From Collimonas silvisoli (lineage in GTDB: Bacteria; Pseudomonadota; Gammaproteobacteria; Burkholderiales; Burkholderiaceae_D), in assembly GCF_018305005.1 (NCBI RefSeq), contig NZ_JAGQEG010000037.1, forward strand, positions 1 to 51,760: a stretch of 51,760 bases of DNA. Direction: 5' to 3'. Shown here piece by piece: positions 1 through 51,760 of this stretch. Position 1 is the stretch's first letter; the number at the start of each line of letters is the position of its first letter. Under the pieces are notes generated by a model that saw nothing but the letters and a program-made list of their open reading frames with translations, did not search any database and was not told the DNA's origin. Position numbers and translations under genes: made by a program.

Positions 1-1049
1 TTCCTGATGCGTTTGGCTTCGCCATACTGCAGCAAGTGCTCCGATTCTGCCGCAAAACCGACACAGTAAGGCGCTTTCGGCAATGCTGCAACTGTTGCCA
101 GAATATCCGGGTTTTGTTCGAACACTAATTCGGGCGCGCTGCCGTCGGCATTTTTTTTCAATTTCTGCGGGCTGGCGTTGGCTACGCGCCAGTCGGCCAC
201 TGCCGCCACGGCGACGAAGATATCGGTGCCAGCGCCGGCGCCATCGGCGGCCAGTTGCGCCATCACGATATCGTGCATTTGCTGCGCGGTCTGGACGCTG
301 ATGCGGCGCACGCCGTAGGGTGTAGTGAGGGCGGTCGGGCCTGACACCAGGGTGACTTCCGCCCCGGCTTCGTAGGCTGCGCGGGCTACGGCGTACCCCA
401 TTTTTCCGGACGAAAGATTGGTGATGCCGCGTACCGGATCTATCGGTTCGAAAGTAGGGCCGGCGGTCAGCAGCACGCGCTTACCCTTGAGCAGCTTGGG
501 TTGGAACGAAGCGATCACTTCGGCCAGCAACTGATCCGCTTCCAGCATGCGGCCCATGCCGATTTCGCCGCAAGCCTGTTCGCCGGCATCGGGGCCGAGC
601 AACTGAACGCCGTCCGCCAGCAATTGCGCCAGATTGCGTTGGGTTGCCGGGTTTTGCCACATCTCGACATTCATTGCCGGTGCGGCCAGCAAAGGCAATG
701 TGGCCGGGCGCGCTACGCACAGCGTCGACAATAAATCGTCGCAGGCGCCGTGCGCCAGCTTGAAGATGAAATCGGCGGAGCAGGGCGCGATGACGATGGC
801 GTCGGCGTCGCGCGTCAGATCGATGTGCGGCATGTTGTTGCCGATGCGCGCATCCCATTGATCGGTAAATACCGGCTTGCCGGACAAGCCTTGCATGGTG
901 ACCGGGGTAATGAATTGCATCGCCGCCGCAGTCATCACGACCTGCACCGAAGCGCCGGCCTTGATCAGTGCGCGCGTGAATTCCGCCGCCTTGTAGCAGG
1001 CGATGCCGCCGGTCAGTCCCAGCACGATTTTTTTACCAGCGAGATCCAT
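1..1049 (-). CDS. coaBC: Bifunctional phosphopantothenoylcysteine decarboxylase / phosphopantothenate-cysteine ligase (3' end outside window)
   Basis: Makes 4'-phosphopantetheine for coenzyme A in the cytoplasm: CoaB joins cysteine to phosphopantothenate with CTP, CoaC (an FMN enzyme) decarboxylates the product. The start ATG at 1049 gives MDLAGKKIVLGLTGGIA, the usual flavoprotein N-terminus, and is preceded by GGAG. The reading frame stays open to base 1, where the sequence VGFAAESEHLLQYGEAKR is the conserved CoaB C-terminal part. About 349 codons are present; the family has about 400, so some 50 residues lie beyond the window. It is the last visible gene of a ribF-ileS-lspA-coaBC row on the minus strand, an order common in Burkholderiales. 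Family assignment is secure; only the end is missing. Confidence 0.93.
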   Translation of the reverse strand, partial: MDLAGKKIVLGLTGGIACYKAAEFTRALIKAGASVQVVMTAAAMQFITPVTMQGLSGKPVFTDQWDARIGNNMPHIDLTRDADAIVIAPCSADFIFKLAHGACDDLLSTLCVARPATLPLLAAPAMNVEMWQNPATQRNLAQLLADGVQLLGPDAGEQACGEIGMGRMLEADQLLAEVIASFQPKLLKGKRVLLTAGPTFEPIDPVRGITNLSSGKMGYAVARAAYEAGAEVTLVSGPTALTTPYGVRRISVQTAQQMHDIVMAQLAADGAGAGTDIFVAVAAVADWRVANASPQKLKKNADGSAPELVFEQNPDILATVAALPKAPYCVGFAAESEHLLQYGEAKRIR

Positions 1050-1112
1050 GGTTACTCCTGGAAGGAAAGGGGGCGCTGTGTCGCTTATGTATTTCGCTTG
1101 TGTGTTTATCAA

Positions 1113-1631
1113 TTACTTATTCACGCGACGCAACTCGTCAATCACAAACAATACCGCACCGACGCAAATCGCGCTATCGGCGATATTGAAAGCAGGCCAG
1201 TGCCAGTTACGCACATAGAAGTCGAGAAAATCGATCACGTGGCCGTAGGCGATGCGGTCAACCACATTGCCGATGGCGCCGCCCAGTATCAACGCCAGCG
1301 CGGTGCAAAACATGCGTTGCCCGGCATGGCGTTTCAGCAGAAAAGTAATGAACAGCGCGGCAGCGATGCCGAGTCCGGTGAACAGATAACGCTGCCAGCC
1401 CGATTCGGTAGACAGAAAGCTGAACGCGGCGCCTTTGTTATATATCAGCACCAGATTGAAAAACGAGGTCACCGCTTGCGATTCGCCATAGCTGAACAGG
1501 CGCACGACGGTGATCTTGGTGAGCTGATCGATCAGCAGCACCAAGGCGGCGATGGCAAGCCATGGCGCCAGGCCGTATTTGGAGGAAGATGAAGAAAAAG
1601 ATGAGGATGCAGCGCGTTTTTTAGTGGCCAT
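1113..1631 (-). CDS. lspA: Lipoprotein signal peptidase (signal peptidase II)
   Basis: Inner-membrane aspartyl peptidase that cuts prolipoproteins just before the lipidated cysteine. The 172-residue protein has four predicted membrane segments (roughly 22-41, 81-99, 106-121, 152-167). The two catalytic aspartates are visible: D125 in GNVVDR and D152 in FNIADS; the family motif around [10 protein letters not shown] is also present. The N-terminus is about 20 residues longer than in E. coli and rich in serine ([11 protein letters not shown]), likely a cytoplasmic tail. It lies 63 bp upstream of coaBC and 116 bp downstream of ileS, consistent with one operon; lspA next to ileS is a very widespread pairing. 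Confidence 0.95.
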
Positions 1632-1747
1632 ATGGGTTTATCTGTTCTCGGCAGAGTGGCAAAAAAGTGCGCAGCTCGCGACATCGTGCCAGGACGAGTG
1701 CCAACTGCGCATGATCAACTTGCGTATGACTGATTTACTTCAGCGGC

Positions 1748-4633
1748 TCAGGCGAAATGCCGATCTTCTCCGTTGCCGAATAAATTGGCAACGCAGCGTC
1801 CGCACAAGCCCGGATGTTCCGGATGGCTGCCGACATCGGCCCGATAGTGCCAGCAGCGTTCGCATTTTTGCTGCGCCGACGGCGTCACCAGGATCGCTTC
1901 TTCCGCTTCTGTCGCTACTTCAGACACCGTTGCGCTGGAGGTGATCAAGACAAATTTCAGGTCGTCGCCCAGGCTGTTGAGCAATGCATATTTTTCGGGA
2001 CCAGCCTTGATCTCGACTTCTGCCTGCAGCGAAGAACCGATGCCGCCCGCCACCCGCACTTCTTCCAGTTGCTTGGTGACGTCGGCGCGCACGGCGCGCA
2101 CGGCGCTGAATTTTTCGATCAGGGCCGCGGCGCCGCTGATTTCCGGCAGCGTGTAATAGGTCTGGGTGAAAATGGTTTCGTCGCTGGCCGCAAAAGCTTC
2201 CGGGCTGGCGAAGAACGACCAGGCCTCTTCCGCCGTGAACGACAGCGTCGGCGCCATCACCCGCAACAGCGCCTGGGTGATGTGCCAGATCGCGGTTTGC
2301 GCTGAACGTCGCGCCGGCGAGTTGACGCCGCTGGTGTACAGACGATCTTTCAAGATGTCGAGATAGAAGCCGCCCAAGTCTTCCGAGCAGTACATCTGCA
2401 GTTTCGAGATCACCGGATGGAATTCGTAAGTCTCGTAATGCTGCAGGATGTCGGCTTGCAGCTGCGCCATGCTGGCGATCGCATAACGATCGATTTCCAG
2501 CAGATCGGCGATCGGCACCGCATCCTTCAAAGGATCGAAGTCGGAAGTATTCGCCAGCAGGAAGCGCAGGGTGTTGCGGATGCGGCGATACGATTCGGTG
2601 ACCCGTTTCAGGATCTCGTCGGAGATCGTGATCTCACCCGAATAATCGCTGGCCGCCACCCACAAGCGCAGGATTTCCGCGCCCAGCGAGTCCGCCACCT
2701 TTTGCGGTTCGACGCCGTTCTTCAGCGACTTCGACATCTTGCGGCCTTCGCCATCGACCACGAAACCATGTGTCAGCAGCGCGTTATACGGCGCTCGGCC
2801 ATTCAGCATGGCCGAGGTCAGCAAGGAAGAATGGAACCAGCCGCGATGCTGGTCCGAACCTTCCAGATACAGGTCGGCAGGGAATTGCGACTGGCTGGCG
2901 TGGGAGCCGCGCAATACCGTCTGATGGGTAGAGCCGGAATCGAACCAGACATCCAGCGTGTCTTTGTTCTTGATGTAATTGACGGTGTCGTCGCCCAGCA
3001 ATTCTTTCGGATCCAGCGCCTGCCAGGCTTCGATCCCGCTTTGCTCGACGCGCTGGGCGATTTGCTCCAGCAATTCCGGCGTGCGCGGATGCAGCTGGCC
3101 GGTTTCCTTGTGCACGAAGAACGCCATCGGCACACCCCATTGGCGTTGCCGCGACAAAGTCCAGTCAGGACGGTTGGCGATCATGCCATGCAGGCGCGCC
3201 TTGCCCCAGCTAGGGAAGAACGCGGTATCTTCAATCGCTTGCAGCGCAGTGCTGCGCAGGCTCGGGTGGCCATCCTTAGGCAGCTTGTCCATGCTGGCGA
3301 ACCACTGCGAAGTGGCGCGATAGACGATCGGTGTCTTATGCCGCCAGCAATGCATATAGCTGTGATCGAACATGACCAGCTTGAACAGCGCGCCGGCTTC
3401 TTCCAGCTTGCCGCAGATCGGCTTGGAAGCTTCCCAGATGGTCATGCCGGCAAAGAACGGCAGCCAGGAGGCGAACTTGCCATCGCCCATGACTGGACTG
3501 ATGATGTCGTCGTCCTTCATGCCATGCGCTTTGCAAGAGATAAAGTCTTCGATACCGTAGGCTGGCGCCGAGTGGACGATGCCGGTGCCGCTGTCGGTGG
3601 TGACGTAATCGCCCAGATAGACCGGCGACAGGCGGTCGTAACCCGCATCGGCGGCGGCCAGCGGATGTTTGAAATTGATCAGCGACAGCGCTTCGCCTTT
3701 GCAGCTGGCGATGATCTTGCCTTCCAGGCCGAAACGTCGCAGGCAGTCCTCGGCCAGGTCTTGCGCCAGGATCAGCAGCAAGGGCGCGCCGTTGCGCGCG
3801 GTCTGCACCAGCGCGTAGTCGATTTCAGGATGGACGTTGAGGGCCTGGTTGGATGGGATGGTCCACGGCGTGGTGGTCCAGATCACCACGTAGCCTTGCG
3901 TAGTCGGCAGCGCCGGCAGGCCGAATGCGGCAGCGATCTTTTCCGGTTCGGCAAACGGGAAACCGACGTCGATAGACGGATCGCGCTTGTCCTGGTATTC
4001 GACTTCAGCTTCAGCCAGAGCGGAACCGCAATCGAAGCACCAATTGACCGGCTTCAAGCCGCGATAAACATAACCCTTTTCCAGGATAGTGCCGAGCGCG
4101 CGCAGCTCGTCGGCCTCATTGCCGAAGGCCATGGTCTTGTATGGATTGTCCCATTCGCCCAGCACACCGAGGCGGATAAAGTCTTTCCGTTGCAGATCGA
4201 TCTGTTCGTTCGCGTAAGCACGCGCCTTGGCTTGCACTTCCGCCACCGGCAGGTTCTTGCCATATTTTTTTTCGATCTGGATTTCGATCGGCATGCCGTG
4301 GCAATCCCAGCCTGGCACGTAAGGCGCATCGAAGCCGGCCATGTTGCGGGCCTTGACGATCATGTCCTTGAGGATCTTGTTGACGGCGTGGCCCAGATGG
4401 ATTTCGCCGTTGGCATACGGCGGGCCGTCATGCAGGATGAATTTCGGGCGGCCCTTGGAGGCTTTGCGAATCCGTTCGTAGACTTTCTTTTCCTGCCACT
4501 GCTTGACCCATTGCGGCTCGCGCTTGGCCAGATCGCCGCGCATCGGGAACGGCGTTTCGGTCATGTTGACCGGATACTTGCTTTGCGGCTTTGCGGCCTT
4601 GTTGTTTTCTGGTTTGCTGGTCTGATCGGACAT
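1748..4633 (-). CDS. ileS: Isoleucyl-tRNA synthetase
   Basis: Charges tRNA-Ile in the cytoplasm and edits misactivated valine. Class I signatures are clear: HLGH (about residues 79-82, in [13 protein letters not shown]) and KMSKS in the C-terminal half of the catalytic core, followed by the anticodon-binding domain and a C-terminal zinc finger with CERCW and CGRC. I chose the ATG at 4633 ([10 protein letters not shown], 961 aa) because GAAGAAAA lies just upstream; a TTG four codons earlier is possible but would use that same element as coding sequence. Length matches the family (about 940 aa). Located between ribF and lspA on the same strand. Confidence 0.97.
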
Positions 4634-4719
4634 AGTTTTCTTCAATGGAATTCAGTGGAGCCAGGCGCCGGCAGAGCGCGTTGGGCTGGCGTTGTTAAGG
4701 TAACAGCGAGGGCGCAGCG

Positions 4720-5709
4720 TCAAATTCGGTCTGTAGCAGAAGTTGGCACATGAGCCGCTGCAGCAGCTTGCTGGCGGAAATATTCACGTGCATTGCTGAC
4801 ATCACGCGCAATCGCGGCAGTCAAGGTCGGCAAATCGACATATTTCTCTTCGTCGCGCAGCTTTTGCAAAAACTCAACCCTTATCAGTTTGCCGTAGCAA
4901 TCGCCGGCAAAGTCGAGAATATAACTTTCCAGCAGCACCCGGCCGCTGTCGTCCACTGTAGGGCGGATACCGATGCTGGCCACCGCCGGCAAAGGCTGTT
5001 CGGCCAAGCCATGTACTTTAACGGTGAAAATGCCGGACAAGGCCGGTAGCTTATGGCTGACGCGCAGATTCAAGGTTGGGAAACCGATGGTGCGGCCGAG
5101 TTTCTTGCCATGCACCACATGTCCCGAGATGGCATACGGATGGCCCAGCAATGCCCTTGCATGGCTGAAATCGCCGGCCGCCAGCGCAGCACGCACAGCC
5201 GACGACGATACCCGCGCGCCGTCATTCATGACGGTCGGCAGGGTCTCGACATGGAAGCCGTACTTTTTGCCCGCCTCGATCAGGGTGGCGATATTGCCGG
5301 CGCGGCGGGCGCCAAAGCAAAAATCTTCGCCCACCATCAGCCATTTCACGTGCAAGCCTTCAACCAGTACTTTCTCAATGAAATCCTGGGGCGACATGGC
5401 GGCAAAACTAGCGTTGAAATGTTCGACGATCACGCGATCGATGCCGGTCTGCGACAGCGACTGCAGCTTGTCGCGCAGGTTGGCGACGCGGGTCGGCATA
5501 TTGCCTGGTTGTCCGGCGCGTTGCGCAAAAAATTCGCGCGGGTGCGGCTCGAACGTCATCACCGCCGCATCCAGCCCCAGTTCCGTGGCGGCCTTGCGGA
5601 CGTGCGCGAGCAGCACCTGGTGGCCGCGATGCACGCCATCGAAGTTGCCGATAGTAAGCGCGCAAGGGGCGCGCGATTCGGCGTTGGGAAGTCCGCGAAA
5701 TACCTTCAT
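4720..5709 (-). CDS. ribF: Bifunctional riboflavin kinase / FAD synthetase
   Basis: Converts riboflavin to FMN and FMN to FAD. The 329-residue protein has the N-terminal adenylyltransferase domain with TIGNFDGVHRGH (HRGH at 27-30, the nucleotidyl-transferase HxGH) and the C-terminal riboflavin kinase domain (about 185-310; GRTIGFPTLNL and RPTVD are seen). It heads the row ribF-ileS-lspA-coaBC. The ATG at 5709 is the only start that keeps the conserved N-terminus. No FMN riboswitch is seen upstream. Confidence 0.95.
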   Translation of the reverse strand: MKVFRGLPNAESRAPCALTIGNFDGVHRGHQVLLAHVRKAATELGLDAAVMTFEPHPREFFAQRAGQPGNMPTRVANLRDKLQSLSQTGIDRVIVEHFNASFAAMSPQDFIEKVLVEGLHVKWLMVGEDFCFGARRAGNIATLIEAGKKYGFHVETLPTVMNDGARVSSSAVRAALAAGDFSHARALLGHPYAISGHVVHGKKLGRTIGFPTLNLRVSHKLPALSGIFTVKVHGLAEQPLPAVASIGIRPTVDDSGRVLLESYILDFAGDCYGKLIRVEFLQKLRDEEKYVDLPTLTAAIARDVSNAREYFRQQAAAAAHVPTSATDRI

Positions 5710-5744
5710 TGAAGTGACCGGAATATTTATTGCAAAAACCTTGG

Positions 5745-5750
5745 ATTATA
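5745..5750 (-). promoter_or_regulatory. Candidate -10 element for ribF
   Basis: On the minus strand this reads TATAAT, a full match to the sigma-70 -10 consensus, 35 bp upstream of the ribF start codon. No good -35 hexamer is visible at 16-18 bp, so the assignment is tentative. Confidence 0.4.
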
Positions 5751-5878
5751 AATGCTTTCGGCGTTTTCCCCCTGCCCAGAACTCGAACTGCAGCGGATTG
5801 CACGGCTTTAAATTGATAAAACAGCTATTTTTGATTGAAATTTGGATAATGATTCACGCATTGATGAATGATAACGCC

Positions 5879-5905
5879 AAAAAAAATCGCCCTTGAGGGC
5901 GATTT
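5879..5905 (-). terminator. Rho-independent terminator of the yidB-like gene
   Basis: On the minus strand: a perfect 9-bp stem (AAATCGCCC / GGGCGATTT at 5884-5892 and 5897-5905, loop 5893-5896) runs into eight T residues. It begins 27 bp after the end of the yidB-like gene, which reads towards it. Confidence 0.85.
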
Positions 5906-5932
5906 CCTTTAAACAGTTAAACCTCAGCTAAT

Positions 5933-6370
5933 TTAAACCTGCTTGTTGCCGCCCAGCAGACCACCCAGCAAGCCGCCCAGATCCAGGCCGCCGGCAGGCG
6001 CAGTGGCGTTGCCTTGTGGTGTCAGTTTGTCGACCAAGCCAGGCAGGATCTCCGACAGGTGGCCGGCTGCTTCGCTCGGCGAAATGCCGGCCGCTTGCGC
6101 CAGTTCCTCCAGATGGCCGCCGCCCAGTGCTTGTTGCACCTGATCCGGCGTGATCGCCTGATTCTGTCCATTGTTCACCCATGACTGGGCAATCTGGCCA
6201 AGGCCAGCGCCTTCAAACGCGCTGAGCAAACCGCCCAGGCCGCCGGCAGCGCCGCCCGCGCCTTGTTTGGTCAGCAAGCCGATTGCAGCCTGGATCAACA
6301 GGGCTTTCGGATCGTTCGCTTGCTGTTGGCCGCCGCCGATTGCGCCAAGTACCGAATCCAGCAATCCCAT
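5933..6370 (-). CDS. YidB-like DUF937 family protein
   Basis: A 145-residue protein starting MGLLDSVLGAIGG, as in the E. coli YidB family. It is rich in Gly, Ala, Gln and Leu, with a central helical part (ITPDQVQQALGG, LEELAQAAGISPSEAAGHLSEILPG) and a low-complexity Gly/Leu tail ending GGLLGGNKQV. No signal peptide or membrane segment is evident. The function of the family is unknown to me. AGGAG lies 6 bp before the ATG. The gene stands alone between ribF and rsmE and has its own terminator. Confidence 0.8.
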   Translation of the reverse strand: MGLLDSVLGAIGGGQQQANDPKALLIQAAIGLLTKQGAGGAAGGLGGLLSAFEGAGLGQIAQSWVNNGQNQAITPDQVQQALGGGHLEELAQAAGISPSEAAGHLSEILPGLVDKLTPQGNATAPAGGLDLGGLLGGLLGGNKQV

Positions 6371-6602
6371 AATATTCTCCTGAGTAAATAATGCGTAATA
6401 AAACGTCAGCCATCAAGGCAAGTTGTTACTTCGTAGGCGAAGCAGTTGAAAGGATTAATCTTACAACGCGGCAAGAGCTTTGAGTAGTTGTGCAACTGAA
6501 AACGATTGTGTCTTGAGAGCGCTTACCATTCTAGCCAGGGGTTTTTAATTTTGCTTAGAACAAATTGTAGGATCGATAGAGGCAAAGCCGGGCCTGCCGA
6601 GT

Positions 6603-7328
6603 CTACATTTCGCCCCAGACAGCATTGATCGCCGCCAGCGCCGCCAGGCCGGCGGTTTCGGTGCGCAGAATCCGTGGCCCCATCGATAACATCAGCGCGC
6701 CCTGGCTACAGGCCAGATTCTCTTCCGCCTCTGTGAATCCGCCTTCCGGGCCGATCAGCAGCGCCAATGCTTGCGGCGGATGATGGCGCGCCCAGTCCGA
6801 CAGCGATTGCTCGCCGCGTGGCGACAGCAGAATGCGTTTATGCAAATCCTGTTGCTGGGTCCAATCGTTGAAAGGGCTGAGAATGGAGAGGGTGGGCAGG
6901 CGATTGCGCCCGCTTTGTTCGGCAGCGGCGATGATTACCGCTTGCCAGTGGTTTTGCTTTTTCTCGGCGCGTTCGCTGTTGAGGCGGACCACACAGCGCT
7001 GTGCCGCTAACGGTTGAATCGCAGCGACACCGAGTTCGACAGCTTTTTCGATGATCCAATCCAGTTTCGATGATTCCGGCAAAGCCTGGGCCAGCGTGAT
7101 CGCATACGGCAGCTCAGCCTCGCGCGGCGAAAAGGTCTTGATCTCGACGCTGACGCGCTTTTTTTCGATGCTGCTGATGGTCGCGGTGTATTCGCCGCCT
7201 TCGCCGTTGAACAAGGTAATCGGCGCGGCCGGCCCTAGCCGCAGTACCAGCAGGTGATGGGCGACTGCTTCCGGTAAAACCAGTAGCTGGCCGATTTCGA
7301 GCGGGGTGGAAACGTAAAAACGAGGCAT
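6603..7328 (-). CDS. rsmE: 16S rRNA (uracil(1498)-N(3))-methyltransferase
   Basis: SPOUT-type methyltransferase that methylates U1498 of 16S rRNA with S-adenosylmethionine. The 241-residue length matches the family, and the SAM-binding knot motif LLIGPEGGFTEAEE is present near the C-terminus, followed by LGPRILRTETAGLAAL, the second hallmark. The N-terminal PUA-like part starts MPRFYV. It is 19 bp downstream of the DUF350 gene and may be cotranscribed with it. Assignment is confident. Confidence 0.94.
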   Translation of the reverse strand: MPRFYVSTPLEIGQLLVLPEAVAHHLLVLRLGPAAPITLFNGEGGEYTATISSIEKKRVSVEIKTFSPREAELPYAITLAQALPESSKLDWIIEKAVELGVAAIQPLAAQRCVVRLNSERAEKKQNHWQAVIIAAAEQSGRNRLPTLSILSPFNDWTQQQDLHKRILLSPRGEQSLSDWARHHPPQALALLIGPEGGFTEAEENLACSQGALMLSMGPRILRTETAGLAALAAINAVWGEM

Positions 7329-7347
7329 GGAATGAAAAAATCCTTAA

Positions 7348-7749
7348 TCAGTAAGTCATGCAGGCAGCATTCAGCAAGCCCAGGCCAAGACTGACTGTAC
7401 CAAGAAAGATGCCGGATGCGATTTTGTTTTCAGGAATATCTTCCAACAGCGTAGGTAACAATAGCTTGACGATCAAGAAGGCCAGCAACTGCACTACGAG
7501 CGCCACCATTCCCCACACCAGCATATCCAACAGGCTGACGCTATTTGAAATGGCGGAAGCCAGGGCCACGATATAACCCAGCAGAGCACCGGCCAGGCTG
7601 GCAGCAGCAGTGTGATTGCCTGCACGGATCAAGCGTAGCTCGTGGTAGGGCGTGATAAAAATGTAGACCACAAAAAATACCGCCACCAACAGTAGCGCTA
7701 AGCCGAAGTGGGATAAGAAGGCTGGCAGGCCGATGGGTAAAAAGCTCAT
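7348..7749 (-). CDS. DUF350 family inner-membrane protein (YjfL-like)
   Basis: A 133-residue protein with four hydrophobic segments (about 14-33, 49-70, 74-95, 111-131) and no catalytic motif I can name. It resembles the E. coli YjfL family. The family often sits beside a glutathionylspermidine-synthase-like ATP-grasp protein and a DUF1190 lipoprotein (yjfL-yjfM-yjfC in E. coli), and both are found here directly upstream on the same strand (7809-9321). It probably acts with them in the membrane; what it does is unknown. Confidence 0.75.
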   Translation of the reverse strand: MSFLPIGLPAFLSHFGLALLLVAVFFVVYIFITPYHELRLIRAGNHTAAASLAGALLGYIVALASAISNSVSLLDMLVWGMVALVVQLLAFLIVKLLLPTLLEDIPENKIASGIFLGTVSLGLGLLNAACMTY

Positions 7750-7808
7750 AGGGTCAGTGCTCCTGATAACTGGGGTAACTTGCGTCGTTCAAGTTTGCGG
7801 ATCGATCG

Positions 7809-8954
7809 TCAGTCGACAAAATAATGCGGTACAAAGCGGCTGGTATCTTTGGTAATCAGCGATACGTCTTCGCGGATGCCGATGCCGGCCGGAGCATCGC
7901 CTACCACCCACGAGCCGATTGAAGTGTAGGCCGGCGTAATGCCATCGTCGAATTTCGGCTGCGGCGCGAAAGCCTGATAGATATAACCCTCGGCGCCGTA
8001 TTGCCCTGGCTGATGGTGGACTTCGCCGCCGGCATAGATCGTGATGTTTTCACCTTCGCGCGAGTACAACGGCTTTTTGACGAAGTCGCCGCTGATACGC
8101 CAGGCGTCGAAGAAAGCCGGCAGCAGGTTAGGATGGCCGGGAAATAATTCCCACAGCACGGGCAGGATGGCCTTGTTGGACAACACCATCTTCCAGGCCG
8201 GTTCGATCAGGCGCAGCGGGCGCGCCAGCAGGTGTTCGGCAAATGCCTCGCGGCACAGCCATTCCCACGGATAGAGCTTGAACAGATTGGCTATCTTCAG
8301 ATCGAAATCGTCGACAAACTCGGCATGCTGCTCGTCCCAGCCGATATTTTCTATCGCCAGCTGTTTGGTGGCGAAGCCGGCCTGGATCGCGGTATCGCGC
8401 AGATAGGCCAGGTTGCCTTCATCTTCTTCATGGCCGCCGATGCAGGCAAAGTGCAGCAAGCCCTTGCAGCGATGGTCGCTGGCCAGAGTCTGCCACCGGG
8501 CGATCAATTTTTCGTGGATCGAGTTGAATTGATCGGCTTGCGGGAATACGTCTTGCAGCCAATACCATTGCGCTACGCTGGATTCGACCAGGCCGGTCGG
8601 CGTATCTGCGTTGTACTCCAGCATTTTGGGCGGATTGTGCCCGTCCCACGACAGGTCGAAGCGTCCGTACAGGGAAAATTCTTTTTCGCGCCAGCTTTCT
8701 TCAACCAGCGCCCAGAACGGCTGCGGAATGGCGAACTGTTCCAGCCGCTCGTGCGCGATCACATGTTCGACCGCTTGCAAAGCCATCTGATGCAATTCGC
8801 TGGTGGCGTCTTCGACCGCATCGATTTGCGCCGCAGTGAAGCGATAGGCATAGCGCTCATCCCAATACAAATCGTCAATCGAGTGATAGCTGAAGCCAAG
8901 CGATTCGAATTGCGCCTGCCAGTTGGCGCGTGGAGTCAGGTTTTCGCGGATCAT
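7809..8954 (-). CDS. Glutathionylspermidine synthase-like ATP-grasp ligase (YgiC/YjfC type)
   Basis: A 381-residue protein related to the C-terminal synthetase domain of E. coli glutathionylspermidine synthetase: FDLSWDG, KMLEYNADTPTGLVE and KPLYSREGENI are recognisable ATP-grasp elements. Like YgiC and YjfC it lacks the N-terminal amidase domain. Family members are expected to form a C-N bond with ATP; the true substrates are not known. I start it at ATG 8954 (MIRENLTPRANWQ) because the frame upstream overlaps the DUF1190 gene and is compositionally odd. It follows that gene by 7 bp, and the spermidine-making fusion enzyme is encoded immediately upstream, so a polyamine substrate is plausible but not shown. 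Confidence 0.85.
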   Translation of the reverse strand: MIRENLTPRANWQAQFESLGFSYHSIDDLYWDERYAYRFTAAQIDAVEDATSELHQMALQAVEHVIAHERLEQFAIPQPFWALVEESWREKEFSLYGRFDLSWDGHNPPKMLEYNADTPTGLVESSVAQWYWLQDVFPQADQFNSIHEKLIARWQTLASDHRCKGLLHFACIGGHEEDEGNLAYLRDTAIQAGFATKQLAIENIGWDEQHAEFVDDFDLKIANLFKLYPWEWLCREAFAEHLLARPLRLIEPAWKMVLSNKAILPVLWELFPGHPNLLPAFFDAWRISGDFVKKPLYSREGENITIYAGGEVHHQPGQYGAEGYIYQAFAPQPKFDDGITPAYTSIGSWVVGDAPAGIGIREDVSLITKDTSRFVPHYFVD

Positions 8955-8961
8955 ATGAACC

Positions 8962-9321
8962 CTAACCGCCGGCGGAAGAAATGTGCGCGCCGCCGAAACC
9001 GCCGCGCGACACGCTGCGGCCGACCGAGTGATTGCTGCTTTCGCCGCCCGCCAGGCCAAAGCTGTTGCCGCCGCTGCGTGCACTGCGCTGGGCGCTTTCG
9101 CGGGCACCCTCGTCGTAGCTAGGACCGTAGTAGCGGCCATAGTAGCCGCTGTGACCGCCGCTGGAACCGGCGCCCGACGCAGGTTGGCAAAGCTCAGGAC
9201 GCGCCCAGTCTTTCTTGCAATCTTCCTGGCTGGCGTATTCGTCGCGCGCTTGCCTGGGGCCGCAGCCTGCCAGTAGCGCCGATGCCGCCAGCACCAGTGG
9301 CACAGCGCGGCTCTTTCTCAT
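8962..9321 (-). CDS. DUF1190 family lipoprotein (YgiB/YjfM-like)
   Basis: A 119-residue secreted lipoprotein: from ATG 9321 it starts MRKSRAVPLVLAASALLAGC, a textbook lipobox (LLAGC). After the lipidated Cys come two more cysteines (QEDCKKDW, PELCQP), a Gly/Ser/Tyr-rich stretch and the family C-terminal motif SRGGFG. An in-frame TTG 24 codons upstream (9393) has GGAG before it but would bury the signal peptide, so I reject it. Gene order DUF1190 then ATP-grasp ligase then DUF350 repeats that of the E. coli ygiBC and yjfLMC clusters. Likely anchored in the outer or inner membrane facing the periplasm; function unknown. Confidence 0.8.
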   Translation of the reverse strand: MRKSRAVPLVLAASALLAGCGPRQARDEYASQEDCKKDWARPELCQPASGAGSSGGHSGYYGRYYGPSYDEGARESAQRSARSGGNSFGLAGGESSNHSVGRSVSRGGFGGAHISSAGG

Positions 9322-9417
9322 TGGCGGAACGGCAGATTCCGTGGTTTGCTTCAAAAGACCGGTGGTTGGCAAGACGTTCTCCAAATCAGGCAACGATGAA
9401 TTATTTGCAACAACAAA

Positions 9418-10677
9418 CTAAGCGCCCAGATTCTGCACGAAATTGGGTAAGGCGAATAGTGCTGAATGGACATTTTCGTTGTAGTACTGGAGTCCGCCCA
9501 CAGCTCTTTCCCTTAAGCGGCTTGCTATCGCATGGCTATCCGGCTGCAGCGGATCGAGACTGTCGCTGGCAATCGCCATTCCCCACAGCGCGCCATACAG
9601 CGGCACATGCACGGTATAGGGATGGACTTGGCTGAACACGCTGTTGAGACGCCGGCGCAGCAAAGCGAATCGTTGCGGATGGTGGAACGGGCTGCCCAGA
9701 TGCATCACCAATGCGCCGCCTGGGTTGAGCAAGGCGCGGCAGGCATGCAGGAATTCCGAGGTATAGCAATCGGCTGCCAGCGCGCTGCCGTCCGCACCTT
9801 GCGGGTCGGTCAGGTCGAGTAGGATCAAGTCGTAACCCTGGCCTGCCGCGGCAGCGCTTGCCGCTTCCTGTACGTAGGCAAAACCGTCCCGGGCGATATG
9901 ATGCAGCCGTGGATCGTCCAGCGCTCCCTGATGGATTTGTTGCAGGTGCAGACGCGCCAGCTGGATCACCATGGGATCGATTTCGCACAGCGTGATCTGT
10001 TCGATCGACGGATGCTTGAGCAGTTCTTCGCTGCTGCCGCCGTCGCCGCCGCCGATAATCAGGGCGCGGCGCGGGCCAGGATGGCTCAGCGCGGCCGGAT
10101 GGACCAGGCATTCGTGATAGAAAAATTCATCGCGCTCCGATGTCATGAAAGCGCCGTCCAGCCGCATCACCTTGCCGAATTCCGCGGAATCGGCAATTTC
10201 TATGTGCTGGAAGGGCGACCGCATTTGAACCAGCGGCGGCGCCAGTTGCGTGCCATAAGCGGTATGTGGCGTGAGTTGCTCCAGCGCCAAGATCTGGCCG
10301 CTGGCGCCGGCGCCGCGCCGCAAGCGATGAGCTTGCCATTGGGCCGGTGCAAAGCTGGCGATCAGGGCATCCAGTAAACCGTTGGCCTTGGCGCTGTTAT
10401 CTTCCGTGAAATTGCATACATACACATCCAGAGTCACTGCCTGGCGCTCAGGCCAGGTATGGATCGCCAGATGCGATTCGGCCAGCAGCAAGGCGCAGGT
10501 AACGCCGGCAGGGCTGCCGTCCGCGGTCTGGAACGGGTGGAATTTTTCACCGACGATAGTCAATCCTGAGCGCAGGGTTTGTTCCACTACAAACTGGCGC
10601 AATTTGACCGGATCGAGCAATAAGGCTGGGGCGCAGCGGCAGTCGTAACAGTCGGCCGTCAGATGTAGACCTTGCAT
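9418..10677 (-). CDS. Fused S-adenosylmethionine decarboxylase - spermidine synthase
   Basis: One 419-residue polypeptide with both enzymes for turning putrescine into spermidine. Residues 1-about 125 are a bacterial class 1b AdoMet decarboxylase: E67-S68 in LLAESHLAIHTWPE is the self-cleavage site that generates the pyruvoyl group from S68, with H73 and C88 at the spacing seen for the processing and proton-donor residues of SpeH. Residues about 145-419 are an aminopropyltransferase with the dcAdoMet-binding GGGDGG (209-214) and LLDLTDPQG. Autocleavage would split off a short N-terminal peptide and leave the rest joined to the synthase. The gene heads the minus-strand group with the DUF1190, ATP-grasp and DUF350 genes. 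Confidence 0.92.
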   Translation of the reverse strand: MQGLHLTADCYDCRCAPALLLDPVKLRQFVVEQTLRSGLTIVGEKFHPFQTADGSPAGVTCALLLAESHLAIHTWPERQAVTLDVYVCNFTEDNSAKANGLLDALIASFAPAQWQAHRLRRGAGASGQILALEQLTPHTAYGTQLAPPLVQMRSPFQHIEIADSAEFGKVMRLDGAFMTSERDEFFYHECLVHPAALSHPGPRRALIIGGGDGGSSEELLKHPSIEQITLCEIDPMVIQLARLHLQQIHQGALDDPRLHHIARDGFAYVQEAASAAAAGQGYDLILLDLTDPQGADGSALAADCYTSEFLHACRALLNPGGALVMHLGSPFHHPQRFALLRRRLNSVFSQVHPYTVHVPLYGALWGMAIASDSLDPLQPDSHAIASRLRERAVGGLQYYNENVHSALFALPNFVQNLGA

Positions 10678-10722
10678 GATGAAATCTGTGGAAAATGTTG
10701 CGGATAGATAGGTCGATATGAA

Positions 10723-10816
10723 AATCGCAATGAAATCATGCGATTCAGCTCCGATGCGATTGCACGTTTTATGCTGTGCGGCGGCATTTTACTGCCCCTT
10801 TACTGCCGCAGCACAG
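10723..10816. promoter_or_regulatory. Inverted repeats in the spermidine fusion gene / tkt divergent region
   Basis: The 261-bp gap between the divergent genes holds AATCGCA (10723-10729) facing TGCGATT (10739-10745), with a second TGCGATT at 10755-10761, and a 12-bp stem with one mismatch (10774-10785 against 10805-10816, 19-nt loop). These could be operator or leader structure; no U-run follows, so it is not a classical terminator. Confidence 0.3.
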
Positions 10817-10856
10817 GGGGATAAGCGGGTTTGAACCGGAATCGGCTGCATTTTGG

Positions 10857-10862
10857 TAAAAT
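10857..10862 (+). promoter_or_regulatory. Candidate extended -10 element for tkt
   Basis: TGG TAAAAT is an extended -10 type sequence 77 bp upstream of the tkt ATG. TTGAAC lies upstream but at 20 bp, longer than ideal. Tentative. Confidence 0.35.
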
Positions 10863-10938
10863 ATCGGCCTTTGTGGGCTGTACCGACGTACTTCGCGCCC
10901 GCCAACCAATTTTCAACCGTTGCCTACCTGCTCACACC

Positions 10939-12933
10939 ATGACTTCCACTCTCCCGACTACCAAGATGGCCAATGCAATCCGTGCGCTGGCAATGGATGC
11001 TGTACAAAAAGCTAATTCCGGCCATCCCGGCATGCCGATGGGCATGGCGGAAATCGCAGTCGCCTTGTGGGCCAAGCACTACCGTCACAATCCAGCCAAT
11101 CCGCATTGGTTCAATCGCGACCGGTTTGTGTTGTCGAACGGTCATGGTTCGATGTTGCAATATGCCTTGCTGCACCTGACCGGCTACGATCTGCCGATGG
11201 ACGAGATCCGCAATTTCCGTCAGATGCATTCGAAGACGCCGGGCCATCCTGAAGTCGATGTCACGCCTGGCATAGAAACCACTACCGGCCCGCTGGGCCA
11301 GGGTTTGACCAATGCCGTCGGCATGGCTTTGGCGGAAAGATTGCTGGCAGCGGAATTCAATCGCTCGAACTTCCCTGTGGTTGACCATCACACCTACGCA
11401 TTCGTCGGCGACGGCTGCCTGATGGAAGGCATTTCGCACGAGGCTTGCTCGCTGGCCGGCACATTGCGTCTGTCGAAACTGGTCGTGCTCTACGATGATA
11501 ACGGTATCTCGATCGACGGTCATGTCGAAGGCTGGTTCAAGGATGACACCCCGAAGCGTTTCGAAGCCTACGGCTGGAACGTGATTCGCGCCGTCGACGG
11601 CCACAATGTGGAAGCCGTCAACGCTGCGATCCATCAAGCCAAATTGTCCGACAAGCCAACCCTGATCTGCTGCAAGACCGTGATCGGCAAGGGTTCGCCG
11701 AACCTGGCCGGCACTGACAAAGTGCATGGCGCCGCCCTGGGCGACAAGGAAATCGCCGCTGTGCGTGAAGCTTTGGGCTGGAATTACGCACCGTTTGAAA
11801 TCCCAGTCGACGTTTATGCCGCATGGGACGCCAAGCCGCAAGGCAAGCAATTCGAAGGCGACTGGAATGCGCTGTTCGCCGGCTACGCTGCCGAATATCC
11901 GCAGCTGGCCAGCGAATTCACCCGCCGCATGAAGGGCGAGCTGCCAGGCAATTTCGAAAAAACCGTGAGCGACTACATCGCTAGCTGCGTCGAAAAGAAA
12001 GAAACCATTGCCACCCGCAAGGCCAGTCAAAACGCGATCCAGGCGTTGGCGCCGGTGCTGCCGGAATTCCTCGGCGGTTCGGCCGACCTGACCGGCTCCA
12101 ACCTGACCAACTGGAAAGAGTGCGTGGCGGTACGCGCTGACCAGCCGGGCAACCATATCAATTACGGCGTGCGCGAATTCGGCATGAGCGCGATGATCAA
12201 CGGTATCGCTTTGCATGGCGGCTACATCCCGTTCGGCGCGACTTTCCTAACCTTCTCCGATTACAGCCGCAATGCTTTGCGCATGGCGGCGCTGATGAAG
12301 ATCCGTTCGATCTTCGTGTTCACCCATGACTCGATCGGCCTGGGCGAAGACGGCCCGACTCACCAATCGGTGGAACATGTTTCGAGCCTGCGTCTGATTC
12401 CGCAGCTGGATAACTGGCGTCCATGCGACACGGTTGAATCGGCAGTGGCATGGCAACAAGCGGTGCAGCGCAAGAACGCCCCAAGCACGCTGATTTTCTC
12501 GCGCCAGAATTTGCAGTACCAGGAACGCAATGCGGCGCAAATCGCCGACATCAAGCGCGGTGCTTATATTCTGAAGGACGCGGCCGACGCCAAGGCGATC
12601 CTGATCGCTACCGGTTCCGAAGTGGAACTGGCAATGCAGGCCGCGGCAGCGCTGGCGCAGGAAGGTATTGCAGTACGCGTGGTATCGATGCCTTGCGCCG
12701 ATGTTTTCGACCGCCAGGGATCGGCGTATAAAGCCAGCGTATTGCAGCGCGGTTTGCCGCGTGTGGCGATCGAAGCCGGCGTCACTGCGTTCTGGCACAA
12801 ATATGTCGGCCTGGAAGGCGCTGTGGTCGGTATCGATACATTCGGCGAATCGGCTCCGGCCGGCGTGTTGTTCAAACACTTCGGCTTCACCGTTGAAAAC
12901 GTCGTCGCCAAGACCAAGTTGATACTGGCATGA
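10939..12933 (+). CDS. tkt: Transketolase
   Basis: Thiamine-diphosphate enzyme of the pentose phosphate pathway that moves two-carbon units between sugar phosphates. The 664-residue protein shows the N-terminal [11 protein letters not shown] signature, the ThDP motif beginning [13 protein letters not shown] and ending near YDDN, and [14 protein letters not shown] in the pyrimidine-binding domain. I use ATG 10939 ([21 protein letters not shown]); the frame is open further upstream but that stretch overlaps the promoter region. The next gene starts inside the last codons (ATGA overlap), and gapA follows, grouping central carbon genes. Confidence 0.97.
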
Positions 12934-13502
12934 ATGTAAGAGAGGTAAAAAAAGCTAGAGGTCTCGACATCACCAACGTCGTTGGCGATGTCGTCATCCG
13001 CCGCGCCACCGTCGCCGATGCGGGAGTGATCGCAGCGGTACGCATCGATAGCTGGCGCACCACCTACCGCGGCATTATTCCGGATGACTATCTGGATGGC
13101 ATGAAGATCGAAGACAGCACCGCCATCTGGAGCCGCATCCTGTCGGCGACGTCGAGTGCGGCCAATGTGTTTGTGGCCGAAGTCGACGGCGAGGTGCTGG
13201 GTTTTGCGGCCGGCATGACACTCGCCGAAGCCAAGCTCGGCTACGATTCCGAGCTGACCGCGATCTATCTGGAGCCGTCGGTGCAGCGGGCCGGCATCGG
13301 CCGCCGTCTGGTGGCGCATGTGGCGGCCACGCTGGCCAGCGCCGGCGCCAATAACATGCTGGTATGGGTGCTGGCGGAAAATCGCCAAGCCCGGCAGTTC
13401 TACGAAATGCTGGGCGCTGAACTGCTGGTCGAACAGCCGTTCAGCTGGGATGGTTTGGATTTGCAGGAAGCCGGCTACGGTTGGCGTACCATCAGGACTT
13501 AA
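12930..13502 (+). CDS. GNAT family N-acetyltransferase
   Basis: A 190-residue acyltransferase fold: [22 protein letters not shown] at the start (beta1-alpha1), the acetyl-CoA pyrophosphate loop in [14 protein letters not shown], and the C-terminal [15 protein letters not shown] typical of GNAT proteins. Its ATG overlaps the tkt stop codon by 4 bp, so it is translationally coupled to transketolase. The substrate cannot be told from sequence. The stretch that follows is the structured repeat upstream of gapA. Confidence 0.85.
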
Positions 13503-13503
13503 A

Positions 13504-13623
13504 GGGGCCTCGAGAAACCGTAGCGAGCGGCGCAAGGTCGGCAGGAGAAGCGCAGCCGTACGAACGTACGGTGAGCATCGCAGTGCCGAGATTGCGTCGC
13601 GTAGTAGGTTTTTCGAGGTCCCC
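13504..13623 (+). repeat. Structured palindromic repeat, copy A (120 bp)
   Basis: The whole segment folds as one long hairpin: outer arms 13504-13519 and 13607-13623 (one bulged T), an inner helix 13527-13535 / 13592-13600, a third helix TCGGCA / TGCCGA (13538-13543, 13584-13589) and an apical hairpin CCGTAC-GAAC-GTACGG (13556-13571). A second copy in opposite orientation is at 41255-41371 and keeps the pairings with changed bases. Here it ends 39 bp before the gapA start codon. Confidence 0.85.
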
Positions 13624-13662
13624 ATTGCAGCAAATTTATTGTTGATACCTTAGGAGAAAACC

Positions 13663-14676
13663 ATGACTATTCGCGTCGCCATCAATGGCTATGGCCGCAT
13701 CGGCCGCAACATCCTTCGCGCCCATTACGAAGGCGGCAAAAAGCATGACATCGAGATCGTTGCCATCAACGACCTCGGCGACTCAAAAACCAATGCCCAC
13801 CTGACCCAGTACGATACTGCCCACGGCAAGTTCCCTGGCACCGTGACTGTCGACGGCGATTTCATTGTGGTCAACGGCGATCGCATCAAGGTATTGGCGC
13901 AACGTAACCCGGCCGAACTGCCATGGGGCGAGCTGGGCGTTGACGTCGTGCTGGAATGCACCGGCTTCTTCACCACCAAGGAAAAAGCCAGCGCCCATAT
14001 CAAGGGCGGCGCCAAGAAAGTCATCATTTCCGCGCCGGGCGGCAAGGACGTCGACGCTACTGTCGTCTTCGGCGTCAACCACGGCGTGCTGAAAGCCAGC
14101 GATACCGTCATCTCCAACGCTTCTTGCACCACCAACTGCCTGGCGCCGCTGGTCAAGCCGCTGAATGACAAGATCGGCGTGTTGAACGGCTTGATGACAA
14201 CCGTCCACTCCTACACCAACGACCAGGTGCTGACCGATGTTTATCACGAAGACCTGCGCCGCGCCCGTTCCGCCACCATGAGCATGATCCCGGCCAAGAC
14301 CGGTGCTGCTGCGGCGGTTGGCCTGGTGTTGCCGGAACTGAACGGCAAGCTGGACGGTTTTGCGATTCGCGTGCCTACCATCAACGTTTCGCTGGTCGAC
14401 CTGTCGTTCGTCGCTGCACGCGACACCACTGTCGATGAAGTCAACGCGATCATGAAAGATGCATCGGAAAACGGCGCATTGAAGGGTTTGCTGACTTACA
14501 ACGTAGAGCCGCTGGTTTCGGTCGATTTCAACCACAATCCGGCTTCGTCGAACTTTGACTCCACGCTGACCAAGGTTTCCGGCCGTCTGGTAAAAGTGTC
14601 GAGCTGGTACGACAACGAGTGGGGTTTCTCGAACCGCATGCTGGACACTACGGTTGCACTGGTTAACGCCAAGTAA
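13663..14676 (+). CDS. gapA: Glyceraldehyde-3-phosphate dehydrogenase, type I
   Basis: Glycolytic enzyme that oxidises glyceraldehyde 3-phosphate with NAD+ and phosphate. The 337-residue protein has the Rossmann start [12 protein letters not shown], the catalytic C155 in SASCTTNC-like [11 protein letters not shown], the paired histidine in [11 protein letters not shown], and [12 protein letters not shown] at the end. The AINDL strand end favours NAD+. AGGAG lies 6 bp before the ATG. The structured repeat lies just upstream and would be in the 5' leader if the gene is read through from tkt; a strong terminator follows. Confidence 0.97.
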
Positions 14677-14692
14677 GTTGCAAATCGGTAGT

Positions 14693-14725
14693 AAAAAACG
14701 CCCCGCTGGCCGGGGCGTTTTTTTT
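14693..14725 (+). terminator. Rho-independent terminator of gapA
   Basis: Perfect GC-rich stem AACGCCCCG / CGGGGCGTT (14697-14705 and 14711-14719) with loop CTGGC and eight T residues, 16 bp after the gapA stop codon. Confidence 0.95.
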
Positions 14726-14824
14726 GCCGCCATATTCCTGGCTGCTTGCGCTCGGCTCCGGGCTGATCTGGTCTGGGGTATAGTGAGTTGGTGACGATTG
14801 ATTCAACTCAATTGAGGGGCCGAC

Positions 14825-15181
14825 ATGACAAGCACTGAAGATAGCCAAGGCGATTTCGAAACGATTGCCCGTTCAACGGTACCTTCCGATCTGGAAATCA
14901 TCAAGGCTCTGCTGGAGTCTGAGAGGATACCGGCGTTTATCGTCGACGGCGGCATCAACCAGGTATATTCCCTGATTGCGGTGGCTACCGGTGGTGCGCG
15001 GCTGCAAGTGGCGTCCAGGCACGTCGAGGCGGCCAGGCAGATCCTGACGGCTTTCGAGGCCGGTCAGCTGGCGCTGGACGACGACGTTGATGTCGCTGAC
15101 GAAGAGCCCGATCCAGCCCCGGATAAGCGCAGAAGCCGTGCCTTTGGCGCCGCTATATTGGTATTTCTGGGCGGCGGCTGA
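14825..15181 (+). CDS. DUF2007 domain protein
   Basis: A 118-residue protein whose first 80 residues match the DUF2007 pattern (FETIARSTVPSDLEIIKALLESERIPAFIVDGG, then LQVASRHVEAARQIL), a small PII-like alpha/beta domain of unknown role. An acidic linker (about 82-97) and a short hydrophobic C-terminus (AFGAAILVFLGGG) follow, perhaps a partial membrane anchor. TATAGT at 14779-14784 may be its -10 element. It is convergent with glnE, with only 11 bp between the two stop codons. Confidence 0.75.
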   Translation: MTSTEDSQGDFETIARSTVPSDLEIIKALLESERIPAFIVDGGINQVYSLIAVATGGARLQVASRHVEAARQILTAFEAGQLALDDDVDVADEEPDPAPDKRRSRAFGAAILVFLGGG

Positions 15182-15192
15182 ACCTCAGTATT

Positions 15193-17949
15193 TCATGCTC
15201 CCGCGATCCTGAAAGTCTCGGCCCACAATTGTTTCACCACTGAGATTTCGATGGCTATGCGGGTTGCCGTCACCCGCGCTCTTTCTTCTCCCTGCAAGCG
15301 GCCTTGATGCTGCAATTTGCGGAAAGTCCGGTAAGCGTCGGCCACCGCGTTGGCCAACACTGCATCAATCAAGCCCAATTCTCCGCACAGTTTCAGCAAG
15401 GCGATATTGCCGATATCCGCAGTCAGTTGCGGGTAGGCGGCGGCATGCCGCAAGATCAGGAATTGCACCAGGAATTCGATATCGATCATGCCGCCGGCAT
15501 CGTGCTTGAGATCGAAACGATCGCTGCGGTTCGGATGGGCGTCGCGCATTTTCTGGCGCATTTCCAGCACTTCGCGTTGCAGCTGTTCGGCGTCGCGCAC
15601 TTGGCGCAATACTTCCACGCGTAAGGTTTCGAAGCGTTCTCCTATAGCCGCGTCGCCGGCGCAGAAGCGGGCCCGGGTCAGAGCCTGGTGCTCCCACAGC
15701 CAGGCTGATTCGCGCTGGTATTTTTCGAATTTGCCGAACGAAGACACCAGCAGGCCGCTGGCGCCGTCGGGGCGCAGGGCAATATCGATATCGAACAAAA
15801 TACCGGCCGGCGTATGGCTGGTCATCCAGGTAATGAAACGCTGCGCCAGCTTGGCGTAGAGGGCGGGGCCGTCCTGGTCGTCATCTTCATACAGGAACAC
15901 CACATCCAGATCGGAGACATAACCGAGTTCCTTGCCGCCCAGTTTGCCGTAGGCGATGACGGTGAAGCGCGGCGTTTCGCGATGGCGGCCCGGCATCATG
16001 TTCCAGATGGCTTGCACCGTGGCGGCCACCAGGATGTCGGCCAGGATCGACAAGTGATCAGCCAGCGCTTCGATGCTGAGCATGCCTTCCAGATCCTGCG
16101 CCAGCAGGCGGAACTGTTGCGCATGATGCATTTCGCGCAGCATATCCATCTGGCGTTCGGTATCGCCGGGGGCCGTTTCAAGCTGACGCCGGCATTCCTG
16201 GGCGAATAGCGGCCAGTCCGGCGCTGCGTTCAGGCTGCGCGGATCCAGCAGTTCATCCAGCAGGATAGGGTGCTGGGTCAGGTATTTGGCGGCCCAGTCG
16301 CTGGCGCTGATCATGCGGATCACGCGGTGCAGGGTGGCCGGATATTCGGTCAGCAGCGCCAGGTAGGCGGCGCGGCGTGCAATCGCCTCCAGAAAATCCA
16401 GCAAGCGGTTGAGGGTAGGCAGGTGGCGTTCGGGCTCGGGAATGGCGGCAACCGCCGGCAACGCGGCATTGACCAGGGCCAGCAGGCGCGTGCGGCTGGC
16501 TACCGGCAGGTTTTGCACCCGCGTCGATTGCCAGGTGGTGGCGAGCCGCTGCGCTGCCGCCGAGGCATCGGAGAAGCCGCAATGCGTCAATACCAGGGCA
16601 ATCGTTTCGCGGCTGTCGGTTTCGCTTAGCGTATGCAGCACATTGTCGCAGTCGTCCCAGTCTTTCTGGCTGGGGCTGCCATGCTGTTTATCCTTGAAGA
16701 TGTCGTCGAACTGGGCGTCGACCAGGGTGCGATGCCGGTCGAGCACTTGCATCAATGAGGGCACATCGGCAAAACCCATGGTCTGGGCGATGATCAGGCA
16801 ATCCGCCTCATTGGTGGGGAAAGTATGGGTTTGCGCATCGTCCAGGTATTGCAGGCGGTGTTCCAGATTGCGCAGGAAATCATAGGCTGCCAGCAATTTA
16901 TCCACCACCTCGGCGTCCAGCAGGTTTTTAGCGGCCAGGGTGCGGAGCGTGGCACGGGTGGAGCGATCCCGCAAATCGTAATCGCGGCCGCCGCGGATGA
17001 GCTGGAACACTTGCGCCAGGAACTCGATTTCACGGATCCCGCCGCGTCCCAGCTTGACGTTGTTGCTGCGCTCCGGATGCAGCGCTTCCAGGCGTTTTAC
17101 TTCTGTGCGGATTTGCGCATGCATGGAGCGCATGGCGTCGATCGAGCCGTAATCCAGGTAACGCCGGAACACGAACGGCCGGCTGATGTTTTCCAGGATG
17201 GCGATGTCATCCGGACGGCCAGTCAAGGCGCGCGCTTTGCACCAGGCATAGCGCTCCCATTCCCGGCCCTGGGTCACCAGATAGGTTTCGACCATATTGA
17301 AGCTGGCGACCAGCGGCCCCGAGGCGCCATTCGGCCGCAGCGCCATGTCGACCCGGAAGGTGAAGCCGTCTTCGGTGATCTCAGACAGCGCGCCGATCAG
17401 TTTTTTGCCGAGCCGGGTAAAGAATTCATGGTTCGACAGCGAGCGCTGGCCGGCGTTGGTGGTTTGCGTGTCGCCATCTTCCGCATAGGTGAAAATCAGG
17501 TCGATATCGGAAGAAACATTGAGTTCGCAGCCGCCCAGCTTGCCCATGCCTAGCACGATCAGCTCCTGCGGCTGGCCCGACTCCTCGCCCAGCGGCGTAC
17601 CGTACAGAGCCACCATGTCGGCAGTTAGCGCAGCCAGGTGAGTTTGCACCGCAAATTCGGCGAAGCTGGTGACCGCGCTAACCACTTCGTCCAGATCGGC
17701 CAGCCCGCGCAAATCGCGTTCGATCAGGGTGCACACCAGCAGGTTGCGCAGGCGGCGCATGGCGCGCGGCAGAGGCATGCCGGCATCTGTTTCTTTTTGT
17801 AACAATTGCCTGAGCAGCATCGGGCTGACGGTTAATCTTGTTGCCGGCTCGGCCAACTCTGCGATCCGTCCGGCGCGTCCGGCTTCGGCATTGACCCAGC
17901 GTGAAAAATAGCGTGAGGCGGCGGTACTGTTTAATAAGGATGGAGTCAC
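15193..17949 (-). CDS. glnE: Bifunctional glutamine synthetase adenylyltransferase / adenylyl-removing enzyme
   Basis: Controls glutamine synthetase by adding AMP to it or removing AMP, under PII control. The 918-residue protein has two nucleotidyltransferase domains in tandem: the N-terminal (adenylyl-removing) one with GGCELNVSSDIDLIFTY, the C-terminal (adenylylating) one with GGKELGYVSDLDVVFLYED, each followed by a helical regulatory part (RPNGASGPLV, RPDGASGLLV). Translation appears to start at GTG 17949, since no ATG precedes the conserved N-terminus. It is divergent from yhdP across a 296-bp gap. Confidence 0.95.
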   Translation of the reverse strand: MTPSLLNSTAASRYFSRWVNAEAGRAGRIAELAEPATRLTVSPMLLRQLLQKETDAGMPLPRAMRRLRNLLVCTLIERDLRGLADLDEVVSAVTSFAEFAVQTHLAALTADMVALYGTPLGEESGQPQELIVLGMGKLGGCELNVSSDIDLIFTYAEDGDTQTTNAGQRSLSNHEFFTRLGKKLIGALSEITEDGFTFRVDMALRPNGASGPLVASFNMVETYLVTQGREWERYAWCKARALTGRPDDIAILENISRPFVFRRYLDYGSIDAMRSMHAQIRTEVKRLEALHPERSNNVKLGRGGIREIEFLAQVFQLIRGGRDYDLRDRSTRATLRTLAAKNLLDAEVVDKLLAAYDFLRNLEHRLQYLDDAQTHTFPTNEADCLIIAQTMGFADVPSLMQVLDRHRTLVDAQFDDIFKDKQHGSPSQKDWDDCDNVLHTLSETDSRETIALVLTHCGFSDASAAAQRLATTWQSTRVQNLPVASRTRLLALVNAALPAVAAIPEPERHLPTLNRLLDFLEAIARRAAYLALLTEYPATLHRVIRMISASDWAAKYLTQHPILLDELLDPRSLNAAPDWPLFAQECRRQLETAPGDTERQMDMLREMHHAQQFRLLAQDLEGMLSIEALADHLSILADILVAATVQAIWNMMPGRHRETPRFTVIAYGKLGGKELGYVSDLDVVFLYEDDDQDGPALYAKLAQRFITWMTSHTPAGILFDIDIALRPDGASGLLVSSFGKFEKYQRESAWLWEHQALTRARFCAGDAAIGERFETLRVEVLRQVRDAEQLQREVLEMRQKMRDAHPNRSDRFDLKHDAGGMIDIEFLVQFLILRHAAAYPQLTADIGNIALLKLCGELGLIDAVLANAVADAYRTFRKLQHQGRLQGEERARVTATRIAIEISVVKQLWAETFRIAGA

Positions 17950-18245
17950 AGGGGTAGGGGCACGGATTTAAAGGGGCATTGGCGCAAAATTCAAAGAAAA
18001 TGGGAAGCTGATCCACGGCCTTTTTGTTTTTTTAGCTAAACGTATGCTGATCCATGCGAACATATGGTCTGGCAGCTAGTCGAACATCAACAGCTTGCCA
18101 ATCTGGAATCGATCAGATGCAGCCGATTTATTTTACTTCCTATCCCTGGTCAGTTGGGGGCAGAGTGCAGAGTAATTCGCCGCAACTTTGGTTTGGCGGC
18201 TCCTGAACTCTGTCTCACAATGATTAATTTTACCCATTCTGATTG
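17950..18245. other. glnE-yhdP divergent intergenic region
   Basis: 296 bp with no gene I can support. It must carry promoters for both genes, but I see no convincing -35/-10 pair or operator in it. Confidence 0.5.
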
Positions 18246-21200
18246 ATGTTGGAAGAACAAGCAAAAATTCCGCCGCCGGCTAGCAAGCTTGCCATTTGCT
18301 GGCGCGCCGGAATTGCCACTTACAGACACCTTAACCTGGTTACCCACCATCTGCTGGGGGCCTTGTTGACGTTGTTGGTCGTGGCGTATTTCCTGTTTTG
18401 CGGACTGTTCCTCGGTTTGCGTTATGTGGTGTTGCCGAATGTCGGCTACTACAAGGCGGAGGTCGAGCAGGTCGTCAGCAAGGCGGTGGGCAACCCGATT
18501 TCGATAGGCGAGATCCAGGCGTCCTGGCATGGTTTGCAACCGCATCTGGTGCTGGATAACGTTGTGGTCCACGATAAAAGCGGCCGGCCGGCGCTGACTT
18601 TGCCGCAGGTGGCGGCCACTGTTTCCTGGCGTTCGGCGCTGGTGGGCGGCGTCAGGCTGGCTACGCTGGAGATCGACAAGCCCGACCTGCAAGTCGAGCG
18701 CGACGCTCAAGGCAATCTGTTCGTCGCCGGCATTCTGGTCAATTCCAAACAAGAAAATGACGACGCTGGCGCCGAGTGGCTGTTGTCTCAGCGCAAGGTA
18801 GTGATTCGCAACGGTCAGCTGCGCTGGCGCGACAATCTGCGCAAGGCGCCGGAACTGACCCTGACCAATATCGATCTGGTGTTGCAGAATCGCTGGCGCC
18901 GCCACCAATTGTCGGTACGGGCGACCCCGCCGGCATCGTTTGCGGCGCCGCTGGATGTGAGAGCGAATTTTGTTCACCCGGTATTCAGCCGCAAGATCAC
19001 TGATGTCAAGCGTTGGACCGGCACCCTTTACACTAATCTGCACGATACCGATCTGACGGTATGGAAGCCATATTTCGACTATCCCTTTGAAGTCAATCAA
19101 GGCAAGGGCGCGGTGCAAGCCTGGCTCAATCTGGATCATGCCAAGGTGCGCAACTTTACTGCCGATTTGCAACTGAAGGATCTGGCGGTGCGACTGCGGC
19201 CCGATTTGCAGCTGCTGGCGTTGGAAAATGTCAGCGGACGTGTCTCCGCACATGAAGAACTGGGGCCGGCGCCACAGGATGGCGCGCCGACCTTCGGCGC
19301 CAACGGCCATGCCGTCACGCTCACCGATTTTTCATTGAAAACGGCTGACGGCCTGAGTTTTCCGCGTACCACCATTAGCGAATCCTATCTGCCGGCGCAG
19401 GGCAAGCAAGCGGAAAAATACAGCTTGCAGGCCAAGCAACTGGATTTGCAGACACTGGCCAGCTTTGTCCAGCGCTTGCCCCTGACTGCGGCGCAAATCA
19501 AGATGATCAACGATTTCGCGCCACGCGGCCAGCTGCGCGATTTTGCCGCGCAATGGCAGGGCGCTTATCCGGCGATCGCGTCGTACAGCGCCAAAGGCAG
19601 CTTCGCCGGTTTGACCATCAATGCCCAGGCGCCGCGCGCGGCGCAGCCGAAGACGGCCAGCCAGCCGGCGCAAGCGGCGGTGCCGGGGATTCCCGGGATC
19701 GATAATCTGAGCGGCAGCATCAACGCCAACCAGGACGGCGGCAGCCTGAAGCTGGCGTCGGAAAAAATGCAGCTGAATTTGCCCGGCTATTTCGAGACGC
19801 CCTTGCTGCCTTTCGACAAGCTCGATATGCAGGCGCGTTGGAGTTTCCAGCAAAAGAACGTGCTGCTGCAAATCGATAGCATGAATTTTGTCCAGGACGG
19901 TCTGGCCGGATCGCTGTCGGGCAGCCACCTGTTGCCCTTGCAAGAGCGTCATGGCGTGGCGTTGGGGGTGATGGATTTTACTGGCAGCATCAGCGAGTTC
20001 GACCTGAAAAAGATCGGCAGTTATCTGCCGATACACACCCCTGAGCATTTACGCAGCTGGCTGGTCGGCGCACTCAAGGAAGGCAAGGCAAAGGACGTCG
20101 CGATCAGGATCAAGGGCGACCTGGCCGATTTCCCGTTCCGCACGGACTCAGCCAACGCCAAGCCCAAAGGCGAATTCAGCGTCGCCGGAAAAATCGAAAA
20201 CGGCACGCTGGAATACGAGCCGGGCCATTTCGGCCAGGATGGCAAGCAGCCCTTGTGGCCCTTGCTGGAAAAGATAGAGGGCACGTTTGCACTGGATCGC
20301 ACGCGTTTGCAGATCAAGGCCGCCACCGCGCAAACTTCAGCGGTGACGGTGAGCGATGTGACCGCGACGGTGCCTGACCTGTCATCGCATGACGAGATGC
20401 TGCTGATCGACGGCAGCGCCGCCGGCGCTTTGCAGAATTTTGTGCAGTTCACCAACAGTAGCCCGGTGCTGCACTGGATCGACGGTTTTACCAGCGAGTC
20501 GCAAGCCAAAGGCAACGCCAAGTTGCAATTGAATCTGCAAATACCGCTGTCCCATGGCTTCGATAGCAAAGTGACCGGCGCGCTGCAATTCCTGAACAAC
20601 GACGTGGTCTTGCAAAAGATCATCCCGCCTATCGCCAACGCCACCGGCCAGCTTGAATTCAACGAAAAGGGCTTCAACCTGAATGGCGTCAAAGGCAGTT
20701 TGCTGGGCGGGCCGGTGCAAGCCAGCGGCGGCACCCAGGCCGATCGCCAGACCCTGATCAAGATTGAAGGCAGCGCCGGCGTGGACGGTTTGCGTGCTCT
20801 TTATCCAGGCGCAGCGATGCAAAAGCTGCTGTCGCACGCCAGCGGCAGCAGTCGTTACAACGCCACCGTTGCGATCCGCGATCACCATCCCGAGCTGGTG
20901 GTCGAATCCAGCATGCAAGGCATAGGCCTGGATTTTCCGGAACCCTTGCGCAAGAGCGCCAGCGAAATGATGCCGCTCAAATTCGAATGGCTGGGCATGG
21001 CTTCCGACGATACGGCAATGGCGCGTGACGAGCTCAAGCTGGCCTTGGGGTCGGCCATCGTTGCTCGTTATCAGCGGCAGAAACCGCTCAACAAGAATGT
21101 CGCCGAAAACGGCAAACTAGCCGACTGGAAAATACTGCGCGGCGGCATCGGCATCAATACCCCGGCGCCGGAACCGGACAGCGGCGTGGCGATCAATCTG

Positions 21201-22439
21201 AATGCCAAGACATTGAATCTCGACGCCTGGAACAACCTGGCTGGGGCATTGAGTGAGGATAGCGCTGTTAAAACCGGTGAAGAATCGTTGTCTGGCCTGG
21301 CGCAGTATGCCGATCCGAATCTGGTGTCGGCCCGGGCCAATCAGTTGATCTTGCTCGGTAAGACGCTGGACAACGTGGTGCTGGGCGCCTCGCATCAGAA
21401 AAACGCCTGGCAGGTCAACATCGATTCCAAGCAGGCTTCAGGCTACGTGACCTGGAGCGCATCGCCGTCGGGCCACGGCCTTGGCAAAGTCACTGCGCGT
21501 CTGTCGTCGCTGATCATTCCGCAAGGCGGCGAGTCGGATGTCGGCGAGGTGCTGGAAGGCAAAGGCGGCTCTACCCAGATTCCGGGGCTGGACATCGTCG
21601 CCGAGGATTTCCAGTTGCTCGGCAAGAAACTGGGACGGCTTGAGCTGAGCGCCAACAACGTGCGCGCCAATGTCGGCAACGAATGGCGCATCAATAAGTT
21701 GTCGATCAAGAATCCCGATGCGGAATTGAAGGCCGAGGGCAAATGGACCGCCGTCAACGGCGATAACACCACCAGCCTGACTTACGCCATGGATATCGCC
21801 GATGCCGGCAAGCTGCTGGACCGCTTCGGTTTTGCGCATGTGCTGCGCGCCGCCAAAGGACGCATGGATGGCGAGGTCAGCTGGAAGGGTTTGCCGTTCA
21901 CCATGGATATTCCATCGCTGTCCGGCCAGCTGAACCTGGATATGGCGGCAGGCCAGTTCCTGAAAGTCGATCCCGGCGCCGCCAAGTTGCTGGGGGTCTT
22001 GAGTTTGCAGTCCTTGCCGCGCCGCCTGACCCTGGATTTCCGCGATATTTTCTCTGAGGGTTTCGCCTTCGATAGCGTGGTCGGCACTGCCTCGATCGCC
22101 CAGGGCAAGGCGCATACCGATAATTTCAAGATGCGCGGTGTGAGCGCCACGGTGTTGATGGACGGCGTCGCCGATATTGCCCGTGAAACCCAGGATCTGC
22201 ATGTGGCGGTGCTGCCGGAAATCAATGCCGGCACGGCCTCGGTGGTGGCGCTGGCGATCAATCCGGTGATCGGCATCGGCACCTTCCTGGCGCAGTTGTT
22301 CTTGCGCGATCCGCTGATGAGAGCTTTCACCTTTGAATATAATATTACCGGCGGCTGGACCGATCCGGTCGTGACCAAGCTCGATCACAAGACCGAAGTG
22401 CCGGCAGCAACTACGCCTGATCTGTCGTCCGGCCGCTAA
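18246..22439 (+). CDS. yhdP: YhdP family AsmA-like protein (TIGR02099)
   Basis: A very large (1397-residue) membrane-anchored protein of the bridge-like AsmA/YhdP group, implicated in moving phospholipid between the inner and outer membranes. A single N-terminal membrane helix (LGALLTLLVVAYFLFCGLFLGL, about 33-55) is followed by ISIGEIQASWHGLQPHL, the typical start of the DUF3971 region; most of the remainder is repetitive beta-rich sequence in the periplasm, and the C-terminus carries the AsmA-like block ending NPVIGIGTFLAQLFLRDPL and FEYNITGGW. The start ATG 18246 has no strong ribosome site; TTG 18243 directly before it is an alternative. Followed by the nitrilase and tldD, a frequent order. 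Confidence 0.9.
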   Translation: MLEEQAKIPPPASKLAICWRAGIATYRHLNLVTHHLLGALLTLLVVAYFLFCGLFLGLRYVVLPNVGYYKAEVEQVVSKAVGNPISIGEIQASWHGLQPHLVLDNVVVHDKSGRPALTLPQVAATVSWRSALVGGVRLATLEIDKPDLQVERDAQGNLFVAGILVNSKQENDDAGAEWLLSQRKVVIRNGQLRWRDNLRKAPELTLTNIDLVLQNRWRRHQLSVRATPPASFAAPLDVRANFVHPVFSRKITDVKRWTGTLYTNLHDTDLTVWKPYFDYPFEVNQGKGAVQAWLNLDHAKVRNFTADLQLKDLAVRLRPDLQLLALENVSGRVSAHEELGPAPQDGAPTFGANGHAVTLTDFSLKTADGLSFPRTTISESYLPAQGKQAEKYSLQAKQLDLQTLASFVQRLPLTAAQIKMINDFAPRGQLRDFAAQWQGAYPAIASYSAKGSFAGLTINAQAPRAAQPKTASQPAQAAVPGIPGIDNLSGSINANQDGGSLKLASEKMQLNLPGYFETPLLPFDKLDMQARWSFQQKNVLLQIDSMNFVQDGLAGSLSGSHLLPLQERHGVALGVMDFTGSISEFDLKKIGSYLPIHTPEHLRSWLVGALKEGKAKDVAIRIKGDLADFPFRTDSANAKPKGEFSVAGKIENGTLEYEPGHFGQDGKQPLWPLLEKIEGTFALDRTRLQIKAATAQTSAVTVSDVTATVPDLSSHDEMLLIDGSAAGALQNFVQFTNSSPVLHWIDGFTSESQAKGNAKLQLNLQIPLSHGFDSKVTGALQFLNNDVVLQKIIPPIANATGQLEFNEKGFNLNGVKGSLLGGPVQASGGTQADRQTLIKIEGSAGVDGLRALYPGAAMQKLLSHASGSSRYNATVAIRDHHPELVVESSMQGIGLDFPEPLRKSASEMMPLKFEWLGMASDDTAMARDELKLALGSAIVARYQRQKPLNKNVAENGKLADWKILRGGIGINTPAPEPDSGVAINLNAKTLNLDAWNNLAGALSEDSAVKTGEESLSGLAQYADPNLVSARANQLILLGKTLDNVVLGASHQKNAWQVNIDSKQASGYVTWSASPSGHGLGKVTARLSSLIIPQGGESDVGEVLEGKGGSTQIPGLDIVAEDFQLLGKKLGRLELSANNVRANVGNEWRINKLSIKNPDAELKAEGKWTAVNGDNTTSLTYAMDIADAGKLLDRFGFAHVLRAAKGRMDGEVSWKGLPFTMDIPSLSGQLNLDMAAGQFLKVDPGAAKLLGVLSLQSLPRRLTLDFRDIFSEGFAFDSVVGTASIAQGKAHTDNFKMRGVSATVLMDGVADIARETQDLHVAVLPEINAGTASVVALAINPVIGIGTFLAQLFLRDPLMRAFTFEYNITGGWTDPVVTKLDHKTEVPAATTPDLSSGR

Positions 22440-22482
22440 ATTTATCACCTTAGTTATCGCCCCAGCGCAGGAGTTCAGAACC

Positions 22483-23304
22483 ATGAGTCAAGCACCCAGC
22501 TCAGCCAGTTTCAACGTCGCCGCGATTCAAATGGTATCGACGCCGGTGCTGGAAGAAAATTTCAACACGGCGCGGCGCCTGGTCGCCGAGGCCGCCGGGC
22601 AGGGCGCGCAAATGGTGTTGCTGCCTGAATACTGGCCCATCATGGGCATGCAGGATACCGACAAGCTGACCTGCGCCGAAATCCTGGGTGAAGGACCGAT
22701 CCAGACCTTCATGGCGCAACTGGCAAGGGAGCATGGCGTCTGGCTGATCGGCGGCACCTTGCCGATGATCGCCGATGAGGTCGGCAAGGTGCTCAACACC
22801 ACCCTGGTCTACGACCCTGACGGCCGGCAAATCAGCCGCTACGACAAGATCCATCTGTTCAGTTTCAGCAAAGACGAAGAATCCTACGACGAGGCGCGCA
22901 CCATCGTCTACGGCAAGAACACCGGCAGCTTCGAGGCGCCGTTCGGCAAGGTCGGTTTGTCGGTTTGCTACGATTTGCGTTTCCCCGAGTTGTACCGGGC
23001 GCTGGGCGATTGCACCCTGATCGTAGTGCCGGCGGCGTTTACTTACACCACCGGCAAGGCCCATTGGGAAACCTTGCTGCGCGCACGCGCCATCGAAAAC
23101 CAGTGTTATGTGCTGGCGGCGGCGCAGGGCGGCAAGCATCCCAACGGCCGCCGCACCTGGGGCCATAGCATGCTGGTCGACCCCTGGGGTGAAATTAAAT
23201 CGGTGCTGGCGGAAGGCGAAGGCCTTGTCAGCGGCAGCATCGACCCCCACTTCCTTAAGGGAGTACGGGCCAGTTTGCCGGCGTTGCTGCACCGCAAACT
23301 ATAG
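22483..23304 (+). CDS. Carbon-nitrogen hydrolase of the nitrilase family (Nit/YbeM-like)
   Basis: A 273-residue amidase with the complete Glu-Lys-Cys triad: E49 in VLLPEYW, K122 in RYDKIHLF and C162 in LSVCYDLRFPELYR. The pattern is that of the Nit1/Nit2/YbeM branch, whose known role is to remove deaminated glutathione; this substrate is inferred from resemblance, not shown. AGGAG lies 10 bp before the ATG. It is 43 bp downstream of yhdP and 155 bp upstream of tldD. Confidence 0.9.
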   Translation: MSQAPSSASFNVAAIQMVSTPVLEENFNTARRLVAEAAGQGAQMVLLPEYWPIMGMQDTDKLTCAEILGEGPIQTFMAQLAREHGVWLIGGTLPMIADEVGKVLNTTLVYDPDGRQISRYDKIHLFSFSKDEESYDEARTIVYGKNTGSFEAPFGKVGLSVCYDLRFPELYRALGDCTLIVVPAAFTYTTGKAHWETLLRARAIENQCYVLAAAQGGKHPNGRRTWGHSMLVDPWGEIKSVLAEGEGLVSGSIDPHFLKGVRASLPALLHRKL

Positions 23305-23358
23305 TTTGTTGGTAAGAAAATATTGTTGCTGGCAATAAATCTCCATCTCATCTGCATA

Positions 23359-23397
23359 GGGCGGGACCAGGCGTAAGTGCTCCCGCCCTGGTCCGCC
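23359..23397 (+). promoter_or_regulatory. Overlapping competing hairpins between the nitrilase gene and tldD
   Basis: GGGCGGGA (23359-23366) can pair with TCCCGCCC (23381-23388), or GGACCAGG (23364-23371) can pair with CCTGGTCC (23387-23394). The two pairings share bases and exclude each other. There is no U-run, so this may be a weak terminator or an RNA structure. Confidence 0.35.
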
Positions 23398-23422
23398 ATG
23401 CACGCTACTCAGGCGGATGCTC

Positions 23423-23428
23423 TACAAT
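23423..23428 (+). promoter_or_regulatory. Candidate -10 element for tldD
   Basis: TACAAT 31 bp before the tldD ATG. It lies inside an inverted repeat, GCGGAT (23413-23418) and ATCCGC (23427-23432), that could bind a regulator. No clear -35 is seen. Confidence 0.4.
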
Positions 23429-23459
23429 CCGCATTACACCATTGCAAAGCCGAAATACC

Positions 23460-24920
23460 ATGAAACCATTTGAACCAAACCTAAGCACTTTAGCCATTGC
23501 GCGCGACATTCTGTTGACCCCGTTCGGCCTCGACGAATCGAGCTTGCTGAAGGCGCTGGGGACCATGTTCACGCACAAGGTCGATTACGCCGATCTGTAC
23601 TTCCAGTTCACCAAGAGCGAAGGCTGGAGCCTGGAAGAAGGCATCGTCAAGACCGGCAGTTTTTCCATCGACCAGGGCGTCGGCGTACGCGCGATTTCCG
23701 GCGACAAGACTGCTTTTTCATATTCCGATGAGATTTCCGAGAGTGCCTTGTACGATGCGGCGGTAGCAACCCGCACCATCGCTCGCCAGGGCGCCGGCAA
23801 GATCAAGATCGCCGCCGGCATGCAACAAAGCGGCGGCCGTTCCCTGTATCTGCCGCACGATCCGCTGGTCTCGCTGGACGCCACCGAAAAAGTCAAATTG
23901 CTGGAACGGGTAGAGCGCATGGCGCGCGCCAAGGATCCGCGCGTGGTGCAAGTGATGGCTGGCCTGGCCGCAGAATACGATGTGGTGCTGGTGGCGCGTA
24001 GCGACGGCGTGATTGCCGCCGATATCCGGCCGCTGGTACGATTGTCGGTGACGGTGATCGTCGAACAGAACGGCCGCCGCGAAACCGGCAGCAGCGGCGG
24101 TGGCGGCCGTTATAGCTACGGTTATTTCAGCGATGCCTTGCTGGAGCAATACGCCACCGATGCAGTTGCTTCGGCGCTGGTGAATCTGGATGCACGGCCG
24201 GCCCCGGCCGGCCCGATGACCGTGGTGCTTGGACCTGGCTGGCCGGGCATCCTGCTGCACGAAGCGATCGGCCATGGCCTGGAAGGCGATTTCAATCGCA
24301 AGGGTTCCAGCACGTTTTCCGGCCGCATCGGCGAGCGCGTGGCGGCCAAGGGCGTCACCGTGGTGGATGACGGCACGATTGCCGATCGCCGCGGTTCGCT
24401 CAACATCGACGATGAAGGCAATCCCAGCCAATGCACCACGCTGATCGAGGACGGCATCCTGAAAGGCTATATCCAGGACACCATGAATGCGCGCCTGATG
24501 AAGATGCCGGTGACCGGCAATGCACGGCGCGAATCGTTTGCCCATCTGCCGATGCCGCGCATGACCAACACCTACATGCTGGCCGGCGACAAAGACCCGG
24601 CAGAGATCCTGGCGTCGGTAAAGAACGGTTTGTACGCAGTTAATTTCGGCGGCGGCCAGGTCGATATCACCAACGGCAAATTCGTGTTTTCGGCGAGCGA
24701 AGCCTATATGATCGAAAACGGCAAGGTCACCTATCCGGTCAAGGGCGCGACCTTGATCGGCAACGGTCCGGACGTCCTCAACCGGGTCTCCATGATCGGC
24801 AATGACATGCAGCTCGATCCCGGCGTCGGCGTCTGCGGCAAGGAAGGCCAGAGCGTACCGGTCGGTGTCGGCCAGCCTACCTTGCGCATCGACGGCGTGA
24901 CCGTCGGCGGCACGGCTTAA
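23460..24920 (+). CDS. tldD: Metalloprotease TldD
   Basis: Subunit of the TldD/TldE zinc protease, which degrades unfolded peptides and matures peptide products such as microcins. The 486-residue protein has the HExxH metal site at H267-H272 ([11 protein letters not shown]), the [13 protein letters not shown] element and the C-terminal [17 protein letters not shown] start at ATG 23460 (MKPFEPNLS) instead of an in-frame TTG 18 bp earlier. The partner gene tldE (pmbA) is not in this window. The order yhdP-nitrilase-tldD is conserved in many proteobacteria. Confidence 0.95.
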
Positions 24921-24936
24921 GGGCAGGGCTTAAGGC

Positions 24937-25407
24937 ATGACGCAAGCAACCATGATGGAATGGCGCTGGCTGCCGTTCCAGGATTTGAGCACTGTGCAAT
25001 TGTATGCAGCGATGCAATTGCGGCAGCGTGTGTTCGTACTGGAGCAAACCTGCGTATTTCAAGACGCCGACGGCATCGATCTGCACTCCTGGCATGGCTT
25101 CGGTTATTTGCCGGATGGCGAGCTGGGCGCCTACGCACGCATCGTGCCGCCGGGTAAAGCGTTTGACTTGCCGTCGATAGGACGGGTCGTGACTGCCCCC
25201 GAGTTGCGCGGCAAGAGCGGCGGCAATGAATTGATGCAGCAGGCGATGGTGCAAACCGCCAGATTATTTCCGGGGTATAACGTCAAGATCGGTGCGCAAG
25301 CGCATCTGCAGCGTTTCTATGCGCGCTTCGGTTTCGAGCCGGTTGGCGAGCTGTACGATGAAGACGGTATTTCACATATTCATATGATTGCGCCGCCTGC
25401 GCTGTAG
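24937..25407 (+). CDS. ElaA-like GNAT family acetyltransferase
   Basis: A 156-residue protein with the ElaA pattern: LYAAMQLRQRVFVLEQTC near the start, ELGAYARIVPPG, the acetyl-CoA loop region LRGKSGGNELMQQAM, and the C-terminal RFYARFGFEPVGE followed by DGISHIHM. The substrate is unknown. It begins 16 bp after the tldD stop and is likely cotranscribed. It is convergent with the HEPN gene, 4 bp apart. Confidence 0.85.
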   Translation: MTQATMMEWRWLPFQDLSTVQLYAAMQLRQRVFVLEQTCVFQDADGIDLHSWHGFGYLPDGELGAYARIVPPGKAFDLPSIGRVVTAPELRGKSGGNELMQQAMVQTARLFPGYNVKIGAQAHLQRFYARFGFEPVGELYDEDGISHIHMIAPPAL

Positions 25408-25411
25408 TCCC

Positions 25412-25846
25412 TCATGGAGGCGCAGGCTTGACCGGCGCCATTGCTGCAACTTTCTTTTGCAATAAATCTGCCGCAGCAATCAACTCGGCAAGCAGTTGAT
25501 CGCTCACTTCGAGACGGCCTTCATATTCGGCGACGTTGCGTCGCTGATGGCATTGCGCCAGCACGCGCCAGATTTCCGGCTTTACATTTAGCGTGTGTTC
25601 CAGGCATTGAAAAACGATATAGCGATTATCTGAGCGATAGCCATGCCAGCGCAGAGCCGCTAGAGCCAGTGCATGCGATGCGTTATAAGCCAAGTCAAAA
25701 CGGCTTTCAATCGCAAGGCTTGTATTGGCGGAATCGGTTAGCCGGGCTTTTGCGGAGCGCTGTAATCCGTTGAACTCGCCTTGGTTGGCCGGTTCGGATT
25801 TCAGATTGCCGGTCTTGACCAGGTTTTCAAGATTTTGGGAGGTCAT
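25412..25846 (-). CDS. HEPN-like protein, partner of the upstream nucleotidyltransferase
   Basis: A 144-residue helical protein with the four-helix pattern of HEPN domains; R102/R103-N-V-A-E-Y108 near residue 103 resembles the Rx4-6H/Y nuclease motif, here with Tyr in place of His. It overlaps the end of the nucleotidyltransferase gene by 20 bp, the usual coupling of MNT-HEPN pairs. In related HepT/MntA systems the HEPN protein is an RNase toxin that the nucleotidyltransferase silences by adding AMP to a Tyr near the motif. That role is inferred; this HEPN is divergent, so an inactive or different function is possible. Confidence 0.65.
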   Translation of the reverse strand: MTSQNLENLVKTGNLKSEPANQGEFNGLQRSAKARLTDSANTSLAIESRFDLAYNASHALALAALRWHGYRSDNRYIVFQCLEHTLNVKPEIWRVLAQCHQRRNVAEYEGRLEVSDQLLAELIAAADLLQKKVAAMAPVKPAPP

Positions 25847-26429
25847 CGACAGAGCCTGTCAAAAAAATCTTGGGTTGTTCCAGTACGCGCAACACGAAAG
25901 CATTGTCCTCAGCCAGTTTGCGTCGCAGCTCCTGCATGGAATAAATCGAGGGATTCACAGGTCGACCAAGTCTCGCTTCACTGGCGCTTAATAAGCTGTA
26001 CAAATCAGCATAGGCCAAATCATCGCTAATGATGAATAGGTCGATGTCGCTGTTTGCCGTATCGCTGCCTTTGGCGATTGAGCCATAAATGAAGGCCGTC
26101 TGGATTTTATCGGATAGCGGCAATAGCGCGGCGCGCAAAATATCGGAAAGGCCGGCGGTTTTCAACATGATGCCGCGCAACTCATCAAAAATCGGCGCGT
26201 CGCGACTGGCTTGATAGTGCTTCTGATTACCAATTTTTTTGGTCGTGACCAATCCTGATGCGGCCAGCTTTTCCAATTCGCGTTGTACAACGCCGATTCC
26301 TGAGTCAACAAAACGTACAATCTCGTTTGTATAAAAGCTGCGATCCGCATTGACGAACAGCAGCCCTAGTACCCGTTGTTGTACTTTTGAGAAAAGTGCA
26401 TCCGCTAACCCGATTGAGTTGATACCCAT
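25827..26429 (-). CDS. Winged-helix - minimal nucleotidyltransferase fusion protein
   Basis: A 200-residue protein with two parts. Residues 1-about 75 form a winged helix-turn-helix (ALFSKVQQRVLGLLFVNADR, VQRELEKLAASGLV, KKIGNQKHYQA). Residues about 100-190 are a minimal nucleotidyltransferase with GSIAKG (116-121) and SDID (127-130), the residues that bind nucleotide and metal. It is followed by an overlapping HEPN gene. The DNA-binding part and the inverted repeat in its promoter (26442-26460) suggest it represses its own operon. Antitoxin role towards the HEPN protein is inferred from the family. Confidence 0.8.
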   Translation of the reverse strand: MGINSIGLADALFSKVQQRVLGLLFVNADRSFYTNEIVRFVDSGIGVVQRELEKLAASGLVTTKKIGNQKHYQASRDAPIFDELRGIMLKTAGLSDILRAALLPLSDKIQTAFIYGSIAKGSDTANSDIDLFIISDDLAYADLYSLLSASEARLGRPVNPSIYSMQELRRKLAEDNAFVLRVLEQPKIFLTGSVDDLPKS

Positions 26430-26463
26430 AAATGGAATGTTAATACCCTATTTGGGTATTGTA
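26422..26463 (-). promoter_or_regulatory. Promoter and probable operator of the nucleotidyltransferase-HEPN operon
   Basis: AATACCC (26442-26448) and GGGTATT (26454-26460) form a perfect 7-bp inverted repeat with a 5-bp spacer. A third half-site, ATACCC, overlaps the start codon (26422-26427). On the minus strand TACAAT (26463-26458) touches the repeat and may be the -10. The placement suits autoregulation by the winged-helix protein. Confidence 0.55.
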
Positions 26464-26548
26464 AAGTTGTTTTGAGCCTTGGACTCCCTCATATTTGATG
26501 AATGCATCGTGTTCGCTACCTATTGAAACCGCAGCCGAAAGGAAAATG

Positions 26549-26920
26549 ATGTCAAACGCTACGTCGCCCCAACAAATAGCCGCATCACTGACAGAACACT
26601 GGTCGCCGCGCGTGGTCGCCGAGGTCGACGATTCTTATGTCAAGGTTGCCAAAGTCAAAGGTTCCCTGGCCTGGCATAGCCACGAACATGAAGATGAGTT
26701 GTTCCTGGTTCTCAAAGGCCATCTGCGCATTGAAATGGAAGATGGCGTGGTTGAGTTGGGCGAGGGTGAAATGTTTGTGGTTCCCAAAGGCGTAAGGCAT
26801 AACCCGGTGGCGGAGCAGGAGTGCCACCTGATGCTGATCGAACGTAAATCCACCTTGCATACCGGCGATGTAGTGAGCGAAAAAACGCGTTCGCTGGCCG
26901 AGCAATTGCGTCCGTTGTGA
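26549..26920 (+). CDS. Small cupin domain protein
   Basis: A 123-residue single-domain cupin: motif 1 is in WHSHEHEDELFLVLKGHL (metal-binding His, His, Glu), motif 2 in VPKGVRHNPVAEQEC (His). The substrate is unknown. AGG sits 6 bp before ATG 26549 (MSNATSPQQ), so I prefer this start to the upstream ATGs at 26546 and 26495. It is divergent from the nucleotidyltransferase gene and convergent with the ada locus. Confidence 0.85.
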   Translation: MSNATSPQQIAASLTEHWSPRVVAEVDDSYVKVAKVKGSLAWHSHEHEDELFLVLKGHLRIEMEDGVVELGEGEMFVVPKGVRHNPVAEQECHLMLIERKSTLHTGDVVSEKTRSLAEQLRPL

Positions 26921-26928
26921 TGCAAGGC

Positions 26929-27222
26929 TTAGCGGCATGAAGCTGCCAGGTTTTTCTGTGCTTTCCAGCGCGCATAGTCTTGCGGCAGACAGACGGCGCA
27001 GGGCCGATAGCCGGCGGCTTGCGCATCGGCCTGGTTGAGAAAAAACACGCGATTCTTCACGTAGCCGCCTTTGGCGATTGCCTGTAGCGCCGCACGGCAA
27101 TCCAGGCGGCCGTAGATGCGGCTGCGGCGGTGGCCGCCCAGTCCACCCGGGCGATCGCTGTCATAACTGTTGCCGTCGGCGGCGGTGAGCCGCCATTTCT
27201 TGTTCTTGCCGGCGGTATTCAT
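26929..27222 (-). CDS. Stand-alone Ada metal-binding-domain-like protein
   Basis: A 97-residue protein resembling the N-terminal zinc domain of Ada: SRIYGRLDC, KNRVFFLNQADAQAAGYRPCAVC. Three of the four zinc cysteines of E. coli Ada have counterparts (C42, C75, C78), but the position of the methyl-accepting Cys38 is G38, so it should not accept methyl groups from phosphotriesters in the Ada way. Its ATG overlaps the ada stop codon (ATGA), so the two are translationally coupled. The neighbouring Ada keeps the acceptor Cys and lacks exactly the other three cysteines. Role unknown. Confidence 0.75.
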   Translation of the reverse strand: MNTAGKNKKWRLTAADGNSYDSDRPGGLGGHRRSRIYGRLDCRAALQAIAKGGYVKNRVFFLNQADAQAAGYRPCAVCLPQDYARWKAQKNLAASCR

Positions 27223-28304
27223 TTCCTGTTGCTTTGTTCTCGTTGCAGCAGCGCCTGCTTGCGTTCCACGCCCCAGCGATAACCCGAGGCGCTGCCGTCG
27301 CTGCGTATCACGCGATGGCAGGGAATCGCCACCGCCAGGCTATTCGCAGCGCAGGCTTGCGCTACGGCGCGCACGGCCTTGGGCGAGCCGATGCGAGCGG
27401 CGATTTCGGCGTAGCTGGTGGTGCTGCCTGCCGGAATGTCGCGCAGCGCTTGCCAAACGCGCTGCTGGAATGCAGTGCCGCGCACATCCAGCGGTAAATC
27501 CAGGCCCAGGGCAGGAGCTTCGATGAAACCTACCACTTGCGCCACCAGTTGTTCGAAATCGTGGTCGGCGCCGATCAGATGGGCGCGCGGGAATTTATCC
27601 TGCAAGTCGTGCGCCAGCGCATTCGGATCGTCACCCATCAGGATGGCGCAGACGCCGCGATCGCTTTGCGCCACCAGGATCGCGCCCAGCGAGCATTCGC
27701 CGATGGCAAAGCGGATATCGGTGTTGGCGCCGCCGGCGCGATAGTCGCTCGGCGTCATGCCCAGCACCTTGCCCGAAGCTTCATAGAAACGGCTGTTGGA
27801 ATTGAAACCGGCGTCGTAGATCGCCTCTGTCACCGAATGGCTGCGGCTGAGATGGTCGCGCACTTTCCTGGCGCGGTGGGCGTTGGCATAAGCCTTGGGC
27901 GTCAGTCCGGTGACGGCTTTGAACACGCGGTGAAAATGAAACAAGCTGAGGCCGGCCTCGGCAGCCAGCATTTCCAGGCTCGGCAGTTCCAGTGCGTTTT
28001 CGATGCTGCGGCAGGCGGCGGCCACCAGTTCGGCGTGATGGGCCGCTACCGAGGTTTGATCGGCGCCGCGTTTGCTGGGCCGGTAGCCGGCCGCTTCGGC
28101 CGCCGCCGGCGTATCGAAAAACTCGACGTTTTCCGGACGCGGCAGGCGTGTCGGGCTGCTGGGGCGGCAATATACGCCGGTGGTTTTGACGGCATAGACA
28201 AACAGTTTGTCGGCAGCTGCGTCTCTTGCCTGCACTGCAGCCCAGCGCGGATCGGATTCGGCGGCTTGCTTACCGGTTTGCTGGTGTTGTGTGAGTGTTC
28301 GCAT
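27219..28304 (-). CDS. ada: Ada: methylated-DNA methyltransferase and AraC-type activator with degenerate zinc site
   Basis: A 362-residue Ada protein: N-terminal Ada domain (about 20-85), AraC helix-turn-helix domain (about 90-185, ACRSIENALELPSLEMLA, FHFHRVFKAVTGLTPKAY), and C-terminal O6-methylguanine methyltransferase with the active site IPCHRVI. In the N-terminal domain C46 (VYCRPSS) is at the position of Cys38, but the other zinc ligands are replaced: S50 for Cys42, S77 and G80 in YRPSKRG for Cys69 and Cys72. I recall similar substitutions in other proteobacterial Ada proteins, so this may be a family variant. I start at ATG 28304 because GGAAG lies 6 bp upstream. An Ada-box-like promoter is at 28342-28392. 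Confidence 0.92.
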   Translation of the reverse strand: MRTLTQHQQTGKQAAESDPRWAAVQARDAAADKLFVYAVKTTGVYCRPSSPTRLPRPENVEFFDTPAAAEAAGYRPSKRGADQTSVAAHHAELVAAACRSIENALELPSLEMLAAEAGLSLFHFHRVFKAVTGLTPKAYANAHRARKVRDHLSRSHSVTEAIYDAGFNSNSRFYEASGKVLGMTPSDYRAGGANTDIRFAIGECSLGAILVAQSDRGVCAILMGDDPNALAHDLQDKFPRAHLIGADHDFEQLVAQVVGFIEAPALGLDLPLDVRGTAFQQRVWQALRDIPAGSTTSYAEIAARIGSPKAVRAVAQACAANSLAVAIPCHRVIRSDGSASGYRWGVERKQALLQREQSNRK

Positions 28305-28341
28305 ATTGACTTCCTGACTTCCAATTGAATGTTGTAGCCTT

Positions 28342-28392
28342 ACTTTATTGCCTCGCCTGGCTAACAGCACTCCGAGTCTTGCTTTCAAATTC
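28342..28392 (-). promoter_or_regulatory. ada promoter with Ada-box-like motif
   Basis: On the minus strand a 28-bp motif (28392-28365, beginning GAATTTGAAAGCAAGA) ends in GTGCTG, which would be a weak -35; exactly 17 bp later is TAAAGT (28347-28342) as the -10. The same motif, 24 of 28 bases identical with the same 17-bp spacing, precedes the oxygenase-alkB-alkA operon. A weak -35 with an adjacent shared box fits activation by Ada. Confidence 0.65.
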
Positions 28393-28403
28393 AAATAGTT
28401 TAT

Positions 28404-29054
28404 TTAGTTCTTTGGCAGACGCCACAAATACCAGGCGGCTACGGTGCGATAAGGGCTCCAGCTTAGGCTGATTTCGCTGATCTGTTTTTTAGTCGGCGTC
28501 TGTTGCAGGTTTTTCAGGCGTCGATAGCCTTCGCGCACGCCGAAATCGTCGGCCGGCAAAATGTCCGATCGCTCCAATGTGTAGATCAGCAGCATCTCGA
28601 CAGTCCAGCGGCCGACGCCGCGCAGGCTGACCAGTCGTTCAATCAGAGCCTCGTCACTGAGTGTCAGCGCTTCGGCGCGTAGCGGAACGATACCTTCCAG
28701 GGCGGCTTGTGCAATGCCGTGGATGGTGGCTATTTTGCCGGCGGAGAAGCCGCAGCCGCGCAATATGTCGGTGGGCGTATCCAGTAGTTGCTGCGCAGTC
28801 GGAAAGCGAGTGTCGCCAAACAGCGCCAGCATGCGGGCCAGGATGGCGTCGCCGGCGCGAGAGTGCAACTGCTGATAAGCAATCGCGCGTACCAATGCTT
28901 CATAGGGTTCACGCGCCGGCTTGGAGGCGTGGCGGCAGGGGCCGATATAGGCTATGTGGCGCGCCCAGTCGGGGTCCAGCGCCGACAGGAATTTTTCTGC
29001 TTTGCGATAAGCACGTTCTGATATGTCTGCTGCGATCATGGTTGAGCCTAACAT
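28404..29054 (-). CDS. DNA-3-methyladenine glycosylase (AlkA/Mag family)
   Basis: Removes alkylated bases from DNA. The 216-residue protein has the helix-hairpin-helix element LVSLRGVGRWTVEMLL and the catalytic aspartate in DILPADDFGVREG. It lacks the extra N-terminal domain of E. coli AlkA (282 aa) and so resembles the shorter Mag1-like members. ATG 29054 shares one base with the alkB stop (TGATG), which shows coupling to alkB; an ATG 15 bp further in (MIAADIS) is possible. It is the third gene of the oxygenase-alkB-alkA operon. Confidence 0.9.
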   Translation of the reverse strand: MLGSTMIAADISERAYRKAEKFLSALDPDWARHIAYIGPCRHASKPAREPYEALVRAIAYQQLHSRAGDAILARMLALFGDTRFPTAQQLLDTPTDILRGCGFSAGKIATIHGIAQAALEGIVPLRAEALTLSDEALIERLVSLRGVGRWTVEMLLIYTLERSDILPADDFGVREGYRRLKNLQQTPTKKQISEISLSWSPYRTVAAWYLWRLPKN

Positions 29055-29707
29055 CACGCGGCCTTGCGAAAAGTGAGATTGATTCTTTGCCTGCCAAGCA
29101 GAGGATGCTCGGCTTCCTTCAGCGCCAGCACGCCGTGATAACGCAGCCGGTCGGCGCCGCCCCAGACCACGACGTCGCCATGGAACAACGGCACGCGCAG
29201 CGCCTTATCGTTGCGCTGGTGGCCGCCAAACAGAAATATCGCAGGAATGCCTAGCGAGACGGAGACGATCGGCGCGGAGTAGTCTTGTTCATCCTTGTCC
29301 TGGTGCAGCGACAGCTTGGTGCCTGGCTGGTAGCGGTTGATCAGGCAAGCGTCAGGTGTGAAACCGTTGAAACCGGCTTGCGCTGCTGCGGCTTGCGCCA
29401 ATTGTAAAAAAATCTCGGGCATGGCCGGCCAGCGGCGGCCATGCTCAGGGTCGATAGCGCTGTAGCGATAGCCGCGGCGATCGCTGGTCCAGCCGAGGGC
29501 GCCGCAATTGGTCAAGGCGACCGACATGTGAAAGCCGCCGGGCGTCACCATATGCCGGAACGGCGATGCTTGCTGGATAGCTGCCAGCGCCGGCAGCAGT
29601 TGCACTACATACGGAGTGGCGAAAGCGCGCAATACAAAGGCGTTTTGCGTCAGTTGCTGCTGGCGTTGATCGGGCTGTTCCAGGGTGTCAAACAAATCTA
29701 AAGTCAT
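29054..29707 (-). CDS. alkB: Alpha-ketoglutarate-dependent DNA repair dioxygenase AlkB
   Basis: Oxidatively removes methyl groups from 1-methyladenine and 3-methylcytosine, using Fe(II), O2 and 2-oxoglutarate. From ATG 29707 (MTLDLFDTLEQ) the protein has 217 residues, close to E. coli AlkB (216). Iron ligands H135 and D137 (LHQDKDE) and H191 (YHGV), and the 2OG-binding RINLTFRK at the end, are present, as is MVTPGGFHMSVALTNCG. An in-frame ATG 21 bp upstream overlaps the preceding gene. Second gene of the operon. Confidence 0.95.
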   Translation of the reverse strand: MTLDLFDTLEQPDQRQQQLTQNAFVLRAFATPYVVQLLPALAAIQQASPFRHMVTPGGFHMSVALTNCGALGWTSDRRGYRYSAIDPEHGRRWPAMPEIFLQLAQAAAAQAGFNGFTPDACLINRYQPGTKLSLHQDKDEQDYSAPIVSVSLGIPAIFLFGGHQRNDKALRVPLFHGDVVVWGGADRLRYHGVLALKEAEHPLLGRQRINLTFRKAA

Positions 29708-29717
29708 GCGATGGTCT

Positions 29718-30500
29718 TCATAAAGCATCGTGGAAAATCACGCCCAGCGTGTGCCGCGATCCGGAGCGGATGCGGCTGACGCCATGTCGTAAATTTACTC
29801 TATAAGCGCCACGCTGACCTGGCACCGGGCGATTGTGGACTGCAAACACCACCGCATCGCCTTGGGTCAGGGGAACCACTTCGGGGCGCGACTGCATGCG
29901 CGGCCTTTGCTCGGTCATCACGAATTCGCCGCCGCTGAAATCGCGGCCCGGTTCGGACAGCAGGATCGCCGCTTGCAATGGAAACACATGTTCGCCGTAC
30001 AGATCCTGGTGCAGGCAGTTGTAATCGTCGACGCCATATTGCAACAGCAACGGGGTTGGCCGCAGCTGGCCCGCAGCATGGCAACGGGCGATGAATTCGG
30101 CATGTTGCTGCGGGAAGCGGGTGTCGATGTTCATGCTCTGGTGCCAGCGGTTGGCGATAGGCGCCAGTCGCGGGTAGAGCGCGCTGCGCAAGTCGCCGAT
30201 CAGATCGGGCAAGGGGTAGCTGAAATATTTATACTCGCCGCGTCCGAAACCATGGCGCGCCATCACGACTCTGCTGCGGAATATATCGTTGCGCGGGTAC
30301 AGCGCGACCAAAGCCTGGCATTCCTGAGGCGTCAATAGCTTTGGTAGCAGCGCATTGCCGTAGTGGTCCAGATCGCGCTCGACGTTTTCCCAGGCTACCC
30401 GCTGCAGCCGTTCTGCGATAGACGAATCGTAGTGACCGGCGACGTGGTTCGTATCAGGCGCAGCTTTAAGCAGATCTGCAGTATCGCGCAACGTGCTCAT
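29718..30500 (-). CDS. 2OG-Fe(II) oxygenase (prolyl-hydroxylase-like)
   Basis: A 260-residue non-haem iron oxygenase with H164 and D166 (LHQDLYGEHVFPLQ), a distal H222 (VFAVHNRPV) and R234 (AYRVNLRHGVS) for 2-oxoglutarate. It is not an AlkB protein; the pattern is closer to prolyl-4-hydroxylase-like proteins. It is the first gene of the alkylation operon, 10 bp upstream of alkB, and has the Ada-box-like promoter, which suggests a role in the alkylation response; the substrate is unknown. I prefer ATG 30500 to 30503 because GAGG is then 5 bp away. Confidence 0.85.
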   Translation of the reverse strand: MSTLRDTADLLKAAPDTNHVAGHYDSSIAERLQRVAWENVERDLDHYGNALLPKLLTPQECQALVALYPRNDIFRSRVVMARHGFGRGEYKYFSYPLPDLIGDLRSALYPRLAPIANRWHQSMNIDTRFPQQHAEFIARCHAAGQLRPTPLLLQYGVDDYNCLHQDLYGEHVFPLQAAILLSEPGRDFSGGEFVMTEQRPRMQSRPEVVPLTQGDAVVFAVHNRPVPGQRGAYRVNLRHGVSRIRSGSRHTLGVIFHDAL

Positions 30501-30530
30501 CATTTCCTCTGTATCTGTTTAACTGAACTG

Positions 30531-30581
30531 AGTGTAGGCAGGCTACCGAGGTGCTGCACCCCGACTCTTGCTGTCAAATTC
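30531..30581 (-). promoter_or_regulatory. Promoter of oxygenase-alkB-alkA operon with Ada-box-like motif
   Basis: On the minus strand a 28-bp motif (30581-30554, beginning GAATTTGACAGCAAGA) ends in GTGCAG, and 17 bp later is TACACT (30536-30531). The motif and spacing match those upstream of ada. The predicted transcript start is about 25 bp before the ATG at 30500. Confidence 0.65.
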
Positions 30582-30740
30582 GGGAATCATCTTGTTTTGC
30601 AAGAAAATTACTGAGTAATCAGCATTAAATGAAGTTTATTTTTGATTTTAGGTCAAATATGTATTGTGGGCAGGGTGGTTTTTCTTTGTCGCTGCGGCTA
30701 TCAAACTGCATGGCGTCAAACTTCAAATAGGAAAATCGTC

Positions 30741-31946
30741 ATGCCACTCGCACTTTGGGCGCTTACACTTAGCGCTTTTGCCATCGGTACGACAGAATTC
30801 GTTATCGTTGGCCTTATCCCAACTATTGCCGCCAGTCTTGGGGTTTCCGTTCCTTCGGCCGGCCTGCTGGTCAGTCTCTATGCTCTGGGCGTTGCGGTGG
30901 GTGCGCCGGTACTTACAGCCTTGACTGGCCGCGTGCCGCGCAAGCACCTTTTGCTGGGCTTGATGGCCTTGTTTACTATCGGCAACCTGGTCGCATGGAT
31001 GGCGCCGGGATACGAAGCGTTGATGGCTGCACGCGTGCTCACAGGGCTGGCGCATGGCGTGTTCTTCTCGATCGGATCGACCATCGCCACCAGCCTGGTG
31101 CCGAAAGAAAAGGCGGCCAGCGCAATTGCGCTAATGTTCACCGGGCTGACAGTCGCCTTGGTCACCGGCGTGCCGCTCGGCACGTTCATCGGCCAGACAT
31201 TTGGCTGGCAATCGACTTTCCTGGCGGTATCGCTGCTTGGCGTGATCGCGTTTATCGGCAGCTGGATCCTGGTGCCGAACAATATTGCCAGCAGCAAGCC
31301 GGCATCCTTGCTGACTCAGGCTGCCGTCCTGAAGAAACCGCGGCTGCTGCTGGTGTATGCGATCACCGCCCTGGGGTATGGCGGTTCCTTCATCGCCTTT
31401 ACCTACCTGGCGCCGATCTTGCGGGAAATCTCCGGTTTTTCAGCATCCACCGTCAGCCTGGTGATGCTGGTGTACGGCGTCTCGGTGGCGTTCGGCAATA
31501 TCTGGGGCGGCAAGCTGGCCGATAAAAAGGGACCGATACGCGCATTGCAAATCGTGTTTGTCTTGTTGGCGGCAGTCTTGTTCGTGCTGGCGTTTACTGC
31601 GCCCAATCCTTGGCTGGCGGTCCTGACCGTACTGGCGTGGGGTGCTTTCGCCTTCGGTAATGTGCCGGGCTTGCAAGTGTATGTGGTGCAACAGGCGGAA
31701 CGCCATGCGCCGCGTGCGGTGGATGTCGCCTCGGGTCTGAACATCGCTGCATTCAATGTCGGTATCGCCTTGGGCGCCTGGGGCGGCGGCCTGATCGTCA
31801 GCCATCTCGGTTTGATGGCAACCCCTTGGATCGGCGCTATCGTGGTGCTGGCGGCACTGGGCCTGACCACGCTGGCAGGGCGGCTGGACCGGCGCGACGG
31901 CATCGCGCCCATCGTCAGTTCGCAACACGCGGTTGCCATGCATTGA
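30741..31946 (+). CDS. MFS transporter, AraJ/YdhP-like efflux permease
   Basis: A 401-residue membrane protein with 12 predicted helices, starting MPLALWALTLSAFAIGTTEFVIVGLIPTIA... in the style of the DHA1 drug/sugar efflux group (the GTTEFV motif in helix 1 is typical). AGGAA lies 9 bp before ATG 30741; the frame upstream is not conserved-looking. It probably exports a small molecule; the substrate cannot be told. It is divergent from the alkylation operon and sits upstream of the aroG leader region without an obvious terminator between. Confidence 0.85.
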   Translation: MPLALWALTLSAFAIGTTEFVIVGLIPTIAASLGVSVPSAGLLVSLYALGVAVGAPVLTALTGRVPRKHLLLGLMALFTIGNLVAWMAPGYEALMAARVLTGLAHGVFFSIGSTIATSLVPKEKAASAIALMFTGLTVALVTGVPLGTFIGQTFGWQSTFLAVSLLGVIAFIGSWILVPNNIASSKPASLLTQAAVLKKPRLLLVYAITALGYGGSFIAFTYLAPILREISGFSASTVSLVMLVYGVSVAFGNIWGGKLADKKGPIRALQIVFVLLAAVLFVLAFTAPNPWLAVLTVLAWGAFAFGNVPGLQVYVVQQAERHAPRAVDVASGLNIAAFNVGIALGAWGGGLIVSHLGLMATPWIGAIVVLAALGLTTLAGRLDRRDGIAPIVSSQHAVAMH

Positions 31947-32078
31947 TGAGGTAGCCAGAGGCTTTGGCTGGCCGGCATTGTCTTGTTGCACATAAAGAAT
32001 GTGGTAATACGGGCCTTGCCAAACTTCTGGAAATCCTGCACTATTGGTCTTGATTTTAATAATCCTTTACTTAAAACC

Positions 32079-32159
32079 ATGTCTTTCGCACGCGCTTATT
32101 TCTTTTTTTACTTTAGCTATTCCAGCCCCACGGCGGTGAAAAGCGGTAAGCGTTCGTAA
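32079..32159 (+). CDS. Aromatic leader peptide of the aroG attenuator
   Basis: A 26-codon reading frame, MSFARAYFFFYFSYSS followed by PTAVKSGKRS. Seven of residues 7-14 are Phe or Tyr (YFFFYFSY). It is followed by a terminator hairpin 24 bp after its stop codon and then by aroG. This is the arrangement of pheL-type leader peptides: stalling at Phe or Tyr codons when charged tRNA is scarce would favour an antiterminator. No strong ribosome site precedes the ATG. The reading frame and its composition are seen; the function is inferred. Confidence 0.8.
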   Translation: MSFARAYFFFYFSYSSPTAVKSGKRS

Positions 32160-32182
32160 GTAAAGAGCAAACCGAAATTTCT

Positions 32183-32211
32183 AAAAAACCGCCAGCGATG
32201 GCGGTTTTTTT
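32183..32211 (+). terminator. Attenuator terminator upstream of aroG
   Basis: A perfect 12-bp stem (32183-32194 and 32199-32210, loop GCGA) ending in a run of seven T, 33 bp before the aroG start codon. GGCGGT at 32132-32137, within the leader peptide frame, is complementary to ACCGCC (32188-32193) in the 5' arm and could form the competing antiterminator. Confidence 0.85.
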
Positions 32212-32243
32212 ATACCCAGTCAATTTTGAGCCAGGAGAAAAAC

Positions 32244-33311
32244 ATGCTACGCACCGATGATTTGCGCATACGAGAAATGAAAGAATTAGTTCCACCGTCA
32301 CATTTGATCCGTGAATTCGGCTGCTCCGAGAAAGTGGCCGAAACGGCCGCCAATTCGCGGATTGCCTTGCATCGCATCTTGCATGGCCAGGATGACCGCC
32401 TGATGGTGGTGATCGGACCCTGCTCGATCCACGATACCAAGGCTGCCATGGAATACGCACATCGTCTGGTAGGCGAGCGCGAGCGCCTCAAGGGCGAACT
32501 GGAAATCGTGATGCGGGTCTATTTCGAAAAGCCGCGCACCACGGTCGGCTGGAAAGGCCTGATCAACGATCCGTACATGGATAACAGCTTCCGCATCAAT
32601 GACGGCCTGCGCATGGCGCGCGAGCTGCTGTTGAACATTAACGAACTGGGTCTGCCGGCCGGCACCGAATTCCTGGATGTGATCAGCCCGCAATACATTG
32701 CCGACCTGATCAGCTGGGGTGCGATCGGCGCCCGTACCACCGAATCGCAAGTGCATCGCGAACTGGCTTCCGGCTTGTCATGCCCGGTCGGTTTCAAGAA
32801 CGGCACCGACGGTAACATCAAGATTGCGGTGGACGCCATCAAGGCCGCCTCGCAGCCGCATCACTTCCTGTCGGTGACCAAGGGCGGCCACTCGGCGATC
32901 GTGTCGACCAACGGCAATGAAGACTGCCATATCATTTTGCGCGGCGGCAAAGCGCCGAATTACGATGCCGCCAGCGTCGACGCCGCTTGCAAGGATATTG
33001 CCAACAGCGGCCTGGCGTCGCGCCTGATGATCGATGCTTCGCACGCCAATAGTTCGAAGAAACCGGAAAACCAGATTCCGGTATGCGCCGATATCGGCCG
33101 CCAGGTGGCTGCCGGCGACGGCCGTATCGTCGGCGTGATGGTTGAATCGCATCTGATCGCCGGCCGCCAGGATCTGGTGCCGGGCAAGGAACTGGTCTAT
33201 GGCCAGTCGGTCACCGACGGTTGCATCAACTGGGAAGAAAGCGTGACGCTGCTGGAAGGCTTGGCAGAAGCGGTAAAACAACGCCGTTTGCTGAATGCCA
33301 GCCCAGCTTAA
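32244..33311 (+). CDS. aroG: 3-deoxy-7-phosphoheptulonate (DAHP) synthase, class I
   Basis: First step of the shikimate pathway: joins phosphoenolpyruvate and erythrose 4-phosphate. The 355-residue protein matches the E. coli AroF/G/H type in length and motifs: VIGPCSIHD, FEKPRTTVGWKGLINDP, GARTTESQVHRELASGLS and the metal-binding DASHANS. GGAGAAAAAC precedes ATG 32244. Which amino acid inhibits it cannot be read off with certainty; the Phe/Tyr-rich leader suggests Phe or Tyr control at the transcript level. Confidence 0.96.
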   Translation: MLRTDDLRIREMKELVPPSHLIREFGCSEKVAETAANSRIALHRILHGQDDRLMVVIGPCSIHDTKAAMEYAHRLVGERERLKGELEIVMRVYFEKPRTTVGWKGLINDPYMDNSFRINDGLRMARELLLNINELGLPAGTEFLDVISPQYIADLISWGAIGARTTESQVHRELASGLSCPVGFKNGTDGNIKIAVDAIKAASQPHHFLSVTKGGHSAIVSTNGNEDCHIILRGGKAPNYDAASVDAACKDIANSGLASRLMIDASHANSSKKPENQIPVCADIGRQVAAGDGRIVGVMVESHLIAGRQDLVPGKELVYGQSVTDGCINWEESVTLLEGLAEAVKQRRLLNASPA

Positions 33312-33326
33312 GGTGACCGCTAAAAA

Positions 33327-33418
33327 CTCCGTCGTCCCCGCGAACGCGGGGATCCAAATTACTGCCTAAAATGGATTCCCGCGTGCGCGGGAATGACGCA
33401 ATGGAAGTTATTCGAGGT
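33327..33418 (-). repeat. REP-like double-hairpin repeat, copy 1 (92 bp)
   Basis: Contains GTCCCCGCG-AA-CGCGGGGATC and ATTCCCGCG-TG-CGCGGGAAT hairpins, bounded by TTCGAGGT. Its reverse complement matches 48803-48894 over the same 92-bp length with few differences. The CCCGCG-N2-CGCGGG core is like the dispersed dRS3/REP-type repeats of many proteobacteria. Confidence 0.85.
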
Positions 33419-33441
33419 ATCCTGCCCCAACGGACCTAAAA

Positions 33442-34092
33442 TCAAAAGCGCTTGGTCAACACCATCATCTCGCCCTCGCGCCGCATCTCGGTGCGGTTCA
33501 GGAACGACATGCCCAGCAGCGCGAACGGCAGCCCGGCCTCTTGCACCAGGGCGTCGACCTGATTCATTTCAATATCGCCGATCTTGACGGTATTCAGCTT
33601 GACCATGTACGCCGGCGCCGCGCCGTTGGCGGTATTGACCATGGTCATCCTGCCCTTTTTGTAATCGACGCCCAACCGGGTTGCGTCCGAAGCCGACAGT
33701 GCGATCATGGTGGCGCCGGTATCGACCAGCATGGTCATCATGGCGCCGTTGATCTGGGCCTGTGCGACGAAATGGCCTTGCGGATTGACTTTCAGGGTAA
33801 CGCTGGAAGAGGCGCCCGGGGCGCTGCGGCTGACGTATTCGCCGATGCCGATGACTTGCCGCTTGCCTTTGACCTCCAGCGTTGCGGTGGCGCTGTTGGC
33901 TTCCACCAGCTTCGCATCGTCGGTGATTTTGCTGCCGACTGCGTAGGTCTTGGGCGAGGAGCCGTCAATCACCAGCACCGCCTTGCCCGGGAACAGGCCG
34001 ACCACGCCGATATCGGAAGCTTGTGCCGCAGCAGTAATGCAAGCAAGTAAAAACAGGCTGGTGACGCGGGTGACTAAAGCAAGCGGGCGCAT
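33442..34092 (-). CDS. Periplasmic retropepsin-like aspartic protease (TIGR02281-like)
   Basis: A 216-residue protein with an N-terminal signal peptide (hydrophobic 9-20, cleavage probably after AQA near 25). The C-terminal half is a single-lobe aspartic protease of clan AA with D124 in MLVDTGATMIAL and the partner motif LLGMSFLNR. Such proteins act as dimers; the substrate is unknown. The middle part (35-100) may be a small beta-rich domain. No obvious operon partner. Confidence 0.85.
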   Translation of the reverse strand: MRPLALVTRVTSLFLLACITAAAQASDIGVVGLFPGKAVLVIDGSSPKTYAVGSKITDDAKLVEANSATATLEVKGKRQVIGIGEYVSRSAPGASSSVTLKVNPQGHFVAQAQINGAMMTMLVDTGATMIALSASDATRLGVDYKKGRMTMVNTANGAAPAYMVKLNTVKIGDIEMNQVDALVQEAGLPFALLGMSFLNRTEMRREGEMMVLTKRF

Positions 34093-34201
34093 GGTTGTCC
34101 GACTTTCCTGGCAAGAGGTTGAGATAGCGCCGTAATGCCGATAGCTTGGTCAGCTGGCAACAGCAGGTGGATGATAACCCTATATGTTGCCACGCTACAA
34201 T

Positions 34202-34687
34202 TTAGTCACGGAAATTATTGAATTCCAGCGGCAAATCGGCCACTTCCTTGCGCAACATCGCCATCGCCGCTTGCAAGTCGTCGCGCTTGGCGCCGGTGAT
34301 GCGCACGGCGTCGCCCTGGATGCTGGCCTGGACTTTCATCTTGCTGTCCTTGACGATGCGGACGATCTTCTTGGCGGCCTCGGCTTCGATGCCGTTCTTG
34401 ATCTTGATGACTTGCTTGACCTTGTCGCCGCCGATCTTTTCGATCTTGCCGATGTCGAGGAAGCGCGTATCGACATTGCGTTTGACCAGTTTTGCGGTCA
34501 GCACGTCGCGTACCTGGCTTAACTGGAATTCCGAGTCGGCGTAAGCGGTCAGGTCGCGTTCTTTCAACTCGATGCGGGCGTCGCTGCCCTTGAAGTCGAA
34601 GCGGGTCGAGATTTCCTTGTTGGCTTGATCGTTGGCATTTTTTACTTCGACCAGATTGGCTTCCGATACGGTATCGAATGATGGCAT
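34202..34687 (-). CDS. yajQ: YajQ family nucleotide-binding protein
   Basis: A 161-residue member of the DUF520 family: starts [20 protein letters not shown] and ends [10 protein letters not shown], both family hallmarks, with two ferredoxin-like halves. Some homologues bind cyclic di-GMP and act with a LysR regulator; whether this one does is not visible. A GGAAT stretch precedes the ATG. Divergent from murB. Confidence 0.93.
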
Positions 34688-34865
34688 GGTGATATTCCTT
34701 CAGTATGTTCAAACAAAGCCGGCCGTCTGTATTGCGAGCGGCCGTCGAGCTATGCGCATTTTAGCGGACAAGAAACCCGAGGTGTCGGTCTGGCGCTGCT
34801 ATTTTCTTGTTCGGCTGTCTATCTTCCGGCGCTCGGGCCAGCCGCTGGCCGCAGTGACTTAAGTT

Positions 34866-34871
34866 TATAAT
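34866..34871 (+). promoter_or_regulatory. -10 element of murB
   Basis: A perfect TATAAT whose last base is only 9 bp before the murB ATG, so transcription would begin at or within a few bases of the start codon. No clear -35 is seen. Confidence 0.5.
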
Positions 34872-34880
34872 CCCGGTGCT

Positions 34881-35912
34881 ATGACTATCTCCAAACTTCC
34901 GCTTCAATTCGACTTTTCGCTGCGCCGGCACAATACCTTTGGTATCGATGCCAACGCACATGCCTATCTGCCGGTCACTTCGCTGGAAACTCTGCAGGCA
35001 CTCAGGTTTGATCAAGATATGGCAAGTTTGCCGCGCCTGGTGCTGGGCGGCGGCAGCAATCTGGTGCTGACTCAGGATTTCCCTGGTTTGGTGTTGCATA
35101 TGTGCAATCGCGGGCGGGAGATTGCCGGCGCAGACGAGGATGCGGTTTATGTGCGCGCCGCAGCCGGTGAAAACTGGCATGAGCTGGTGTTATGGACGTT
35201 GAAGCAGGGCTTGGCCGGGCTGGAAAATCTGTCGCTGATACCCGGCAGCGTCGGCGCTGCGCCGATCCAGAACATCGGCGCTTACGGCGTCGAGCTGCAA
35301 GAGCGCTTCCACGGATTGACCGCACTCGATATGGAGAGCGGCGAAATCCTGACTCTGAACCGGGACGCCTGCGCTTTCGACTATCGCGACAGTGTGTTCA
35401 AGCACAGCCTGCGCGACAGGGCGGTGGTGCTCGACGTCACCTTCGCCCTGCCGAAACGCTGGCAGCCCGATCTGCGTTACGCCGATGTCGCACAAGAGCT
35501 GGCTGCGCGCGAATTGCTGCAGCCAAGCGCGCGCGATATCAGCGATGCGGTGATCGCAATCCGCACCCGCAAATTGCCGGATCCGGCGGTGATCGGCAAC
35601 GCCGGCAGTTTTTTCAAGAATCCGATCGTGACGGCGGCGCAACGCAATGTCTTGCTGGCGCAACATCCGCAACTGGTGAATTACCTGCAGCCTAACGGTG
35701 GTTACAAGCTGGCTGCCGGCTGGCTCATCGATCAGTGCGGCTGGAAAGGAAAAAGCCTGGGCGCTGCCGGCGTCTATGAAAAGCAGGCGCTGGTGCTGGT
35801 CAACCGCGGCGGCGCCAGCGGCCGGGATGTGGTGCGCCTGGCGCAAGCGGTGCAAGCCGATGTGATGGCCAGATTTGGGGTGGCGCTGGAGCCGGAACCG
35901 ATTTTTATTTGA
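34881..35912 (+). CDS. murB: UDP-N-acetylenolpyruvoylglucosamine reductase
   Basis: FAD enzyme that reduces enolpyruvyl-UDP-GlcNAc to UDP-MurNAc in peptidoglycan synthesis. The 343-residue length is that of type I MurB. FAD-binding LGGGSNLVL and [19 protein letters not shown] are seen; catalytic residues are R169 (YRDSVFK), S243 (NAGSFFKNP) and E339 (EPEPIFI). No ribosome site is visible before the ATG, in line with the -10 element being almost adjacent. Confidence 0.97.
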
Positions 35913-36025
35913 GGGAGTGAGGGCGTTTCGTCAGCGATTTAACGCTATCAAGTCATATTGATGTCACATCGCGGCGTTAAGCTCTGCCGTGTCTCACATC
36001 CAACACTCCCTAAGTAATGGATTTA

Positions 36026-36060
36026 GCCCGTCATGCGATTGCATCACGGGCATTTTTTTT
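36026..36060 (+). terminator. Terminator downstream of murB
   Basis: GCCCGT-C-ATGC / GCAT-C-ACGGGC stem with a GATT loop and eight T residues. It is 113 bp after the murB stop, leaving a long 3' region that also contains TTAACGC / GCGTTAA arms. It ends murB or an unrecognised short RNA. Confidence 0.75.
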
Positions 36061-36079
36061 GCGTGTTTTTTCGCAAGTT

Positions 36080-36394
36080 TCAGGCGTAATGGCAAACGTA
36101 GTTCACGGTTTCCAGCGTCTCGATATCGAAACTGGAATTGGCCGGGATATCAAAACTGTCGCCGCCGTTGTACGTGGTCCAGGCTTGCTGATCTTTCTGG
36201 CGCACGCGGCAGCTGCCGCTGGTAATGTCCATGATTTCAGCGACGCCGGTGTTAAACGTCAGCGATGACGGCAGGATGACGCCCAGCGTCTTCTTGCTGT
36301 CGTCGGCGAAAACGACGGTATGAGAAATGCATTTGCCGTCGAAATAGACATTGCCTTGCTTGAGGACAGTGACATTGTCGAATTGAGTTGTCAT
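36080..36394 (-). CDS. ppnP: Pyrimidine/purine nucleoside phosphorylase
   Basis: A 104-residue cupin-like protein of the former DUF1255 family: FDNVTVLKQGNVYFDGKCISHTV, GVILPSSLTFNTGVAEIMDI and a C-terminus NSSFDIETLETVNYVCHYA match the family. E. coli PpnP splits several nucleosides with phosphate. It starts 26 bp after argG on the same strand and may be in the argF-argG transcript. Confidence 0.92.
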   Translation of the reverse strand: MTTQFDNVTVLKQGNVYFDGKCISHTVVFADDSKKTLGVILPSSLTFNTGVAEIMDITSGSCRVRQKDQQAWTTYNGGDSFDIPANSSFDIETLETVNYVCHYA

Positions 36395-36420
36395 GTTGAG
36401 TTCTTTTGGTTGGCGTGAGG

Positions 36421-37797
<1,377 letters not shown>

Positions 37798-37806
37798 TTA
37801 CAATGC

Positions 37807-37829
37807 TACAAAACAGCGGCTGTTTTGTA
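37807..37829 (-). promoter_or_regulatory. Perfect hairpin between argF and argG
   Basis: TACAAAACAG (37807-37816) and CTGTTTTGTA (37820-37829) form a 10-bp perfect stem with a 3-nt loop, directly after the argF stop codon. There is no U-run beyond the stem, so it may protect the argF mRNA end or reduce read-through into argG, and is not a standard terminator. Confidence 0.55.
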
Positions 37830-38747
37830 CTATTCATCGACTTTGCCCAGCACCAGATATTCCAGCAAAGCCTTTTGCACATGCAAACGGTTCTCGGCTT
37901 CGTCCCAGACTACCGATTGCGGGCCGTCGATCACTTCGGCCGAAACTTCTTCGCCGCGATGCGCAGGCAGGCAGTGCATGAACAAGGCGTCGGGCTGGGC
38001 GCGCTGCATCTTGGCCTGGTCGACGATCCAGCCGTCGAAGGCTTTCAGGCGGGCGGCGTTCTCGTCTTCATAACCCATGCTGGTCCAGACATCGGTGGTG
38101 ACCAGGTCGACCCCTTCGCAGGCGTCGGACGGGTTGGCGAACAGCGTGTAGCGCTGGTTGTCGGCAGCCACCTGGGCGAGGTCGAGATCGTAGCCCTTGG
38201 GGGTCGAGACGTTGACATGGAAACCGAACACCTGCGCCGCTTGCAGCCACGAATACAGCATGTTGTTGGCGTCGCCGATCCAGGCCACTTTCTTGCCGGC
38301 GATGGAACCGCGATGTTCGATGTAGGTGAAGACGTCGGCCAGTACCTGGCAAGGATGCTGTTCATTGGTCAGGCCGTTGATTACCGGCACCCGCGAGTGG
38401 GCGGCGAAGCGTTCGATGATGTCCTGGCCGAAGGTGCGGATCATGATCACGTCGCACATGCGCGACATGACCTGCGCCGCATCTTCCACCGGCTCGCCGC
38501 GTCCCAGCTGGCTGTCGCGCGTATTGAGGTAGATGGCGGCGCCGCCCAGCTGATGCATGCCGGCTTCGAACGACAGACGGGTGCGGGTCGAGTTTTTCTC
38601 GAACACCATCACCAGCGTGCGGTCGAGCAGCGTGTAGTGCGGTTCGTAATTCTTGAATTTGCGTTTGATGAGACGGCTACGTTCAATTACGTACTCGTAT
38701 TCGTCCAGCGAAAAATCAGAAAACTGCAGGTAGTGTTTGATTGCCAT
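37830..38747 (-). CDS. argF: Ornithine carbamoyltransferase
   Basis: Forms citrulline from ornithine and carbamoyl phosphate. The 305-residue protein has the carbamoyl phosphate motif STRTR (FEKNSTRTRLSFE), EQHPCQ, and the ornithine-side loop MHCLPAHRGEEV. Length matches the biosynthetic enzymes. The start codon follows a hairpin at 38757-38783, and no Shine-Dalgarno sequence is seen between the hairpin and the ATG. Confidence 0.97.
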   Translation of the reverse strand: MAIKHYLQFSDFSLDEYEYVIERSRLIKRKFKNYEPHYTLLDRTLVMVFEKNSTRTRLSFEAGMHQLGGAAIYLNTRDSQLGRGEPVEDAAQVMSRMCDVIMIRTFGQDIIERFAAHSRVPVINGLTNEQHPCQVLADVFTYIEHRGSIAGKKVAWIGDANNMLYSWLQAAQVFGFHVNVSTPKGYDLDLAQVAADNQRYTLFANPSDACEGVDLVTTDVWTSMGYEDENAARLKAFDGWIVDQAKMQRAQPDALFMHCLPAHRGEEVSAEVIDGPQSVVWDEAENRLHVQKALLEYLVLGKVDE

Positions 38748-38756
38748 AAATGAAAA

Positions 38757-38783
38757 CGGCGGCCGCTGTGGCGACTGCCGCCG
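38757..38783 (-). promoter_or_regulatory. Hairpin just upstream of the argF start codon
   Basis: CGGCGGC (38757-38763) and GCCGCCG (38777-38783) form a 7-bp GC stem 9 bp before the ATG on the minus strand. It may influence translation initiation. Confidence 0.4.
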
Positions 38784-38952
38784 ATAGTTGGAATTCCATT
38801 TTTAAAACAACCGCTGTATTGCCGACTTGGTTGGTGACTAGTCGTATCCCGGGCGCCTGAGATTGGCTTAGAAATGAAATAAGTGCTTCAATTATAAGGG
38901 ATTTCAGTAGAAAAGATACTTGTCAAAATATGGTGGTTTTGTCAATCGAAGG

Positions 38953-38982
38953 ATTGCGGCGTTTTTCAAGAAACGCCGCAAT
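38953..38982 (-). terminator. Probable terminator hairpin downstream of rsgA
   Basis: A perfect 12-bp inverted repeat ATTGCGGCGTTT / AAACGCCGCAAT with a 6-nt loop, beginning 11 bp after the rsgA stop. It lacks a U-run on either strand, so termination efficiency is doubtful. Confidence 0.5.
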
Positions 38983-38992
38983 CTGCTGCAGT

Positions 38993-39946
38993 TTAATAGA
39001 GTTTCTGCGACGATTCGTGCAGCAACTGCACATACAACTGATGCCGCATCGGCGCTATCTTGTTTTCCTTCACCGCTTCCAGCACGGCGCAGCTCGGCTC
39101 GGTCAGATGATGGCAATTGTAAAACTTGCATTTCCCGAGGTAGGGCGTGAATTCGCTGAAGGCGCGTTCCAGCATACCTTCGCTCAGCTGGTACAAACCG
39201 AATTCCTGGAATCCCGGCGAATCGATGATGTTGGCTGGATGGCCTTCCAGGCTCACATCGTCCACATCCATTTCGTACAGACGGGTGAAGGTGGTGGTGT
39301 GCTTGCCGGTATCCAGAGCGGCGGAAATTTCGCGCACGGCGATATCGGCGTCCGGCACGATCAGGTTGATCAGCGACGATTTCCCCATGCCGGACTGGCC
39401 GATCAGGATGGTCGATTGCCCCGCCAGCAAGGGCGCCAGCGTGGCGCAGGTTTGTTCTGGAAACGCCCGTGCCGATACCTCATGCACCGGATAACCCAGG
39501 CCGGCATAGAGTTGCAGCCGCTGCCGGGTTTTGGCCAGAGAGTCGACGATATCGGTTTTGTTCAGCACGATGTGGGCAGTTACGCCGGCGGCTTCGGCAG
39601 CCACCAACGCGCGTGAAATCAGGTCGTCGGAAAAGCCCGGTTCGGTGGCCACCACGATGAACAACTGGGTGACGTTGGCGGCCAGCAATTTGGATTTGTA
39701 CTGATCGGAGCGATACAGCAGGCTGCGGCGCTCATCGATGGCTTCGATCACGCCCTGGTTGGGCGAAGTCAGCTTCAACTGAACCCGGTCGCCGACTGCA
39801 ACATCGCTTTTCTTGCCGCGTGTGACGCAGTGCAATTTCAGCGATTCCGTCCCAATCCTGGCTTGCACCAGATAGTGGCGGCCGTGAGCGGCAATCACCA
39901 GGCCGCTGCCGGCCTGGTTGCCGTGCTGCTTGTTGTGATCAGCCAT
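38993..39946 (-). CDS. rsgA: Ribosome small subunit-dependent GTPase RsgA
   Basis: Circularly permuted GTPase that helps late 30S assembly. In the 317-residue protein the order is OB-fold (about 15-80), G4 [10 protein letters not shown]1 [13 protein letters not shown]3 [10 protein letters not shown], and a C-terminal zinc knuckle ([16 protein letters not shown]). Its start overlaps the end of the M48 protease gene by 8 bp, so the two are cotranscribed. Together with orn on the other side, the group recalls the rsgA-orn linkage of other proteobacteria. Confidence 0.96.
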
Positions 39947-41222
39947 GGGCCGCCGTCAACTTATTTGTCAACTTACTGATGCGCACCGAGGCCGGCGGGT
40001 GCGAATCGTAGAACGCCGAATGCAGAGGATCAGGCGTCAGGGTCGAGGCATTGTCTTCATACAGCTTGACCAGCGCCGCCACCAGATCGTTGGCGTCGGT
40101 GTATTGGGCGGCAAAGGCATCGGCTTCGAATTCGTGTTTGCGCGAGCTGATCGACGCCAGCGGCGACAGCAGGAAAGTAAAGATCGGCAGCGCCAGCATG
40201 AACAGGATCAGCGCCATTGCATCGTTGTTGCTGAGATCGGCCAGCAACAGCGGGTTGACGCCGAGGCCGGTGTAAAACCAGAGTTGCTGTTTCAGGTAGC
40301 CGAGCAAAGCCAGGAAAGCCAGCGAAATCGCAAACATCACGACGATGCGCTTGGCAATGTGTTTGAGCTTGAAATGGCCCAGTTCATGCGCCAGCACCGC
40401 TTCGATTTCATGCGGCGCCAGGCGCGCCAGCAGGGTGTCGAAAAAGACAATCCGCTTGCCGGCGCCGAAGCCCGAGAAATAGGCATTGCCATGGGCGCTG
40501 CGCTTGGAGCCGTCCATCACGAACAAACCCTTGGAAGCGAAACCGACCCGTTTCATCAAGCCTTCGATGCGGTCGCGCAGGCTATCGTCGGTGAGCGGCG
40601 TGAATTTATTGAACAGCGGCGCGATCACGGTCGGGTAGAGCACCAGCATCAGCAGCTGGAAAACGCTGAATACCAGCCAGGCGTAAAACCACCAGAGATC
40701 GCCCGATTTTGCCATCAACAGCAATACTACCCAGATCAGCGGCAAGCCGATGGCGGCGCCGATCAAGGTGTTTTTCAGCATGTCGGTAAGAAACAGCCGG
40801 AGCGTCATCTTGTTAAAACCGAAACGGGCCTCCAGCACGAACTGTTTGTAATAATCCAGAGGCAGGTCGATCACGCCGGAAATGGCGACGAACGCCACCA
40901 GCAAGCTAAGTTGATAGACCATGCCGGGGCCGGCCCAGTTGAATATGATGCTGGAAAGCCACTGCAAACCGCCCAGCAGCGTGAACCCGATCAGGACGAC
41001 GGCGCTCACAAACATGGAAATCAGACCGAATTTGGTCTTGGCAACGGTGTAGTCGGCAGCACGCTGATGCGCCGCCAAAGGGATTTTTTCGGCGAATTCG
41101 GCCGGCACCGCGCTGCGGTGAGCCAGCACATGGCGGATCTGGCGTGAACTCAGCCAGAAGCGCACGACCAGGGTGATCGCCAGGAAAACTACAAACAAAA
41201 CTGAAAATGCAAATGAAGACAT
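39939..41222 (-). CDS. M48 family metalloprotease, Ste24/CAAX-protease type
   Basis: A 427-residue integral membrane zinc protease. HELGH (H279, E280, H283 in [13 protein letters not shown]) and the third ligand in [12 protein letters not shown] are present, with several hydrophobic segments (about 5-22, 66-85, 104-120, 153-170, 178-200, and two beyond 295). Size and the [13 protein letters not shown] stretch indicate the Ste24 (M48A) branch, not HtpX. I start at ATG 41222 with AGGGA upstream; the longer frame would translate the structured repeat. It overlaps rsgA by 8 bp. Likely role: membrane protein or peptide quality control. Confidence 0.9.
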
Positions 41223-41254
41223 GAAGTCCCTATGTGAGAAAATACCTTCCGATG

Positions 41255-41371
41255 GCGCCCCCAAGAACCTACTGCGCTGCCCAATCTCTGGCCTGCGATG
41301 CTCGCTGTACCGAAGTACAGCTGCGCTTCTTAACCAGACCTTGGGCTGCTCGCTACGGTTCTTGGAGGCGC
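41255..41371 (-). repeat. Structured palindromic repeat, copy B (117 bp)
   Basis: Outer arms 41255-41269 and 41357-41371 pair at 14 of 15 positions; the apical hairpin is CTGTAC-CGAA-GTACAG (41305-41320). Read on the minus strand it matches copy A (13504-13623), sharing blocks such as AACCGTAGCGAGC, AGAAGCGCAGC, GAGCATCGCAG and GTAGGTT. It lies between the divergent M48 gene and orn, and ends 32 bp upstream of the M48 start. Confidence 0.85.
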
Positions 41372-41433
41372 TTTGCGGCAAGTTTCAAGAGAAACACCGC
41401 AAAAAACCGCTTAAATTAACTAAGAGAACAATT

Positions 41434-42051
41434 ATGTCACAAGCCGCCGATGTATCTACTGCCACCGCTGCTACCACCGCAGCCGCGCCAACCCCCGCGG
41501 CGCCGGTGCGGCCTAACGAATTCAACCTGATCTGGGTCGATATGGAAATGACCGGGCTCAATCCGGACAGCGACCGTATTATTGAAATCGCGGTGGTGAT
41601 CACCGATCCGCAACTGAATATCCTGGCGGAAGGGCCGGTGTTTGCGATTCACCAACCGGACGAGATCATGGACGGCATGGATGCCTGGAACAAGGGTACC
41701 CACGGCCGTTCCGGGTTGATCGAAAAGGTGAAAAACTCGACCGTTACCGAAAGCGAGGCCGAACTGGCCTTGATCGAGTTCCTGAAGAAATATGTGCCGA
41801 ACGGCAAGTCGCCCATGTGCGGCAACACGATTTGCCAGGATCGCCGCTTCATGGCGCGCGGCATGCCCAAGCTGGAAGCGTTTTTCCACTACCGCAACCT
41901 GGATGTATCCACCTTGAAGGAACTATGCCGCCGCTGGAAACCTGAACTGGCCAGTGGTTTCAAGAAGCATCAAAAGCATACTGCGTTGGCTGACATCATC
42001 GAATCGATTGAAGAACTGCGCTATTACCGCGAGCATTTCATCAAGGAATGA
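41434..42051 (+). CDS. orn: Oligoribonuclease
   Basis: 3'-5' exonuclease of the DEDDh group that degrades the last di- to pentaribonucleotides, including pGpG. From ATG 41434 it has 205 residues: the first 27 are an Ala/Thr/Pro-rich tail, then [19 protein letters not shown] (first D and E), [10 protein letters not shown] and [12 protein letters not shown] with the final His and Asp. E. coli Orn has about 180 residues, so the N-terminal tail is extra; a shorter start inside it is not excluded, but no better ATG is seen before the core. Confidence 0.95.
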
Positions 42052-42100
42052 TGGCGCGCCGGGGGATGTGCGTTGCGCAATTATTCCCCGGCTCCCTTAC

Positions 42101-42799
42101 TCAGTCTTCGCTGGAATCGATACCGCAGCATTTCTTGAATTTCTTGCCGCTGCCGCAGATGCATTCGTCATTGCGGCCGACTTTCGGCTTGTCGCGCTGG
42201 ATCGTGGTGACTGCCGATTTACGATGCGGCAGCCAGTAGCGGTAGATTTCCGGAATAGCCGCTTCCACTTCCACCGCCAGCTTGTGGCGTTGCACCGGAT
42301 CTTCGCGCAGCGCCATTTCCTCTTCTTCCAACTCTTCCGCGCCTAGCAAGTAGATCGGCCGCACCACCGTCGCCAGGTTGGAGTGCCAGATCGGTTCCCA
42401 GGCTTTGGCGCGCAGGTTGATGCCTTCCCAGAAACCCCAGGTCCAGGCTTCGCCGTCGAGCAGGGTCTTGCCTTCGTGCTCATGTTCGCAAAACAGGGGT
42501 TCGTATTCTTTCGGCGCGACTTCCAGCGTGACCGCGATTTCATTCATGTAGCGTGCAATCAGGCCGACGATCTTTTCATATTCCTTGTCAGACTTGAATT
42601 TCGGCGCATCTTTCAGCGACGGCCCCCACACATGCGGCAGCCATTCGCCCAGCAAAACCTGTTCCGGGCCAACCACCAGCGCCGTCAGGTAGCCGTGCAG
42701 GGTATCCATGGTCATGCTGTCTTCAGCACAGCGATCGGACAACAAGAAATCGTCCAATTCGTCAAATTCTTTGTCTGAGAGGGGTTCGTCGAGATTCAT
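42101..42799 (-). CDS. YecA/UPF0149 family protein with C-terminal SEC-C motif
   Basis: A 232-residue protein with an N-terminal UPF0149 (YgfB/YecA-like) helical domain ([31 protein letters not shown]) and a C-terminal SEC-C zinc motif, [17 protein letters not shown]. Members with this tail are often linked to SecA or proteolysis, but the exact role is unknown. It is convergent with orn (49 bp apart). Confidence 0.88.
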
Positions 42800-43061
42800 G
42801 GAGATGGCCGCTTAAATTTTGGGGATACGGATTTTACGATTGAAATGCGCTTGCACAGCAAAATATTCGAAATGCTTGTCTGCAGGCAATCATTTATCCT
42901 GTGGAAGTCTACATTAAGCTGCGGCAGAGCAGCGATACAGAGCTCGGCTGGCTACTTAGTTGGCTACTCAACCACCGGAACAGATTATCTTATATGAACA
43001 TCAGAGCGCTGTACGCCAAGTTGGCATTTGATAAGGATGCTATAAGCAAGCCGCTGGCGCT

Positions 43062-43067
43062 TACAAT
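43062..43067 (+). promoter_or_regulatory. -10 element of srkA
   Basis: TACAAT ending 7 bp before the srkA ATG, suggesting a transcript that starts at or very near the start codon. No convincing -35 is seen. Confidence 0.4.
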
Positions 43068-43074
43068 AGCCGAC

Positions 43075-44067
43075 ATGACGATTCCAAGCCCCGCATCATT
43101 CTCTTCCCTGACCCCCGATACCGTACTCGACGCGCTCGATAGCATCGGCCTGCACGGCGATGGTCGCCTGCTGGCGCTCAACAGCTATGAAAACCGTGTG
43201 TACCAGATCGGCATGGAGCAAGGGCCGCCGCTGGTGGCCAAATTCTACCGGCCGCAACGCTGGAGCGACGCCGCCATCCTGGAAGAGCACGGTTTCGTGC
43301 AGGAGCTGGTCGAACGGGAAATCCCGGTGGTGGCGGCATGGGCGACGCAAGACGGCAACACCCTGCATCAGTTCGACTGCTTTCGTTTTGCCGTATTTCC
43401 GCGCCACGGCGGCCGCGCACCGGAACTGGAAGACAGCGCCACGCTGGAATGGCTGGGCCGTTTCCTGGGCCGGATCCATGCAGTCGGCGCGCTCAGCAAT
43501 TATCAACACCGGCCGACGCTGGATATCGTCAGTTTTGGCGAAGAACCTAGCGCATTCCTGCTGGCCAACGGTTTTGTGCCGGAGGATTTGCTGGAGGCTT
43601 ATCGCAGCACCGTGAGCCAGGCCTTGCAAGGCGTGCGCCGTTGTTTCGAGCGCGCCGGCAGCGTCGGCGCCTTGCGCCTGCATGGCGATTGCCACGGCAG
43701 CAATGTATTGTGGACCGACGCCGGCCCGCACTTCGTCGATTTCGACGATAGCCGCATGGGGCCGGCGGTGCAGGATCTGTGGATGCTGTTATCCGGCGAG
43801 CGCCGGGATATGGTGCAGCAGATGGGTTCTTTACTGGCCGGTTACGAAGATTTCTGCGATTTCGATACCCGCGAGCTGTACCTGATCGAAGCCCTGCGTA
43901 CCCTGCGTCTGATCCATTACGCCGCCTGGATAGCGCGGCGCTGGGACGACCCGGCTTTCGCCGTGGCCTTCCCCTGGTTCAACACCCAGCGCTACTGGCA
44001 GGACCGGGTGCTGGAACTGCGCGAGCAAATCGCGCTGATGGACGAGCCGCCGCTGTGGCAGTCATGA
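43075..44067 (+). CDS. srkA: Stress response kinase A (YihE/RdoA family)
   Basis: A 330-residue protein kinase of the APH/choline-kinase-like fold, close to E. coli SrkA (328 aa). Seen are ALNSYENRVYQIG (glycine-loop region), VAKFYRP (ATP-site Lys), the catalytic loop LHGDCHGSNVLW and metal-binding FVDFDDSRMGP. The family counters stress-induced cell death through the Cpx/MazEF-related pathway in E. coli. ATG 43075 fits the known length; the longer frame begins inside non-conserved sequence. The 275 bp upstream, back to 42800, hold nothing else I can name. Confidence 0.93.
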   Translation: MTIPSPASFSSLTPDTVLDALDSIGLHGDGRLLALNSYENRVYQIGMEQGPPLVAKFYRPQRWSDAAILEEHGFVQELVEREIPVVAAWATQDGNTLHQFDCFRFAVFPRHGGRAPELEDSATLEWLGRFLGRIHAVGALSNYQHRPTLDIVSFGEEPSAFLLANGFVPEDLLEAYRSTVSQALQGVRRCFERAGSVGALRLHGDCHGSNVLWTDAGPHFVDFDDSRMGPAVQDLWMLLSGERRDMVQQMGSLLAGYEDFCDFDTRELYLIEALRTLRLIHYAAWIARRWDDPAFAVAFPWFNTQRYWQDRVLELREQIALMDEPPLWQS

Positions 44068-44080
44068 AAGCTGCGTTGCT

Positions 44081-44410
44081 TTAATGCGCCACTGATTTCG
44101 AGAAAACGTTCAGCACCAGCACGCCTGAGACGATCAGGCCGATGCCGGCCAGCGCCGCCGCATCCAGGCTTTGCTTCAGGACCAGCCAGCCGACCAGGGC
44201 AATCAGCGCAATCCCGATGCCGGACCACATCGCGTACACGATCGCTACCGGCAAGGTGCGCAAGGTGAGCGACAGGAAATAGAAAGCAGTCAGATAACCC
44301 GCCACCACCACAATCGACGGCAGCAGCCGCGTGAATTCGGCGCTGGCTTTCAAGGCGCTGGTGGCGATTACTTCGGCAACGATGGCGATCAACAGATAGA
44401 CCCAATGCAT
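44081..44410 (-). CDS. Small multidrug resistance (SMR) transporter, EmrE/QacE-like
   Basis: A 109-residue protein with four membrane helices. E13 in LIAIVAEVIATSALK is the proton/substrate carboxylate of the SMR family, and VYAMWSGIG corresponds to the Tyr-Ala-x-Trp-Ser-Gly of EmrE; the C-terminus VFSKSVAH resembles that of EmrE. This points to export of quaternary or polyaromatic cations and not to the guanidinium (Gdx/SugE) group. AGGAG is 6 bp before ATG 44410. Confidence 0.9.
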   Translation of the reverse strand: MHWVYLLIAIVAEVIATSALKASAEFTRLLPSIVVVAGYLTAFYFLSLTLRTLPVAIVYAMWSGIGIALIALVGWLVLKQSLDAAALAGIGLIVSGVLVLNVFSKSVAH

Positions 44411-44485
44411 GACTTCTCCTGGCTGAAAAATAAAACGTGGATGCAACGATGTGCAACGCGATTTGCAACGATATCAAGCGAAACT

Positions 44486-45382
44486 CTAATCGATAGCGGC
44501 AAACAGCTCTGTAACGAAATCGACAAATACCCGTACCTTGGCCGACAACTGATGGCTCTGGTGATACACCACCGAGACCGGCGGCCCCGGCGTGGCCCAG
44601 TCCGCCAGCACCGGTACTAAGAGGCCGTCGCGAATCTGCGGATTGAGCGAGAGCGTCAGCAACTGCACGATGCCGGCGCCGCTGGCGGCTGCATGGATCA
44701 GCGTTTCGGCGTGGTTGATGGCGATATTGCCGGGCGGCGCCCAGCTTAGCTGCTGCTTGCCTTTGCTGAAGGTCCACGGCACATTCTGGCCGCTGTTGGG
44801 GTGAATGAAAGCCAGGCAACGGAAGTTGCTTAGTTCCTGCGGCGTCTGCGGAGTTCCGTGGCGCGCCAGAAAATCGGGCGAGGCGCAGCACAGGTTGCGG
44901 GTCTGATAGATGCGCCGCGCCACCATGCTGGAATCCTTCAGCTCGCCGATGCGGATCCAGACATCGCCGCGCCCCTCCACCATATCGACCATGCGGTCGC
45001 CCACGTTCAACCTGATCGACAGTTCCGGATACAGCGCCGCAAAGCGCGCCAGCGCCGGCGCCAGGTAAATCCGCGCAATCACGGTCGGCACGTCGACCCG
45101 CAAGATGCCCTGCGGCGTTACGCGCCGGCCCTGCAGCGCATCTTCCAGTTCAGTCATATCGCCCAGCAAGCGCTGGGCGCGCTGATAACAGCTATGGCCG
45201 TCGTCGGTCAGGGAAATCTTGCGGGTGGTGCGGTTCAGCAGGCGCACGCCGAAATGCCGTTCCAGGGCGGCGATATGATTGGTGATGGTGGCGTTCGACA
45301 TCTCCAGCTGTTCAGCGGCGCGGCTGAAGCTGTTCAGTTCTACCACTTGGCAAAATACCCTTAACGATTCGAGCCGGTCCAT
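44486..45382 (-). CDS. LysR family transcriptional regulator
   Basis: A 298-residue regulator: N-terminal winged helix (MDRLESLRVFCQVVELNSFSRAAEQL... then TRKISLTDDG) and a C-terminal effector-binding domain. The sequence is of the common DsdC/AaeR-like branch (ALQGRRVTPQGILRVDVP, IRIGELKDSSMVARRI). It is divergent from the truncated aromatic acid transporter and the hmgA-fahA genes across 135 bp, so it may control homogentisate use; I could not identify a clear T-N11-A operator. Confidence 0.88.
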   Translation of the reverse strand: MDRLESLRVFCQVVELNSFSRAAEQLEMSNATITNHIAALERHFGVRLLNRTTRKISLTDDGHSCYQRAQRLLGDMTELEDALQGRRVTPQGILRVDVPTVIARIYLAPALARFAALYPELSIRLNVGDRMVDMVEGRGDVWIRIGELKDSSMVARRIYQTRNLCCASPDFLARHGTPQTPQELSNFRCLAFIHPNSGQNVPWTFSKGKQQLSWAPPGNIAINHAETLIHAAASGAGIVQLLTLSLNPQIRDGLLVPVLADWATPGPPVSVVYHQSHQLSAKVRVFVDFVTELFAAID

Positions 45383-45517
45383 GGTGACGATTTTATATTG
45401 TTTAGATTGCTTAAAAAATGATTTTAATTATTGCCTATTTTTCCGGATATTAAAAAGGATGATAATGCCCAAACCAGATCGTATTGATACGACGCCAACA
45501 TCTATCCGGAGACACGC

Positions 45518-46126
45518 ATGGCCATTGGGACGAATAGCACAAATAGCAAAAATAGAACGAACAGCGGCAGCCCCATAGATATCCCAGCCCTGATCGACCG
45601 CAGCCGCATCGGCGGCTTCCAGATCGTCATGCTGACCCTGTGCGCCATCTGCCTGATTATCGACGGCTTCGACGTCCAGGCCATGGGTTATGTGGCGCCC
45701 GCCATCATCCAGGAATGGGGCATCGCCAAAGCCAACCTGGGGCCGGTGTTCGGCGCCGGCTTGTTCGGCATGCTGCTGGGTTCGCTCTGTTTCAGCATCC
45801 TGGCCGACCGCATCGGCCGCCGCCCGGTGCTGATTGCCGCCACCTTGTTCTTCGCCGCCTGCATGCTGCTGACGCCGCTGGCCGCCACGGTGCAGCAGTT
45901 GATTGTCTTGCGTTTTGTGACCGGCCTCGGGCTGGGCGCGATCATGCCCAACGCGATGGCGCTGGCCGGCGAATACAGTCCAGTGCGCAAGCGGGTCACC
46001 TTGATGATGCTGGTTTCCTGCGGCTTTACCCTGGGCGCGGTGCCGGCGCTGGTATCGGCAGTGATGCTGATGTTGATGCAAGAGACTTCTCAGCGTAGCA
46101 AAGCGCAAGCCGTCATTGCCCATTAA
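45518..46126 (+). pseudogene. Aromatic acid:H+ symporter (AAHS-type MFS), internally deleted
   Basis: Encodes 202 residues where full members have about 440. The N-terminal half is intact: DGFDVQAMGYVAPAI in helix 1, LADRIGRRPVLI in loop 2-3, RFVTGLGLGAIMPNAMAL and EYSPVRKRVTLMMLVSCGFTLGA in helices 4-5. At residue about 174 the sequence jumps to VPALVSAVMLMLMQ, which looks like the last helix and tail of the same family. The frame is kept, so this is an in-frame loss of about six helices. The product would very probably not transport. It precedes hmgA and fahA by position, and the intact ancestor probably imported an aromatic acid for that pathway. Confidence 0.75.
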
Positions 46127-46161
46127 GCTTAAGATCAGAACTTGAACCAAGGATAAGACCC

Positions 46162-47466
46162 ATGGAAAACATGCTCCGTTATCAATCCGGATTCTGCAAT
46201 GACTTCGCCAGCGAAGCCTTGCCCGGCGCCTTGCCCGCCACTCAGAATTCACCGCAGAAAGCACCCTACGGCCTGTATGCGGAACAATTGTCCGGCACCG
46301 CATTTACCGCGCCGCGCGCGCACAACCGGCGTTCCTGGCTGTATCGCATCCGGCCCGGCGCGATGCACCATGCGTTTGAAAAATCCCCGCAGCCTCTGCT
46401 GGCCAGCGGCCCGTTCACCCAGATCGATACGCCGCCCGACCAGCTGCGCTGGAATCCGCTGCCACTCCCGGCCGACGATCAGCCCACCGATTTTATCGAT
46501 GGCATTGTCACCTTCGCCGGCAACGGCGAGGCTGCCGCCCAGGTGGGGATTGCGATTCATCTGTACGTGGCAAACCGCTCCATGCACGACCGCTTCTTTT
46601 ACGATGCCGACGGCGAATTGCTGATCGTGCCGCAGCAAGGACGTTTGCTGGCCAGGACCGAACTCGGCGTGCTGGAAGTCAAGCCCGGCGAAATCGTGGT
46701 GATTCCACGCGGCATGCGCTTCCGCATCGAACTGCCGGACGGTAGCGCGCGCGGCTATATCTGCGAAAACTACGGCGCTGCTTTCCAACTGCCGGAGCTG
46801 GGCCCGATCGGCGCCAACGGCCTCGCCAATGCCCGCGATTTCCAGACGCCGGTAGCGGCCTATGAAGATCGCGAAGGAGAGTTCCAGCTGCTGGCCAAAT
46901 TCGGCGGCCAGCTATGGGCGGCGCGCATCGATCATTCGCCGCTGGACGTGGTGGCCTGGCATGGCAATTACGTGCCCTACAAATACGATCTGAGCTTGTT
47001 CAACACCATCAACACCGTCAGCTACGATCATCCCGATCCATCCATCTTCACGGTGCTGACTTCGCCCTCGGATACGGCCGGCACCGCCAATGTCGATTTC
47101 GTGATTTTCCCGCCGCGCTGGATGGTGGCCGAACATACCTTCCGGCCGCCATGGTTCCACCGCAACATCATGAGCGAATACATGGGGCTGATCGAAGGCG
47201 CCTACGACGCCAAGGCCGACGGCTTCACACCCGGCGGCGGCAGCCTGCACAATTGCATGAGCGGCCACGGCCCGGACGCCGCCACTTTCGACAAGGCATC
47301 CAATGCAGCATTGGCGCCGCACCGCATCGACAATACAATGGCCTTCATGTTTGAAAGCCGCTACGTGATTCATCCCACGCCTTATGCACTGGCGACGCCG
47401 CATCTGCAACAAGACTATCTGCAGTGCTGGCACGGCCTGCAAAAGAATTTCAACGGTCAACCCTAA
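46162..47466 (+). CDS. hmgA: Homogentisate 1,2-dioxygenase
   Basis: Iron enzyme that opens the ring of homogentisate to maleylacetoacetate in tyrosine and phenylalanine breakdown. The 434-residue protein has the family start [19 protein letters not shown] and the metal-binding C-terminal cupin ([14 protein letters not shown] and [14 protein letters not shown]). AAGGA lies 9 bp before the ATG. It overlaps the start of a chain of mini reading frames leading to fahA. Other genes of the pathway (hpd, maiA) are not in the window. Confidence 0.97.
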
Positions 47467-47509
47467 TGAAGCAAGAAATGAGAGATAAGACATGAGAGAC
47501 AAGACATGA
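47466..47509 (+). other. Tandem mini reading frames coupling hmgA to fahA
   Basis: The hmgA stop shares its last base with an ATG (TAATG) that opens MKQEMRDKT. Its TGA overlaps the ATG of a second frame, MRDKT, and that TGA overlaps the fahA ATG (ATGA both times). The segment contains a 14-bp tandem repeat, ATGAGAGATAAGAC and ATGAGAGACAAGAC (47478-47491, 47492-47505). Terminating ribosomes could thus be handed on from hmgA to fahA. Confidence 0.55.
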
Positions 47510-48777
47510 TGCAAGCTAACGATCCCGCACTGAAATCATTCATCCCGACTCCGCCGGAGTCGCATTTTCCTATCCAGAATTTGCCCTTCGGCGTATTCAG
47601 CAACGCCGCTAATCCCGCGCCAAGAGTCGGCGTCGCGATCGGCGATCAGATCGTCGACCTGGCTGCGTTAGCCGAAGCCGGTTTGCTGAACGTCAGCCCC
47701 GAGATATTCCGCCAGGCCAGCCTGAATCCGTTCATCGCACTGGGCCGCGCAACTTGGCGCAGCACCCGCGCCGCCATCAGCGAACTGCTGCGCGACGACA
47801 ATCTGCAACTGCGCGATAACCAGGCGCTGCGCGCCAAGGTATTCGTCGCCCAGGATCAAGCCAACCTGCATCTGCCGCTGGAAATTCCAGGCTATACCGA
47901 TTTCTACTCATCGAAAGAACACGCCACCAATGTCGGCTCCATGTTCCGCGATCCGGCCAATGCGCTGCTGCCGAACTGGCTGCACATCCCGATCGGCTAC
48001 AACGGCCGCGCCAGTTCGGTAGTAGTCAGCGGCACGCCGGTGCAGCGTCCTAACGGCCAGTTGAAACTGCCGGACGCCGATGCACCGGTCTTTGGCGCTT
48101 GCCGCAAGCTCGATTTCGAACTGGAAACCGGCTTCATCATCGGCCAGCCGAACGCACTGGGCGAACCAATCGATATCGCCAACGCGGAACAGCATATTTT
48201 CGGCATGGTCCTGCTCAACGACTGGAGCGCCCGCGATCTGCAACAGTGGGAATACGTGCCGCTCGGCCCGTTCAACAGCAAATCGTTTGCCACCTCCATC
48301 TCGCCCTGGGTAGTCACCATGGACGCACTCGAACCGTTCCGCGTCGCCAGCCCGGCGCAACAACCGGAGCCGCTGCCGTATTTGCAGCAAAGCGGCAAGA
48401 ACGGCTACGACATCACGCTGGAAGTCTCGCTCAAGCCCGGCGCAAGCGCCGCAGCACAAACCATCTGCCGCACCAATTTCAAAGCCATGTACTGGACCAT
48501 GGTGCAGCAATTGACGCACCACACGGTATCCGGCTGCAACACCCGCATCGGCGACTTGATGGGTTCAGGCACCATCAGCGGCAGCACGCCGGACGCTTTC
48601 GGCAGCTTGCTGGAGCTGACATGGAACGGAAAAAATCCGCTGACCTTGGCGGATGGCAGCCAGCGCAGTTTTATTCAGGATGGCGATGAAGTGGGGATGA
48701 CGGGCTGGTGCCAGGGCGACGGTTATCGCGTGGGGTTTGGTGTGGTCAACGGCAAGGTATTGCCGGCGCGGGGCTGA
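47506..48777 (+). CDS. fahA: Fumarylacetoacetase
   Basis: Splits fumarylacetoacetate to fumarate and acetoacetate, the last step of homogentisate degradation. The 423-residue protein has the N-terminal SH3-like part (FGVFSNAANPAPRVGVAIG), the metal-binding IPGYTDFYSSKEHATNVG and FELETGFIIG, and the C-terminal GSGTISG. It follows hmgA by 39 bp. Two ATG codons overlap the start (47506 and 47509); the first ends the mini-frame chain. Confidence 0.96.
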   Translation: MMQANDPALKSFIPTPPESHFPIQNLPFGVFSNAANPAPRVGVAIGDQIVDLAALAEAGLLNVSPEIFRQASLNPFIALGRATWRSTRAAISELLRDDNLQLRDNQALRAKVFVAQDQANLHLPLEIPGYTDFYSSKEHATNVGSMFRDPANALLPNWLHIPIGYNGRASSVVVSGTPVQRPNGQLKLPDADAPVFGACRKLDFELETGFIIGQPNALGEPIDIANAEQHIFGMVLLNDWSARDLQQWEYVPLGPFNSKSFATSISPWVVTMDALEPFRVASPAQQPEPLPYLQQSGKNGYDITLEVSLKPGASAAAQTICRTNFKAMYWTMVQQLTHHTVSGCNTRIGDLMGSGTISGSTPDAFGSLLELTWNGKNPLTLADGSQRSFIQDGDEVGMTGWCQGDGYRVGFGVVNGKVLPARG

Positions 48778-48802
48778 TAAAAACAAGGAAGCGCTCAAGG
48801 CG

Positions 48803-48894
48803 ACCTCGAATAAAGCCTGTTGCGTCATTCCCGCGAACGCGGGAATCCATTTTAATCACCAACTTGGATCCCCGCGTTCGCGGGGATGACAGAG
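48803..48894 (+). repeat. REP-like double-hairpin repeat, copy 2 (92 bp)
   Basis: Starts ACCTCGAATAA and contains ATTCCCGCG-AA-CGCGGGAAT and ATCCCCGCG-TT-CGCGGGGAT. It matches the reverse complement of 33327-33418 over all 92 bp with few changes. It follows fahA and adjoins the decayed XRE copy. Confidence 0.85.
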
Positions 48895-48934
48895 TTTGTA
48901 GTGGTAGTCTCGATGAGAAATTCCAAGCGAATTG

Positions 48935-49054
48935 CTCATTGTGATTCATCTTGGCGTTTGTCGACATCTCGTCGATTCCCGCGACTACGGCTAGTCGTTC
49001 CTGGGACAAACCGCCCTCTAATCTCACACTTTTAAGCTTTTTTGCTGGCGACAT
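48935..49054 (-). pseudogene. Truncated XRE-type regulator (decayed copy of the gene at 49983-50285)
   Basis: From ATG 49054 the frame reads MSPAKKLKSVRLEGGLSQER and then LAVVAGIDEMSTNAKMN, closely matching the first 35-40 residues of the intact regulator (MSLAKRLKEARLEAGLSQER, LGVVAGIDEMSASARMN). After that the similarity stops and the frame runs on through unrelated sequence into the REP-like repeat. The promoter region upstream (49060-49120) is also recognisable but its operator palindromes are damaged. It is a partial duplicate on the other side of hicAB. Confidence 0.75.
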
Positions 49055-49138
49055 TCTTAACTCTAAACACTAAAATAGTCTCGATATTTTATTCATGTTC
49101 GCTAAGAAATGATTAGCATTGAGCACTTTGATAAGTGG

Positions 49139-49197
49139 CTTGGTAATCAAAATTGATTATTTATTCCATTGTCTTGGTAATCAATTTTGGTTATATT
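49139..49197 (+). promoter_or_regulatory. hicAB promoter with tandem operators
   Basis: TTGTCT (49169-49174), 17 bp, TATATT (49192-49197) form a likely promoter. Two imperfect 22-bp repeats, CTTGGTAATCAA..., lie at 49139-49160 and 49173-49194 (34-bp period, 19 of 22 identical), each holding a TAATCAA/TTGATTA-type palindrome. The second sits between -35 and -10. HicB, which has a helix-turn-helix, is the likely repressor. Confidence 0.6.
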
Positions 49198-49223
49198 GGA
49201 ATCGCTGAGACAAAGGATGCGCG

Positions 49224-49400
49224 GTGAAACAGAGTGAATTTGTTAGGTGGTTGACGCAACAGGGGGCGACTTTTAAGGAGGGGGCAGGTCACACAAAAGT
49301 CTATCTCAACGGCAAAGCAACCATTATCGGTAGGCACCCTGGCAAGGAAATGAAAAAAGGGACTGTCGAAGGAATCAAAAAACAACTTAACTTAAAGTGA
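49224..49400 (+). CDS. hicA: HicA-type mRNA interferase toxin
   Basis: A 58-residue toxin that starts with GTG 49224 (AAAGGA is 7 bp upstream): KQSEFVRWLTQQGATFKEG, then AGHTKVYLNGKATIIGRHPGKEMKKGTVEGIKKQ. H23 is the catalytic His and the second part is the double-stranded RNA-binding-like HicA fold (about 58 residues is the family length). Followed after 60 bp by hicB. HicA degrades mRNA when not bound by HicB. Confidence 0.9.
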   Translation: MKQSEFVRWLTQQGATFKEGAGHTKVYLNGKATIIGRHPGKEMKKGTVEGIKKQLNLK

Positions 49401-49460
49401 GATAGCCCCGAAAGGGTCTAGTCTCAGGACTGCTTCACCGCACCAATATTAGGAGCGACC

Positions 49461-49880
49461 ATGAAATACCCCGCGACATTTACACCCGACGAAGAAGCCG
49501 GCGGCTTTGTTGTAACCTTTCGCGATATTCCGGAAGCAATCACCCAAGGCGATACAGAAGCCGAAGCCCTCGAAATGGCCGCCGACGGTCTTCTTACTGC
49601 GATGGATTTCTATTTCGAGGATAAGCGCCAAGTGCCGTTACCTTCAAAGGCAAAAAATGGGGAACGGCTTATTCAGTTGCCACTTAGTGTGGCTGCCAAG
49701 GTGTTGCTGCTCAATGAAATGCTGGCCCAACAAATACGGCCGACTGACCTCGCTCTTCGCATGGCTACAACGAAGCAGGAAGTGAACCGCCTGATCGACC
49801 TGCACCACACGACCAAGATCGATAGAATTTCCGACGCAATGAGCGCCCTTGGCAAGCATATCGAGCTGAGCGTGGCTTGA
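49461..49880 (+). CDS. hicB: HicB-type antitoxin with helix-turn-helix domain
   Basis: A 139-residue protein: N-terminal HicB fold (MKYPATFTPDEEAGGFVVTF, DIPEAITQGDTEAEAL) and a C-terminal helix-turn-helix (QIRPTDLALRMATTKQEVNRLIDL) that should bind the operator and repress the operon. AGGAG is 6 bp before the ATG. It pairs with hicA, toxin first, as usual. Confidence 0.92.
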   Translation: MKYPATFTPDEEAGGFVVTFRDIPEAITQGDTEAEALEMAADGLLTAMDFYFEDKRQVPLPSKAKNGERLIQLPLSVAAKVLLLNEMLAQQIRPTDLALRMATTKQEVNRLIDLHHTTKIDRISDAMSALGKHIELSVA

Positions 49881-49982
49881 TCTGATCCGAAAAATTTGTG
49901 ATGTTGCCGGTGCGGGACTGGAAAAAATAGGGGAGTATGCAATCAGCAATTCGAGCGGATTGCTCATTGTTATGCATCAAAA

Positions 49983-50285
49983 TTAATTGTCGTAAATATC
50001 TTCAACTGCAGCGAGCACGCGCTTTTTGTCGGCTTGCTTCAAGCGATGAAACATCATCAATAATTTGGCGAGATCATCATCCGCCGCATAGAAATATGCG
50101 GCCGGCACATTCAGTACAGAAGCAAGACGCTCCACCATGGAAAGATCCGGGACATGTTTCCCGCGCTCATACTGATTCATTCTGGCGCTTGCCGACATCT
50201 CGTCGATTCCCGCGACTACGCCTAGCCGTTCTTGGGATAAGCCGGCCTCTAACCTAGCCTCTTTTAGCCGTTTTGCTAGCGACAT
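49983..50285 (-). CDS. XRE family transcriptional regulator
   Basis: A 100-residue single-domain Cro/CI-like protein: MSLAKRLKEARLEAGLSQERLG (helix-turn-helix about 5-40), RMNQYERGKHVPDLSMVERL, then a helical tail LLMMFHRLKQADKKRVLAAVED. GAGG lies 7 bp before ATG 50285. Two palindromic sites are directly upstream, and the SDR gene is divergent from it. It probably represses itself and the SDR gene. Confidence 0.88.
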   Translation of the reverse strand: MSLAKRLKEARLEAGLSQERLGVVAGIDEMSASARMNQYERGKHVPDLSMVERLASVLNVPAAYFYAADDDLAKLLMMFHRLKQADKKRVLAAVEDIYDN

Positions 50286-50295
50286 TCTGTGCCTC

Positions 50296-50351
50296 AAAAA
50301 CTAAGATAGTCTTAGTTTTTGATTGACGTTACACTAAGGAATGCTTAGTAT
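50296..50351. promoter_or_regulatory. Twin operators and SDR promoter between XRE gene and SDR gene
   Basis: Operator 1: AAAAACTAAG (50296-50305), ATAGT, CTTAGTTTTT (50311-50320), a perfect 10-bp inverted repeat. Operator 2: ACTAAG (50333-50338), GAATG, CTTAGT (50344-50349), same half-site and spacing; centres 33 bp apart. TTGACG (50323-50328), 17 bp, TAGTAT (50346-50351) is a likely promoter for the SDR gene, overlapped by operator 2. Operator 1 is close to the XRE start. Confidence 0.7.
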
Positions 50352-50383
50352 TTGATTTCAAACATTTCAAAGGTGCTGTCAGC

Positions 50384-51166
50384 ATGAGCAAACTCAACGC
50401 TTACTTCCCCCTCAAAAACAAAGTCGCCGTAATCACCGGCGCAGCACGCGGCATGGCTTTGCATATCGCCGGTGCTCTGTCCGCCGCCGACGCCCGGCTG
50501 GCGATTCTGGACGCACGCGTGCAGGAAGGTCGCGCTGTCGCCAGAATGCTTGGCGGCGCTCAAGACCGCGCCCGCTTCTGGCAACTAGATGTCAGCGACA
50601 ACAACGCGGTGCAGCGAACGATGGCTGCGGTTGAGGCCCATTTCGGCCGCATCGACATCCTGATCAACAGCGCCGGCATCGATGTCGATCATCCGTCCGC
50701 GCCGGAGCTGCCGATACGGCAATGGGAGAGGGCGGCGCAACTCAACCTCAACGGCGGCATCGTCTGTACCAAGCATGTGCTGGCGGCGATGGTGCGGGTT
50801 GGCGGCGGCTCCATCGTCAATGTGCTGTCGCTATACAACCTGGCCGAGGGCCGCCAAGACCGGACTGATGAGGCATCGACAGAGGCACTGCATCTGGCCG
50901 GGCTGAATGCCCAGCGCTACGCCTCGTGCAATATCCGTATTAATTCTATTCAACCCGGCTTCCTCCGCCCGCCTAAGCTGGCGGAAGCGATGCGAGAGGC
51001 TGGCGAACTGACGCAGATGCTGACCGACCGGGCCGAGCGGCAGATGCTGAGGGGGAGTGGTTCGGCGACCGATGTGGCGGCGGCGATCTTGTATCTGGTG
51101 TCGGACGCGAGCCGCTTTGTCAGCGGCAGCGAGCTGGTGATTGACGCAGGGTATGGCGGTCGGTAA
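50384..51166 (+). CDS. SDR family protein with altered catalytic residues
   Basis: A 260-residue Rossmann protein of the classical short-chain dehydrogenase type: VAVITGAARGMA (18-25 in place of TGxxxGxG, third Gly is Ala), LDVSD, INSAGID, and a C-terminal LYLVSDASRFVSGSELVIDAGYG. The Ser (S149) is present, but the YxxxK catalytic pair expected 13 and 17 residues later is D162 and T166. It therefore probably lacks normal dehydrogenase activity. Regulated, most likely, by the divergent XRE protein. Confidence 0.85.
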   Translation: MSKLNAYFPLKNKVAVITGAARGMALHIAGALSAADARLAILDARVQEGRAVARMLGGAQDRARFWQLDVSDNNAVQRTMAAVEAHFGRIDILINSAGIDVDHPSAPELPIRQWERAAQLNLNGGIVCTKHVLAAMVRVGGGSIVNVLSLYNLAEGRQDRTDEASTEALHLAGLNAQRYASCNIRINSIQPGFLRPPKLAEAMREAGELTQMLTDRAERQMLRGSGSATDVAAAILYLVSDASRFVSGSELVIDAGYGGR

Positions 51167-51261
51167 GGCTGGACCGACATCTGGGAAGTTTTCAGTCTAT
51201 TCCGGGAAAGGCTGCGCTCCGTGTTAGGTGCGAAGATTGATCCGTTTGAGAGCTATTCAAC

Positions 51262-51540
51262 TTAGCGGTGCGTTTGCAGCCACTCACGCAGTGCACCGTT
51301 CATCCTGGTTTGCCAGCCGTCCCCGCCAGTCTTGAAGGCTTCCAGCACATCCTCATCAATGCGCATGGTCACCTGAATTTTTGTGCCACTTCCGGCCGGG
51401 CGGCCACGTGGGCGCAGCGGCTTCAATTGGCGCAGTTGCGTATCGGTTAATGGCAAAGCATCAGGATCGCTCAATGCCGCAGCTGTGATAGCCGCATCTT
51501 CTTCGGCTGTGGGCATCACAATTTTACGTTTGTTCGACAT
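51262..51540 (-). CDS. brnA: BrnA-type antitoxin
   Basis: A 92-residue protein ending with a ribbon-helix-helix segment: LTDTQLRQLKPLRPRGRPAG, then IQVTMRIDEDVLEAFKTGGDGWQTRMNGALREWL, the BrnA signature. It should bind DNA as a dimer and neutralise BrnT. The start ATG 51540 overlaps the tail of the brnT reading frame (stop at 51524-51526). Its toxin partner upstream carries an amber codon. Confidence 0.9.
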   Translation of the reverse strand: MSNKRKIVMPTAEEDAAITAAALSDPDALPLTDTQLRQLKPLRPRGRPAGSGTKIQVTMRIDEDVLEAFKTGGDGWQTRMNGALREWLQTHR

Positions 51541-51760
51541 AGCATTTCACCTCTCTTAAATTAGCCTTTCTCAAACTGATAACTCTACGCATCTCGTTGC
51601 GATCAACAAAGGCAACGTAATACACTCGGTTGCCAATTGTTCCCAAGCCACATTGACGGGTCTCGCCATAGGCTCTGCGTTCATCCGTCCAGACAAGGCA
51701 GCTGTCCTAATCAATCTTCGCGGCATTGGCCAATGACAGGCCGTGCTTATAAATATTTTG
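51524..51760 (-). pseudogene. brnT: BrnT-type toxin gene with in-frame amber codon, 5' end outside window
   Basis: Reading from the window edge, the frame gives QNIYKHGLSLANAAKID, a TAG codon (51709-51707), then DSCLVWTDERRAYGETR, VYYVAFVDRNEMRRVISLRKAN and a stop at 51524. The pattern is BrnT on both sides of the TAG; at this position BrnT proteins usually have Trp (TGG), so TGG to TAG is a likely one-base change. The ribonuclease would be cut short. Antitoxin brnA is intact. Confidence 0.8.

Follow-up and report, generated by a model that had tools for sequence, protein, structure and literature searches.

How is the entry into the shikimate pathway controlled in Collimonas silvisoli? In the window (the whole stretch of DNA that was analysed, 51,760 nucleotides), the gene of 3-deoxy-7-phosphoheptulonate (DAHP) synthase, aroG, is preceded by a short open reading frame crowded with Phe and Tyr codons and by an intrinsic terminator. 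Judged from the sequence, this arrangement is very probably a ribosome-mediated transcription attenuator of the trp/pheA type, which would control DAHP synthase as the enzyme of shikimate entry.

Parts of the element in the window

A preliminary description of the locus had named a 26-codon frame with YFFFYFSY, a perfect 12-bp terminator with a U-run between this frame and aroG, and a GGCGGT inside the frame that is complementary to the 5' arm of the terminator. All three were confirmed (Table 1).

Table 1. Features of the aroG leader region, with positions in the window
Feature	Position	Strand	Basis or detail
Probable sigma-70 promoter, TTGCCA-17 nt-CACTAT	32016..32044	+	Pattern search; probable transcript start near 32051
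Leader peptide frame, 26 codons, MSFARAYFFFYFSYSSPTAVKSGKRS	32079..32159	+	ATG at 32079, TAA at 32157-32159; kept in relatives
Control codons, Tyr-Phe-Phe-Phe-Tyr-Phe-Ser-Tyr	32097..32120	+	Frame reading and shuffle test
Antiterminator 5' strand GGCGGT, inside leader frame	32132..32137	+	Complementary to ACCGCC, 32188-32193
Predicted antiterminator hairpin, GGCGGU:ACCGCC and inner helices	32132..32193	+	-16.0 kcal/mol, z -2.47; equalled by 2 of 200 shuffles
Intrinsic terminator, 12-bp stem, GCGA loop, U-run	32183..32211	+	Fold; covariation on alignment A2
aroG, DAHP synthase, the gene proposed to be controlled	32244..33311	+	NF006723, TIGR00034

The 26 residues of the leader peptide include five Phe and three Tyr and no Trp. 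The frame is short and repeats codons for end products of the pathway, since seven of the eight control codons specify Phe or Tyr, and these are conserved. A leader frame with seven aromatic residues in eight codons was found in none of 2000 dinucleotide shuffles of positions 31951-32243. As a genome-wide argument, the rarity of a run of six consecutive Phe/Tyr codons failed: it occurs at three places in the genome, against eight for the backward control pattern. Since such a run by itself is no rarity in the genome, the weight of the leader rests on its position and conservation. No clear Shine-Dalgarno sequence was seen 5' of the leader in the window.

The terminator separates the leader from the gene. 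Its perfect stem, AAAAAACCGCCA-GCGA-TGGCGGTTTTTT, occupies 32183-32210 and is followed by a further T; 32 bases lie between position 32211 and the ATG of aroG. The predicted fold has an energy of -16.3 kcal/mol (z -5.2). A simple consensus scan of the window for promoters and terminators listed neither. The terminator was missed because the scan requires unpaired T residues behind the stem, and nearly the whole T-run is taken up by pairing here. The promoter pattern, which was derived from the sequence itself, matches once in the window against 0.01 expected; a similar pattern, chosen after looking, lies 5' of 50 of 76 leaders among the best 80 of 588 loci and in none of 76 control stretches inside aroG.

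An antiterminator excluding the terminator is suggested by complementarity and fold in the window and by covariation between families, not by covariation in the window's own cluster. Its 5' strand starts 14 nt downstream of the last aromatic codon, counted from the first base of this codon. Over the elements compared, the inner pairing of the antiterminator is weak on average (mean z -0.9), and in the near-identical locus L003, with the outer arms fixed, it is not significant (p 0.18). Positions 32079-32276 as a whole fold no better than shuffles (z -0.68, with 47 of 200 as good), and no clear protector hairpin was found in the window (z -0.19). Such a hairpin is predicted in 26 Burkholderia-type sequences (-6.7); in Oxalobacteraceae it is unsupported, the alifold value of 56 sequences of this type being -0.03.

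Conservation, covariation and distribution

The preliminary description called for a comparison of the upstream regions of relatives. This comparison speaks for it on the whole: the Phe/Tyr codons are conserved and the antiterminator covaries, although the covariation is found between families and the core of the nearest relatives is invariant. The closest loci were taken as the best 80 of 588 AroG relatives; they include Collimonas, Janthinobacterium, Duganella, Massilia, Herbaspirillum, Herminiimonas, Undibacterium, Rugamonas, Burkholderia, Paraburkholderia, Caballeronia and others; some are metagenome bins. An aromatic leader frame starting with ATG and a CCGCC/GGCGG terminator are present in 78 of these 80, and the two exceptions (L012 and L050) apparently have another gene directly upstream. 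The leader of the Burkholderia type is MSAKFYFYFFWHLRPLADREG or a near variant. In three of the 78 (L062, L072 and L080) the leader frame is shifted. These belong to Ca. Burkholderia humilis, Burkholderia sp. E7m39 and Caballeronia megalochromosomata, and the shift lies near a homopolymer run, which could reflect a real loss or a sequencing error. A perfect-stem search 5' of 80 further aroG places found 11, and a looser search 16; in these 80 places no stem was found in families including f5, f6, f13, f17, f20, f24, f25, f32, f38, f42 and f46.

Is the aromatic run a coding frame, or could T-rich DNA or an RNA signal take its place? In all 24 distinct leaders of the Burkholderia type with LADREG, minor-allele changes in the aromatic codons fall at positions 1, 2 and 3 in 1, 0 and 30 cases. 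The T-rich signal was ruled out because these codons vary almost solely at third positions. The His/Tyr codon next to them varies at position 1 in 8 of the 24. In the Oxalobacteraceae leaders (42 of 55, in one phase) the corresponding changes are 50, 38 and 56, and a leaning to position 3 is confined to the three codons that precede AGC (2, 3 and 11). Over 133 distinct leaders, Phe is encoded by TTT 442 times and TTC 175 times, Tyr by TAT 138 times and TAC 153 times, and Trp codons number 60. The preliminary description, which named Phe and Tyr codons, is to be corrected in that 50 of 132 distinct elements also have Trp before the antiterminator strand.

For the analysis of pairing, 132 distinct elements were kept from 142 sources; L012, L050 and L120 (no terminator found), L014 and L119 (pairing skipped) and five duplicates were dropped. 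Between families, strand and arm change together, as in CTGGCGG/CCGCCAG, CCGGCGG/CCGCCGG and GAGGCGG/CCGCCTC. With 22 cluster representatives, the pairing of a leader strand with its own terminator arm has an energy of -18.2 kcal/mol, compared with -16.4 for permuted and -12.0 for shuffled partners (permutation p 0.0002). The own pairing beats the swapped mean in 16 of the 22 clusters and is weaker in six, including that of the window (L003, -12.6 vs -15.6) and the main Burkholderia cluster (L057).

In alignment A2, pair 59-146 of the antiterminator is UA in 20 rows and CG in 15, with both sides changed in 16 rows, and at the shared base the pair of the terminator is AU in 33 and GC in 19. Of 500 shuffles, which ignore relatedness, none reached the paired cells of the antiterminator, one its changed cells and one its score. 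Shuffling gives as many covarying pairs in 420 and as many pair types in 320 of the 500 cases, which is no excess for the antiterminator, and a slide by one column still yields 17 changed cells vs 25. The terminator stands out more clearly than the antiterminator in cells and score, but its covarying pairs are not in excess (67 of 500 shuffles). Within alignment A1 (the nearest relatives) there is no covariation, the core pairs being invariant and uninformative. Between families the leader strand covaries with the terminator arm; in the window's own cluster this is not visible.

The element was also searched for with covariance models blind to genes. Model R1 was built from 57 elements (the window's and 56 from the best 80 of 588 loci). 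Among 300 genomes of the order, 62 were matched at E <= 0.01, with one match each, and 58 of the 62 matches are directly followed by a DAHP synthase gene (43 of the 47 loci that were read, 14 more by coordinates, and L253 in genome G175). Of the four without DAHP synthase downstream, L205, L215 and L217 seem to be ordinary terminators or chance matches. The fourth, L212 (G117, C20:48229-48367), is attenuator-like, its leader being MVTFSVVYNVYFYWYRSSGGAKGC and its stem altered to GGCGGC with GCCGCC; the gene behind it encodes a 204-residue protein with no Pfam family above the cut-off, which is not a DAHP synthase.

Model R2 consisted of 61 diverse elements, and its training overlapped part of the places that it later matched. 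It matched 85 of the 300 genomes at E <= 0.001. At E <= 1.3e-5 all 76 matches are upstream of DAHP synthases, by coordinates or reading, R2 being partly trained on these; at this strict cut-off the covariance model finds the element without regard to genes. Among the 15 weaker matches, the one in G210 precedes a DAHP synthase, as judged by coordinates, and none of seven that were read does. L244, L246-L249 and L254 seem to be ordinary terminators or chance matches, and L256 (G291) is a terminator before a DAHP synthase with no aromatic leader listed.

The 76 matches span 14 of the 51 family labels of the order. As 233 of the 300 genomes have a match to this DAHP synthase, the element is common, yet by no means general in the order; divergent members may escape both models. 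Identity to the DAHP synthase of the window is 62-100% among the enzymes encoded downstream of the elements, the low end including a form with a different N-terminus.

A search of the class (369 genomes, at least four of them from the order) gave matches in 38 genomes at E <= 0.01. Four strong matches lie outside the order (G311, G463, G571 and G572, E <= 7.7e-11); in all four, an aromatic leader accompanies a DAHP synthase that is 68-71% identical. The preliminary description spoke of one lineage that would couple shikimate entry to charged tRNA; the putative switch is not confined to one lineage, as it is present in 14 of the 51 families sampled from the order and in these four genomes. The weak class matches that were read are mostly unrelated terminators: L225, L226, L228, L230-L235 and L237 seem to be ordinary terminators or chance, as does L229, which precedes a leuA-like gene. 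Another weak match outside the order, L227 (G480), has an open frame from ATG through ACFFYFSFFSPALGG, a CCCCCAG/CTGGGGG stem and a DAHP synthase 34% identical, and this genome perhaps has the same layout.

Proposed mechanism and alternatives

In the proposed mechanism, a short transcript would start near 32051 and its leader would be translated. When charged tRNA-Phe and tRNA-Tyr are ample, the ribosome would pass GGCGGU and mask this strand, so that the terminator could form and aroG would be off. With either tRNA uncharged, the ribosome would stall on the aromatic codons, its front edge just before GGCGGU. The freed strand would then pair with ACCGCC and capture the 5' arm of the terminator, and RNA polymerase would continue into aroG.

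The spacing is consistent with this course. Over the 132 elements, with the antiterminator strand picked by best complementarity, the last aromatic codon precedes this strand by a median of 14 nt (range 5-21), which is also the distance in the window. The median distance from the end of the strand to the stop codon is 11 nt (quartiles 7 and 19, range 4-88), and in the window it is 19 nt. A ribosome covers about that much RNA on either side. With this ribosome size, a stalled or terminating ribosome could free or mask the strand, the 19 nt of the window being near the limit. Since antiterminator and terminator of the window are predicted to be equally stable (-16.0 and -16.3 kcal/mol), the outcome should depend on the ribosome; over the 132 elements the medians are -21.3 for the antiterminator and -16.1 kcal/mol for the terminator. 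The off state of the window would be less clear than that of the Burkholderia type, because its 19 nt are near the edge of the terminating ribosome and no clear protector hairpin is seen. In Burkholderia-type leaders this hairpin would hide the antiterminator strand when no ribosome is stalled; in the Oxalobacteraceae leaders it is not seen either.

The same RNA parts and a conserved short peptide would also serve a TnaC-like arrest, in which the nascent peptide would sense free Phe or Tyr in the ribosome and not the charging of tRNA. Such an arrest is very improbable, as only the aromatic run of the peptide is kept between families, and the codons of the C-terminal TAVEKR, LADREG, PAGGGR and LAEG lie in the RNA strand pairing with the terminator. 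The frame could further be a small gene with an ordinary terminator, aroG being expressed from another promoter independently of the leader. This would agree with the consensus scan, which lists no promoter, and with the window's cluster, whose own pairing is no better than the swapped one. However, in 14 of 51 families the element has kept its position ahead of DAHP synthase genes, and its strand and arm covary across families, which is needless for a plain terminator, and we regard an unconnected small gene as very improbable.

Action in trans by the terminated leader RNA or the peptide is compatible with attenuation and could be added to it. Its argument is precedent, the leader peptide peTrpL of Sinorhizobium meliloti (in the available text of PMC7298713). 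Nothing in the sequence calls for such an action, the peptide is kept between families only as an aromatic run, and action in trans is extremely improbable here. For ribosome-mediated attenuation, the basis is the parts of the element, their conservation, the covariation between families and the spacing; from these, stalling and read-through are inferred, and either Phe or Tyr may count more. It appears well supported to describe the element as a classical attenuator that is conserved and widespread and belongs to a known kind.

Known systems and the surroundings of aroG

In the E. coli trp attenuator, a stalled ribosome governs a mutually exclusive antiterminator and terminator. The element of the window would be alike in this; the trp attenuator differs in its Trp codons and its place before the trp operon, and its protector hairpin is not clear in the window. 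The pheA leader of E. coli carries Phe codons without emphasis on Tyr, and it governs pheA. The likeness is a Phe-rich leader with attenuation by Phe-tRNA charging (RF01859 Phe_leader; described in the available text of PMC11802643). The window scores 30.5 bits with RF01859, below the gathering score of 55; at gathering scores, Rfam gave no attenuator family in 14 relatives and no match whatever in the window.

The preliminary description held that attenuation is not standard for aroG. In E. coli, the DAHP synthases are controlled by TyrR and TrpR (available text of PMC11802643 and PMC5343134). Attenuation of a DAHP synthase has a precedent in Corynebacterium glutamicum aroR-aroF (Neshat et al. 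2014, via the available text of PMC11802643 and PMC4046766) and a prediction in Acholeplasma (PMC8632094). In C. glutamicum a leader with Phe-Tyr-Phe lies 5' of the DAHP synthase gene aroF, and Phe limitation raises transcription. Compared by description, this system differs in belonging to an Actinobacterium, in its leader with FYF only and in its reported response to Phe and not to Tyr. The Acholeplasma motif (uORFC-13-1) is likewise a predicted uORF with one or more Phe codons and a terminator 5' of aroF; it is a prediction only, compared here by description, with 24 representatives in Acholeplasma and environmental sequences. According to the available text of the same source, attenuation of E. 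coli aroF was hypothesised as well.

A literature search that covered mostly freely accessible main texts found no description of this Burkholderiales element; an earlier prediction is possible. The terms aroG, aroF and DAHP are absent from the main texts of a survey of premature terminators (PMC2965389) and of a survey of attenuators in Actinobacteria (PMC1262725), and PMC10175445 has no such terms. In the available texts, putative attenuators linked to tyrA are listed from a website (PMC1173090), an RNA-seq study of B. cenocepacia gives 82 short 5' UTRs (PMC5688073), and PMC12125101 treats trpL only.

The attenuator is perhaps undescribed in these bacteria, its mechanism being classical and its distribution broad; its spread and its place at DAHP synthase seem little described. 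We tentatively propose, with slightly less than even confidence, an undescribed order-wide family of DAHP synthase attenuators with mixed Phe/Tyr and often Trp codons (FYFWF, FFWFWF, FYFWYYF). Such a family would jointly read the charging of aromatic tRNAs and set shikimate entry by RNA alone, unlike the TyrR/TrpR and isoenzymes of E. coli. Attenuation itself is textbook. Here a classical attenuator would precede the gene of the common entry step, and since its codons stand for two or three end products, several signals could be summed in a single RNA. For a large group of environmental bacteria, this offers a concrete way in which the first step towards aromatic amino acids may be controlled, and one that can be tested.

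The window's aroG is an equivalog match of NCBIfam (NF006723, 593.6 bits vs a cut-off of 568), and it appears to stand alone because a long frame that follows it (33442-34092) lies on the opposite strand. The genome has a second DAHP synthase (L002, C174:34254-35252; Pfam DAHP_synth_1, 52% identical), 5' of which neither R1 nor R2 has a match. Upstream of it, GAGAATGATTTGCAATTG resembles a Fur box; because of this, the second enzyme may serve iron-linked or secondary metabolism. Upstream of the leader, an MFS transporter (30642-31946) resembles efflux proteins of the Cmx/CmrA type, below the family cut-off (306.8 vs 400 bits). A REP-like paired palindrome of 68 nt, CCCGCGAACGCGGG ... CCCGCG..CGCGGG, is present in two copies (79%; 33330-33397 and 48823-48890), one of them directly 3' of aroG. 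The window also has a direct repeat of 166 nt (48934-49099 and 50165-50330), whose copies are 78% identical.
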